Positions 1 through 42,739 of a stretch of 42,739 nt of DNA are shown here, one piece after another. This stretch comes from Acidobacteriota bacterium (lineage in GTDB: Bacteria > Acidobacteriota > Vicinamibacteria > Vicinamibacterales > JAKQTR01). Numbering within the stretch: the stretch's first letter is position 1; each line of letters starts with the position of its first letter. Location: contig JAPKZQ010000010.1 of assembly GCA_026393675.1 (NCBI GenBank), positions 1-42,739 of the forward strand, in the 5' to 3' direction. Below the pieces are notes generated by a model. It did no database searches and was not told the DNA's origin. It worked only from the letters and a program-made list of their open reading frames with translations. Made by a program: the position numbers and the translations under genes.

Positions 1-294
1 ATCAGTTCGATCACGTTGGCGGAGTTGCGCTTCGGTGCGGACGCGAAAGGGTCGCGCAAACTGCACGGCCTCATCGACACGTTCGTGCTGTCGGTCGCGG
101 TGCTGCCGTTCGATCGGGCGGCCGCTGACCGGTTCGGACCGGTCGCCAATGCCCTGGCGAGGCGCGGTGAGCCTATCGGCACGTTTGACACGCTCATCGC
201 GGCCCATGCGTTGTCGCTCGGCCTGACCTTAGTCACCAACAACGCCAAGCACTTCCAGCGAGTCGCGGGGCTCAAGACGGCGAACTGGGTCTGA
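1..294 (+). CDS. VapC-like PIN-domain toxin, 5'-truncated by window edge
   Basis: The reading frame is open from the first base and ends at a TGA at 292-294, so the N-terminus with its first acidic residue is outside the window. The visible 97 residues hold a conserved glutamate (ITLAEL), the aspartate in GTFDTLIAAHAL and the terminal LVTNNAKHFQRVAGL segment. These are hallmarks of PIN-domain ribonucleases of type II VapBC toxin-antitoxin systems. Such toxins cleave RNA, often initiator tRNA or rRNA, in the cytoplasm. The matching antitoxin should lie just upstream. The gene is followed within 15 bp by an attC site, so it is the gene of cassette 1. A TTG at 16 is an internal codon and not the likely start. 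Confidence 0.85.
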   Translation: MSSITLAELRFGADAKGSRKLHGLIDTFVLSVAVLPFDRAAADRFGPVANALARRGEPIGTFDTLIAAHALSLGLTLVTNNAKHFQRVAGLKTANWV

Positions 295-308
295 ATGCGG
301 AGGAAGCC

Positions 309-383
309 GCCGAACAACGCGCTGCGCCCGTCGGCCGCCGCTCCTGCCGCTGTGCGGCCGCGGGTGAGCGCGAAACGTTGGGC
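309..383 (+). other. attC site A (end of cassette 1)
   Basis: R'' box GCCGAAC at 309-315 and R' box GTTGGGC at 377-383. The inner arms gcgctgc...cggccgc and gcggccg...gagcgc are imperfectly complementary with extra-helical bases, as in attC hairpins. Length is 75 bp. The predicted crossover is between 377 and 378. Confidence 0.85.
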
Positions 384-402
384 AGACGGAATCGAGGAAC
401 AT

Positions 403-801
403 ATGGGGCAACAGATCGGGCTCGGGTCGGTGGTTGGCATCGTCGTCGCGCTGATGTGTTGGCGAGGTAATCAGTCGGCAAACGTGGTGTCGACCTTCCC
501 CGATGCGCTGACTCTTGTCGTGCTGGTCGTCCTGCTCAGCGTGGCGGTTCGCTTCGACCTAAGTCGCCGGCAGGCGCAGCGGAGGTCGGCTTCCTTGCGG
601 GCGGGACTGACGGTTGGAGCGGCCGCCGGCCTAGTATTCGGAGGGGCGGTCGCTGTACTCGGGGTAATTCGCTTCAGCAACCCGACGATTGGCCTCTTGG
701 CGTTCGGGTTTCTCACCGCGTTCGGCTCCGCGCTTGCGTGCGGGGTAGTTGCGGCGGTGCCTCGGTCGGCATCACCGCATACGCGAGTGGCAGAACGCTA
801 G
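403..801 (+). CDS. Small integral membrane protein of unknown function (cassette 2)
   Basis: Start chosen at the ATG at 403 because a purine-rich GAGGAAC sits just upstream. The frame is open from 295, but that part would translate attC site A. The 132-residue product has hydrophobic stretches near residues 6-18 (LGSVVGIVVALMC), 33-47 (ALTLVVLVVLLSVAV), 66-85 and 92-115, so about four membrane segments, with an arginine-rich cytoplasmic loop between the second and third. I do not recognise a family. It is the first gene of cassette 2, 19 bp after the cassette boundary. Unknown membrane proteins are common integron cassette cargo. Confidence 0.6.
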   Translation: MGQQIGLGSVVGIVVALMCWRGNQSANVVSTFPDALTLVVLVVLLSVAVRFDLSRRQAQRRSASLRAGLTVGAAAGLVFGGAVAVLGVIRFSNPTIGLLAFGFLTAFGSALACGVVAAVPRSASPHTRVAER

Positions 802-876
802 GGTCACAGCAACAAGAACGGGGAACTGATGACGACGCCGTCCACGTCGACCGCTCGCTAGACGCCCAGTCTCCCC

Positions 877-1104
877 ATGTGGCCTGTCGCGTGCCACGCT
901 GGTTGCGTGATAGGAGCAATCATCGCAGCCTCACTGGGCGTGAGAATCTCGTTGCCCACCTGGCTCATTTTCATTGCCGGTTGTGCGGGGATCGCCAGTA
1001 ACTTCTTGCCGCCAACGCGATCCCGCGAGAAACACTACCTCGTCCTTGCTTTCGTGTTGATTTCGATCGTGGCGGTCGTCGGCTCGGTTCTCACGCGCAC
1101 GTGA
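877..1104 (+). CDS. Short hydrophobic ORF, possible second gene of cassette 2
   Basis: A 75-residue frame with two strongly hydrophobic segments (residues about 11-42 and 56-73) and a short basic linker (PPTRSREKHY). It lies in the same cassette as the membrane gene ending at 801. No clear ribosome binding site precedes the ATG at 877; a GTG at 907 is an alternative start. It could be a genuine two-TM protein or the decayed 3' part of a longer membrane-protein gene. No family is recognised. The region 1105-1194 that follows, up to attC site B, shows no further gene. Confidence 0.35.
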   Translation: MWPVACHAGCVIGAIIAASLGVRISLPTWLIFIAGCAGIASNFLPPTRSREKHYLVLAFVLISIVAVVGSVLTRT

Positions 1105-1194
1105 AGTTCGGGCCCTTCCGAATCGCTGCGCAAGGGCTCAATGGCGTCATGCAGTTCGGTGCAGAATCTGGCTGCCTCGGGCCTGGATCGAGCT

Positions 1195-1267
1195 GCCCAA
1201 CACGCGGCTGCAGCCGACGGCGGCCAGTGCGATCATGGGCCGCCGCGGCTGAAAACTGGCGTTCGGC
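1195..1267 (+). other. attC site B (end of cassette 2)
   Basis: R'' box GCCCAAC at 1195-1201 and R' box GTTCGGC at 1261-1267, 73 bp. The arms cgcggctgcagccgacggc and gccgccgcggctg fold back on each other. R'' is the exact reverse complement of the TTGGGC that opens cassette 2 at 378-383, as expected for a circular cassette inserted by an integron integrase. Confidence 0.9.
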
Positions 1268-1370
1268 GGACACGACTCCGACTGGGACCCGATCCTTTGG
1301 TACCAACCTGGCACAGCGATGCCGTCCGCGCGCCGTTGCCTTCCCGACTTGACTGTTGTATGGTGAGTGT

Positions 1371-1598
1371 ATGGCACAATTGACATCGACAACGATTCGT
1401 CTTGGCGAGGAGGATGTACGCGCCTTGAAGCGTGCGCGGGCCGCAGGGCTCTCTGCATCTGAGCTCGTCCGGAAGGGCCTCCGCGTGGTGGCTGCGCGCT
1501 ACTACCCAGGCCGGCGTCCTCCGTCGACGCGTCTGTTTGAATGCACGGACACGAAGCTGGGGGATGAGTCCGAGTTGTTCCGAGGTTTGGAAGATTGA
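1371..1598 (+). CDS. VapB-type antitoxin (cassette 3)
   Basis: A 75-residue protein starting at ATG 1371 (MAQLTSTTIRL). It has a short beta strand followed by helices LGEEDVRALKRARAAG and SASELVRKGLRVVAARYY, which resembles a ribbon-helix-helix DNA-binding antitoxin. Its C-terminal tail (ESELFRGLED) is acidic and would wrap the toxin. The TGA stop overlaps the TTG start of the PIN toxin by 4 bp, so the two are translationally coupled. VapB proteins neutralise VapC and repress their own promoter. Assignment rests on the fold-like pattern and the neighbour, not on a diagnostic motif. Confidence 0.75.
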   Translation: MAQLTSTTIRLGEEDVRALKRARAAGLSASELVRKGLRVVAARYYPGRRPPSTRLFECTDTKLGDESELFRGLED

Positions 1599-2026
1599 CG
1601 GCGCCCATCATCACTGACACCGGCGGGCTGCTTCGGGCGCTGGCCCGCAACAGCGAGGGCGGTCCGAGCTTCCCAGACTACGAAACCGTGTTGACCTCCG
1701 CGAGCCTCGTCATCGTCCCGGGGCTCGTCCTGGCGGAAGTGGATTACTTTCTGCGAGAGGACCGGGCCGCCATGCGGAAGCTGGTCGCGGAGGTATTCGA
1801 CGGGCGGACGCGTTACGAGTACGAACTCCCCCTGGCGTCCGACATCGTTCGAGCGCTTGAGTTCGATGCGAAGTTCAAGGACCTCCGCATGGGGCTGGTT
1901 GACGGCACCGTGGCGGCTGTTGCTGAGCGGCGGCAGATCTATCGGGTGTTGACGACGGATCGGCGCGATTTCGGCGCGATCCGAATCGGCCCACGGTTCA
2001 CTCGGGCTCTGGCACTGCTCCCGTGA
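1595..2026 (+). CDS. VapC-type PIN-domain ribonuclease toxin (cassette 3)
   Basis: A 143-residue PIN-domain protein beginning at a TTG that overlaps the antitoxin stop. Visible acidic active-site residues are the aspartate in IITDTGGLL near the N-terminus, the glutamate in GLVLAEVDYF, the aspartate in MGLVDGTVAAVAERR, and the aspartates in VLTTDRRDFGAIR near the C-terminus. This is the usual PIN spacing and length. The product is predicted to be a magnesium-dependent endoribonuclease held inactive by the upstream VapB-like protein. The attC site starts 20 bp after the stop. It is complete and shows no inactivating change. Confidence 0.88.
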   Translation: MTAPIITDTGGLLRALARNSEGGPSFPDYETVLTSASLVIVPGLVLAEVDYFLREDRAAMRKLVAEVFDGRTRYEYELPLASDIVRALEFDAKFKDLRMGLVDGTVAAVAERRQIYRVLTTDRRDFGAIRIGPRFTRALALLP

Positions 2027-2046
2027 ACCTCTCGGTCCAAAGAACC

Positions 2047-2120
2047 GCCGAACAAGCGCTTGCAGCGGACGGCGCCAGGCATGATCATGAGGCGCCGCCG
2101 CTGAAGCGCGGCCGTTCGGC
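2047..2120 (+). other. attC site C (end of cassette 3)
   Basis: R'' box GCCGAAC at 2047-2053 and R' box GTTCGGC at 2114-2120, 74 bp. Arms gcgcttgcagcggacggcgcc and ggcgccgccgctgaagcgc are strongly complementary. R'' is the exact complement of TTCGGC at the start of cassette 3 (1262-1267). Confidence 0.92.
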
Positions 2121-2156
2121 GAACATGAAGGGGCGATCTGGAGCGGTGGCTGTGCG

Positions 2157-2513
2157 ATGGACAAGGTGAACCTGGCGGAGAAGCTGAGCCTGTTCGGCGA
2201 CTTCTGGAGTCCCAAGGCCGTCGGAGTGGTCAACAACTTCCAGGTCAAGCTGGTCAAGCTCAAGGGCGAGTTCGTCTGGCACTCGCACGAGGTGGAGGAC
2301 GAGCTATTCCTGACTCTCAGCGGCACACTGCGCATGCAGTTCCGAGACCGAGAGGTTCTCGTCGAGCCTGGGGAGTTCATCATCGTCCCCCACCAGACGG
2401 ATCATCGTCCTGTTGCAGACGACGAGGTACACGTCCTTCTGCTTGAGCCGAAGTCGACGGTGAATACTGGCACGACTGGTGGCGAGCGGACGCGCGAGGT
2501 GGAGTGGATCTAG
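2157..2513 (+). CDS. Single-domain cupin protein (cassette 4)
   Basis: A 118-residue small beta-barrel protein. The first cupin motif is WHSHEVEDELFLTLSG, with two histidines and a glutamate in metal-ligand positions. The second motif, around EPGEFIIVPHQTDHRPV, supplies the last histidine. The complete metal-binding set suggests a metal-dependent enzyme or sensor, but the substrate cannot be told from sequence. It occupies the whole of cassette 4, starting 36 bp after the attC boundary and ending 33 bp before the next attC site. Single-domain cupins of this size are frequent in mobile cassettes and near sugar or mannose-6-phosphate isomerase-like folds. Confidence 0.85.
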   Translation: MDKVNLAEKLSLFGDFWSPKAVGVVNNFQVKLVKLKGEFVWHSHEVEDELFLTLSGTLRMQFRDREVLVEPGEFIIVPHQTDHRPVADDEVHVLLLEPKSTVNTGTTGGERTREVEWI

Positions 2514-2546
2514 GCACCACTGCCCCATGGAACGAGGCCCGGTGTC

Positions 2547-2628
2547 GCCGAACAACCAGATGCAGCGGACGAGGCCCTGCTGTAGCAGAATGGCGCCGTG
2601 GCCTCTCCGCTGATCTGGGGCGTTAGCT
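2547..2628 (+). other. attC site D (end of cassette 4)
   Basis: R'' box GCCGAAC at 2547-2553 matches the TTCGGC opening of cassette 4 (2115). R' is the variant GTTAGCT at 2622-2628. The arms are nearly perfect complements: ccagat-g-cagcgga-c-gaggcc against ggcctc-tccgctg-atctgg, with single unpaired bases on one side, the classic attC strand-selection feature. Length is 82 bp. Confidence 0.92.
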
Positions 2629-2670
2629 GGACTGGCGTAACGGCGAAGGCTGAGTCAGAATGGTGGCGCC

Positions 2671-2868
2671 ATGAAATACAAAGTCGCACTGAGGAAATCA
2701 AAGGAAGGCTACAGCGTTTCGTGTCCCGGCCTTCCGGGTTGCTGGTCGCAGGGCAAGACCGAGCGAGAGGCACTCGAGAACATCCAATCCGCCATTCGGG
2801 AGTACCTTGAAGCGGTCGTAATAATATCAAGACACTCCAAGATTCGGGAAGTGGAAGTAGCGGTGTAG
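2671..2868 (+). CDS. hicB: HicB-type antitoxin (cassette 5)
   Basis: A 65-residue protein MKYKVALRKSKEGYSVSCPGLPGC...A that matches the N-terminal partial RNase H-like fold of HicB antitoxins: a beta hairpin ending in the SCPGLPGCWSQG signature, then the EALENIQSAIREYLEAV helix. It lacks the C-terminal DNA-binding domain of long HicB proteins, so it is the short form. HicB neutralises the HicA mRNA interferase. It is followed after 6 bp by hicA; the antitoxin-first order is common outside E. coli. The cassette opens with TTAGCT, unlike its neighbours. Confidence 0.9.
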   Translation: MKYKVALRKSKEGYSVSCPGLPGCWSQGKTEREALENIQSAIREYLEAVVIISRHSKIREVEVAV

Positions 2869-2874
2869 ACGGTC

Positions 2875-3087
2875 GTGCCAAAGCTACCCGGTGTCAATCA
2901 TCTTCGAGCGGTTCGAGCTTTCGAGAAAAGCGGTTTCACGATTGCCACTCAGGGCAAACACATCGTGATGACTGACGGCACTCGAATCATCACGATACCT
3001 CGCAATAATCCAGTCAACGAATACACGATGGGCGGCATTGTTCGAGACGCCGGCCTGACAATCGAACAGTTCAAAAAGTTGCTCTGA
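2875..3087 (+). CDS. hicA: HicA-type mRNA interferase toxin (cassette 5)
   Basis: A 70-residue protein with a GTG start. It has the double-stranded-RNA-binding-like HicA fold: the N-terminal LPGVNHLRAVRAFEKSGF helix, then the strand TQGKHIVMTDG containing the catalytic histidine, the strand RIITIPRNN and a final helix VRDAGLTIEQFKKLL. HicA toxins bind and cleave mRNA and tmRNA when free of HicB. Length and all motif positions are normal, so the toxin is probably active. The next attC begins 12 bp after the stop. Confidence 0.92.
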   Translation: MPKLPGVNHLRAVRAFEKSGFTIATQGKHIVMTDGTRIITIPRNNPVNEYTMGGIVRDAGLTIEQFKKLL

Positions 3088-3098
3088 ATCAACGGACC

Positions 3099-3171
3099 AG
3101 CTAACACGGCTTGCAGCCGACGACGGCCGGTGGAATCATGAGCCGCTCGCGGCTCAGCGCGAACGTTGGGC
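3099..3171 (+). other. attC site E (end of cassette 5)
   Basis: R'' box AGCTAAC at 3099-3105 is the exact complement of the unusual TTAGCT that opens cassette 5 at 2623-2628. R' is GTTGGGC at 3165-3171. Arms ggcttgcagccgacgacggc and gccgctcgcggctcagcgc fold back. Length is 73 bp. Confidence 0.92.
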
Positions 3172-3221
3172 CGTCCAGAATTCATCTTCCTCAGCCGCTC
3201 GGGGTGCCGTAGACTCTAGCC

Positions 3222-3449
3222 ATGAACCTCCTTGATCGCATCAGCGTGAATCCCGCCGTCAGGTTCGGGAAGCCCTGCGTGCGAGGGACCCGGATCACGG
3301 TGGGTGACGTTCTCGGGTACCTGGCCGGGGGTATGACGGAGGACCAACTCCTATCCGAGTTCCCGCAGTTAACGCAGGAAGACATTCGGGCGTGCTTGGC
3401 CTACGCGGCCGAGCGGGAACGTCGAACCCTCGGGATTCCTGCGGCCTGA
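3222..3449 (+). CDS. DUF433 antitoxin-like protein (cassette 6)
   Basis: A 75-residue DUF433 protein. The core IRFGKPCVRGTRITV-type motif is seen as PAVRFGKPCVRGTRITVGDV, followed by VLGYLAGGMTEDQLLSEFPQLTQEDIRACLAYAAERE. This is a winged-helix-like DNA-binding fold. DUF433 genes are regularly paired with DUF5615 PIN-like genes and are treated as putative antitoxins of a VapBC-like system. The stop and the downstream start are 4 bp apart. Function as an antitoxin is from family context only. Confidence 0.9.
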   Translation: MNLLDRISVNPAVRFGKPCVRGTRITVGDVLGYLAGGMTEDQLLSEFPQLTQEDIRACLAYAAERERRTLGIPAA

Positions 3450-3453
3450 CGTC

Positions 3454-3786
3454 ATGCACCTGCTGTTCGACGAACAACTCTCCGAGCAACTCTGCCGCCA
3501 GCTGCAGGACATCTTTCCCGAATCGGTGCACGTCAGACAATTGGGTGCCGGGGGCGCGTCGGACACTGTGGTCTGGGAACTCGCGCGCGAGCAGGGATGC
3601 GTCCTGGTCACGAAGGACGACGACTTCCATCGTCTCAGCGTGCTTCGCGGGGCTCCACCTCTGGTGGTGTGGTTACGCCTTGGCAACTGCACAACGGAAG
3701 ACGTTGCGCGTCTGTTTCGCGAGCATCGAACGGATATCGAGGCCTTTGGCGCACAGGACGAGGCGACGATTCTGGCGCTGGGGTAG
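3454..3786 (+). CDS. DUF5615 PIN-like putative toxin (cassette 6)
   Basis: A 110-residue PIN-like protein. It begins MHLLFDEQLSEQLCRQL with the N-terminal acidic residue, has SVHVRQLGAGGASDTVVWELAREQGCVLVTKDDDFHRL with a run of aspartates in the third acidic position, and ends in a helical tail. This is the DUF5615 (Mut7-C-like) pattern. It is predicted to be a nuclease toxin paired with the upstream DUF433 protein. Experimental support for the family is thin, so the biochemical role is inference. Confidence 0.88.
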   Translation: MHLLFDEQLSEQLCRQLQDIFPESVHVRQLGAGGASDTVVWELAREQGCVLVTKDDDFHRLSVLRGAPPLVVWLRLGNCTTEDVARLFREHRTDIEAFGAQDEATILALG

Positions 3787-3801
3787 CAACCGAAAAGAGC
3801 G

Positions 3802-3901
3802 GCCCAACAAGCGGCTGCACCCGACGGTGGCCGCGGGGCTCGGAGAGGGTAGGTAGATTCGCCGTGAGCGGACGCCGCGGCTGAGCGCCAGGCCGTTGGG
3901 C
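3802..3901 (+). other. attC site F (end of cassette 6)
   Basis: R'' box GCCCAAC at 3802-3808, exact complement of TTGGGC opening cassette 6 at 3166-3171. R' box is GTTGGGC at 3895-3901. It is 100 bp long, with a variable central part; the outer arms are gcggctgcacccgacgg and gccgcggctgagcgc. Confidence 0.9.
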
Positions 3902-3922
3902 GGCAATGAAGGCAGTGCTTGT

Positions 3923-4468
3923 ATGAACAGCCAAGATGCGTGGGGAGGGGCGCGAGCGAGGTTGCTACCCGCTTCAGTAGCGGGATGGTCCGCGTACTTG
4001 GTGTTTGATTTCCTGGTACACGCGGTGTTCTTGGCTCAGTGGTGGCGGGCGACGGAGAGCTACTGGTTACCACCCTCTGAGCTGTTTCGCCGGATCCCAT
4101 TTGGGTACGCGTCGTTTGCGATCTACTGCGCCGTGTTGGCGTGGTTGCTGAGACGACTCTATGGCGACCGCCTGAATCTGTCGCGCGGTCTGCGATTCGG
4201 CGCGATCGCCGGGCTTGTGTCCGGGCTCGGTTCTGTACTGGGGACCTACTCGGCCTTTCACATGCCGCCTTCCGCTCTGGTGGTGTGGCCGGCATCGATC
4301 CTACTGGAATCGACCATTGCGGGCGGCGTTATGTCTTGGGTTCTGGTTGCCGGGCGCCCGTGGAGGCGCGTTGGGGTGGTCATTGGGGCAGCAGCGGTAC
4401 TGTTCATTGTGGGCGTTGTCGTCCAGAACATATTCTTCCCGACGCCCGCAGATCACGTATTTCAATGA
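3923..4468 (+). CDS. Four-helix membrane protein of unknown function (cassette 7)
   Basis: A 181-residue protein; the ATG at 3923 is the first in frame after the attC site. Hydrophobic segments lie near residues 21-40 (GWSAYLVFDFLVHAVFLAQW), 63-80, 96-113 and 120-165, giving four or five membrane spans. The LSRGLRFGAIAGLVSGLG and LLESTIAGGVMSWVL segments are glycine-rich. A pattern of a periplasmic WLPPSELFRR loop and repeated Gly-rich helices is seen in uncharacterised membrane proteins, but I cannot name a family. It is the only gene of cassette 7. Confidence 0.75.
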   Translation: MNSQDAWGGARARLLPASVAGWSAYLVFDFLVHAVFLAQWWRATESYWLPPSELFRRIPFGYASFAIYCAVLAWLLRRLYGDRLNLSRGLRFGAIAGLVSGLGSVLGTYSAFHMPPSALVVWPASILLESTIAGGVMSWVLVAGRPWRRVGVVIGAAAVLFIVGVVVQNIFFPTPADHVFQ

Positions 4469-4481
4469 GGCGGGGTCTGAC

Positions 4482-4586
4482 GCCGAACCCGCACGTGCAC
4501 CCGACGGTCCGCTCCGCATTCGGTGCTGTGCCCAACTCGGTGCGCCGAGGTGCTCCGTGGCCTGCGGGTGACGCGCAACGTTCGGC
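4482..4586 (+). other. attC site G (end of cassette 7)
   Basis: R'' box GCCGAAC at 4482-4488 and R' box GTTCGGC at 4580-4586, 105 bp. Arms gcacgtgcacccgacgg and cctgcgggtgacgcgc pair with bulges. R'' differs at one base from the complement of TTGGGC that opens cassette 7 (3896). An exact GCCCAAC exists at 4530-4536 inside the site, but its inner arms pair poorly. Confidence 0.75.
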
Positions 4587-4603
4587 TGTCCGCTCGAAGG
4601 CTG

Positions 4604-5008
4604 CTACTTCATCGGGACTATTCGGGGGCGAAGCCAGGCGGCAACCTCCGGCTCCGTGAGTCGGCCGGCAGCAAGATCGAGCATGGTGGTCAGAACATCA
4701 TCCTCGTCGGCGTCAATGTCTTGACCGTTGATCACCAAGAACGTCAGCATGGCCACGAGCGCGACGCGTTTGTTCCCGTCGTTGTACGGGTGGTTTCGGG
4801 CGAGGCCGAATGCGTAGGCGGCACCGAGCGCCGCCAGATCGGTCGTTGGCTTGTAGAGCCACTTGTGGTGAGGGCGAGCCAGAGCCGACTCAAGACCGTT
4901 TTCGTCGCGAAGTCCGAGAAGACCGCCGTGTTCGCGCATCTGGTCGGTATGGATAGCATCGACGACCACGCGCGTCAGCCACGTGGGCTCGGTCGGGCGC
5001 GATACCAT
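4604..5008 (-). CDS. doc: Doc-like Fic-domain toxin (cassette 8, reverse strand)
   Basis: A 134-residue Fic/DOC protein with the active-site motif HPYNDGNKRVA (consensus HPFxxGNKR) near residue 92. Upstream is the DQMREHGGLLGLRDENGLESAL segment typical of Doc rather than of large Fic enzymes. Doc kinases phosphorylate EF-Tu on a conserved threonine and so stop translation. The gene starts 3 bp after the antitoxin stop on the same strand. It is the only cassette in the window whose genes point against the direction of the array, so it must be read from its own promoter. Confidence 0.9.
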   Translation of the reverse strand: MVSRPTEPTWLTRVVVDAIHTDQMREHGGLLGLRDENGLESALARPHHKWLYKPTTDLAALGAAYAFGLARNHPYNDGNKRVALVAMLTFLVINGQDIDADEDDVLTTMLDLAAGRLTEPEVAAWLRPRIVPMK

Positions 5009-5011
5009 GGT

Positions 5012-5239
5012 CTACTTGGCCAACTGCCGGAGAACGTTGCGGTACTTCTTTGCGACTCGGGCCGCGGCCTCGAGAGCCCGTTCGGTGGCTGGGTCGTACG
5101 GCGTGAGCAACACGCCTCGGTCGGTCTCGATTGCCAGGACGGAATCGCCAGGCTCCAGATGCAGCCGGTCGGCCATGTCCTTCGGCAGGGTGGCACTGAC
5201 CGAGCCCCCGACCTGACGCAGTGTGACGGCCTTGGTCAT
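5012..5239 (-). CDS. AbrB/MazE-fold antitoxin for Doc (cassette 8)
   Basis: A 75-residue protein with an N-terminal SpoVT-AbrB swapped-hairpin domain: VTLRQVGGSVSATLPKDMADRLHLEPGDSVLAIETDRGVLLTPYD, where the GDSV and ATLPK turns are diagnostic. A basic helical tail follows (EAAARVAKKYRNVLRQLAK) and probably inserts into or covers the Fic active site. It is the partner of the downstream Doc-like toxin. P1 Doc is partnered by Phd, a different fold, so this is an antitoxin-swap version. A palindrome 10 bp upstream of the start is a likely operator. Confidence 0.87.
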   Translation of the reverse strand: MTKAVTLRQVGGSVSATLPKDMADRLHLEPGDSVLAIETDRGVLLTPYDPATERALEAAARVAKKYRNVLRQLAK

Positions 5240-5248
5240 GAAGCTAAT

Positions 5249-5266
5249 GTAGCATAATAGTGCTAC
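5249..5266 (-). promoter_or_regulatory. Putative operator palindrome of the AbrB-Doc operon
   Basis: GTAGCA-taatag-TGCTAC is a perfect 6-bp inverted repeat with an AT-rich 6-bp spacer, in otherwise GC-rich DNA. It lies 10 bp upstream of the antitoxin ATG and overlaps TATTAT- and TACATT-like -10 candidates on the minus strand. AbrB-fold antitoxins bind such palindromes to autoregulate. Confidence 0.6.
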
Positions 5267-5287
5267 TTACTTACGTCGAAGCACGGC

Positions 5288-5355
5288 GGCCCACCACGCG
5301 GCTACACCTCACGGCGGCCGCCGGGCGTCGGGCCGAAGCGCCGCAACTGGAAATT
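5288..5355 (+). other. Decayed attC site H (right end of array)
   Basis: gcccaccacgcggctacacc...gcgtcgggccgaagcgccgcaac keeps the shape and arm sequences of the upstream attC sites. R'' has become GCCCACC, and the GTTRRRY box is absent (ACTGGAA follows). The cassette opening TTCGGC (4581) predicts GCCGAAC here, so the site appears mutated and probably inactive. It marks the end of the array. Confidence 0.55.
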
Positions 5356-6156
5356 TCAGTGTTTCGCGACCGCTGGTTTGTCCTCGGTGAACACCCACGC
5401 TTCAATGGGCATGTTGTAGGTGACGCTCGTGTAGACAAACGGCGTCTGGGTCTCGCCCTGGCGGGTTTTCGTGATTTCCAGGATCCGCGTGGGCCACACC
5501 ACACCGCCAAACGTCTTGAAGTCTGAGAACACGCGCGAGCCGGCAGGCGTCGTCTCTTTCAAGAAGTGCGACGTCTCTTTGTCGATGTAGAGTTCGTGAA
5601 CCTCTTTGCCGATGGTGACGGCCACGACAAACGCTCGCCGTGTCACCGGAGCGGGTGTGGAACCCGCCTCACCTGCCGGCGTCCACGTGACGTCGGCATC
5701 GGGCTTCACCTCTGGCGTCCCAGGCTGGTGAGCGTAGAACGCGATGCCGGAACAGTGTTCCATCCAGCGCTGCATCCGCGCGACGTCGTAGTCGGCCACG
5801 ACGAGATTGCGCCGAACCCAGGCCACGCCGTCGTGCAGGAAGTACTCGTAGAACAGGCGCCCGCGATCGGCGGTCATGTCCTGGTCGACGCGGATTCGGC
5901 CCGGTGCCTGGGCCCGCAGCAGAAACGCGGCGTTGTACGTGATGCCGTCCTGCATCCGCACTGTCCCCTTGATGGTGAGCGTCTGCCACTTGACGAGCTT
6001 GTCGCCGCCGTGCGCCGCCACCGACTTCGCAAGAATGTCCGCAGCGCCTGGCGTCGTCTGCGGGGCAACGGCTAAGGCTGTCGGGCTTACACCGCGGGCT
6101 GCCAAGCCAGTCGCCACGAACATCGCGGCCAAGGTTACGATCGTCCGTTTCATCAT
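5356..6156 (-). CDS. Exported LolA-like outer-membrane lipoprotein-sorting family protein
   Basis: A 266-residue protein with a signal peptide (MMKRTIVTLAAMFVATGLAARG, cleavage near residues 30-35). The mature part starts ADILAKSVAAHGGDKLVKWQTLTIKGTVRMQDG, the pattern of the LolA/LppM-like fold in which a single helix leads into a curved sheet. It ends with SDFKTFGGVVWPTRILEITKTRQGETQTPFVYTSVTYN, also family-typical. Such proteins are periplasmic or outer-membrane attached and may carry lipid or a hydrophobic ligand; the ligand is unknown. Its stop lies one base past the attC remnant, so it is the first non-cassette gene. A second ATG sits at codon 2. Confidence 0.75.
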   Translation of the reverse strand: MMKRTIVTLAAMFVATGLAARGVSPTALAVAPQTTPGAADILAKSVAAHGGDKLVKWQTLTIKGTVRMQDGITYNAAFLLRAQAPGRIRVDQDMTADRGRLFYEYFLHDGVAWVRRNLVVADYDVARMQRWMEHCSGIAFYAHQPGTPEVKPDADVTWTPAGEAGSTPAPVTRRAFVVAVTIGKEVHELYIDKETSHFLKETTPAGSRVFSDFKTFGGVVWPTRILEITKTRQGETQTPFVYTSVTYNMPIEAWVFTEDKPAVAKH

Positions 6157-6222
6157 GACTGGCTCCCAAGGATAACAACTCCCGGACTGGTGGTCGCCGC
6201 CGATCTCGGCGTTCGAAGATGT

Positions 6223-7410
6223 CTACGCAAACCGCAACTGGCGATCCGCCTCGGCCAGCCGATCACGTACGCGAAGACCGTACGGACAAGCCTTCTCACA
6301 GGGCGCCGAACACCCCGCGCAGGCGGACGGCCGCGCCGCCGCCGGCACCATGCCGTAGCGCTGCATCGCGAACTTCTGATCGCCGTAGTTCTCGAAGTAC
6401 ATCTTGTAGCGGAGGATGTCGGCCACCGGGACGCTCCGGGGACACGCGTCGTGGCAGGCCCCACATCCGGGACGGCAGTAGCGCGAACCGACTGCCGCCG
6501 AGACGATGTCCAGGTACTTCTGGTCCTGGGCACGGAGCGACGTCGTGCCGGAGACCGCCAGGTACTCGGTGACCTGGTCGTAGGTGGGCATCCGCACCAC
6601 CAGCGTATCGAACAGATCCGACGCCAGCACCCACTTGAGACAGGCCTGGCGGGCGTTGGTCTGCTGATTCTGCAGCGCACGAATGTTCAGGCCCGACTGA
6701 ATGACGGTCATCGTCTTCATCGCGATGGTGCCGACGCCCTTGGCACGCGCCTTCTTGAGCAGCGGCTCAATCCCTTTCGTCAGGAAGTTGGCCCCGATCA
6801 GGATGACGTCGAACCGGTTGTTGTCGAGCCCCCATCCGATCTCCTCGACCATGCGGACACCGTGGCTGGACGCCCCGGTGAACCTGATCTTCTTCAACCG
6901 TTTGGCCTCGTCCCACGCCTCGTAGATCGCCGGATTCTGGATCCGCTCGAGGCCGCCATAGCGGGGATGGCCGATCGAGTGGATCATCATGCAATCGATG
7001 TACGTGGTGTTCAGCTTCTTGAGCGAGACATCGAGGGCGTCGAGCAGTTCCCCTTTCGTGACCGTCGCCGTCACCAGCGGCGGATCCCACTTGTCGAGGA
7101 CAAAGACCTTGTCGCGCCATTTCGGGAGTGCCTTGCCGACAATCTCCTCGTGTCCGCCATACTGGGCTCCGGTATCGATGAGATTGATGCCGCACTCAAA
7201 GGCGTGATTGATCACGCCCGGATCCTGCTGGCCCGACCCGGCGGAGATGTCGCCGACTTTCCATCCCGTTTTGCCCAATGTCCTGAATCGGCGAACGGCG
7301 GGACCCTTCACCTGTTGGGCCTCTGCTGCCTCGTGGCCAACCGGGAGAGCGGCGGCCGCGGCCACCGCCGTGGACGCGCGGAAGAAATCGCGCCTGCTCA
7401 AACGCCTCAT
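6223..7410 (-). CDS. Tat-exported aldo/keto reductase with C-terminal 4Fe-4S motifs
   Basis: 395 residues from the ATG at 7410; the open frame continues upstream but only through the preceding gene. The N-terminus MRRLSRRDFFRAS is a twin-arginine signal. The AKR barrel has the catalytic tetrad as Asp79 and Tyr84 (NLIDTGAQYGG), Lys107 (FVLDKWD) and His144 (MMIHSIGHP). The tail has two cysteine clusters, CRPGCGACHDACP and CAGCSAPCEKACP, which fit 4Fe-4S binding. The Tat signal suggests export of the folded, cofactor-loaded enzyme. The start overlaps the stop of the DUF6599 gene by one base (TGATG), indicating translational coupling. Substrate is unknown. Confidence 0.9.
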   Translation of the reverse strand: MRRLSRRDFFRASTAVAAAAALPVGHEAAEAQQVKGPAVRRFRTLGKTGWKVGDISAGSGQQDPGVINHAFECGINLIDTGAQYGGHEEIVGKALPKWRDKVFVLDKWDPPLVTATVTKGELLDALDVSLKKLNTTYIDCMMIHSIGHPRYGGLERIQNPAIYEAWDEAKRLKKIRFTGASSHGVRMVEEIGWGLDNNRFDVILIGANFLTKGIEPLLKKARAKGVGTIAMKTMTVIQSGLNIRALQNQQTNARQACLKWVLASDLFDTLVVRMPTYDQVTEYLAVSGTTSLRAQDQKYLDIVSAAVGSRYCRPGCGACHDACPRSVPVADILRYKMYFENYGDQKFAMQRYGMVPAAARPSACAGCSAPCEKACPYGLRVRDRLAEADRQLRFA

Positions 7411-8429
7411 CACAAGCCTGCCTTTCGGGGCTGAACGGGGGGGAATCGCGCGAGGCCGCCGCAGATGTCCGTCAATAGCACACGGGCCGCACGCTCGTCC
7501 TGACTTCCAAGCGAGATGGCGAGCCACGCTCCGGACCGGGCGGCGATGATGAGGCCGTAGAACCGGTCGCGGGCGAGCAAGCTGCCATCACATGGTGTCT
7601 GTGCTGAGGTGACCGGCTTGCCGCTTTGCCCAAGGAACGCCTGGTACTTGCCGAGCGCGGCGCGCGCACCCTCCGCATCCTTGAACGGCACGATGACCAA
7701 TGTCGACGGCTCCGCGCCAGCCTGATACTTCGCCTCGAAGCCGTTACTGAATCCGGCCTGGCCAAGAATGTTGGTCGGGACGTAGCGAATGGAACCGGCG
7801 ACGAGGCCTTGGGTTGGAAAGAGCGTGAGTTGCGGCGGTGACGCGCCGGGGCCGCCAAGCCCGCCCGCGATCGTCGCGCCGAGCGCCACTGACGCGTCTT
7901 TCGACGATTTGTTCGGTGGGGTGGAGACCAGCTTCACGTAGTAATTGGCCACCCAGAACCGCATTGAATCGGTGCCCGCCTGTCCTTCCACACCAACCCG
8001 AACGGGCGTGGCTTTTGGATTGATCTCCTGGGCGTAGATCCCAAACGCGCCAACCGGTTCATCCATCCGGTAGATGTCGACCGTTGCTGTCGCGCCCGCC
8101 GCGTTCGAGTACTTCGCCGCGACGACTTCCTGGAAGCCGTACGACAAGTACTGGTCCGCACCACCGTCGATGTACTCCCAGAGGTCGTCTGGTCCGTACC
8201 GCTGCGGCGCAGCGGTTCTGGTCCATTCGCCGGCCTTCTCAGGCAGCAATCGCAGCATTGGCGAGGTCGGTCCGCCCGTTGCTGCCGTGGCCTGAGATGC
8301 AGCGGGCGCCGCCGCAGACGCAGTCGGTGCGCCGGCAGGTAATGATGCTGGTGTGGACGAACCACCCCCGCACGCGTTCGCTGCCAGAATGGCCAGCGCC
8401 GCGATTGGTACCCGCAAGACAAACCGCAT
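7410..8429 (-). CDS. DUF6599 family lipoprotein
   Basis: A 339-residue protein. MRFVLRVPIAALAILAANACGGG has a lipobox-like AANAC, so a lipoprotein is likely, followed by an Ala/Ser/Pro-rich linker to about residue 55. The DUF6599 core is recognisable: LLPEKAGEWTRT, RYGPDDLWEYIDGGADQYLSYGFQEVVAAKY, then MDEPVGAFGIYAQE and FWVANYYVKLVS. The family function is unknown. A GGAG ribosome site precedes the ATG. It sits directly upstream of, and overlaps, the Tat aldo/keto reductase, so the pair probably acts together in the envelope. Confidence 0.82.
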   Translation of the reverse strand: MRFVLRVPIAALAILAANACGGGSSTPASLPAGAPTASAAAPAASQATAATGGPTSPMLRLLPEKAGEWTRTAAPQRYGPDDLWEYIDGGADQYLSYGFQEVVAAKYSNAAGATATVDIYRMDEPVGAFGIYAQEINPKATPVRVGVEGQAGTDSMRFWVANYYVKLVSTPPNKSSKDASVALGATIAGGLGGPGASPPQLTLFPTQGLVAGSIRYVPTNILGQAGFSNGFEAKYQAGAEPSTLVIVPFKDAEGARAALGKYQAFLGQSGKPVTSAQTPCDGSLLARDRFYGLIIAARSGAWLAISLGSQDERAARVLLTDICGGLARFPPVQPRKAGL

Positions 8430-8502
8430 TTCTCCACTCCTCTCGCGACGACCGATTTCCTAACCCGTTCTTGCGACCTTGGCACGCCGTAGCCATGGGC
8501 GA

Positions 8503-8530
8503 GGGCGGCGCCGCGCGTGGCGCGCCGCCC
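8503..8530. terminator. GC-rich hairpin between M14 gene and DUF6599 gene
   Basis: Perfect 9-bp arms gggcggcgc (8503-8511) and gcgccgccc (8522-8530) with a 10-base loop. It lies 23 bp beyond the stop of the M14 peptidase. There is no T-run, so it may be a pausing or mRNA-stabilising hairpin rather than a strict intrinsic terminator. Confidence 0.45.
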
Positions 8531-8552
8531 CGATTCCGCACTGCCTCGGCGC

Positions 8553-10394
8553 CTACTGCAACACGATGGTCTTCTGCACCGTGCCGCCCTTGACGCTGTC
8601 GTACTTCACCGAGAGGCTGCCCGTACCCTTGACGAAATACTGGATGGTCTTCGTCGTCCGGCCCGGGTGGCCGCTGCGGACGATAATCCGCTTCAGATCC
8701 TTCTGATCGATCATCTGCGCGACCGCAGGCCGCCATTTCGTCGGTAGCCAGCTCGCGGAGACAACCTCGACGCCTTTCCCATCAACGGTGAGCAGGTCCG
8801 GGCGCACCACGTTGTTGGCCGCCGCCTTCGCCATGATGGTCGGGGCAGTGCCGTCATTCTGAATATCGAGCCACACCTTGAACACGCCATCGGCGAGCTT
8901 CTCCACCTTGGCGTCGCCCATCTTCATCTGGGGCAATTCCTCCGCCTGGTAGAGCGTGAACGCCATGTTGCGGTGGCACAACTCTTCGTTCATGAATCGC
9001 GGTGGCACGCGGCCGAACGTCTTCTTCATGACGCCGCCGATCTCGACCTTGCCGAACTGTGGGTGGTTGAACTCCTTCCAGTCCATTAGTTCGTCGCCAA
9101 ACTCGAGATAGTCGTTGAAGAAATTGTTGGCGACGCGCGGGGCAATCGGGCTGTTGGGATCCTTCTGCTGTTCCTTCAGGTCCGGGCTGGTGAAGTACTG
9201 GCCGTTGTTCCAGAGCTCGTTCGAGAAGGAGAGGATGCCCAGCGTGTCGTTGCTCCAGTCGGTCGTGCCGCCGTGCACGGTGTAGAGACCGCTCCAGATC
9301 ACGAGGTAGCGGTAGAAGGGCAGCATACGCTCACCCATCCGCCCGATGTCGTCATAAGCGCGGACATCCGACGCCGGATACTCACCGGTCTGTTCGGCGC
9401 CGGGGCTGCGCAGAATCATGCCGCCGTTGTTATGGTAGGTCTGCAGCCCGGCCACGTTCGGATGGGCCAGCAGGAAATCGTTCACGGCTTTCGCTTCGGG
9501 CAGCTCGAACGGGTAGTCCATCGCGCCGCTCTGAATGTAGTTCGGCTGCCAGTCGGCCGGGAAATTGCGATTCGGATCGTAGCTGCCGGGGCCATCTTCG
9601 CCCACGCGGCCGTCACCGTCGTGGTCGATGCCTTCCTGGCCGAGCAGGATGTAGTCGCCCTTTTCGCCCGGGCCCACCGGCTCCATCATCCGCGGATCGG
9701 TGGCGCTCTTCCTATGCGTGCCCTCACCAGGAACGTACTTGCGGATCTGCTCGATGACGCCGTTCCCGTTCAGATCCTCGGGGCCGTCCTCATCGAACTG
9801 ATAATCGTTGTCATCGTCGACCGGCCTGTGGCCTGAGCGCGCGTTGCCGCCGGGGCCGTGCATGAAGTAGTCGCGGCCGTCCGGGTTGACGGTCGGCACG
9901 ATGTAGAACACCCGCTCATTGACGAGCTTGGTGATCTTGTCGATCTTGCCGTAGTTCTCCATCAGGTACCAGATCGTGTAGATGCAGATCTCTCCGCCCT
10001 GGATCTCGTTCCCGTGGATGTTGGCCTCGATGTACATCGCCGGCTTCGACGTGTCCGGACCGGTGTCGGGATTGTTGACGATCATGGCGGCCAGATCGCG
10101 TCCGTCGTAGCTTTTGCCGAGCGTGATGTACTTCAGAAACTTTGGATACGCCTTTTCAAGCGTTTGCAGGTCGGCCTGGAGTTCCGCGACGTCATGCCAG
10201 CGGTTGAAGTCGAGCTTCACCTTGTAGGCGCGCTCGGAGGTCGGGTTGTCCGCCCACGTCCTGGGCGCCTGGGTGGCCGCCGTGGGTTTGGGCGTCTGGG
10301 CCGGCTTGGCCTGACCCGAGACGCCTGATGAGGTGCAGACCGCCACTGCTACCAGCAGACCAGCGGTCGCGATGAGCTTCACATGCGTATTCAC
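8553..10394 (-). CDS. Exported M14-family zinc carboxypeptidase, catalytic residues intact
   Basis: 613 residues with a GTG start behind an AGGAGA ribosome site; signal peptide to about residue 28. The M14 domain has all key positions: His127 and Glu130 (ANIHGNE), Arg174 (NPDGRD), Asn275-Arg276 (DPNRNFP), His321 (TYHNNGG) and catalytic Glu393 (FSNELW). Two acidic calcium-type stretches occur between the motifs (DDDNDYQFDEDGPEDLNGNG and DHDGDGRVGEDGP). A beta-sandwich C-terminal region follows. It should trim C-terminal residues from peptides in the periplasm or outside the cell. The gene is 27 bp downstream of a second, divergent M14 paralogue. Confidence 0.93.
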   Translation of the reverse strand: MNTHVKLIATAGLLVAVAVCTSSGVSGQAKPAQTPKPTAATQAPRTWADNPTSERAYKVKLDFNRWHDVAELQADLQTLEKAYPKFLKYITLGKSYDGRDLAAMIVNNPDTGPDTSKPAMYIEANIHGNEIQGGEICIYTIWYLMENYGKIDKITKLVNERVFYIVPTVNPDGRDYFMHGPGGNARSGHRPVDDDNDYQFDEDGPEDLNGNGVIEQIRKYVPGEGTHRKSATDPRMMEPVGPGEKGDYILLGQEGIDHDGDGRVGEDGPGSYDPNRNFPADWQPNYIQSGAMDYPFELPEAKAVNDFLLAHPNVAGLQTYHNNGGMILRSPGAEQTGEYPASDVRAYDDIGRMGERMLPFYRYLVIWSGLYTVHGGTTDWSNDTLGILSFSNELWNNGQYFTSPDLKEQQKDPNSPIAPRVANNFFNDYLEFGDELMDWKEFNHPQFGKVEIGGVMKKTFGRVPPRFMNEELCHRNMAFTLYQAEELPQMKMGDAKVEKLADGVFKVWLDIQNDGTAPTIMAKAAANNVVRPDLLTVDGKGVEVVSASWLPTKWRPAVAQMIDQKDLKRIIVRSGHPGRTTKTIQYFVKGTGSLSVKYDSVKGGTVQKTIVLQ

Positions 10395-10421
10395 GTCTCT
10401 TCTCCTGAGAGTGGCTGGTGT

Positions 10422-12635
10422 CTACTGGAGGGTGATGGTGGCGGTGTCGGTACCGCTTTTCTGCGACACGACTTTCAATGTGACGGCTTGTGCCGGCTTG
10501 CCCTTGATGACCCATTCGTAGGACTGGCGGGTGCCCGATCCCGCCAGGGCGTTGAGGTGGTTCGTCTTCTCATTGCCCGTGATGATCGATTCGGGGGGGA
10601 CGCCAAGCTGGACCATGATGGGCTTGACCGATCGGGCCACGACGCCCTGCGCCATCGCCGTCGGCAGATAGCCCGTGTTCTCCACGTCGGCCCGGATACG
10701 GTAGATCCCGCCACCAAGCGCGGTGGCTTCGGCCTTCGCAATCTTCACCTTCGGAAAGATCGACGTGAGATAGAGGACGAACTTCGCGTGGCTCGCCCCA
10801 AGATCCGCGATCTTCGCGACCGGCGGGTTGGTGGTGGCGTACGGCTTGAAGCCTCCGATTTCCACTTCACCAAGCGTCGGGTGTTTGAAGGGCGTCCATT
10901 TGACGAACCCGTCGATCTTCTCGCCGTCCATCCACTGGAGCAGACGCAGGTCGATCCCTTCGGCAAAGTCGGCTTCGCTGCCGCCGCCGCCGGACATCGC
11001 TCCGCCTCCGCCAGCACCACCGCGGCCGCGGCCGGCACCTGCTCCCGCTCCGGCCGTCATGCCAGCCGGCGGAGTGCCCCCGCGTCCCGTGTCACCGCCC
11101 GGCGCTCCCGCGCCAGCCGGCCGACCCGCTCCCGGCAATCCCCATCCCGGCGTCGAAAACGACGGGACGCCGTACTGGTAGTAGCCGTATTCGTAGAAGG
11201 CGCCGGCCGGTGCGCGCGTGTAGCCCGTACTGCGCAGACCGGTGAACTCGCGGTACTTGCTGACGATGGCATTGATGTACTCGGCATCGGCAGGATTCAC
11301 CGTCGTGGCCGCCACCGCGCCGCCGCGCCCGCCGCCTCGACCCGCTGCTGCGGCCTGTTGTCCGCCACGGCCGCCGGGCCCGCCCTCGTCGCCGCCCGCG
11401 GACATGCCGCCGCCGCCACCGCGCCCGCCGCGCCCGAATCCGCCCGAGATCTCCGGGAAGATGCCGACTCGACGCGAATCCGCCACGCTGCGCTCGGCGA
11501 AGTCGAGCAGATTGATCGGGTTGGCCGCCCCGGCGCGCGTGGAGATCAGATTGTCGTTCTCGCCAAAGGTGAGCATCGCCGCAATGTTGCGGTGCTTGAT
11601 TACGTAGTCGAGCATCGCGCGCGTTTCGGATTCGCTCACCATGTACCGGCCCGCGTCGGTCTGAAAGTACGGGTACTGGTGCATGAAGTTACGATTGATG
11701 TCGGTGCCGCCAGGGCCGTCTTCGGCAATGAAGCCGTCACGGTCCTTGTCGGTGCCTTCCCAGTAGATCGCGTACCCGCCGGTTTCCCCCTTGGCCGGAT
11801 CCGCGCGTTTCATCAGCCGCGCATCGTCGGGATGAATCATGTAGGGACCCTTCGGGTCCTTCACGCGCATCACGGTGATGAAACCATCCTTGTTGAGATC
11901 CTCAGGACCGTCCTCGTCGATGCGGCCATCATTGTCAGCGTCGAACTTCGTGCCGTTGGTTCGGCGGCCGGTCTTGACCGGCGCGAACATCAACTCGGCG
12001 CCATCGGGATTGACGCGCGGCACGATGTAGAAGACGTGGTTGTCGAGTCGCTGTTTGACCGCGGCATCACTGGCGTACGACGTGAGCAGGTAGTCGGCCA
12101 GGTAGACGGCCAGCTCGCTGCCGATCACGTGATCGCCTTCGAAGTTGGCCGCGATGAGCAGCCCCGGTCGTTGGTCGACGGGCGTGCCCGACGCGTTGGC
12201 GATCTCGATCGCCCAGATGTCGCGTCCTTCGGCCGACTTGCCAATCGACACGAGCGTGGCCAGATTCGGATGCGCCGTGACCGCCGCCTTCAGCGCCGCC
12301 GAGAGTTCCGCATAGGTGTGGTACTTCGTGGTGTCGGCCGCTCCGGTCGGGGCCACGGCCAGCCATCCGATGATGGCCGCCAGCGCTGCCGCGCGAGCTA
12401 AGTGCCCCGATTCCGAAGTCCGCCGACGGATTCCGGGCGGGGCATCCCGCCTGCCACCCCAACGCGGGTGCCGCGTTGGGGGCCCCGGCCTCGCTGCGTT
12501 GCTCCTTCCTCGAATATTCCCGATATTCTCGGTCGTCGCGCCTTGCGATCCGGGCGCCGCGCTCCGGACTATCGTCGCCGTATTTCGGAACCGGGGCACT
12601 AAGGCTCGACCGACACGTCCTGCTGTGATCCGCAC
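10422..12635 (-). CDS. M14-like protein with exchanged or lost catalytic residues, N-terminus interrupted by a MITE
   Basis: 737 residues from a GTG at 12635, which has AGGAGG 5 bp before it; the open frame extends to 12878 but without a comparable start. It is a paralogue of the next gene. The zinc motif HGNE is replaced by EGDH (residues 166-169), the third zinc His by Gly358 (LTFGEND), the Arg of NPDGR by Ala, and the catalytic Glu by Pro496 (SFSTPGW). NRN is kept (INRNF). Two calcium-like DxDxDG stretches remain. Two Gly-rich inserts lie at about residues 398-441 and 500-553. It is probably non-catalytic or has a changed activity. Residues about 13-79 are encoded by an inserted element (12402-12599). 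Confidence 0.88.
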   Translation of the reverse strand: MRITAGRVGRALVPRFRNTATIVRSAAPGSQGATTENIGNIRGRSNAARPGPPTRHPRWGGRRDAPPGIRRRTSESGHLARAAALAAIIGWLAVAPTGAADTTKYHTYAELSAALKAAVTAHPNLATLVSIGKSAEGRDIWAIEIANASGTPVDQRPGLLIAANFEGDHVIGSELAVYLADYLLTSYASDAAVKQRLDNHVFYIVPRVNPDGAELMFAPVKTGRRTNGTKFDADNDGRIDEDGPEDLNKDGFITVMRVKDPKGPYMIHPDDARLMKRADPAKGETGGYAIYWEGTDKDRDGFIAEDGPGGTDINRNFMHQYPYFQTDAGRYMVSESETRAMLDYVIKHRNIAAMLTFGENDNLISTRAGAANPINLLDFAERSVADSRRVGIFPEISGGFGRGGRGGGGGMSAGGDEGGPGGRGGQQAAAAGRGGGRGGAVAATTVNPADAEYINAIVSKYREFTGLRSTGYTRAPAGAFYEYGYYQYGVPSFSTPGWGLPGAGRPAGAGAPGGDTGRGGTPPAGMTAGAGAGAGRGRGGAGGGGAMSGGGGSEADFAEGIDLRLLQWMDGEKIDGFVKWTPFKHPTLGEVEIGGFKPYATTNPPVAKIADLGASHAKFVLYLTSIFPKVKIAKAEATALGGGIYRIRADVENTGYLPTAMAQGVVARSVKPIMVQLGVPPESIITGNEKTNHLNALAGSGTRQSYEWVIKGKPAQAVTLKVVSQKSGTDTATITLQ
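12402..12599. mobile_element. 198-bp MITE-like element with TIRs and TAA target duplication
   Basis: Terminal inverted repeats GTGCCCCGATTCCGAA (12402-12417) and, on the other strand, GTGCCCCGGTTCCGAA (12599-12584) match at 15 of 16 bases. TAA flanks both ends (12399-12401 and 12600-12602). The interior holds the hairpin ccccaacgcgg-gtg-ccgcgttgggg and a GAATATTCCCGATATTC segment, but no transposase. A 3-bp TAA duplication fits IS5-group (TNA target) mobilisation; that link is inference. Confidence 0.8.
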
Positions 12636-12808
12636 TGCGTCCTCCTGATGTGATTCCTTCAGATCGGGGGCAGAACCCTGCGCCGTCAGAGCATGAGAGA
12701 GCGGGGTGCTGCAGGCAGAACCGGGGCGCGGCAAGCGGGGGGACTTGCCCTGGCACACCAGAAGCCCCAGTGTTCGAGAGAGGCTATCACAGGTGACGCC
12801 GCCGCGGT

Positions 12809-12836
12809 CTGGATTCCGGCGGAAGCCGGGATGACG
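12809..12836. repeat. REP-like palindrome CTGGATTCCGGCGGAAGCCG...
   Basis: The unit ctggattccggcggaagccg followed by ggatgacg is an imperfect palindrome. A second copy is at 30577-30604 in inverse orientation and a partial one near 30521-30538. It lies in the 252-bp gap (12636-12887) between the M14-like gene and the methyltransferase gene, where I see no other feature. Confidence 0.65.
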
Positions 12837-12887
12837 TGGCGAGCGTGTTCTAAGGCGAATCGAGTGCCGTGCGCACACCTGCGGACG

Positions 12888-14042
12888 ATGTTAGGATTGG
12901 CAGAGCCAAACATGACGCCCAAAGACGTGTCGTCTCACATCGCCCAGGATCTCGAGGCGTTTCTTCCGACGGAGATCGGCCGGCTGGAGAACGACAAGAC
13001 CGGTATTCCCAGGATAGCCCGAGATCCCAAACTCACCAGGCTGATCCACGCTAGGTTGCGTGATATTCCCACTCACCACGCTTTGTACTGTCACGATTCG
13101 CGGTTCTTGGACTTCTTGCCCGATGAGAGCGTTCATCTCGTCGTCACGTCACCACCATACTGGACCCTCAAGGAATACCGCGATAGCGAGGGTCAACTCG
13201 GCCACGTCGAAGACTACGAGGAGTTTCTCGTAGAACTAGGCAAGGTCTGGCGACACTGTTTCCGAGTACTCGTGCCTGGTGGGCGTCTCATCGTCGTCGT
13301 TGGCGATGTCTGTCTCTCCCGCAAGAATAATGGCGGACGCCACATGGTCGTCCCCTTGCACGCTTCCATCCAGGAACAGTGTAGGGCGATTGGTTTTGAC
13401 AATCTGGCGCCGATTATCTGGCACAAGATCTCGAATGCAGCTTATGAAGTCGAGGGTGGGGGAGGGTTCCTCGGCAAGCCCTACGAGCCGAATGCCGTCA
13501 TCAAGAACGACATCGAATTCATCTTGATGCAACGCAAGGCTGGTGGATACAGAACGCCATCACTCGCCGCACGGATCCTGAGCGTGATCTCGGCAGAAGA
13601 CCATCGCGTGTGGTTCCAGCAGATCTGGTCCGGACTCACAGGCGCGTCAACCAAGGACCACCCGGCCCCCTATCCAGTCGAGCTCGCAGAACGCCTCATT
13701 CGGATGTTCAGTTTCGTCGGGGATACGGTCCTGGATCCATTTGGAGGCACAGGTTCGACAACGCTGGCGGCATCAAGATTTGGACGAAACAGCGTTTCAG
13801 TTGAGTTGGACACGGAGTATTTCAAGCTCCTGAAGAGCCGACTCGCAGAAGCGCAGAGCAACTTTTTCTCGCGCGCATGCTTCAGTTTTCATCCAGCGAG
13901 TGCCTCTGAGTCCGCCAGAAATGATCCCGGTCAAAGCAGGAAACAGAAAGAGACGGCGAGACCTGCAGGGCCGCGCCCTAGTACCGGCGCGCCGGCAGTG
14001 TCGAGAAGCGTTCGTCGTAGAAGCGGCATATCCGAGCGATGA
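12888..14042 (+). CDS. DNA amino-methyltransferase (N4/N6_Mtase family), probable type II M subunit
   Basis: 384 residues from ATG 12888; ATG 12912 (MTPKDVSSH) is an equally possible start, and neither has a strong ribosome site. Motif IV is LVVTSPPYWTLKEY, and the AdoMet-binding motif I DPFGGTGSTTLAASRFGRNSVSVEL comes after it, so the order is that of beta-class enzymes. SPPY is usual for N4-cytosine methylation rather than N6-adenine. The last 55 residues are low-complexity and lie in the overlap with the convergent endonuclease gene, so they may be a non-conserved extension. It would protect host DNA from the neighbouring nuclease. The local GC content looks lower than in the flanks, suggesting transfer. 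Confidence 0.9.
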   Translation: MLGLAEPNMTPKDVSSHIAQDLEAFLPTEIGRLENDKTGIPRIARDPKLTRLIHARLRDIPTHHALYCHDSRFLDFLPDESVHLVVTSPPYWTLKEYRDSEGQLGHVEDYEEFLVELGKVWRHCFRVLVPGGRLIVVVGDVCLSRKNNGGRHMVVPLHASIQEQCRAIGFDNLAPIIWHKISNAAYEVEGGGGFLGKPYEPNAVIKNDIEFILMQRKAGGYRTPSLAARILSVISAEDHRVWFQQIWSGLTGASTKDHPAPYPVELAERLIRMFSFVGDTVLDPFGGTGSTTLAASRFGRNSVSVELDTEYFKLLKSRLAEAQSNFFSRACFSFHPASASESARNDPGQSRKQKETARPAGPRPSTGAPAVSRSVRRRSGISER

Positions 14043-14760
14043 ATGTGGCGTAGTGATCTTTGTCGCCGGGTTGTGGCGCAGGCGGGTCGGTCCAGAGCTT
14101 GACTGTCGTGACGTTATCGCACTCGATCACGACGGAAGCGTAGGCATCGAATCCGACCTTGCCGACCTCATCTCGGATCGGCAATCCCCTCAGGTGTAAG
14201 AGCATCCCAGCGGCAGCTTCAGGCTGCTTGTGATCAGAGACGAATATTCCCTGACCTACTTGTTGGCGCAATGGAGAAACGAAGGTCCCGGCGATATTGA
14301 CCACGGTGATTCCAGCAGCGATGGCATCGGGGCGACCCTGATGAACGATTTCGTGAGATGAGCTTAGCTCGTCGTACACACGAGGCTTGGATTTGCCGTG
14401 CTCTGTCATCACGGTTTTGGCCTCACACGCAATCAAGACATCCGCGATGGCCCCTTGACGAATCAACGCCCCACCGGCCGGCGGAAGCGGATCTTTGGCG
14501 GTCCCGATCGCAAGATCAAGCGTCTTGGTCTTGCCCGATGACGGCCACGTGAACCTGCAGTTGATCTCGTAGCACAGGATTCCGAGTGCCGCGTGCTTGC
14601 GCAGGGTTGGAGAGCTGTCGAGCAGGTCCTTGAGGATTTCGTCGCAGAGCGCAATTGAATGGGCGTCGCTTCTGGAGTGGTAGCGGTACACGCGACCGGT
14701 CTTTCGGTCTTTGTGTTGGTGGTCGTTCATCCACCGTGTGAAGCGCGCCGGTCCCTGCAC
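13978..14760 (-). CDS. Probable type II restriction endonuclease (PD-(D/E)XK-like)
   Basis: 260 residues from GTG 14760, or 250 from ATG 14730 (MNDHQHKDRKTG). I do not recognise a named enzyme. A candidate nuclease core is seen: Asp82 in KTLDLAIG, then a hydrophobic strand VLIACEAK with Glu113 and Lys115 as the ExK pair, followed by a helix with a basic and acidic stretch (TEHGKSKPRVYDELSSSHEIV). This is the PD-(D/E)XK spacing. It converges with the methyltransferase gene and their ends overlap by 65 bp, a layout often seen in compact restriction-modification units. The nuclease assignment is inference from motif plus neighbour. Confidence 0.65.
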   Translation of the reverse strand: MQGPARFTRWMNDHQHKDRKTGRVYRYHSRSDAHSIALCDEILKDLLDSSPTLRKHAALGILCYEINCRFTWPSSGKTKTLDLAIGTAKDPLPPAGGALIRQGAIADVLIACEAKTVMTEHGKSKPRVYDELSSSHEIVHQGRPDAIAAGITVVNIAGTFVSPLRQQVGQGIFVSDHKQPEAAAGMLLHLRGLPIRDEVGKVGFDAYASVVIECDNVTTVKLWTDPPAPQPGDKDHYATFIARICRFYDERFSTLPARRY

Positions 14761-14787
14761 TCTTCATGTCTCGGTTCGAAGGTGCCA

Positions 14788-17700
14788 CTACTGTAGACAA
14801 CCCCACGAAGACACCGTTCGCAACGCCCGTCCTGTGTGAGACGACGCACAGGCCGCGACGGCGAAGGGCGGGCCCGCGATCACCAGGCGGCCGCCATCCG
14901 CGCCACCTTCGGGGCCGAGGTCGATCACCCAGTCGGCGTGGCGGATCACATCCAGATTGTGCTCCACGACGACGAGCGAGTGTCCAGCCGCGACGAGACC
15001 ATCGAAAACCTCAAGCAGGCGTCCGACATCATCGGCGTGTAACCCCTTCGTCGGTTCATCGAAGAGATAGAGCGTCGGCTGGTCAGCCCGTCCGATGAGC
15101 GCAGAGGCCAGCACGAGACGCTGACCCTCACCCCCGGAAAGTGTCCGTGTTGGCTGGCCCAGGCGGATGTAGCCGAGGCCGACGTCGTGAAGCGCAGCGA
15201 GCGGTGTCGCGATGGTCCTGCGCCCGGAGAAAAACACGCGGGCCTCATCTATGGTCATGTCGAGGACGTCAGCGATCGAGACGCCGTCTATCCTGCAGGC
15301 GAGCACCTGTGCGCCGTATCGCTTTCCGCTGCACTCGTCGCACGTCATCCAGACGTCTGGCAGAAAGTCCATGCTGATGCGTACCTGGCCGAGGCCTTCG
15401 CACGCCTCACAACGTCCGCCCTTGCCCGACGTGGAGAAGTCCGCTTTGCGAAGTCCATGGGTCCTGGCTTCGTCGGTGTCCGCGAACACCGCGCGGATCG
15501 GATCGAACACTCCGAGATGGGTCGCCGGCGTACTCCACGGCGACGACACGGCGTTCGCGCTTTCAATATCGATCATTCGCGCGACGGGGGAGTGGATGAC
15601 GAGGGCCCCGCAGTTCACGGGAGCGGGCGTGTCGTCCGGGCCCGCCGAGATCGCGCGGCCGACCGACGGCGCCAGCACATCGAATACCAGCGACGACTTG
15701 CCGCTGCCCGATACGCCGGTGATCGCGACAAGACCGCCGGTCGGGATCTCGATGTCGAGGTCGCGCAGGTTATGCGCACGGGCTCCGCGAATCGTGATGC
15801 CGGGCTGCAGCGCTCGGGACGGCGAGGTCGAGGCGCGCGTCGCCGCCGCCGTTCGCCGGAGGTGCGCGCCCGTTCGGGATGCCGGGTGCCGTGTGATGTC
15901 GGCCGGCGTGCCCAGCGCGACGATGGTCCCGCCGTCCTTGCCCGCGGCAGGCCCAATCTCGATGACGTGATCGGCTGCCGCGATGACATCGAGATCGTGT
16001 TCGACAACGATGACCGTGTTGCCCGCATCCCTGAGCGCGCGCAGCAGCGCGAGCAGCCGGTTGGTGTCTCTGGGGTGAAGGCCCACCGTGGGCTCATCGA
16101 GGACATAGGTGATGCCGGTCAGTCCGGACCGCAACTCGGCGGCGAGCCGGACACGCTGGGCTTCGCCACCCGAGAGCGTCGAGGCCGGGCGATTGAGTGC
16201 AAGATAGCCCAGGCCCGCGTCCCGCAGGCTCTCGAGACGCTGCAGCACGTCCTCGCGTAGACCGGCAGTGAGTTGTCGGGTCCGGCTGTCGAGTTCTACC
16301 GCGCCGGCATCGATGGCGTGGAAGAAAGCGAGCGTGTCATCCACGGTCTTGATCAGCAATTCGTGGATGTTCACGCCGGCAAAGCGCACCGCGAGGGCTT
16401 CCGGCTTCAACCGGCCTCCGTGGCACGCGGTGCACGGCGCTGGCATCATGAGCGGCTCGATCGCCTCGCCACGCCGATCGCCGTGTTTACGCTCGTATTC
16501 CTGGCGCACCAGCTCAAGCAGACCTGGCCAGGTGGTGCGGAAGTGATGCGAGCCTTCCCGCGCGCCACGCTTGTATTTCCACTCGACATCGAATTCGCGG
16601 TCGCCGGTGCCGCCAAGCGCCACCTCGCGGCCCTGGGACTCGAGTGCGCCCCAGGGCGCGGAGTAGTCGATGCCAAGCGCGGCACCAACCGAGGCCAGGA
16701 TGGCCATGTGCTGACCGTGGGGATCGCCATAGAAGCGCCCCGGCTTGTGGCCGCTCATGGCGCCGCCGGCAAGGCTCCGCGTCTCGTCCGTGATGAGCCT
16801 GGCGGGGTCGGTTGCGATACGCTGGCCGAGGCCGTGACATGCGGGACAGGCGCCTGCTTCGGAGTTGGGCGAGAACATGGCGGATGTCAGCGTCTGCGTG
16901 CCGGTGTAACCGCAGGATCCGCATGTTCCGCCGTTCAACCGGGTATGGCACCCCGGACAGTGCCGCACTCCGGCCCGCGAATAGATCAACCGGTAGTGAT
17001 CGTGAATCTCGGTCAGTGTGCCGACGGTCGAACGTGGGTTCCGGGACGGCGCTTGCTGGCTGATGGCAATAGTCGGCGTCAGGCCGGACACGCTGTCGAA
17101 GTCCGCATCGTTCGCGCGCTGCACGAACCGGCGCGCGTACGTGGAGAAACTGTCAGCGAAGCGCTGCTGGCCCTCGGCAAAGATCGTGTCGAAGGCCAGC
17201 GACGACTTGCCGCTGCCCGACACGCCTGTGATGACGGTGATCCGGTTGGCGGGGATCTCGACGTCGAGATGACGCAGGTTGTGCGTGCAGACGTTGGCGA
17301 AGCGGATGGGCTCGGGCGACCCGCGACGCTCTCCATCATTGCTTCGACCGCGCTCGGGCTCAGCGGTCAGACCCGGGGTCCCGCCGCGAAGCGCCTCCCG
17401 GAGCGCCTCACCCGTAAACGACCCGGGCGTCCCGGCAATCTGCTCCGGCGTGCCCGTCGCCACCACCCGCCCGCCGTGCGAGCCGCTCTCCGGCCCGAGA
17501 TCGACCACGTGATCCGCCACCTTGATCACATCGAGATGGTGCTCGATCGCAATCACCGTGTTGCCTCTGCTGACCAGGCCATCGATAGCCTTCAGCAGCA
17601 GCGCCACGTCGGCTGCATGCAACCCGGTGGTCGGCTCATCGAGTACGTACAGTGTGCGTCCCGTGCCGGGGCGCGAAAGCTCCGAGGCAAGTTTCACGCG

Positions 17701-19851
17701 CTGGGCCTCGCCGCCGGACAGTTGCGTGGCCGGGTGGCCAATCGGCAAGTACCCGAGGCCGAGCATCCGCATCGTGTCGAGCGCACGCGCGATCAGCGGT
17801 TGGTCCGCAAAGAATCCGCACGCCTCCGCGACCGGCATCTCGAGGACGTCGTGGATGTTCCTGCCCAGGTACCTGATGTCGAGCGTCTCATCGTTGAACC
17901 GCCGTCCGCCGCAACGCTCGCACGTGACGGCCACCGACCCGAGAAACTGCATCCCGACCTCGGTCACGCCCGCGCCCTCGCAGGTGTCGCAGCGGCCCCC
18001 CTTCACGTTGAACGAAAACCGCCCCTTCTCGAAGCCGCGTTCGACGGCCGCCGGCTGCGAGGCGAACAGGTCGCGCACGCGATCGAACAGGCCCGTGTAG
18101 GTGGCTGGGTTCGATCGCGGCGTGCGCCCGATCGGCGCCTGATCGATGTCGATGATCTTGTCGATGGGTTCGGGCGTCTCGACGGTGGCGTCGCCGCCAC
18201 GTTGTCCGGACAGCAGTCGGCGCGTTTCATCGATGAGCGTAGACTTGCCCGCTCCCGAGACGCCGGTGACGACGTTGAACGCGCCGAGCAGGAAGATGGC
18301 GGAGACGTGGTCGAGGTTGTGCTTCGACAGCCCGCGCACGGTCAGCTCGCCCCGGCCCGTGCGCCTGCGCTCCGGTATCGCAATACGCTCATGTCCCGTG
18401 AGGAAGGCGCGCGTGCGGCTGTCCGGCAGGCGGGCGCCGCCCATGCCGTCGCTTGCCAGGAAGCGATCGAGCGGGCCGCTGAAGAGGATCTCGCCTCCCT
18501 CCGCACCGGCTCCAGGGCCGACATCAACGATCCAATCGGCCTGCCGCACCACCTGGTCGTCGTGTTCGACGACGAGCACCGTATTGCCTTCGTCACGAAT
18601 GGTCCGAAGCAGGTCGAGCACCCGCCCGGTGTCGCGGTGGTGGAGGCCCACCGACGGCTCGTCAAGCACATAGAGCACGCCGCGCAGGCCGATGCCCGCG
18701 GCCCTGGCGAGCCGAATCCGGTGCGCCTCGCCGCTCGAGAGCGTGGTCGATTCGCGATCAATTGTGAGGTAACCGAGGCCCAGGCGCTGGAGTACCGCGC
18801 ATCGGTCCGCTACCTGTTTCTTGATCGCGTCGAATTGGGGCCTGGCCCCAAGTTCCATGCCACCGTCCTGCTCGAACCACGTACGAACCCCGTCGATGGA
18901 GAGCGCGGCGGCTCCCGCGATGGTCATGCCGCGAACCGTCACGGCGAGCGCCTCGGGGCGGAGTCGCGTGCCGCCGCAGGCCCGGCAGGGGAGCGACCGC
19001 ACGAAACGCAGAATGTTGTCATTGCGCTTCTGCCTGAGGATCTGTTCCATCACGGGCAGGATGCCCTTGTAGATCCCTTCCTCGCGAGGCTTCGCGGTGA
19101 TCCCCGTCCACTTCATGCGCGAGGCGAGCGGGTGCTTGCCGTACGGGATGCGGATCCGATCCGAGCCGTTCAGGATGATGTCGCGTTGCCCGGGTGTGAG
19201 CGCGTTCCACGGCAGATCGACGGTGAACCCGTGCGCGCGGCACACCTGGTCGAGGACATCAATGGTAACCTGCGAGTAGATCAAGTAGCCGGTCGGCGTG
19301 GTGATCCGCAGCGCGCCCCCACGAACGGTCTTTGCGGGATCGGCGACGAGCAGGTCCGGGTCGAGCCGATCTTCGACGCCAAGTCCCTTGCACACGGGGC
19401 AGGCGCCGTACGGGGAGTTGAACGAGAACAACTGCCGCTCAATCTTCGGGACACCGGCCCCCAGCGGAGATGTGCCGAGCCTCGCCCACAGAAGTCTCAG
19501 CAGGTCGTACAGTTCGGTCATCGTGCCGACCGTGGAGCGCGGGTTGCGTACCACAGTGGACTGATCGACCGCCACGGCGGGCGAGAGCCCGTCGATGTGT
19601 CGCACCGAGGGCCGTGACAGCTTGCCCAGAAACTGCCGGGCGTAGGACGAGAAGGTCTCGAGGTAGCGCCTCCGACCCTCGGCGCAGATCGTGTCGAAGG
19701 CGAGCGAGGACTTGCCGGAGCCGGACACGCCGGTCACCACCGCGAGGCAATGCCGCGGGATGTCGACGTCGACCTGCTTCAGGTTGTGCTCGCTGGCACC
19801 CCTGACGGCGATCACCGGCGCCGCCGACGCTTCGCGCGTATCGTTGGCCAC
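14788..19851 (-). CDS. Tandem-fused UvrA-like ABC ATPase (four nucleotide-binding domains)
   Basis: A 1687-residue protein, about twice a normal UvrA (~940), with a GTG start. Half one spans about 1-845 and half two about 846-1687. Walker A motifs: VTGVSGSGKSS (39-49), VTGVSGAGKST (528-538), ITGVSGSGKSS (874-884) and ITGVSGSGKSS near the start of the fourth domain. Signatures are LSSGEAHR, LSGGEAQR, LSGGEAQR and LSGGEGQR. Walker B motifs end in DEP each time. Zinc modules CDTCEG...CERCGG (621-647) and CEACEG...CDECSG are present. The UvrB-binding region that normally follows the first zinc site is missing in both halves. It thus resembles UvrA2/drug-tolerance UvrAs in a single-chain dimer. 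It starts 3 bp after the phosphatase stop. Confidence 0.92.
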   Translation of the reverse strand: MANDTREASAAPVIAVRGASEHNLKQVDVDIPRHCLAVVTGVSGSGKSSLAFDTICAEGRRRYLETFSSYARQFLGKLSRPSVRHIDGLSPAVAVDQSTVVRNPRSTVGTMTELYDLLRLLWARLGTSPLGAGVPKIERQLFSFNSPYGACPVCKGLGVEDRLDPDLLVADPAKTVRGGALRITTPTGYLIYSQVTIDVLDQVCRAHGFTVDLPWNALTPGQRDIILNGSDRIRIPYGKHPLASRMKWTGITAKPREEGIYKGILPVMEQILRQKRNDNILRFVRSLPCRACGGTRLRPEALAVTVRGMTIAGAAALSIDGVRTWFEQDGGMELGARPQFDAIKKQVADRCAVLQRLGLGYLTIDRESTTLSSGEAHRIRLARAAGIGLRGVLYVLDEPSVGLHHRDTGRVLDLLRTIRDEGNTVLVVEHDDQVVRQADWIVDVGPGAGAEGGEILFSGPLDRFLASDGMGGARLPDSRTRAFLTGHERIAIPERRRTGRGELTVRGLSKHNLDHVSAIFLLGAFNVVTGVSGAGKSTLIDETRRLLSGQRGGDATVETPEPIDKIIDIDQAPIGRTPRSNPATYTGLFDRVRDLFASQPAAVERGFEKGRFSFNVKGGRCDTCEGAGVTEVGMQFLGSVAVTCERCGGRRFNDETLDIRYLGRNIHDVLEMPVAEACGFFADQPLIARALDTMRMLGLGYLPIGHPATQLSGGEAQRVKLASELSRPGTGRTLYVLDEPTTGLHAADVALLLKAIDGLVSRGNTVIAIEHHLDVIKVADHVVDLGPESGSHGGRVVATGTPEQIAGTPGSFTGEALREALRGGTPGLTAEPERGRSNDGERRGSPEPIRFANVCTHNLRHLDVEIPANRITVITGVSGSGKSSLAFDTIFAEGQQRFADSFSTYARRFVQRANDADFDSVSGLTPTIAISQQAPSRNPRSTVGTLTEIHDHYRLIYSRAGVRHCPGCHTRLNGGTCGSCGYTGTQTLTSAMFSPNSEAGACPACHGLGQRIATDPARLITDETRSLAGGAMSGHKPGRFYGDPHGQHMAILASVGAALGIDYSAPWGALESQGREVALGGTGDREFDVEWKYKRGAREGSHHFRTTWPGLLELVRQEYERKHGDRRGEAIEPLMMPAPCTACHGGRLKPEALAVRFAGVNIHELLIKTVDDTLAFFHAIDAGAVELDSRTRQLTAGLREDVLQRLESLRDAGLGYLALNRPASTLSGGEAQRVRLAAELRSGLTGITYVLDEPTVGLHPRDTNRLLALLRALRDAGNTVIVVEHDLDVIAAADHVIEIGPAAGKDGGTIVALGTPADITRHPASRTGAHLRRTAAATRASTSPSRALQPGITIRGARAHNLRDLDIEIPTGGLVAITGVSGSGKSSLVFDVLAPSVGRAISAGPDDTPAPVNCGALVIHSPVARMIDIESANAVSSPWSTPATHLGVFDPIRAVFADTDEARTHGLRKADFSTSGKGGRCEACEGLGQVRISMDFLPDVWMTCDECSGKRYGAQVLACRIDGVSIADVLDMTIDEARVFFSGRRTIATPLAALHDVGLGYIRLGQPTRTLSGGEGQRLVLASALIGRADQPTLYLFDEPTKGLHADDVGRLLEVFDGLVAAGHSLVVVEHNLDVIRHADWVIDLGPEGGADGGRLVIAGPPFAVAACASSHTGRALRTVSSWGCLQ

Positions 19852-19854
19852 AGC

Positions 19855-20367
19855 TCAGTAGCGCAGCCGCAGCACGATTGGCGCGACCCTTGCGCGTGGC
19901 AGCACGATGAAGAGATTGTCGTATTCGTCGGGCGCGATGGTCACCTGTTCGGCCGAGCCCAGCGCCCTCAGGATCTTCGGGACTGTATCGCTGTGGCCCA
20001 CGACCAGCACGCGGGCGTGCGAGCCAAGCGCCCGCAGTCTGGCGACGAGATCTGGCGTCCGTGCCGCGGGTATCGGCTGCAGCGGGAGGCCCAGGAGATC
20101 GGCCAGCGGTTTGGCCGTTTCAGCGGTGCGCGCGAACTGCGTCACGAAGATCGCGGTGATGCGGGCGTCGCCCAGTTGCGCGGCCAGCTTGGCCGCCCGG
20201 GCGTGGCCATCGGGCGAGAGCGGAGAATCGTTGGAGTTGTCGAGCCGCTCGGCGTGTCGCACGACGAACACCGCCTCTTGGGCTGAGGCCGTTATCGCCC
20301 ACGGTCCAGCCGTGATCCCGATGGCACCCACGAGCAGGGCGATGAGCCACTGGCCCGGATTCCGCAT
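19855..20367 (-). CDS. Exported histidine-phosphatase superfamily protein (SixA/PGAM-like)
   Basis: 170 residues with a signal peptide to about residue 30 (TASAQEA). The phosphatase core reads VFVVRHAERLDNS (catalytic His in RHAE), then FVTQFARTAETAKPLADLLG (second Arg) and VLVVGHSDTVPKIL (second His). It is a compact single-domain branch-2 phosphatase. A GGGAGGAAGT ribosome site precedes the ATG. Its stop is 3 bp before the UvrA-fusion start, so the two are co-transcribed, although one product is exported and the other cytoplasmic. The substrate is unknown. A 187-bp gap separates it from the divergent serine hydrolase gene. Confidence 0.9.
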   Translation of the reverse strand: MRNPGQWLIALLVGAIGITAGPWAITASAQEAVFVVRHAERLDNSNDSPLSPDGHARAAKLAAQLGDARITAIFVTQFARTAETAKPLADLLGLPLQPIPAARTPDLVARLRALGSHARVLVVGHSDTVPKILRALGSAEQVTIAPDEYDNLFIVLPRARVAPIVLRLRY

Positions 20368-20554
20368 ACTTCCTCCCTTTCATGGAGACGGGTTCAGACC
20401 CTGCGTGGGCGGCCCGTCTTCCGGTCGCCAGAGCGGGTGCTGAAACCGTCTGTCACGACGGCCGACGATACAGTCACTGCCCCCACCGAACTCTGGAAGG
20501 TCCGTCGGCGTCTTAAGTGCAATAGTAGCTGGAACTGGAACCCGGGAGAGGCCC

Positions 20555-22312
20555 ATGCGCGTTGCCGCCCGTATCGCCGTTGTCCTCACCATCATCGCCA
20601 TCGCGTCGAGCACGCCAGTGGCGGGTGCCGACGATCGGCCCGTCGTCAACGGCGATGTCGGCAAGCGGCTCGACGAGTACCTGACCCGGATCGAGCAGTT
20701 TGGCTTTTCCGGTGGCGCGCTCGCCGTGCGCGGCAAGGACGTGCTGCTGATGAAGTCGTACGGCCTGTCCGACCGGGCGCAGAAGACGCCGCTCGCCACC
20801 GACAGCGTGTACAGCCTGGGCTCCATTACCAAGCAGTTCACGGCCGCTGCCATCCTGACACTGGAGATGCAGGGGAAGCTCTCGGTCAGCGACCTGGCCA
20901 GCAAGTACCTGGACGGCGTGCCTGCCGACAAGGCGTCCATCACCCTGCATCATCTGCTGACGCATTCATCGGGTCTCGAATCGGATTTCAGCCCGACCGA
21001 CTACGAGCCCGTCGGGCGCGAGGAGTACGTGCGGCGCGCGCTGCAGTCGAAGCTCCTGTTCAAACCGGGCAATGGCTATGAGTACTCGAACGCCGGCTAC
21101 AGCCTGCTCGCCGCGATCGTGGAGAAGGTGTCCAGCCAATCCTACGAGGCCTATCTCATCGAGCACGTGCTCAAACCGGCGGGGATGCTCGAGACCGGCT
21201 ACAAGGCTCCGGCGTGGGCAAAGTCGCGCATCGCGCACGGGTACCGCGACGGCCAAGATTGGGGGACCATCGCCCAGCGCATCGAGGCACCCGACGCCCC
21301 CTACTGGATGTTGCGCGGCAATGGCGCGTTGCACACGACGCTGGCCGACATGCTCGCCTGGCACCGCGCGCTTGACAGCGATGCCGTGCTATCCAGGGAG
21401 GCGCGCGCCAAGTACTTCAAGCCGTACGTCGCCGAGGGGCCCGCCGCACGCTCGTTCTATGCTTACGGCTGGGTCGTGAGTAAGACGCCGCGCGGGACCA
21501 CGGTCGTTCAGCACAACGGAGGCAACGGGATCTACGTGACGGAGTTCATGAGATTCCCCGAGGAAGACGCAATGCTCTTCCTGACGTCAACCAACGCGGA
21601 GATGAAGGCGAGCCCCGTGGTGCAGATCCTCGAGCGGATCCTTTTTGGTGGAGCAGTATCGATGCCCCCGGCGGTCGTCAACATGGCGCCGGAGAGGCTC
21701 GCGCCGCTGACCGGCCGTTGGGTGTTGCCGAAAGGCGGCGCGATCACTATTGCCGCCGATGGCAACGCACTTGCCGTGCGCGTGGGTGATCTGGAAGCCA
21801 TGTCGGCGCTCGCCCCACCGCCGGCGGGACAGGCCGAACGGTTTGCCCAGCTGACGGTTCGGACGGCCGACATCTCGTCACGTTCCTTCAAGGGAGACGT
21901 GACGGGCCTGCACGAGGCCATGGGCGGCGACATGCCGCTCGAAGAAGTCAAGACGCAGGAAGCCGGGATGATGCGTGATCGTGAGGGACGGCTCGGGCGC
22001 TTCGTGAAGTCGAGTGTGCTGGCGACGGTTCCACGAGAGGGCGACACCGTCCAGACGATTGTGCGGCTCGAGTTCGAGAAGGCATCGGTCTTCAACATCT
22101 ACGTCTGGGGCCCGCGTCGACTCCTGGCCATCCGCGGCACGCCACAACTTCCCGCGTTGCGCTACCTGCCGGTGTCGGACCGGACCTTTGCCGCCTACTC
22201 GCTCGAGATGGGCGGTGCCGAGCAGCGTTTCTCGTTTAAGACGGCCGGTGGCGAGACCGTGCTCGTGCTGCCGACGCCGGCTGGGCCCGTGACGGCCCGC
22301 AAGGGGAAGTAG
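20555..22312 (+). CDS. Exported serine hydrolase, beta-lactamase/D-alanyl-D-alanine carboxypeptidase fold
   Basis: 585 residues. Signal peptide MRVAARIAVVLTIIAIASSTPVAGA. Class C beta-lactamase-like (PF00144) domain with the SxxK motif Ser90-Ile-Thr-Lys93, the YSN motif at 177-179 (YEYSNAGYSLL) and the HNGG motif replacing KTG (VVQHNGGNG). A C-terminal beta-rich region of about 220 residues follows (MAPERLAPLTGRWVLPKGG...), typical of the large members of the family. They act on D-amino-acid peptides, esters or cell-wall fragments in the periplasm; beta-lactam resistance cannot be inferred. A GGGAGAGG ribosome site precedes the ATG. Confidence 0.92.
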   Translation: MRVAARIAVVLTIIAIASSTPVAGADDRPVVNGDVGKRLDEYLTRIEQFGFSGGALAVRGKDVLLMKSYGLSDRAQKTPLATDSVYSLGSITKQFTAAAILTLEMQGKLSVSDLASKYLDGVPADKASITLHHLLTHSSGLESDFSPTDYEPVGREEYVRRALQSKLLFKPGNGYEYSNAGYSLLAAIVEKVSSQSYEAYLIEHVLKPAGMLETGYKAPAWAKSRIAHGYRDGQDWGTIAQRIEAPDAPYWMLRGNGALHTTLADMLAWHRALDSDAVLSREARAKYFKPYVAEGPAARSFYAYGWVVSKTPRGTTVVQHNGGNGIYVTEFMRFPEEDAMLFLTSTNAEMKASPVVQILERILFGGAVSMPPAVVNMAPERLAPLTGRWVLPKGGAITIAADGNALAVRVGDLEAMSALAPPPAGQAERFAQLTVRTADISSRSFKGDVTGLHEAMGGDMPLEEVKTQEAGMMRDREGRLGRFVKSSVLATVPREGDTVQTIVRLEFEKASVFNIYVWGPRRLLAIRGTPQLPALRYLPVSDRTFAAYSLEMGGAEQRFSFKTAGGETVLVLPTPAGPVTARKGK

Positions 22313-22326
22313 ACCGGCTCGCGAAA

Positions 22327-22366
22327 ATGAGACTGACATGAGAAAAGGGGCCAGGCCCCATTGCTC
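22327..22366 (+). repeat. Palindromic repeat GAGACTGA...GGGGCCAGGCCCC, copy A
   Basis: atgagactgacatgagaaaa followed by the perfect palindrome GGGGCC-A-GGCCCC and cattgctc. Related copies occur at 23545-23575 (inverted) and 24960-24999 (same orientation). It fills the gap between two convergent genes and overlaps the last codon of the second, so it could also form a terminator hairpin. Confidence 0.75.
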
Positions 22367-23558
22367 ACTGCGGCGCGCCAGAAAGGCACAAGCGTGCCAG
22401 TCGGATCGGGAGTTCGACCATCTCGCCGGATCGCGATCCAATGCCCCACGTGTTGGCGAGCACCGCCACGACGAGATCATCGTCCGGAAACACGTAGAGC
22501 GCAGCCTGCAAACCCGCATTCGACCCCGTGATGTGCAGTTCGCGTGGCTTGGTGCCTGAGGGGCTGACGAACCACCCGAAACTCATCGGGGATTCCACAC
22601 CCTGGACAACTGGCCGCTGCTGGAGGAGTTCGACCGAGGCTCGGGACAGCAGCCCCGGCGTCAGGATGGCGCGGCCGAAGCGCACGAGGTCTTCAGCCGT
22701 GGAAGACATGTTCCCGCCGGCGATGTTGTGGCTGTAGTCCCAATCGGGCACTCGGGCCAGCGTGGGCAACTCCGCGCCGCTCTCGGGGTCGTAGAAGGAG
22801 TAGCGTCGCGCCATGCCCGGATTGGGCCGCCGGACATCGTCGAATCCCGTGTTGCGAAGGTCGAGCCTCTCGAGGATTGCCGACTGCACGAATCGCTGGA
22901 ATGGCATGCCCTGCGCGGCCTGAATGGCGGCAGCGATGAGGTTATACCCGTAGCTCGAGTAGCTGTATTTCGATGCGGGCGGCGCGAGCAGTGGGTCGTT
23001 CTGGAAAAGCGGCAGGATCTCGGCCACATTGTTGAAATGCCTGGCGTAGAGCGTGGCGTTCCGCTCATCGCCCCAGTGCCGGATGCCCGCGAGGTGAGCG
23101 GCAAGGAGCCTCAGCGTGATGGCACCGTCATTCTTCACTGGAAAGCCCGGCACGTAGCGCTGGATCGGCGCATCGAGATCGATCCGTCCCCGCTCGACCG
23201 CCTTGAGAAGCGCGATGCCCGTGAAGGCTTTCGTGATGCTCGCGATGCCGAATCGCGTCTGCGACGTGACCGGCCGGCGCGCCTCAGCGTCCGCGAACCC
23301 GAGCGACCACGTCGCGACCAGTTGTCCCCGCAGCAGGACGGTGGCCGACAGGCCCACATTCCGTTGCCGATCGTGCACGTCGCGCACGATCGTATCGAGC
23401 GCGGCGGACGTGGCCACGCAGCCGCGCCGCGTCTGTCCGCTCGACGAGTGAGCCGTTTGCTGTGCTCCCGGGACGCTCATGACGAGCCCGATCGCGCACG
23501 TCAGCAGCAAGCGCCAACCGCTCCACCGCCGCACCCCGGAAATTAAGGTCAGACCCAT
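22365..23558 (-). CDS. Exported serine hydrolase, beta-lactamase family (LACTB-like)
   Basis: 397 residues. N-terminal hydrophobic segment WRLLLTCAIGLVMSVPG acts as signal peptide. The SxxK motif is Ser107-Ile-Thr-Lys110 (FGIASITKAFTG), the tyrosine motif YSS at 200-202 (SKYSYSSYGYNLI), and the HxG-type motif ELHITGSNAG near the C-terminus. It has the short single-domain architecture of PF00144. The ATG at 23556-23558 lies inside a copy of the dispersed palindromic repeat, so part of the N-terminus is repeat-derived or the true start is further inside. It is convergent with the other serine hydrolase but not closely similar. Confidence 0.9.
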   Translation of the reverse strand: MGLTLISGVRRWSGWRLLLTCAIGLVMSVPGAQQTAHSSSGQTRRGCVATSAALDTIVRDVHDRQRNVGLSATVLLRGQLVATWSLGFADAEARRPVTSQTRFGIASITKAFTGIALLKAVERGRIDLDAPIQRYVPGFPVKNDGAITLRLLAAHLAGIRHWGDERNATLYARHFNNVAEILPLFQNDPLLAPPASKYSYSSYGYNLIAAAIQAAQGMPFQRFVQSAILERLDLRNTGFDDVRRPNPGMARRYSFYDPESGAELPTLARVPDWDYSHNIAGGNMSSTAEDLVRFGRAILTPGLLSRASVELLQQRPVVQGVESPMSFGWFVSPSGTKPRELHITGSNAGLQAALYVFPDDDLVVAVLANTWGIGSRSGEMVELPIRLARLCLSGAPQ

Positions 23559-23575
23559 TTTCTCATCCCAGTCTC
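23545..23575 (-). repeat. Palindromic repeat, copy B (inverted)
   Basis: On the minus strand it reads gagactgggatgagaaaa then tgggtctgacctt. The stem has changed on both sides compared with copy A (GGTC-A-GACC in place of GGCC-A-GGCC), so pairing is kept. It supplies the start codon of the serine hydrolase gene. Confidence 0.65.
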
Positions 23576-23627
23576 AAGACGGAAACTCGTTTCATTCGGC
23601 ACGGTGTGGCCACTAGAAGAAGTCTAG

Positions 23628-24941
23628 TCAGGCGCGAGCCGACGTACTTGCCGGGATCAGCAGGAACGTGTTGGCGGCCAGGCGGCCGAGCATGACGGCA
23701 ATGGCGGCGGCGAGGGCGCCGACGAGGTTAAACGTCCCCACGCACATGAAGAGCGCCGTCGCCAGGCAGCCAGCTTCGATGGCGGTGGCGAGCGTCACCA
23801 GGCGCGTCTTCCGCGCGACAATCAGACGCGCGCGCTGGAACGAGAGAAGGTACTCGAGCGCTGGCAGCAGCACTAGGACGCGCGCAGGCCCGATCGCGAA
23901 CGCACGCAGATCGGGCTGCAATCCCGCCACCACCCGGAACCAGAGGTCGGCGATCGGCGTGAAGACGATGACGCCGAGCGCAAGGGTGGAAGTAGCAGCC
24001 AGCAGTCCGGCCACGCGCCGTACCTCGGGGACGTGATCGTGACGTGTCCCGATCAATGCCACGGCGACTTCCTGGTACCCGATGCCGCCGCTTCTGAAGA
24101 GAAACACGAATGCGCTGACGACCGGCCAGACCGCGAGCGACTCGATGGGGGAGCGGCTGTGGCCGAGGAAGAACGTGACCAGCGGCAGTGTAATGAGCGA
24201 GATGACGGAGGTCAGCGCGAGGGGATAATAGAACCGGCCAATCTCGCGCAGCGACAGGGCTGACCCCGACGGCGCCTCGGCCGCCGCAAGGAGTTGAGCC
24301 ACCACGTGCCGCGCCATCCATCGGCTCGCGGCCGCTTCCGCCATCACGCCAGCCGACAGCGCGATGGCACCGATCGCCGCGCCCGGCAGCCCGGTGGTCA
24401 ACGCCAGACCCGCGGCCGTCATCGACATGGACGTCAACCGGATCACCGTGCCATAGGCCACGCGCCGCGTCATGTGGTGACGCACGAGAATGCCCTGGTA
24501 GAAGCGGCGATAGCCAATCGCCGCGGGCCAGGGAATCAACAGTGCGGTCGCGATGTGCGCGAGGCGCGCAACCTCGGGCGGCAGGCCGATCAGTCGACCG
24601 GTCAGGAATGCAAACACAGGAGGGATGACGCCGACCACCAGCACCGCGGTCACGCCCGCGTTCAACAGGTACGTGAATCGCCGAAGCGCGAGAAACGACT
24701 GGCGGCCGCCGACGAGCGCATTCGAGGCCGTCAGCAGCATCATGATCGGCGATTCGGCAAGCCACCCCAGCGCGAACGCGACGCCGTATGCCGCCAGGTT
24801 GTACGCGGCATCGGGCATCCGCGCGATGATGGCGGCGATGTAGGGTCCCTCGATCGCCATCATGAGCCATGTGGCCGCCAGCGGAAGCCAGAAGGCGAGG
24901 ATGAACCTGGCGCGGAGTGGACGATCCTGGGTGATATTCAC
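23628..24941 (-). CDS. ANKH/MATE-like multi-pass membrane exporter
   Basis: 437 residues from a GTG start, with about 12 hydrophobic segments. The N-terminal third reads FWLPLAATWLMMAIEGPYIAAIIARMPDAAYNLAAYGVAFALGWLAESPIMMLLTASNALVGGRQSFLALRRFTYLLN, which has the character of bacterial homologues of progressive ankylosis protein (ANKH, MOP/MATE superfamily). ANKH exports ATP, citrate or pyrophosphate in animals; the bacterial role is unknown. PWPAAIGYRRFYQGILVRH is a second family-like loop. A repeat copy lies in its upstream region (24960-24999). The family call is from memory of the motif pattern. Confidence 0.6.
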   Translation of the reverse strand: MNITQDRPLRARFILAFWLPLAATWLMMAIEGPYIAAIIARMPDAAYNLAAYGVAFALGWLAESPIMMLLTASNALVGGRQSFLALRRFTYLLNAGVTAVLVVGVIPPVFAFLTGRLIGLPPEVARLAHIATALLIPWPAAIGYRRFYQGILVRHHMTRRVAYGTVIRLTSMSMTAAGLALTTGLPGAAIGAIALSAGVMAEAAASRWMARHVVAQLLAAAEAPSGSALSLREIGRFYYPLALTSVISLITLPLVTFFLGHSRSPIESLAVWPVVSAFVFLFRSGGIGYQEVAVALIGTRHDHVPEVRRVAGLLAATSTLALGVIVFTPIADLWFRVVAGLQPDLRAFAIGPARVLVLLPALEYLLSFQRARLIVARKTRLVTLATAIEAGCLATALFMCVGTFNLVGALAAAIAVMLGRLAANTFLLIPASTSARA

Positions 24942-24959
24942 AGGGGTATGATCTTGATG

Positions 24960-24999
24960 ATGAAACTGAGATGAGAACCAGGGCCAGGCCCCATTGCTG
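24960..24999 (+). repeat. Palindromic repeat, copy C
   Basis: atgaaactgagatgagaacc followed by agggcc-a-ggcccc and attgctg, matching copy A at most positions. It sits 18 bp upstream of the exporter start, within the 240-bp divergent gap 24942-25181, where no other clear feature is seen. Confidence 0.7.
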
Positions 25000-25181
25000 C
25001 ATCATTATGAATGAACAGGTCGCGTTCGTGAACCACCGGAAGCTCGTAGAGCCCAGCCGCGCCGCTGGACTGCGGGGGACACAGCACACCAACCTGCAGC
25101 GCGAGTGACCCGGTCGGACTACAATTCTCGTGAGCGAAACGGCTCGAACCCCCTGGGCTGAGGGCTCGCAGGAGGCGCGTC

Positions 25182-27617
25182 GTGAGACGGACATCCAGGT
25201 TAGGCATTCTGGCGAGTCGGCGATTCGTCGTGGCGATGGCCGCCGGATGCGTGGTGGCCTCGGCCGGATACGCGATGGCGCAGGCGGTTGGCCCCACCGT
25301 GCTGCAACGTCCGGCGTCCGGTTTCTCGATTGCGATTCCGGCAGGGTGGCAGGAGCACATCGACCCCGAGATCGCCGCCTCCATCGTACCAACGGGCCGC
25401 GATGACGTGGCCTTCATGGTGTTGCTGCGCCAGGAGGATGGGCCCGTCGACGTCCAAAGCACGCTGGCCCGGATGCTCGCGAAGATGTTCGAGGATCCGA
25501 AACGCAAGGCCGTGTCGCAGACGTTCAACGTGTTCCAGAAGCGGATGGCGCTCGTCGCGGAATTCGACGACGACACCAGCCGCTACCAGATGACGTTGTT
25601 TCCCCGCGACGGCGGCGCGCAGAGCCAGGTGTTCTACGCCATCATGGCGATTGCACCGAAGCAGGACGCGCCGCTGCTGACGCCGGTGTTTGACGGGATC
25701 AAAGCCGGTTTCCAGATGACGGCGATGTCGCCGACGCAGGCCCCGGGGTCCACGGGCGCGACCTCGCGACCCCAGGCGCAGAACCAGCCAGCCTCCACCA
25801 CCCAGGCGGCCAGGCCCGGCGGACCGATGACGCCTGCCCAGCGCGCTGAGGTCATCGACCGGATCCTGGCGCCCCGGGGCGCGGAAACCACGGCGGCCGC
25901 GTCGAAAACCACCAAGGAGAAGGACCGCATCGACGGCACAGCGGCCTATGACCGCGGCCTCGTTTTCGTGCAGCAGGGCGCCTGGGCGGAAGCCGAGAAG
26001 GAGTTCCGGACGACGGAACGAAAAGACGACAACAACATCGAGTACCTGTTCTCCCTCGGCTACGTGTACCTGAAGCTCCACAAGCCTGACGACGCCATCA
26101 AGCGCTACGAGAAGGTCTACAAAGCGGATCCACGAACGACGCGCGCACTGGTCGGGTTGGCCGCCGCGTACGAAGATCGCCAGAACTTCCGCGAAGCCGT
26201 GCGGATGTGGCAGCGCTACACGCGGATGGGGCTGTCGCCGACCGACAAGAACGAAGGGCTCGCGCTGCTCGCCGTTGCGCAGGATCAATTCGCGCAGTAC
26301 TACGAGATTGCCGAGAACCCGGGCGGTGGAAGCGTGAATGCGCTCACGCCACAGCAGGAACTGCAGCTCGGACAGAACTATGTCAGCCAACTGTCCAAGA
26401 CAGGGCTCGCCTCACTCAAAGACGAGACGGTCAACGGCTACATCAAGAACCTCTGTCAGATTCTCGTGTCGCACGCCAAGAACTTCCCGACCAACTACCA
26501 GGTCTTCGTCCTCGACACCGCCGATGTGAATGCGTTCACCATTCCCGGGTTCATCTTCATCAACCGCGGGCTGCTGTCGGTGGTGGACACCGAGGCCGAG
26601 CTGGCGGGCGTGGTCGCGCACGAAATCGGTCACTCCGTCGCGCACCATTCGGCCAAGAAGCTCACCAAGCAGGGGCTCGATAAGCAACAGGCCGAGAACC
26701 TCAAGAACTCGAACAACCGGTTCCTGCGCTGGTTGGGATCGATGTCGGAATCGGGCTCTGGCTACGGCCAGTTGACCTTCAGCCGCGAGGCCGAGGATCA
26801 GGCCGACCGGTTGGCGGTGCACATCACGTTCGACTCGGGCATCGATCCGCGCGGGTTCGCGTCATTCTTCCAGAAACTCGAATCCCTGGCGCCCTCGTCT
26901 CGGAATAACTGGGACCTGATGCGCCGGACGCATCCGTTCTCGATCGATCGTCTCAACACGATCAACGCCTACATCGATCTGCTGCCCGAGCGGAACACCA
27001 GGGTCTCGTCGCCTGAGTTTAACCAGATGCGCACACGGCTGGCGAGCCTGCCGCCCCCGGCCGACGCCACTGGTCTGTTGAGGCCCGCGCTGGATCAGCC
27101 ATCGACCCCGCCAACCCCGCCCACCTCCACTGGCCGGACGCCGGAGGGCGGTGCCACGCGCCCATTCACGATGGATGCGGTGCCGTTTGGCGGTGAGATT
27201 CCCGCCGATTGGGGCGGCCGCAAGACGGAAGCCGGGACCCTCGTGTTCGAGGGCCCGAAAGGCACCGAGTCGTACGAAGTGTCGGTGGAACTGGGATTCG
27301 AGCCGAAGCGATCGGGGCTGTCGATTGACGATGTGGCCGAGAGCGTGCGGAGCACGCTCGGGCGGAAGACACAGGCGCGGGTCCAGGGCGTCGAGCGCCA
27401 GCAGGCCAACGACGGCACACCGGTGCGGTTTGTGCGCGGCACCTACGCGGTTCGCGGAAGTGGTGGCAACACGGTGCCGATCCGCCACACGACGGTCGTC
27501 CTCGACTATCCGGGCTACTACGTCTTGATGAGCTACTACACGCCCGGATCGATCTACGAGAAGTACCAGGAGGTCTTCAAGATGATCGCCGAGCGCTTCC
27601 GCTACACGGGGCGATAG
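25182..27617 (+). CDS. Exported M48-family metalloprotease with TPR region (BepA-like)
   Basis: 811 residues from GTG 25182, with AGGAGG 7 bp before it. Signal peptide to about residue 34 (GYAMAQA). Residues about 40-180 form an exported N-terminal domain; 180-250 is a Pro/Thr/Ala-rich linker; TPR helices cover about 252-345 (AYDRGLVFVQQGAWAEAEKEF). The M48 domain has His480-Glu-Ile-Gly-His484 and the third ligand Glu538 (SREAEDQAD). Residues about 655-811 form a C-terminal domain resembling the N-terminal one. BepA places TPRs after the protease and acts on outer-membrane protein assembly. Here the TPRs come first, so the role in envelope quality control is inference. Confidence 0.9.
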   Translation: MRRTSRLGILASRRFVVAMAAGCVVASAGYAMAQAVGPTVLQRPASGFSIAIPAGWQEHIDPEIAASIVPTGRDDVAFMVLLRQEDGPVDVQSTLARMLAKMFEDPKRKAVSQTFNVFQKRMALVAEFDDDTSRYQMTLFPRDGGAQSQVFYAIMAIAPKQDAPLLTPVFDGIKAGFQMTAMSPTQAPGSTGATSRPQAQNQPASTTQAARPGGPMTPAQRAEVIDRILAPRGAETTAAASKTTKEKDRIDGTAAYDRGLVFVQQGAWAEAEKEFRTTERKDDNNIEYLFSLGYVYLKLHKPDDAIKRYEKVYKADPRTTRALVGLAAAYEDRQNFREAVRMWQRYTRMGLSPTDKNEGLALLAVAQDQFAQYYEIAENPGGGSVNALTPQQELQLGQNYVSQLSKTGLASLKDETVNGYIKNLCQILVSHAKNFPTNYQVFVLDTADVNAFTIPGFIFINRGLLSVVDTEAELAGVVAHEIGHSVAHHSAKKLTKQGLDKQQAENLKNSNNRFLRWLGSMSESGSGYGQLTFSREAEDQADRLAVHITFDSGIDPRGFASFFQKLESLAPSSRNNWDLMRRTHPFSIDRLNTINAYIDLLPERNTRVSSPEFNQMRTRLASLPPPADATGLLRPALDQPSTPPTPPTSTGRTPEGGATRPFTMDAVPFGGEIPADWGGRKTEAGTLVFEGPKGTESYEVSVELGFEPKRSGLSIDDVAESVRSTLGRKTQARVQGVERQQANDGTPVRFVRGTYAVRGSGGNTVPIRHTTVVLDYPGYYVLMSYYTPGSIYEKYQEVFKMIAERFRYTGR

Positions 27618-27684
27618 AACCTTTCCGCCCGCACATCCGTCCTACTCCCAAGGCCCAGTCCAAGGTAACCAGTCAGGAGGGGCG

Positions 27685-30387
27685 GTGGCAGGCACATCGG
27701 CTATTCGCACGGTGGGCGGCGTCTTCGGCGCCCTCCTCTTTATCCTCTTCTCTTCAAACGTGTCTGCGGGGCAGCAGGCTGCGGCCGTCGCCACATCCGG
27801 GGCCGTGCCGAGCGTCCGGGCTGTTAAGGCCGCCAGCCGCATCGTCATCGATGGCCGCCTCGACGAAGCCGACTGGCAGCGTGCCGAGCCTGCGACCAAC
27901 TTCATCCAGCGCGATCCCGACGAGGGCAAGCCCGCCACCGAACGGACAGAGGTTCGCGTGCTCTATGACGCGGACGCGATCTACTTCGGCGCGCGGATGT
28001 TCGACCGCGAGGCCGGGAAGATTGCCCGCCGGCTCACCCGACGGGATGCCGATTCGAGCGGCATTGCCGACACCCTCATCATCGGGATCGATCCCCACCA
28101 CGATCATCTGACGGGCGCGCTGTTCGCTGTCACGGCGGCCGGAAGTCTCCGCGACGGTGTCCTTTTCAATGATTCGGGCGAGGATGATTCGTGGGATGGC
28201 GTGTGGGAGGCCGCCGTCTCGAACGATGACCAGGGATGGACGGCGGAAGTCCGGATCCCGTTTTCGCAGCTCAGGTTTTCCGCTTCGGATCACCAAACGT
28301 GGGGCCTGAACTTCGTCCGCACGATCACGCGGACCAACGAGGAAGACTGGTGGTCGCTCGCGCCCAAGAAGGACAGCGCCGTCGTCTCGCGATCGGGTCA
28401 CCTGACTGATCTCGACGGCGTTCGCGGCCGCCGGCATCTCGACCTGCTGCCGTACGCCACCGCGAAGGGTGAGGCGAACAGCACCGTTGAGCCGGGCAAT
28501 CCGTTTACCAGTGGGCACACCGTTGCGGGCAGCGTCGGCCTCGACGCGAAATGGGGCGTCTCGAGCAACGTGACCGTGGACGCCACGGTCAATCCGGACT
28601 TCGGCCAGGTCGAGGTCGACCCGGCGGTCGTCAATCTGTCGGCGTTCGAGACGTTCTACGACGAGAAACGTCCGTTCTTCATTGAAGGATCCGAGCTCTT
28701 CAGCCGGTTTGGCCGAAACGGAGCGTCCGGCTCCATGAGTTTCGATCGCTCGAACCCGACCTTGTTCTACTCTCGCCGCATCGGCCGCACTCCACAGGGC
28801 TCGGCCGGCGGGGACTTTGTCGATGCACCGGCGTCGACGACGATTCTCGGGGCCGCGAAGATCACGGGCAAGACGCCGAGCGGATGGACGTTCAATCTGG
28901 TTGATGCGGTGACATCAGTTGAGCGAGCCGATGTCGCCAACGGCGCAACACGAAGCCGTGTCGAGACCGAACCACTGACCAACTACCTCGCCGCGCGCGC
29001 TTACCGGGACATTGGCCAGCGTGCCGGCATCGGGATGCTGGCGACACTGGTGAACCGGGATCTGCAGACTGACGGACTTCGAGATCGCCTCGTGGGCGAG
29101 GCGTATGTCGTCGGTGTGGACGGCCACGCCTTCCTGAACAGCGGACGCGACTACGTTGTGACGGGGGCCATCTCGGCCAGTCGCGTCGCGGGGTCCGCGG
29201 CGGCCATCTCGCGGCTCGAAGGGGCACCGGCGCGGTACTACCAGCGTCCAGACGCGACGCACCTCGATCTTGATCCCGCTCTGCAATCACTGACGGGCTG
29301 GAACCTCCAGATGGACTTTACGCGGAACACGGGCGGCGTGCGACCGAGCGCATCGTTCTGGGCCGTCAGCCCCGGGTATGAGACCAATGACGTCGGGTTC
29401 ATGACGTCCGCCGATCGGATGGGTATGCACGCCGGCGTGGTCTGGCTCAAGCCGACGCCCGATCGGTTCAGCCGATCCCGCCAACTGATCGTTGCTAAGT
29501 GGTACACGTGGAATTTCGCGCACGAGAAGATCAGCGACGGTGTCTACGTCGGCGGCTCAGCCACCTTTCGAAACTACTGGTCCGCCTCGTTGACGTTCAT
29601 CGGCACGGCCGCCTCTTTCGACGACCGGCTCACGCGGGGCGGGCCGATGATGCGTGTGCCGGGTGGCAGAAGTTACATGGCGTCGGTCAGCAGCGACGGC
29701 CGGAAGCCCATTGGGCTCAACGTGAATGGCAGTTACTCAACCGGCGCGTCGGGCTCCTGGGATTCGTCGGGCTCGGTGACCATCACGGCGAAGCCGATCC
29801 CCGCCTTGACCATTGAGCTCGGCCCGTCGCTGTTGCGCGCCTATGGCGTGGCGCAATACGTCACCACGACGTCGGATGCGGCCGCCACCGCGACCTTCGG
29901 TGCTCGCTACGTGTTCGGCGAGATCGACCAGGCCGAATGGTCGATGACGACCCGCGTCAACCTCATGATTAGCCCGCGGATGTCGCTGCAGATCTTTGCG
30001 CAGCCGCTCCTGTCGGTGGGCCGGTACGGCAATTTCAAGCAGGCGGCGGCGCCGCGGACCTTCACCTTCCTGCGCTACGGCGTTGATCTGGGCACGATCG
30101 GCTTCGATCCCAGTTCGGGCACCTACAACGTCAACCCCACCGGTGGCGCCACCGGGACCCCGTTTTCGTTCGGCGACCCGGACTTCAACTTCAAGTCGCT
30201 TCGCGTCAACGCCGTCTTCAGGTGGGAGTTCACGCCCGGTTCGACCTTCTACCTGGTGTGGACCCAGCAGCGCGAAGACTACGCGCGGCCCGGGCAGTTT
30301 GCCTTCGGGTCGGATGTCTCCAGCCTCGTGCATGCCCCAACCGACAACGTCGTGATGGCCAAAGTGAGTTTCTGGTTCAGCCGGTAG
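27685..30387 (+). CDS. DUF5916 outer-membrane protein with N-terminal CBM9-like domain
   Basis: 900 residues from GTG 27685, behind AGGAGGGG. Signal peptide to about residue 32. Residues about 45-230 match the CBM9-like fold: IVIDGRLDEADWQRAEPATNF, then VRVLYDADAIYFGARMFD and WTAEVRIPFSQLRF. From about 250 on is the DUF5916 region with NVTVDATVNPDFGQVEVDPAVVNLSAFETFYDEKRPFFIEGSELF, highly characteristic, and alternating-hydrophobic strands of an outer-membrane barrel ending in MAKVSFWFSR. Function is unknown, though a carbohydrate or polysaccharide-related role is often guessed. It is 67 bp downstream of the M48 gene and may share its transcript. Confidence 0.92.
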   Translation: MAGTSAIRTVGGVFGALLFILFSSNVSAGQQAAAVATSGAVPSVRAVKAASRIVIDGRLDEADWQRAEPATNFIQRDPDEGKPATERTEVRVLYDADAIYFGARMFDREAGKIARRLTRRDADSSGIADTLIIGIDPHHDHLTGALFAVTAAGSLRDGVLFNDSGEDDSWDGVWEAAVSNDDQGWTAEVRIPFSQLRFSASDHQTWGLNFVRTITRTNEEDWWSLAPKKDSAVVSRSGHLTDLDGVRGRRHLDLLPYATAKGEANSTVEPGNPFTSGHTVAGSVGLDAKWGVSSNVTVDATVNPDFGQVEVDPAVVNLSAFETFYDEKRPFFIEGSELFSRFGRNGASGSMSFDRSNPTLFYSRRIGRTPQGSAGGDFVDAPASTTILGAAKITGKTPSGWTFNLVDAVTSVERADVANGATRSRVETEPLTNYLAARAYRDIGQRAGIGMLATLVNRDLQTDGLRDRLVGEAYVVGVDGHAFLNSGRDYVVTGAISASRVAGSAAAISRLEGAPARYYQRPDATHLDLDPALQSLTGWNLQMDFTRNTGGVRPSASFWAVSPGYETNDVGFMTSADRMGMHAGVVWLKPTPDRFSRSRQLIVAKWYTWNFAHEKISDGVYVGGSATFRNYWSASLTFIGTAASFDDRLTRGGPMMRVPGGRSYMASVSSDGRKPIGLNVNGSYSTGASGSWDSSGSVTITAKPIPALTIELGPSLLRAYGVAQYVTTTSDAAATATFGARYVFGEIDQAEWSMTTRVNLMISPRMSLQIFAQPLLSVGRYGNFKQAAAPRTFTFLRYGVDLGTIGFDPSSGTYNVNPTGGATGTPFSFGDPDFNFKSLRVNAVFRWEFTPGSTFYLVWTQQREDYARPGQFAFGSDVSSLVHAPTDNVVMAKVSFWFSR

Positions 30388-30627
30388 AGGCTGCCTCGGC
30401 CTGCCTTCGCTGCGCCACTACGCCCGTCTGCGGCGAGTACGAAGAGCCCCTTCTCTGGCCGGTGGCCGGGCTGGATGCCGGATGCCACCCCAACGCGGCT
30501 GCCGCGTTGGGGACCCCGGCTTCCGCCGGCATGACGCATCAAGAAGAACTACCGGCGGGCGGTGACGATCAAGAAACCCGTCATTCCGGCGAACGCCGGA
30601 ATCCAGACAGCAGAAATTGGGGTCAGG
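30388..30627. repeat. Repeat-rich 240-bp gap
   Basis: It contains the hairpin ccccaacgcgg-ctg-ccgcgttgggg (30487-30511), the same core as inside the MITE at 12402-12599. A REP palindrome cgtcattccggcgaacgccg is at 30580 with its partner half near 30530. A ggggtcagg fragment near 30618 resembles the core of the repeats at 22327 and 24960. No gene is seen. Confidence 0.6.
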
Positions 30628-31323
30628 TTACCGCGGTGGCCACTGGAGGCGGACGCCAGGGCCCGCCGTTGTGATCGCGGTGCGCGGGGCGAGGTCGCCC
30701 TCCCACGACAGCCTGATGCCACCGGGCACGGGCGGGATATCCCACAAGAGCCTCACGCCGCCTGGCCCGGGAGCCTGGCGAGATTCTGGCGACGTGCGGG
30801 CGGCGACCGGAGTCGCTGGGAAAACGATTCTCGATTGTGTGGTGCCGCCGGACACGGCCTTCCCGGGAGTGGCTTTCGCGGACTTCGCGGCTTGTTCAAC
30901 GGCCATCATCGCCCGAATGCGCGAGACGGTTTCGGTGACGGCCGCTTGCGAGTCGGCTCTCGCCGCCGCCTTCTTGGCGGGAGACTCGGCCACATGGGCC
31001 GGCTTGGCCGTTGACGCTGGCGTCGCGGCGTCGTGTGTGGGTTTCGCCTCTGGTGCTTTCGCGGCGGGTGCCTTCGTGTCGGCGGCAGGCGTCGGCTTGG
31101 CCGTTGACGCCGGCGTTGCGGCGTCGTGCCCGAGTTTGGCGGCAAGGGCCTTCGCATCGGCGCCAGGCGACTGTCTAGCCGCAGCCGGCAAAGCGGCTTG
31201 ATGTCCCGCCTGTGTGACCGGTGCGCCGGTCGACGCGGCTGACGCCGCCTGGCGGGACCCGCCGATGACGACCGCCAGCACGGCTATCGCGACGACTGCC
31301 GTCTTGGGAACCATGCCACACAT
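30628..31323 (-). CDS. Exported Ala/Pro/Lys-rich repeat protein of unknown function
   Basis: 231 residues with a signal peptide (MCGMVPKTAVVAIAVLAVVIGGSRQAASA). The middle carries two copies of HDAATPASTAKP (near residues 66-77 and 97-108) joined by AADTKAPAAKAPEAKP-type low-complexity sequence. The C-terminal 50 residues are different, with GGVRLLWDIPPVPGGIRLSWEGDL twice showing the pattern G(V/I)RL.W. It starts 12 bp after the carbonic anhydrase stop, so both are probably one transcript. The linker-like composition suggests a flexible periplasmic spacer or wall-associated protein. I do not recognise a family. Confidence 0.7.
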   Translation of the reverse strand: MCGMVPKTAVVAIAVLAVVIGGSRQAASAASTGAPVTQAGHQAALPAAARQSPGADAKALAAKLGHDAATPASTAKPTPAADTKAPAAKAPEAKPTHDAATPASTAKPAHVAESPAKKAAARADSQAAVTETVSRIRAMMAVEQAAKSAKATPGKAVSGGTTQSRIVFPATPVAARTSPESRQAPGPGGVRLLWDIPPVPGGIRLSWEGDLAPRTAITTAGPGVRLQWPPR

Positions 31324-31335
31324 ATGCGCTTGCTC

Positions 31336-32052
31336 CTACTTGTGCGCGGCCGCCGCTCTCTGTTGCGGTTCGTCCTCGGCTTTCACGGGCTCGCTGAAGC
31401 GCACGCGCCCGGTCGAAAACTCGTAGAACGCTCCAACCGCCTGCAGCTTGCCCGAGCCAACCAGATGCTTGACGATGGCGCTCTTCGAGAGGATGTCGTT
31501 GATCACCTGTTCGACATTGGCCAGGATCGCCTCTCGGATGTGCTCGATGTCGGCAGGAGCGTCCATCCGTCCGAACCCGGGCTTAATCGCCGCGACCAGC
31601 GCATCGAGATTGGGTCCCATCGAGGCCGCGCCAGGCTTGCTCTCAATGGCTGCCTTCACCGCCCCGCACGCCTCGTGGCCCATCACCACCAACAGCGACG
31701 CGTTCAGATGCTCGGCGCCGTACTCAACGCTTGCAAGCACCGCCTTGTCAGCCACTTCGCCAGCCGTGCGGACCACGAACAGTTCGCCGAGGCCGGCGTT
31801 GAAGATCACTTCCGGCGGTACGCGCGAATCCGCACACGACAACACGATCGCAAACGGCGACTGTCCCTTGACCTGCGCCAGGCGCTTCTCGGTGTTGATG
31901 GGCATCGACGCGGCGGCATCCTTGACGAACCGCTCGTTGCCGGCCTTGAGCCGATCCAGTGGGCTGGCAGACGGCTGCTGGGATCGGACAGGCACGCTCC
32001 CGATCGTCAGCAGCATCACGACCGCTATCGTCACCGCTCGCTGATATCGCAT
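31336..32052 (-). CDS. Exported beta-class carbonic anhydrase
   Basis: 238 residues from ATG 32052, with GGAGG 5 bp upstream; the open frame beyond it is non-coding. Signal peptide MRYQRAVTIAVVMLLTIGSVPVRSQ. Beta-CA zinc ligands are Cys73 in SCADSRVPPE (Cys-Ala-Asp75-Ser-Arg77), His126 and Cys129 in MGHEACGAV. The LFVVRTAGEVADKAVLASVEYGAEHL segment is also typical. The enzyme interconverts CO2 and bicarbonate. Beta enzymes are usually cytoplasmic, while this one is predicted to be periplasmic. An imperfect inverted repeat (32083-32137) lies 31 bp upstream and could be a control element. Confidence 0.94.
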   Translation of the reverse strand: MRYQRAVTIAVVMLLTIGSVPVRSQQPSASPLDRLKAGNERFVKDAAASMPINTEKRLAQVKGQSPFAIVLSCADSRVPPEVIFNAGLGELFVVRTAGEVADKAVLASVEYGAEHLNASLLVVMGHEACGAVKAAIESKPGAASMGPNLDALVAAIKPGFGRMDAPADIEHIREAILANVEQVINDILSKSAIVKHLVGSGKLQAVGAFYEFSTGRVRFSEPVKAEDEPQQRAAAAHK

Positions 32053-32712
32053 TCCGGCCTCCAGGTTCCAGCAGATTGGGAACGGATTAGTTCTCCACAG
32101 ACTGGCGAAAACTGCGTACCTGTTGAAGACTAACCCGTCCCCACCTGAGCTCCGCGCAGAGAAGCACCCCTCCCGTACGGAGCGCATCGCAGTAGTAATC
32201 GGCCTCTTCGTTGCCGGCTTGAGAGAGAATCGGGCCGGGGCGTTGCCCGCCTTGCCTGGGATCGCCACGCTCCAGCGTGGCTCTGCCGTGGTCTAGAGCC
32301 CGGCGATCCCAGGATCGTGCCCGCCGGGCGGCCAGAGGGGGTCGCCCCTACGTGTCTTTCCCCGAACCCCGAATCCCGAGGCCTTTGGGTCGGGTCACAT
32401 TTCCGTCGAAAACGTGACCCGACCCAATATGTGCAACAACGTGACCCGACCCATTTGCTGGCCCCGATTCCTGGCTATGTCTTCGGCAGCGACCGTTGCT
32501 TCCACAGAAGCGGCGTCCGAGATGGTGCCGAGGAGTCGTGCCTTTGGCCGGAGTGCTGGTGCCGTTGCGGGTGTGATGTTGCGCGTCCGAGGCGACAGGG
32601 AGATTCGATCCAAGCGCCGTCTCGGTAGGTGTAGAATCTTGCCGATCTTGGATGGTCAGATCGGAAATCTCGGGTGGGATGCCTCTCCAAGAGCTCTCAA
32701 GGGGGCGTAGTC
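32053..32712. repeat. 660-bp gene-free stretch with several palindromes
   Basis: An imperfect inverted repeat is at 32083-32099/32121-32137 (13 of 17 bases). A larger one, cctgggatcgcc/ggcgatcccagg, flanks an inner ccacgctccagcgtgg hairpin near 32254-32313. TGGGTCGGGTCAC at 32386-32398 occurs twice more in inverse orientation, at 32414-32426 and 32441-32453. No ORF here has coding character. The last 100 bp should contain the promoter of the following gene. Confidence 0.6.
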
Positions 32713-34545
32713 ATGCAACGCGTACGACCATCAACGATCGCCTCTCGACTGACCTACCTGACGGCGATTGTGGTGACGGTGTTCATCGGCCCGGAAATGA
32801 TGCGGCATGACCTTCGGCTCTTCCCTGTCGTCGCGGCCCTTGCTGCTGAACGGACGGCGGCAACACCCTCGGCTCGCCAGGGCGGCCAGCCAAAGCCGAC
32901 GTTTCGCACGGTCGTCGCGCTCGTACCCGTCGATGTGCGCGTCATCGACAACAGGACCGGCAAGCCGGTCACCGACCTGAGGCAGGAGGACTTCACGCTG
33001 CTGGAAGACGGAGTCCGCCAGGAGGTCAAGCACTTCGTGAATCAGCCGCTGATGCCTGACCCGGCGCGGTCGTACCCACTGCTTGTCATCCCGGACGCAG
33101 CGGCCAAGCGTGCGGTCTGGGAACAAGCTACGGCTATCTCGCCCCAAACCAGGCGCGTCTTCCTCATCGTACTTGGCAACGGCCGCCTGCAGGGGCCGTC
33201 CAAGGGGCTCGACGCCCTCCTGTCCTTCGTGCGCGATCGCCTGCTGCCTCAGGACCAGGTTGCCGTGTTCGCCTACGATCGCGCGACCGACTTCACGGCC
33301 AACCATGAACAGGTGGTGCAGGTGATCGAACGGTTCCGGGAGGACAACGGCGCTATCACCGCCGAGATTGACCAACAGTTCAGTGGGCTGGCGGCAGTCT
33401 ACGGCAGCCAGGAACTGCCGGACTCCGTGCAGGCACGGGTCGACAAGGTGTTCGGCGGATCGGACATGCTGAAGAACGCGACCGTCGGCCGGGCGGAGAA
33501 TGCCGCAAGCGGCGACCGCACCAGGCGGGATGCTCGGCAACGCGGCGAGGCTGCGCTGGACGCGGTCGTCGCGTCGGGACGACTCACGCCACAGGCTGAT
33601 TCCGCCCTTGGACCGCAGGCTGCTCTGTCCTGGTCGACGTTCGACAACTTCGTTGCCGCCAACGCCCAGACGCTCCGGGATATGGGAAACCTGTACGCCG
33701 CGATTGCGTACATGCGTGAGATCGAGGGCGAGAAGCATCTGATCTTCGTCACCGAGCAGGGTATGCACGTCGGCCGTCGCGAAGACGAGCAGGACCTCGC
33801 CGTCGTCGCCAGCGACGGACGCGTTGCGATCGACGTCATCCAGACGGGCGGGCTCGACCCGTCAGAGGACGCGATGTTCGCACGGCAGGGCTTGAGGGCC
33901 ATCGCGGAGGCCACAGGGGGGACCTCGTCGATCTGCGAAGCAGGATCGCTCGCCTTCGAACGGCTCGACAGCGTCACGCGGAACACGTACGTGCTCGGGT
34001 ACTACCCGTCTAACACCAAGTGGGACGCTGCCTACCGGAAGATCGAGGTCAAGGTCAATCGACGCGACGTGACGATCCTTTCACGGGACGGGTACCACTC
34101 GTTCACGACCGTTGCCGGCTTCGATCGACAGGAGTACATCACGCGCCACCGGATAGAAGGGGCAGCGGCGTTCCCGAAGGACGTGACGGACATCCACGTC
34201 AAACTCAAGGCGTCGTTCTCGGTGAGCGACGGGCAGCCGACGGTGATGGTCGACGCGCTGATCGACCCATCACACCTCTACTACACGATCCGGAAGAGCG
34301 TTCGTCTTGGTCGGATCGTCATCGCCGTGCTGGCCATGGACGGCGAGCGGTCGATTCTCGGTGGCACCTACAAGAAGCAGGTGGCACATCTCGAGTACGA
34401 CAAGCCCACGTTCGACATCGTGAAGAAGAAGTGGATTCCGTATCAGGTGCGGATGCGAGTGCCGGTCGACACGCGCTACGTGCGCGTCGTCGTCTACGAC
34501 TACATGATGGACTTGGTGGGAACGGCGGGGACCTGGGTCTACTGA
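32713..34545 (+). CDS. VWFA-like exported protein of the acidobacterial TIGR03436 kind
   Basis: 610 residues from ATG 32713. Hydrophobic N-terminus (RLTYLTAIVVTVFIGPEM) works as a signal or anchor. After a linker comes VALVPVDVRVIDNRTGKPVTDLRQEDFTLLEDGVRQEVKHF, the diagnostic N-terminal beta domain of this family. A von Willebrand A-like domain follows (RRVFLIVLGNGRLQ... LLPQDQVAVFAYD). The usual metal-site Asp after the first strand appears to be replaced (VLGNG), so the MIDAS may be lost. C-terminal beta-rich part ends at about residue 610. Likely a surface adhesion or assembly factor; function inferred. Confidence 0.82.
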   Translation: MQRVRPSTIASRLTYLTAIVVTVFIGPEMMRHDLRLFPVVAALAAERTAATPSARQGGQPKPTFRTVVALVPVDVRVIDNRTGKPVTDLRQEDFTLLEDGVRQEVKHFVNQPLMPDPARSYPLLVIPDAAAKRAVWEQATAISPQTRRVFLIVLGNGRLQGPSKGLDALLSFVRDRLLPQDQVAVFAYDRATDFTANHEQVVQVIERFREDNGAITAEIDQQFSGLAAVYGSQELPDSVQARVDKVFGGSDMLKNATVGRAENAASGDRTRRDARQRGEAALDAVVASGRLTPQADSALGPQAALSWSTFDNFVAANAQTLRDMGNLYAAIAYMREIEGEKHLIFVTEQGMHVGRREDEQDLAVVASDGRVAIDVIQTGGLDPSEDAMFARQGLRAIAEATGGTSSICEAGSLAFERLDSVTRNTYVLGYYPSNTKWDAAYRKIEVKVNRRDVTILSRDGYHSFTTVAGFDRQEYITRHRIEGAAAFPKDVTDIHVKLKASFSVSDGQPTVMVDALIDPSHLYYTIRKSVRLGRIVIAVLAMDGERSILGGTYKKQVAHLEYDKPTFDIVKKKWIPYQVRMRVPVDTRYVRVVVYDYMMDLVGTAGTWVY

Positions 34546-34684
34546 GGATCGAGGCCCAGGCCGAGCATGTTGAAGGCCAGCCCGGCATCGAGCACCTGTC
34601 CTGCAATTCAGTTTCCACCGGCAGGCCCGGATCGCACGCTGACGCGTGGTATTCCGCGCCGTAACGTGTCCCACTCATCCGGAT

Positions 34685-37600
34685 CTACGCCTTCGTCAGT
34701 GACCGCTGCTTCCAGAGCAGATAGATGGCGGGATACACGAGCAGTTCCATCGCGAAGGAGGTGACTAGTCCGCCGACCATGGGCGCTGCCACGCGCTTCA
34801 TGACGTCGGCGCCGGTGCCCATCGACCACATGATCGGCATCAGGCCCATCATGGCGGCTGTGACGGTCATCATCTTCGGGCGAACCCGCTTGACGGCGCC
34901 GTGAATGATGGCTGCATGCAGGTCCTTCCGCGAGGCCAGCCGCCCCGCTTTTCGTGCCTCCTCGTACGAGAGGTCGAGGAACAGCAGCATGAAGACACCG
35001 GTTTCGGCGTCGAGGCCCATGAGCGCAATCATGCCCACCCACGCCGCAATCGACACGTTGTAGCCCAGCAGGTACATGAGCCACACGGCGCCCACCACAG
35101 AGAAGGGCACGGCCAGCATCACGATGGAGGCCTTGAAGGCGGACTTCGTGTTCATGTAGAGCAGGAAGAAGATCAGGAACAGTGTGATCGGAACGACCAG
35201 CTTGAGCCGTTCGCGCACCCGCAGCATGTTCTCGTACTGGCCGCTCCACTCGAGCGAATAGCCGTTGGGCAGCGTCAGTTCCGCGGCGACCGCGGCGCGG
35301 GCCCGCTCCACGTAGCCGCCCACGTCGCTCTCGGTCATGTCCACGAACACGTAGCCTGCGAGAAGCCCGTTCTCGTTGCGGATCATGGACGGGCCGGCCA
35401 CGGTGCGGATGGCGGCCACCTGCGACAACGGGATCTGCGCGCCCGACGGCGTCATCACGAGCACCTGCCCGAGCCGGTCGAGATCATCGCGCAGTCCGCG
35501 CGGATAGCGGACGTTGACCGGGAACCTGGCGCGGCCTTCGATCGTGGTCGTGACATTCTCGCCGCCGACGGCCGACATGATGACATCCTGAACGGCGCCC
35601 ACCGACAAACCGTACCGGGCCAGCGCCTCGCGATTCAGATCAAAATCGACGAAATACCCGCCAGCCGCGCGTTCCGCGAACACGCTCCGCGTTCCGGGTA
35701 CGGCGCGGAGGATCTCCTCGAGGCGCGTGCCGATGGATTCAATTTGCTTCAGGTCGGCGCCGAAAATCTTGATGCCCACCGGCGTCCGCACGCCCGTCGT
35801 CAGCATGTCGATCCGCGCCTTGATGGGCATCGTCCAGGCGTTGCTCGTGCCGGGGATCTTCAAGGCGGCATCCATGTCGGACGTGAGTTCGTCCCACGAG
35901 ATGCGATCCGACCAGATGTGGCGCAATACGAGGGTCTGGAGCCACTCAGGTGCCTTGCCGGAGTACCAGCGCGCCTTCGATCGCCATTCGGAGGGCGGTC
36001 TCAGCACGACGGTCGTCTCCATCATCGAGAACGGCGCGGGATCGGTCGAGGTCTCCGCGCGTCCGGCTTTGCCGAACACCGACACGACCTCCGGGAACGA
36101 TTTGAGGATCCGATCCTGCGTTTGCAGCAGTCGGCCCGCCTCGGTCACCGAGATGCCCGGCAGCGTCGTCGGCATGTACAGAATCGTGCCTTCGTTGAGC
36201 GCCGGCATGAACTCGTGGCCCAGTTTCAGGTAGATCGGGACGGTGGAGACGACAATCAGCAGAGCAGTCGCGATGGTCGTTTTGGGAAAGCGCAGCACCA
36301 CACGGCACGCCGGCTCATAGAGCCAGAAGAGAATCCGGCTGACCGGGTGTTTCTCTTCCGCGTAGTAGCGACCCACCGTCACCTGTCCGACCAGCCACGA
36401 CAGGAATCGCGGACGCCACGTTGGGAAGTCCATCCGCGTAAAGAGCATCCGCAGCGCGGGATCGAGCGTGACGGCCAGGCCCGCCGCGATGAACATGGCG
36501 AGATTCTTCGTCCACGCGAGCGGCGTGAACAGGCGGCCTTCCTGGTCGACCAGGGTGAAGATCGGCAGGAACGCCACTGCGATCACCAGGAGCGAGAAAA
36601 ACACCGATGGGCCCACCTCGAGCAGTGCTTCCAGCCGCACGGCGTGGTAGTCGCCCTGGCGTCCGCCCTCCTGCCAGAGTTCGAGTTTCTTGTACGCGTT
36701 CTCGACCTCCACGATGGCGCCATCCACCAGCACGCCGATCGAGATAGCCAGGCCCGCGAGCGACATGATGTTGGACGAAATGCCCATCAGCCGCATCGGG
36801 ATGAACGCGAGTAACAGCGCTACCGGGATGGTGATGATCGGGACAATGGCCGACGGGATGTGCCAGAGGAAGATCAGGATGACGAGGCTGACAATCGCGA
36901 TCTCGGCGAGCAGTTCACCGCGCAGGTTCTCGATCGATCGCTCAATAAGCTCGGACCGGTCGTACGTCGTGATGAACCGGACCCCCTTGGGCAGCGAGGA
37001 TTCCAGTTCCTTCAGGCGGGTTTTCACCCGGGCGATGACGTCACGGGCGTTCTCGTTGTGGCGCATCACCACAATGCCGCCGACCGCCTCGCCGGTGCCG
37101 TCGAGATCGGAGACGCCTCGGCGCATCTCGGGACCAATGGCCACGGTGGCGACGTCGCGCAGGAGCACGGGCGTGCCCCGCTCGTCCGTCTTGAGCACGA
37201 TTTGTTCGAGATCGCCCTTCGACTTCACATAGCCCCGGCCGCGCACCATGAACTCCTTGCCGGCGAGCTCCAGCAGGCGCCCCCCCACCTCACTGTTGCT
37301 GGTCCGCACAGCGTTGGAGACATCCATGACCGCGAGGTCGTACGCCTTCAGGCGGTTGGGATCGACGATGACCTGGTACTGCTGGACGAACCCGCCGATC
37401 GAGGCAACTTCGGCCACACCCGGCACGGACTGCAGACGATAGCGCAGGTTCCAGTCCTGGAGCGTTCGGAGATCGGCGAGCGACTGCGTGCCGGAATCGT
37501 CGACGAGTGCGTACTGGAACACCCAGCCGACACCCGTCGCGTCCGGGCCGATCTCCGTCTTCACGCCTGTCGGCAGCAGCGGTTGAATCTTCGACAAGTA

Positions 37601-37933
37601 CTCAAGCACTCGGCTGCGCGCCCAGTAGATGTCGGTGCCGTCCTGGAAGATGACGTAGACGTAGCTGAAGCCGAAATCCGAGAAGCCGCGGATCGTCTTG
37701 ACGTTCGGCGTGCCGAGCATCGCCGAGACGATCGGATACGTGACCTGGTCCTCGATGATGTCCGGGCTGCGGTCCCAACGCGAGTAGATGATGACCTGCG
37801 TGTCCGACAGGTCCGGGATGGCGTCGACGGGGATGTGCTGAAGCGTGTAGATGCCGTAGGCCACGACGACGGCCGTGGCAAGCAGCACCAGGAAACGGTT
37901 GTGCGCGCTGAACCGGATGATGGCCTGAATCAT
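34685..37933 (-). CDS. cusA: CusA-like copper/silver efflux RND transporter
   Basis: 1082 residues; MIQAIIRFSAHNRFLVLLATAVVVAYG starts TM1. It shows HIPVDAIPDLSDTQVII, the TM4 motif VDGAIVEVENAYKKLE with the proton-relay Asp, and large periplasmic loops. Methionines matching the CusA metal triad are present in LYMPTTLPG, PFSMMETT and RIDMLTTGVRTPVGIK. This supports Cu(I)/Ag(I) export over zinc or cobalt, by homology. It pumps metal out of periplasm and cytoplasm through the CusB and TolC partners. The start is 9 bp after the adaptor stop, so it is the last gene of the operon. The gap 34546-34684 to the convergent gene has no evident feature. Confidence 0.93.
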   Translation of the reverse strand: MIQAIIRFSAHNRFLVLLATAVVVAYGIYTLQHIPVDAIPDLSDTQVIIYSRWDRSPDIIEDQVTYPIVSAMLGTPNVKTIRGFSDFGFSYVYVIFQDGTDIYWARSRVLEYLSKIQPLLPTGVKTEIGPDATGVGWVFQYALVDDSGTQSLADLRTLQDWNLRYRLQSVPGVAEVASIGGFVQQYQVIVDPNRLKAYDLAVMDVSNAVRTSNSEVGGRLLELAGKEFMVRGRGYVKSKGDLEQIVLKTDERGTPVLLRDVATVAIGPEMRRGVSDLDGTGEAVGGIVVMRHNENARDVIARVKTRLKELESSLPKGVRFITTYDRSELIERSIENLRGELLAEIAIVSLVILIFLWHIPSAIVPIITIPVALLLAFIPMRLMGISSNIMSLAGLAISIGVLVDGAIVEVENAYKKLELWQEGGRQGDYHAVRLEALLEVGPSVFFSLLVIAVAFLPIFTLVDQEGRLFTPLAWTKNLAMFIAAGLAVTLDPALRMLFTRMDFPTWRPRFLSWLVGQVTVGRYYAEEKHPVSRILFWLYEPACRVVLRFPKTTIATALLIVVSTVPIYLKLGHEFMPALNEGTILYMPTTLPGISVTEAGRLLQTQDRILKSFPEVVSVFGKAGRAETSTDPAPFSMMETTVVLRPPSEWRSKARWYSGKAPEWLQTLVLRHIWSDRISWDELTSDMDAALKIPGTSNAWTMPIKARIDMLTTGVRTPVGIKIFGADLKQIESIGTRLEEILRAVPGTRSVFAERAAGGYFVDFDLNREALARYGLSVGAVQDVIMSAVGGENVTTTIEGRARFPVNVRYPRGLRDDLDRLGQVLVMTPSGAQIPLSQVAAIRTVAGPSMIRNENGLLAGYVFVDMTESDVGGYVERARAAVAAELTLPNGYSLEWSGQYENMLRVRERLKLVVPITLFLIFFLLYMNTKSAFKASIVMLAVPFSVVGAVWLMYLLGYNVSIAAWVGMIALMGLDAETGVFMLLFLDLSYEEARKAGRLASRKDLHAAIIHGAVKRVRPKMMTVTAAMMGLMPIMWSMGTGADVMKRVAAPMVGGLVTSFAMELLVYPAIYLLWKQRSLTKA

Positions 37934-37942
37934 GGGTCCCCT

Positions 37943-39391
37943 TCAGCGTTTCACGCGCGCCGGCGACGCAGATGATGAGGCACTGATGGCCGACAGCGCC
38001 GCCTTGAGGCTCGACTCCGAGTCGAGCAGGAAGTTGGCGGCCGTCACGACGCGGTCGCCTTTTACCAGGCCCCGCAGCACCTGGTAGCCGTCCGGGATTC
38101 TGACCCCGATCTCGACTTCACGCGGCTCGATGGCGCCATCGGGGCGATCGAGAAACACGAGCTTGCGATCCCCCGTGTCGATGATCGCGCTGTCGGGTAC
38201 GACGAGGCCCGTCCCCATGTCGGTGCGCAGCTGGACATCGGCGTACATGTCGGGCTTGAGCGCGCCGCCGGTGTTGTCCACGTCAATCCGGACCTTGACG
38301 GTGCGGGTCTTCTCCTCAACCGTCGGTGCGATGTTCGTGACCGCGCCGCGCCAGGTCCTCCCCGGCAGGTACGAGAACGTCACGTCGGCAGGCATCCCGA
38401 GACGCACCGTCTGGAGATCCGACTCGTAGACGTCAGCCAGGACCCAGACGTGCGAGAGATCGACGAGATCGAAGAGCGTGTCGATCGGCATCACGCGCAT
38501 GCCCTGCACGACGTTCTTCTGCACGACAAAACCGCTGACATCGGCATACAGGTCGAATGTGCGCTTGACCGTGCCGGTGCGTTCGACCTCGGCGATGTCC
38601 TGCGGGCGGATGTCCCACTGCAGCAGGCGCTGTCGCGCCGCCTCCAGCAGGTTCGCGCTCCCCTGCGCGACCGAGGGGATGGCGCTTGAGCCGAGCTGCT
38701 TCTGCGCCCGCAGTGCGAGCAGGTACTCCTGCTGGGTCGCGACCAGTTCCGGGCTGTAGATCGAGAGCACGGGATCGCCTTTTTTCACGTACATGCCGGT
38801 GTAGTCGACGTAAAGATGTTCGACGGTGCCCTCGAACCTGGTGTGAAAGTGCGCGAGGCGTCGCTCGTCCGGCGTCACACGGCCCACCGTGCGCAGCGAC
38901 TTCTCGATGCGCATCTGGCGAACCTCCGAACTGCGCACGCCAAGCAGGCTGCGTCGCTCAGGCGTGAGCGACACCACCGCCCGCCCCGCAACGGCAGCAG
39001 CCGACGGCGCGGTCTCGTCCTCGTAGACCGGGAGGAAGTCCATCCCCATGCTGTCCTTGGCCGGCCTGTCTGAGTGGATCGTCGGATCCATCGGCGACCG
39101 GTAGAACAGGATCCGCCGGCCTCCGGTCGTCGGGGCCGCGTGGGTCGCCGGGGCCGGTTGGGACGCCGGCTCGATCGGCACGAGCTTCATCCCGCAAATC
39201 GGGCAGTCGCCGGGCTTGTCGGAGACCACCGTCGGATGCATCGGGCAGTGATACTTCGCGGCGGGCGCGTTGGCGGCCGGCGTTCCGGACTGGGCCGCCT
39301 GGCGGCAGCCGGCCCACGTCAGGCCACCAGCCACGAGCATCACCAGCACCGCTGCGACAGCTCCGTTTCGTGTCATACGTGTCATCGTCAT
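37943..39391 (-). CDS. cusB: CusB-like periplasmic adaptor with N-terminal heavy-metal-binding domain
   Basis: 482 residues. The N-terminal segment AGGLTWAGC may be a lipobox. Residues 47-74 (YHCPMHPTVVSDKPGDCPICGMKLVPIE) are a heavy-metal-binding domain with paired Cys and Met. A second stretch, FYRSPMDPTIHSDRPAKDSMGMDFLPVYEDE, is the Met-rich start typical of CusB. The barrel-sandwich and beta-barrel adaptor domains follow (GDPVLSIYSPELVATQQEYLLA, FVVQKNVVQGMRVMPIDTLFDLVDLSHVWVLADVYE). It delivers copper or silver from the periplasm to the pump. Start and preceding stop overlap (TAATG); an ATG two codons later is better spaced from AGGAG. Confidence 0.94.
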   Translation of the reverse strand: MTMTRMTRNGAVAAVLVMLVAGGLTWAGCRQAAQSGTPAANAPAAKYHCPMHPTVVSDKPGDCPICGMKLVPIEPASQPAPATHAAPTTGGRRILFYRSPMDPTIHSDRPAKDSMGMDFLPVYEDETAPSAAAVAGRAVVSLTPERRSLLGVRSSEVRQMRIEKSLRTVGRVTPDERRLAHFHTRFEGTVEHLYVDYTGMYVKKGDPVLSIYSPELVATQQEYLLALRAQKQLGSSAIPSVAQGSANLLEAARQRLLQWDIRPQDIAEVERTGTVKRTFDLYADVSGFVVQKNVVQGMRVMPIDTLFDLVDLSHVWVLADVYESDLQTVRLGMPADVTFSYLPGRTWRGAVTNIAPTVEEKTRTVKVRIDVDNTGGALKPDMYADVQLRTDMGTGLVVPDSAIIDTGDRKLVFLDRPDGAIEPREVEIGVRIPDGYQVLRGLVKGDRVVTAANFLLDSESSLKAALSAISASSSASPARVKR

Positions 39392-40746
39392 TACTCCTGG
39401 CGTCCACCCATGCCGCCACCCGCCACACCGGATGGCTGGGCCGCGGTCATGGCCCCGACCGTCGTCATCTCGGGTGACGCATCGAGGCTGGCTTCCTTGA
39501 TGCTTGCGAGCAGTCGCGCGTGGTCGGTGACCAGGCTCTCCCGCGTCCAGCGGTCGGCGTAGAGCGAGGTCATCGCCTCGAGCACGGACACAAACGGCAC
39601 GCGGCCCGACTGGTAGTTCGCGATTGCGGCCTCGACCGTCATACGGTCCTGCGGGACGATGCCCTGGTCGTAGAGGTCAATGATCTTCTCCGCCGTCCGG
39701 GCTCGCGTGTATCGTTCCTGCGTCCGCAACCGCAACTGCAGGTCGATCGAGTCAATCACGCGGTTGTCGCGCTCTGAGCGCAGCTGCGACTCGGCGACCG
39801 CGCTTTCGCGCTTCGCCTTGTTGAACGGCCAGCTCACGCCGACCCCGGCGAGCCACATCGGAGCGAGGCCGCCCCGGTTCATGTAGCTGGCTTGAACAGA
39901 GAAATCAGGCTTGAAGTCCAGCTTCGCCAGCGCGAGCACCGAACGCTCGGTGGCGACCACCAGCCTGGCCGCAGCCAGCTCCGGGCTGACTGTGCGGGCC
40001 TGTTCGACCGCATCTGGCAGCGATGTGGTCAGCGGCCGGAGTGCCAGCCTGGCTGAGGTATCAAGGCGCGCATCGATCGGCCGCGCCAGCAGACGATTCA
40101 GCTCGGCGCGCCGCAACTCGGCCTCGGACGCCTGCTCGATGGCGCGCTGCTCGATGCGGGTCACTTCGACCTGCACGCGTAGCACGTCCTGCTGCGCGCC
40201 CTGGCCGACCGCGTACCGCGCCCTGGTCACCACTTCGACTTGTCGCCAGAGTTCGCGTTGTTCCTTCGTCAGCTCGGCCAGCTCGCGAGTGAGGAGCAGC
40301 CCGTAGTAGGCGCGCGTGACGGCGGCCTCGATTCCGAGACGTGCGCGCACCAGTTGCGGCTCACTCTGGCGGGCCTCGCTCATCGCCACGTCCATGCGCT
40401 GCTGCCGCTTGCCCGGGTAGGGTAGATCCTGGCTCACCATCACGCCGAGCGTCGTCATCGGCATGCTGCCGAGGCTCGGCACCCAGCCGTCGTTTGTAAA
40501 GATCATCGACACCATCGGATCAGGCAGCGCTGCGACCTGGCCGGGACGCGCGTGTGCCGCCTTGATGGCCGCCTGTACGGCAGCAACATCGGGATTGCGC
40601 GCGAGGGCCTCGACGATCAGCGCCTGCAGGACCGGATCGTCGCCCGGTTGAGGTCGGGCGTCCTGTCCCGCGGCGGCCCACGGCACCACGAGCAGCAGTG
40701 TGACCACCGACGCCGCGACAAGTTTCCGAATCGGGACCGCGTTCAT
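39391..40746 (-). CDS. TolC-family outer-membrane efflux channel (CusC-like)
   Basis: 451 residues with a signal peptide (KLVAASVVTLLLVVPWAAAGQ). It has the two-fold repeated coiled-coil pattern of TolC proteins: ALIVEALARNPDVAAVQAAIKAAHARPGQVAALPDPMVSMIF, then LIEAAVTRAYYGLLLTRELAELTKEQRELWRQVEVVTRARYAVGQGAQQDVLRVQVEVTRIEQRAIE, and a second copy with GVSWPFNKAKRESAVAESQLRSERD and VSVLEAMTSLYADRWTRE. It forms the outer-membrane exit duct of the CusA/CusB pump and is the first gene of the operon. The C-terminal tail is glycine-rich (GVAGGGMGGRQE). Copper specificity comes only from context. Confidence 0.92.
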   Translation of the reverse strand: MNAVPIRKLVAASVVTLLLVVPWAAAGQDARPQPGDDPVLQALIVEALARNPDVAAVQAAIKAAHARPGQVAALPDPMVSMIFTNDGWVPSLGSMPMTTLGVMVSQDLPYPGKRQQRMDVAMSEARQSEPQLVRARLGIEAAVTRAYYGLLLTRELAELTKEQRELWRQVEVVTRARYAVGQGAQQDVLRVQVEVTRIEQRAIEQASEAELRRAELNRLLARPIDARLDTSARLALRPLTTSLPDAVEQARTVSPELAAARLVVATERSVLALAKLDFKPDFSVQASYMNRGGLAPMWLAGVGVSWPFNKAKRESAVAESQLRSERDNRVIDSIDLQLRLRTQERYTRARTAEKIIDLYDQGIVPQDRMTVEAAIANYQSGRVPFVSVLEAMTSLYADRWTRESLVTDHARLLASIKEASLDASPEMTTVGAMTAAQPSGVAGGGMGGRQE

Positions 40747-40878
40747 GAATCCTCCACGCCGCGACTGGCCAACGCCCTGGTTTCACCGCAGGCGGCCATG
40801 AACGGTTCAGCGAAACCTGTACCAGGCAGACGCCCGCGCATGAAACCCATTACACGAACTGAAGAAGAATACGGTAAG

Positions 40879-40902
40879 CCGAAGGTGGACCGACACCTCC
40901 GG
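40879..40902 (-). promoter_or_regulatory. 24-bp palindrome between the Cys/His-rich gene and the efflux operon
   Basis: On the minus strand CCGGAGGTG-tcggtc-CACCTTCGG has 9-bp arms with one mismatch. It begins 8 bp after the stop of the small gene and lies 133 bp before the TolC start. It could be an operator for a metal-responsive regulator or a weak terminator. There is no T-run. Confidence 0.5.
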
Positions 40903-40910
40903 TGTGACAA

Positions 40911-41258
40911 TCAGACGCGCAAGACCCGACCGGGTGGGGATGGACTATACGCTAGCGCCATCACGGACGGCGCAGCGATGCGAGTGTCGAGTTGGAGGAT
41001 CGGTGTCGAGACGAACACGGGCTGCGCGACGACCACGACATCGGGAGATGTCGCCGCGTGCGGCACGTGTTCAATCTGGCAGCATGACGTTTCGGTTCCG
41101 CTGACCACCAGCGCACGGCGATGGCAGCAACTGTGGGATCCGGTTTGATCGGCGGGGGAGTCGGGGCCCTTATCGCGGCACAGGCAGACGCCTGTCGTTG
41201 CGTTGAGCATGGCCACCGTCAGACATGCGATCGCGGCAACCCGTAAGACCCGCCTCAT
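40911..41258 (-). CDS. Small exported Cys/His-rich protein, probable metal-stress protein
   Basis: 115 residues from ATG 41258; the open frame starts at 41306 but there it runs near a terminator hairpin. Signal peptide MRRVLRVAAIACLTVAMLNATTG. The mature part carries CLCRDKG, HSCCHRR and SCCQIEHVPHAA within about 40 residues, then a hydrophobic C-terminal half. Small proteins with CxC, HxCC and SCCQI motifs are found upstream of copper efflux operons in several phyla. They are thought to bind or sense copper in the periplasm, but the role is inference. It reads toward the efflux operon, separated by 164 bp. Confidence 0.7.
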   Translation of the reverse strand: MRRVLRVAAIACLTVAMLNATTGVCLCRDKGPDSPADQTGSHSCCHRRALVVSGTETSCCQIEHVPHAATSPDVVVVAQPVFVSTPILQLDTRIAAPSVMALAYSPSPPGRVLRV

Positions 41259-41310
41259 GCCCCAATACGAGCATGGAGCGCGAGCGCGTGTCAAGCGACC
41301 GACCACGAAA

Positions 41311-41342
41311 CGACCCTGGCCAGCAGCCGCCGGCCAGGGTCG
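41311..41342 (-). terminator. Hairpin terminator of the TPR-protein gene
   Basis: Perfect 11-bp arms cgaccctggcc (41311-41321) and ggccagggtcg (41332-41342) with a 10-base loop. It lies 33 bp beyond the stop of the TPR gene on the minus strand and is followed on that strand by TTTCG. The stem is strong but the T-tract is short. Confidence 0.7.
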
Positions 41343-41375
41343 CAGCAGACACGAACAGGCGTGCCGCCAGAACGG

Positions 41376-42386
41376 CTACTTGATCTCCGCCAGCATCTGC
41401 TTGGCGCCGATCGCGTTCTTGTTGTTGGGGTCGCTGGTGTTCTTCTCCGCGTCCGGGACCATGGCAAGGAACTTGGTCAGGTCGGCCTTGGCCGCCTCGA
41501 ACTTGGCCTTGGCTTCCGGGGTGTTGGGCTTTTCAGTGGTCACGCCAATCTGAAAGTAGGTGAGGCCCCGGTAGTAGTACGCCTGCGGGTCGTCCGGGTA
41601 GAGCACGACGACGCGCTCGAAGTACTTGAGTGCCTCGACGGGCTTCTTGGCGCGCAGTAGCGCGAAGCCTGGCGTCTCCAGGTCCAGCGCGTCCGTCAGC
41701 ACGGTCGTGTCGAAAGTCGAGAACATGGCCCAGGCCTCGTCGCCCTTGCCCGCCTCGAGCAGTTCGGTCGCCAGCATCATCTTGACCTGTCTGTCGGCCG
41801 GCACGTCCTTCAGGTAGGCTTGCAACTCCCCGATGGCCTTCTCGTAGTTCTTCTCCATGTGATAGTCGCGCGCGATGTACTGGCGGAGCTGGTACACGGT
41901 CGGGTACTTGGCCAGCAAGCCCTGGAAGACCGCCCGCGATTCGGAGAACTTCTTCTGATCGAAGAAGGCCTGGGCCTTTGCGGCGCCCGTCCTTATCGCG
42001 AAGGTGGGGTCGGTGCCCTCTTTGGTCATCTTCACCGTGATGAAGGGCTCCCTGACCTTGCCGCCGACCTGGACCGGAATCTGTCGTGGGTCCAGCCCGT
42101 CTTTCCAGAACTCGAGCGACCACATGCCTTCGGCGATGTTCTCGACCTTCCACTCGCCCTTGGCGGTGGTCACGACGTCGGGAGGACCATCATTGGTGGG
42201 CAGAAACACGAACTTGATCGTCACACCCGGGACGGGCTTCCCGGCTTCGTCGCCGACCGTCCCGCCCATCCGGCTCTTGCCCTTCCAGCCTGTTGCACCA
42301 GCGGCGGTTGGCGCCTGCGTCTGCGCCAGGCTCATGCCGACGGAGATGAATAGCGCAATGATGGCAAATCGGAGAATCCTGACCAT
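41376..42386 (-). CDS. Exported TPR protein with N-terminal carboxypeptidase-regulatory-like domain
   Basis: 336 residues with a signal peptide (MVRILRFAIIALFISVGMSLAQT). Residues about 35-120 form a transthyretin-like domain: MGGTVGDEAGKPVPGVTIKFVFLPTNDGPPDVVTTAKGEWKVENIAEGMWSLEFWKDGL. From about 135 to 310 are TPR helices, for example QAFFDQKKFSESRAVFQGLLAKYPTVYQLRQYIARDYHMEKNYEKAIGELQAYLKDVP and ALKYFERVVVLYPDDPQAYYYRGLTYFQIG. It is a periplasmic or surface scaffold protein common in acidobacteria. A terminator follows it. No partner can be named from the context. Confidence 0.87.
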   Translation of the reverse strand: MVRILRFAIIALFISVGMSLAQTQAPTAAGATGWKGKSRMGGTVGDEAGKPVPGVTIKFVFLPTNDGPPDVVTTAKGEWKVENIAEGMWSLEFWKDGLDPRQIPVQVGGKVREPFITVKMTKEGTDPTFAIRTGAAKAQAFFDQKKFSESRAVFQGLLAKYPTVYQLRQYIARDYHMEKNYEKAIGELQAYLKDVPADRQVKMMLATELLEAGKGDEAWAMFSTFDTTVLTDALDLETPGFALLRAKKPVEALKYFERVVVLYPDDPQAYYYRGLTYFQIGVTTEKPNTPEAKAKFEAAKADLTKFLAMVPDAEKNTSDPNNKNAIGAKQMLAEIK

Positions 42387-42690
42387 TTCCTTGTCCCTTC
42401 AGAATGCCTGGTGAACGCGACCACAGTCTATTTTCCAGCCCTGGCGTTCTCGAATCGGTTTGGGCTGGACATCCACGTAAAGACCGCCGGGCGGCATCGA
42501 AATGCGGGACGCGTGCGCGTCGACGCGGAAAACGAGACGGCACCGGCTTCAGTACGATATTGGAGTCCGCCTCCGGAGGCAATACCATGTTGGCGTCGGT
42601 GTAGCGAGTACATGATTTGACCGTACGCGAGAGCAAGTGAATTGACCGCTTCGATGGCGGACGATACCCCGAGTAGCCGAAGGAGGCGCG
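42387..42690. other. Gene-free 304-bp stretch, probable IS left end at its right part
   Basis: The left part should carry the promoter of the TPR gene; no clear -35/-10 pair is visible. From about 42613 the sequence changes in character (catgatttgaccgtacgcga, then aagtgaattgaccgc) and leads into a transposase-like start, so the IS terminal inverted repeat probably lies here. The other end is outside the window. Confidence 0.4.
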
Positions 42691-42739
42691 ATGGGGTATG
42701 CCGAGTCCGTCTGGGAGCGAGCGATGCAGGTACAGGAAG
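42691..42739 (+). CDS. Start of a probable ISNCY-family transposase, truncated by window edge
   Basis: Sixteen residues are visible: MGYAESVWERAMQVQE, with AGGAGG 4 bp upstream. The AMxVQE pattern shortly after the start resembles a widespread ISNCY-type transposase that continues as a helix-turn-helix. With so few residues this is a pattern-based guess. Confidence 0.5.
   Translation, partial: MGYAESVWERAMQVQE

Follow-up and report, generated by a model that had tools for sequence, protein, structure and literature searches.

The window (the whole stretch of 42,739 nucleotides analysed here) carries on its minus strand a gene for an M14 zinc-carboxypeptidase-like protein, into which a short hairpin element has inserted between codons 12 and 13. 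The features of the locus are given below in window coordinates; G001 is the nearest relative, a genome of the same genus.

10422..12635, minus strand: M14 zinc-carboxypeptidase-like gene with the insertion, GTG start at 12635 (Pfam Peptidase_M14, E 4.8e-35; G001 orthologue 92% identical in amino acids)
12351..12386, minus strand: hydrophobic core of the signal peptide, ALAAIIGWLAVA (residues 84-95 now, 17-28 without the element; hydropathy scan)
12398..12402, no strand: target-site duplication CTAAG, left copy (from the sequence; flanks of copy L006 identical)
12399..12599, minus strand: 67 element-derived codons, residues 13-79, VPRFRN...SESGHL (from the translation; 13 Arg, 0 Lys)
12403..12598, no strand: non-autonomous hairpin element (MITE), 196 bp, ends TGCCCCG.../...CGGGGCA (inverted repeats, genome copies, absent from the orthologous G001 site)
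12474..12571, plus strand: structured core common to the Acidobacteriota family (matched by covariance model R1 with E 2.7e-18; compensatory changes in the core stems)
12599..12603, no strand: target-site duplication CTAAG, right copy (from the sequence)
12633..12635, minus strand: original GTG start codon (conserved in G001)
12641..12646, minus strand: Shine-Dalgarno sequence AGGAGG, 5 nt upstream of the GTG (conserved in G001)

A second M14 gene, a related paralogue, adjoins at about 8784-10211. Divergent from the M14 gene is an N6/N4 DNA methylase gene (12693-14760), followed by a convergent 260-residue open reading frame with no Pfam or NCBIfam match; the two may be a restriction-modification pair. 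The minus strand at 14788-19851 encodes a 1687-residue protein with two tandem UvrA units (four ABC domains). In the M14-like protein (11900-12401, minus strand), NFEGDHVIGSE is conserved at the position of the HxxE zinc motif of carboxypeptidase T, and its metal site may possibly be non-canonical or inactive.

The arms of the element, 12398-12428 and 12573-12603, are 31 nt long and 84% complementary, and the arm sequence belonging to this element is TGCCCCGATTCCGAA (other arm sequences exist in the family). Its predicted RNA fold has an energy of -119.7 kcal/mol (z -7.1). Five of its six reading frames are open, which only 2.8% of dinucleotide shuffles reach. The ends can be read in two ways with the same net length of 201 bp, either as 198 bp plus a TAA duplication or as a 196-bp TGC...GCA element plus a 5-bp CTAAG duplication. 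A comparison of all copies favours a 5-bp CTAAG here and a 4-bp CTAG/YTAR in relatives, and TAA or TA was dropped as the target duplication. CTAAG also flanks copy L006 and CTTAG flanks L115 and L303, while relatives have direct repeats of CTAG, CTAA, TTAG or TTGA; the direct CTAA, TTAG, TTGA and CTTAG pairs exclude that the flanking repeats merely extend the palindrome. A preliminary description of this DNA had proposed an inverted-repeat MITE of 198 bp with one TAA copy. The MITE and the net length of 201 bp stand, but the boundaries do not, being best read as 196 bp and CTAAG. The element is short with terminal inverted repeats, is present in several copies, contains no transposase, is flanked by a target duplication and has an empty site in a relative. 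Its class is ordinary; what is unusual is the outcome of its insertion and the architecture of its family. Neither the elements nor the window matched any Rfam 15 covariance model, and searches of plasmid and viral contigs for the element found nothing.

The genome of the window (G000) contains six copies, the one in the window and five others of essentially full length, as well as solo ends and half copies. The five others, by contig and position, are:

C4:204503, 94% identity
C41:15265, 92% identity
C45:15517, 88% identity
C5:23644, about 89% identity
C42:107369, a 157-bp internal-deletion form

The pattern of the terminal repeats matched the genome 17 times in forward and nine times in reverse orientation, the control with the reversed pattern giving 0 and 1, so the further copies anticipated by the preliminary description are present. 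About 120 bp to the left of copy L006 (C42, left of 107369) form a dispersed repeat of their own, of which G001 has many copies. A diverged element (L007, C45:54450-54800) fills the gap between carA and carB, the carA stop abutting one end and the carB ATG the other, and has a GC-rich repeat nested within it. Stops or starts lie directly next to several solo ends and to the copies L004 and L007, but targeting of stop codons is unsupported as a rule, since abutment on stops follows from the TAA or TAG contained in the target.

We found no transposase with the element's terminal repeats among the rve, DDE_Tnp_1 and Y1/RAYT genes of this genome, and no rve gene (IS481/IS3 type) at all. Its two DDE_Tnp_1 genes, considered as autonomous partners, have other terminal repeats or none; its two Y1/RAYT genes were set aside as the mover because the elements have target-site duplications. 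A paired search for terminal repeats in relatives, looking for a longer element, gave only spacings of about 160-200 bp.

The empty site is found in G001. The DNA of the M14 orthologue aligns across the upstream region, Shine-Dalgarno sequence, GTG and signal peptide without the insert, and the net gain in the window is exactly 201 bp, or 67 codons. The junction codon is ACG in G001 and TTA here; all three bases of the target codon differ, and the target duplication is therefore not directly readable from this empty site. M14 orthologues in other genera start directly after the Shine-Dalgarno sequence; their N-terminus resembles a signal peptide and carries no extension. Two other copies in the window's genome, L003 and L005, are likewise absent at the matching G001 loci. 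The window copy has private substitutions at four of 196 positions, whereas the DNA around the gene diverges by approximately 12% from G001. We conclude that the copy is young and that it probably inserted after the species split from G001.

Deleting the 201 bp in silico gives the N-terminus MRITAGRVGRALARAAALAAIIGWLAVAPTGAADT. This joined signal peptide, starting at the GTG with AGGAGG, had been predicted from the window, and it exists in G001 with the same Shine-Dalgarno sequence and start. As the minus-strand frame is open through the element, the insertion adds 67 codons, encoding VPRFRNTATIVRSAAPGSQGATTENIGNIRGRSNAARPGPPTRHPRWGGRRDAPPGIRRRTSESGHL, and the preliminary description was right to place a stop-free, in-frame addition between the n-region and the h-region. 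The charge ahead of the h-region is +4 without the element and +14 with it, and the start of the h-region moves from residue 17 to residue 84, behind an arginine-rich extension. If translation still begins at the original GTG, as we infer, the protein would have an Arg-rich n-region of 80 residues. Judged from the sequence, export of the M14 protein is probably impaired or changed. Reduced expression is also plausible given the very stable RNA fold.

A further suggestion had been that the element created a new start. In frame, ATG, GTG or TTG occurs at three places only, each time as GTG: codon 1, codon 13 and, within the h-region, codon 94. Codon 13 (12597-12599) lies in the terminal repeat at the right end of the element, and initiation there, or at a sequence internal to the element, would give the protein a new N-terminus. 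We regard this as highly improbable: the AGGAGG still lies 5 nt from the native GTG, both being conserved in relatives, some 70 residues would remain ahead of the h-region with initiation at codon 13, and no sigma-70-like promoter was found inside the element. There is no usable start codon between the element and the h-region, so an internal start restores no normal signal peptide, and a rescue of normal export by this route is unlikely.

A more serious alternative is that the insertion silently prevents the M14 protein from being exported or expressed. The gene would then be a nascent pseudogene, its frame open for no other reason than the youth of the insertion, and its loss tolerable through the neighbouring M14 paralogue. 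An h-region pushed to residue 84 behind a charge of +14, a very stable hairpin within the coding start, the youth of the insertion and the adjoining second M14 gene are all compatible with such inactivation, and a family copy has indeed frameshifted a hydrolase gene in another genome (see below). However, the M14 body of 659 residues is fully intact and 92% identical to G001, and an in-frame copy persists in ctaA with all conserved histidines, where loss should be costly. Inactivation of the M14 gene is a real possibility, at somewhat less than an even chance.

The copy on C4 (204503-204700, or 1501-1698 of locus L002) is in frame within ctaA (COX15-CtaA) and is translated in a different element frame from the M14 copy. 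The 67 inserted residues lie between ...SGGADVSL and NVANRGR...; four CtaA homologues are contiguous at this site and do not have them. The insert-bearing CtaA retains the conserved His and other invariant residues. A half-alignment to heme A synthase 6a2j suggests that the insert sits between the two four-helix halves. An AlphaFold model, weak (5 sequences, pLDDT 55) and used for helix order only, shows eight long helices and places the insert after the fourth and before the fifth. Together, the half-alignment and this model support a position in the TM4-TM5 linker.

For about 105 copies we joined the flanks, asked whether they form a single continuous gene, and then carried out family searches. 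Calls of intragenic copies based on GC3 and on joined flanks that stay open were mostly antisense or two-gene artefacts, and we retained only those with family matches and a readable gene context on the flanks. Most copies are intergenic. Besides M14, where the insertion is near the gene start, and ctaA, family members of the relative G020 are in frame in an FkbM methyltransferase gene (G020:C101, L317:631-1935) and, with a CTAA duplication, in a radical-SAM gene (G020:C37, L238:2-1516); the domains of these two genes flank the insert on both sides or abut it. One copy with a net length of 161 bp frameshifts an alpha/beta-hydrolase-like gene (L257, G053:C77). Four in-frame copies and one frameshift are too few for any claim of selection. 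The commonest net length in the family is 158 + 4 = 162 bp, a multiple of three, as is the 196 + 5 = 201 bp of the window. With such lengths and open frames, in-frame survival needs no special targeting. The preliminary description had overlooked this large family and its in-frame entries into other genes.

The evidence from the window, G001 and the other genes leaves us confident that a mobile, transposase-less hairpin of MITE type inserted recently and in frame between the start codon and the signal-peptide hydrophobic core of an exported M14-family protein, and that its family is in frame elsewhere too. Its movement would be due to a DDE transposase acting in trans and leaving target duplications of YTAR type (CTAG, CTAA) or of CTNAG. 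Copies in frame would persist through a net length that is often a multiple of three and frames that are mostly free of stops, and some insertions at tolerant positions would be read through as a flexible extra segment.

The covariance model matches 31 of 60 genomes of the order, with at least 69 copies in some genome, and 19 out of a phylum-wide sample of 199; the family is widespread in acidobacteria and apparently undescribed. Elements in relatives are 157-203 bp long. The core contains GCGTTGCTC...TCGCGCCTTG and has a mean column identity of 81%, with compensatory changes in nine of the 20 pairs of its stems. The outer arms fall into about ten self-complementary families (grouping gave 13, a few of which are register shifts): over 24 nt, the arms of 57 well-delimited copies agree with their own partner at 21.6 positions and with partners from other families at 7.7. 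Among the direct repeats flanking these 57 copies are 44 CTAG and two CTAA, and TTAG, TTGA and CTTAG also occur. The family flanks are thus CTAG, YTAR or CTNAG, and the window belongs to the 5-bp CTNAG subgroup. A conserved core with variable ends is the reverse of the usual MITE pattern. About ten interchangeable sets of terminal repeats would imply that several transposases are probably involved.

Such a core could function as a structured cargo, of RNA or DNA, that passes from one set of terminal repeats to another, the locations in genes being incidental. Its identity, its compensatory changes and the self-complementarity of each arm family could be explained in this way. Against it are the lack of an Rfam match, the mostly intergenic copies, with no consistent neighbour gene noticed in an unsystematic look, and the fact that a hairpin constraint on DNA could itself explain the covariation. 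We consider a cargo function unlikely, and continue to regard the elements as mobile hairpins, some of which would be read through at tolerant positions in genes.

Rickettsia palindromic elements (RPE) are palindromic, multi-copy and non-autonomous sequences of about 150 bp that are found in frame in unrelated protein-coding genes (PMC10969869, PMC3733652). The Acidobacteriota elements resemble them in being in frame in several unrelated genes (M14, ctaA, FkbM and radical SAM). They differ in coming from another phylum, in being mostly intergenic with clear CTAG/CTNAG duplications kept, in combining one shared core with some ten arm families unrelated to each other, and in that two genes, M14 and ctaA, read the element in different frames. 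They work like RPE; the likeness is one of behaviour, the host phylum is different, and we do not assign them to RPE. Bacterial MITEs such as QMITE of Coxiella burnetii are also short and transposase-less, with terminal inverted repeats, target duplications and occasional in-frame fusions (PMC5896051, PMC10969869), but here the core is conserved and the terminal arms vary, and no autonomous partner was found among the families searched in the window's genome. A 4-bp YTAR target duplication is the signature of IS5 (PMC10359306). Many family copies are likewise flanked by CTAG, CTAA or TTAG, but the elements have no transposase, and YTAR holds for the CTAG-flanked subgroups and not for the 5-bp CTNAG subgroup of the window. 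REP/RAYT palindromes are hairpin repeats that occur in Acidobacteria and elsewhere (PMC3733652). REPs are 20-40 bp long with GTAG/CGTC tags and no target duplication, whereas the elements here are 157-203 bp with direct-repeat flanks, and identity with REPs is excluded by size, tags or flanks, and target duplications.

In-frame palindromic insertions have hitherto been treated mainly as a peculiarity of Rickettsia. The GC-rich genomes of Acidobacteriota show the same in-frame outcome with clean empty sites, which makes the question of whether such insertions are tolerated, neutral or useful testable in ordinary genes such as ctaA and a peptidase signal peptide. We suggest, tentatively and at a little under an even chance, that an undescribed Acidobacteriota hairpin family, with a conserved covarying core and about ten interchangeable sets of terminal repeats, repeatedly gives rise, through its size and stop-poor frames, to in-frame protein insertions outside Rickettsiales. 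Its architecture of conserved core and variable arms could be used to find out what a MITE requires for movement by different transposases.
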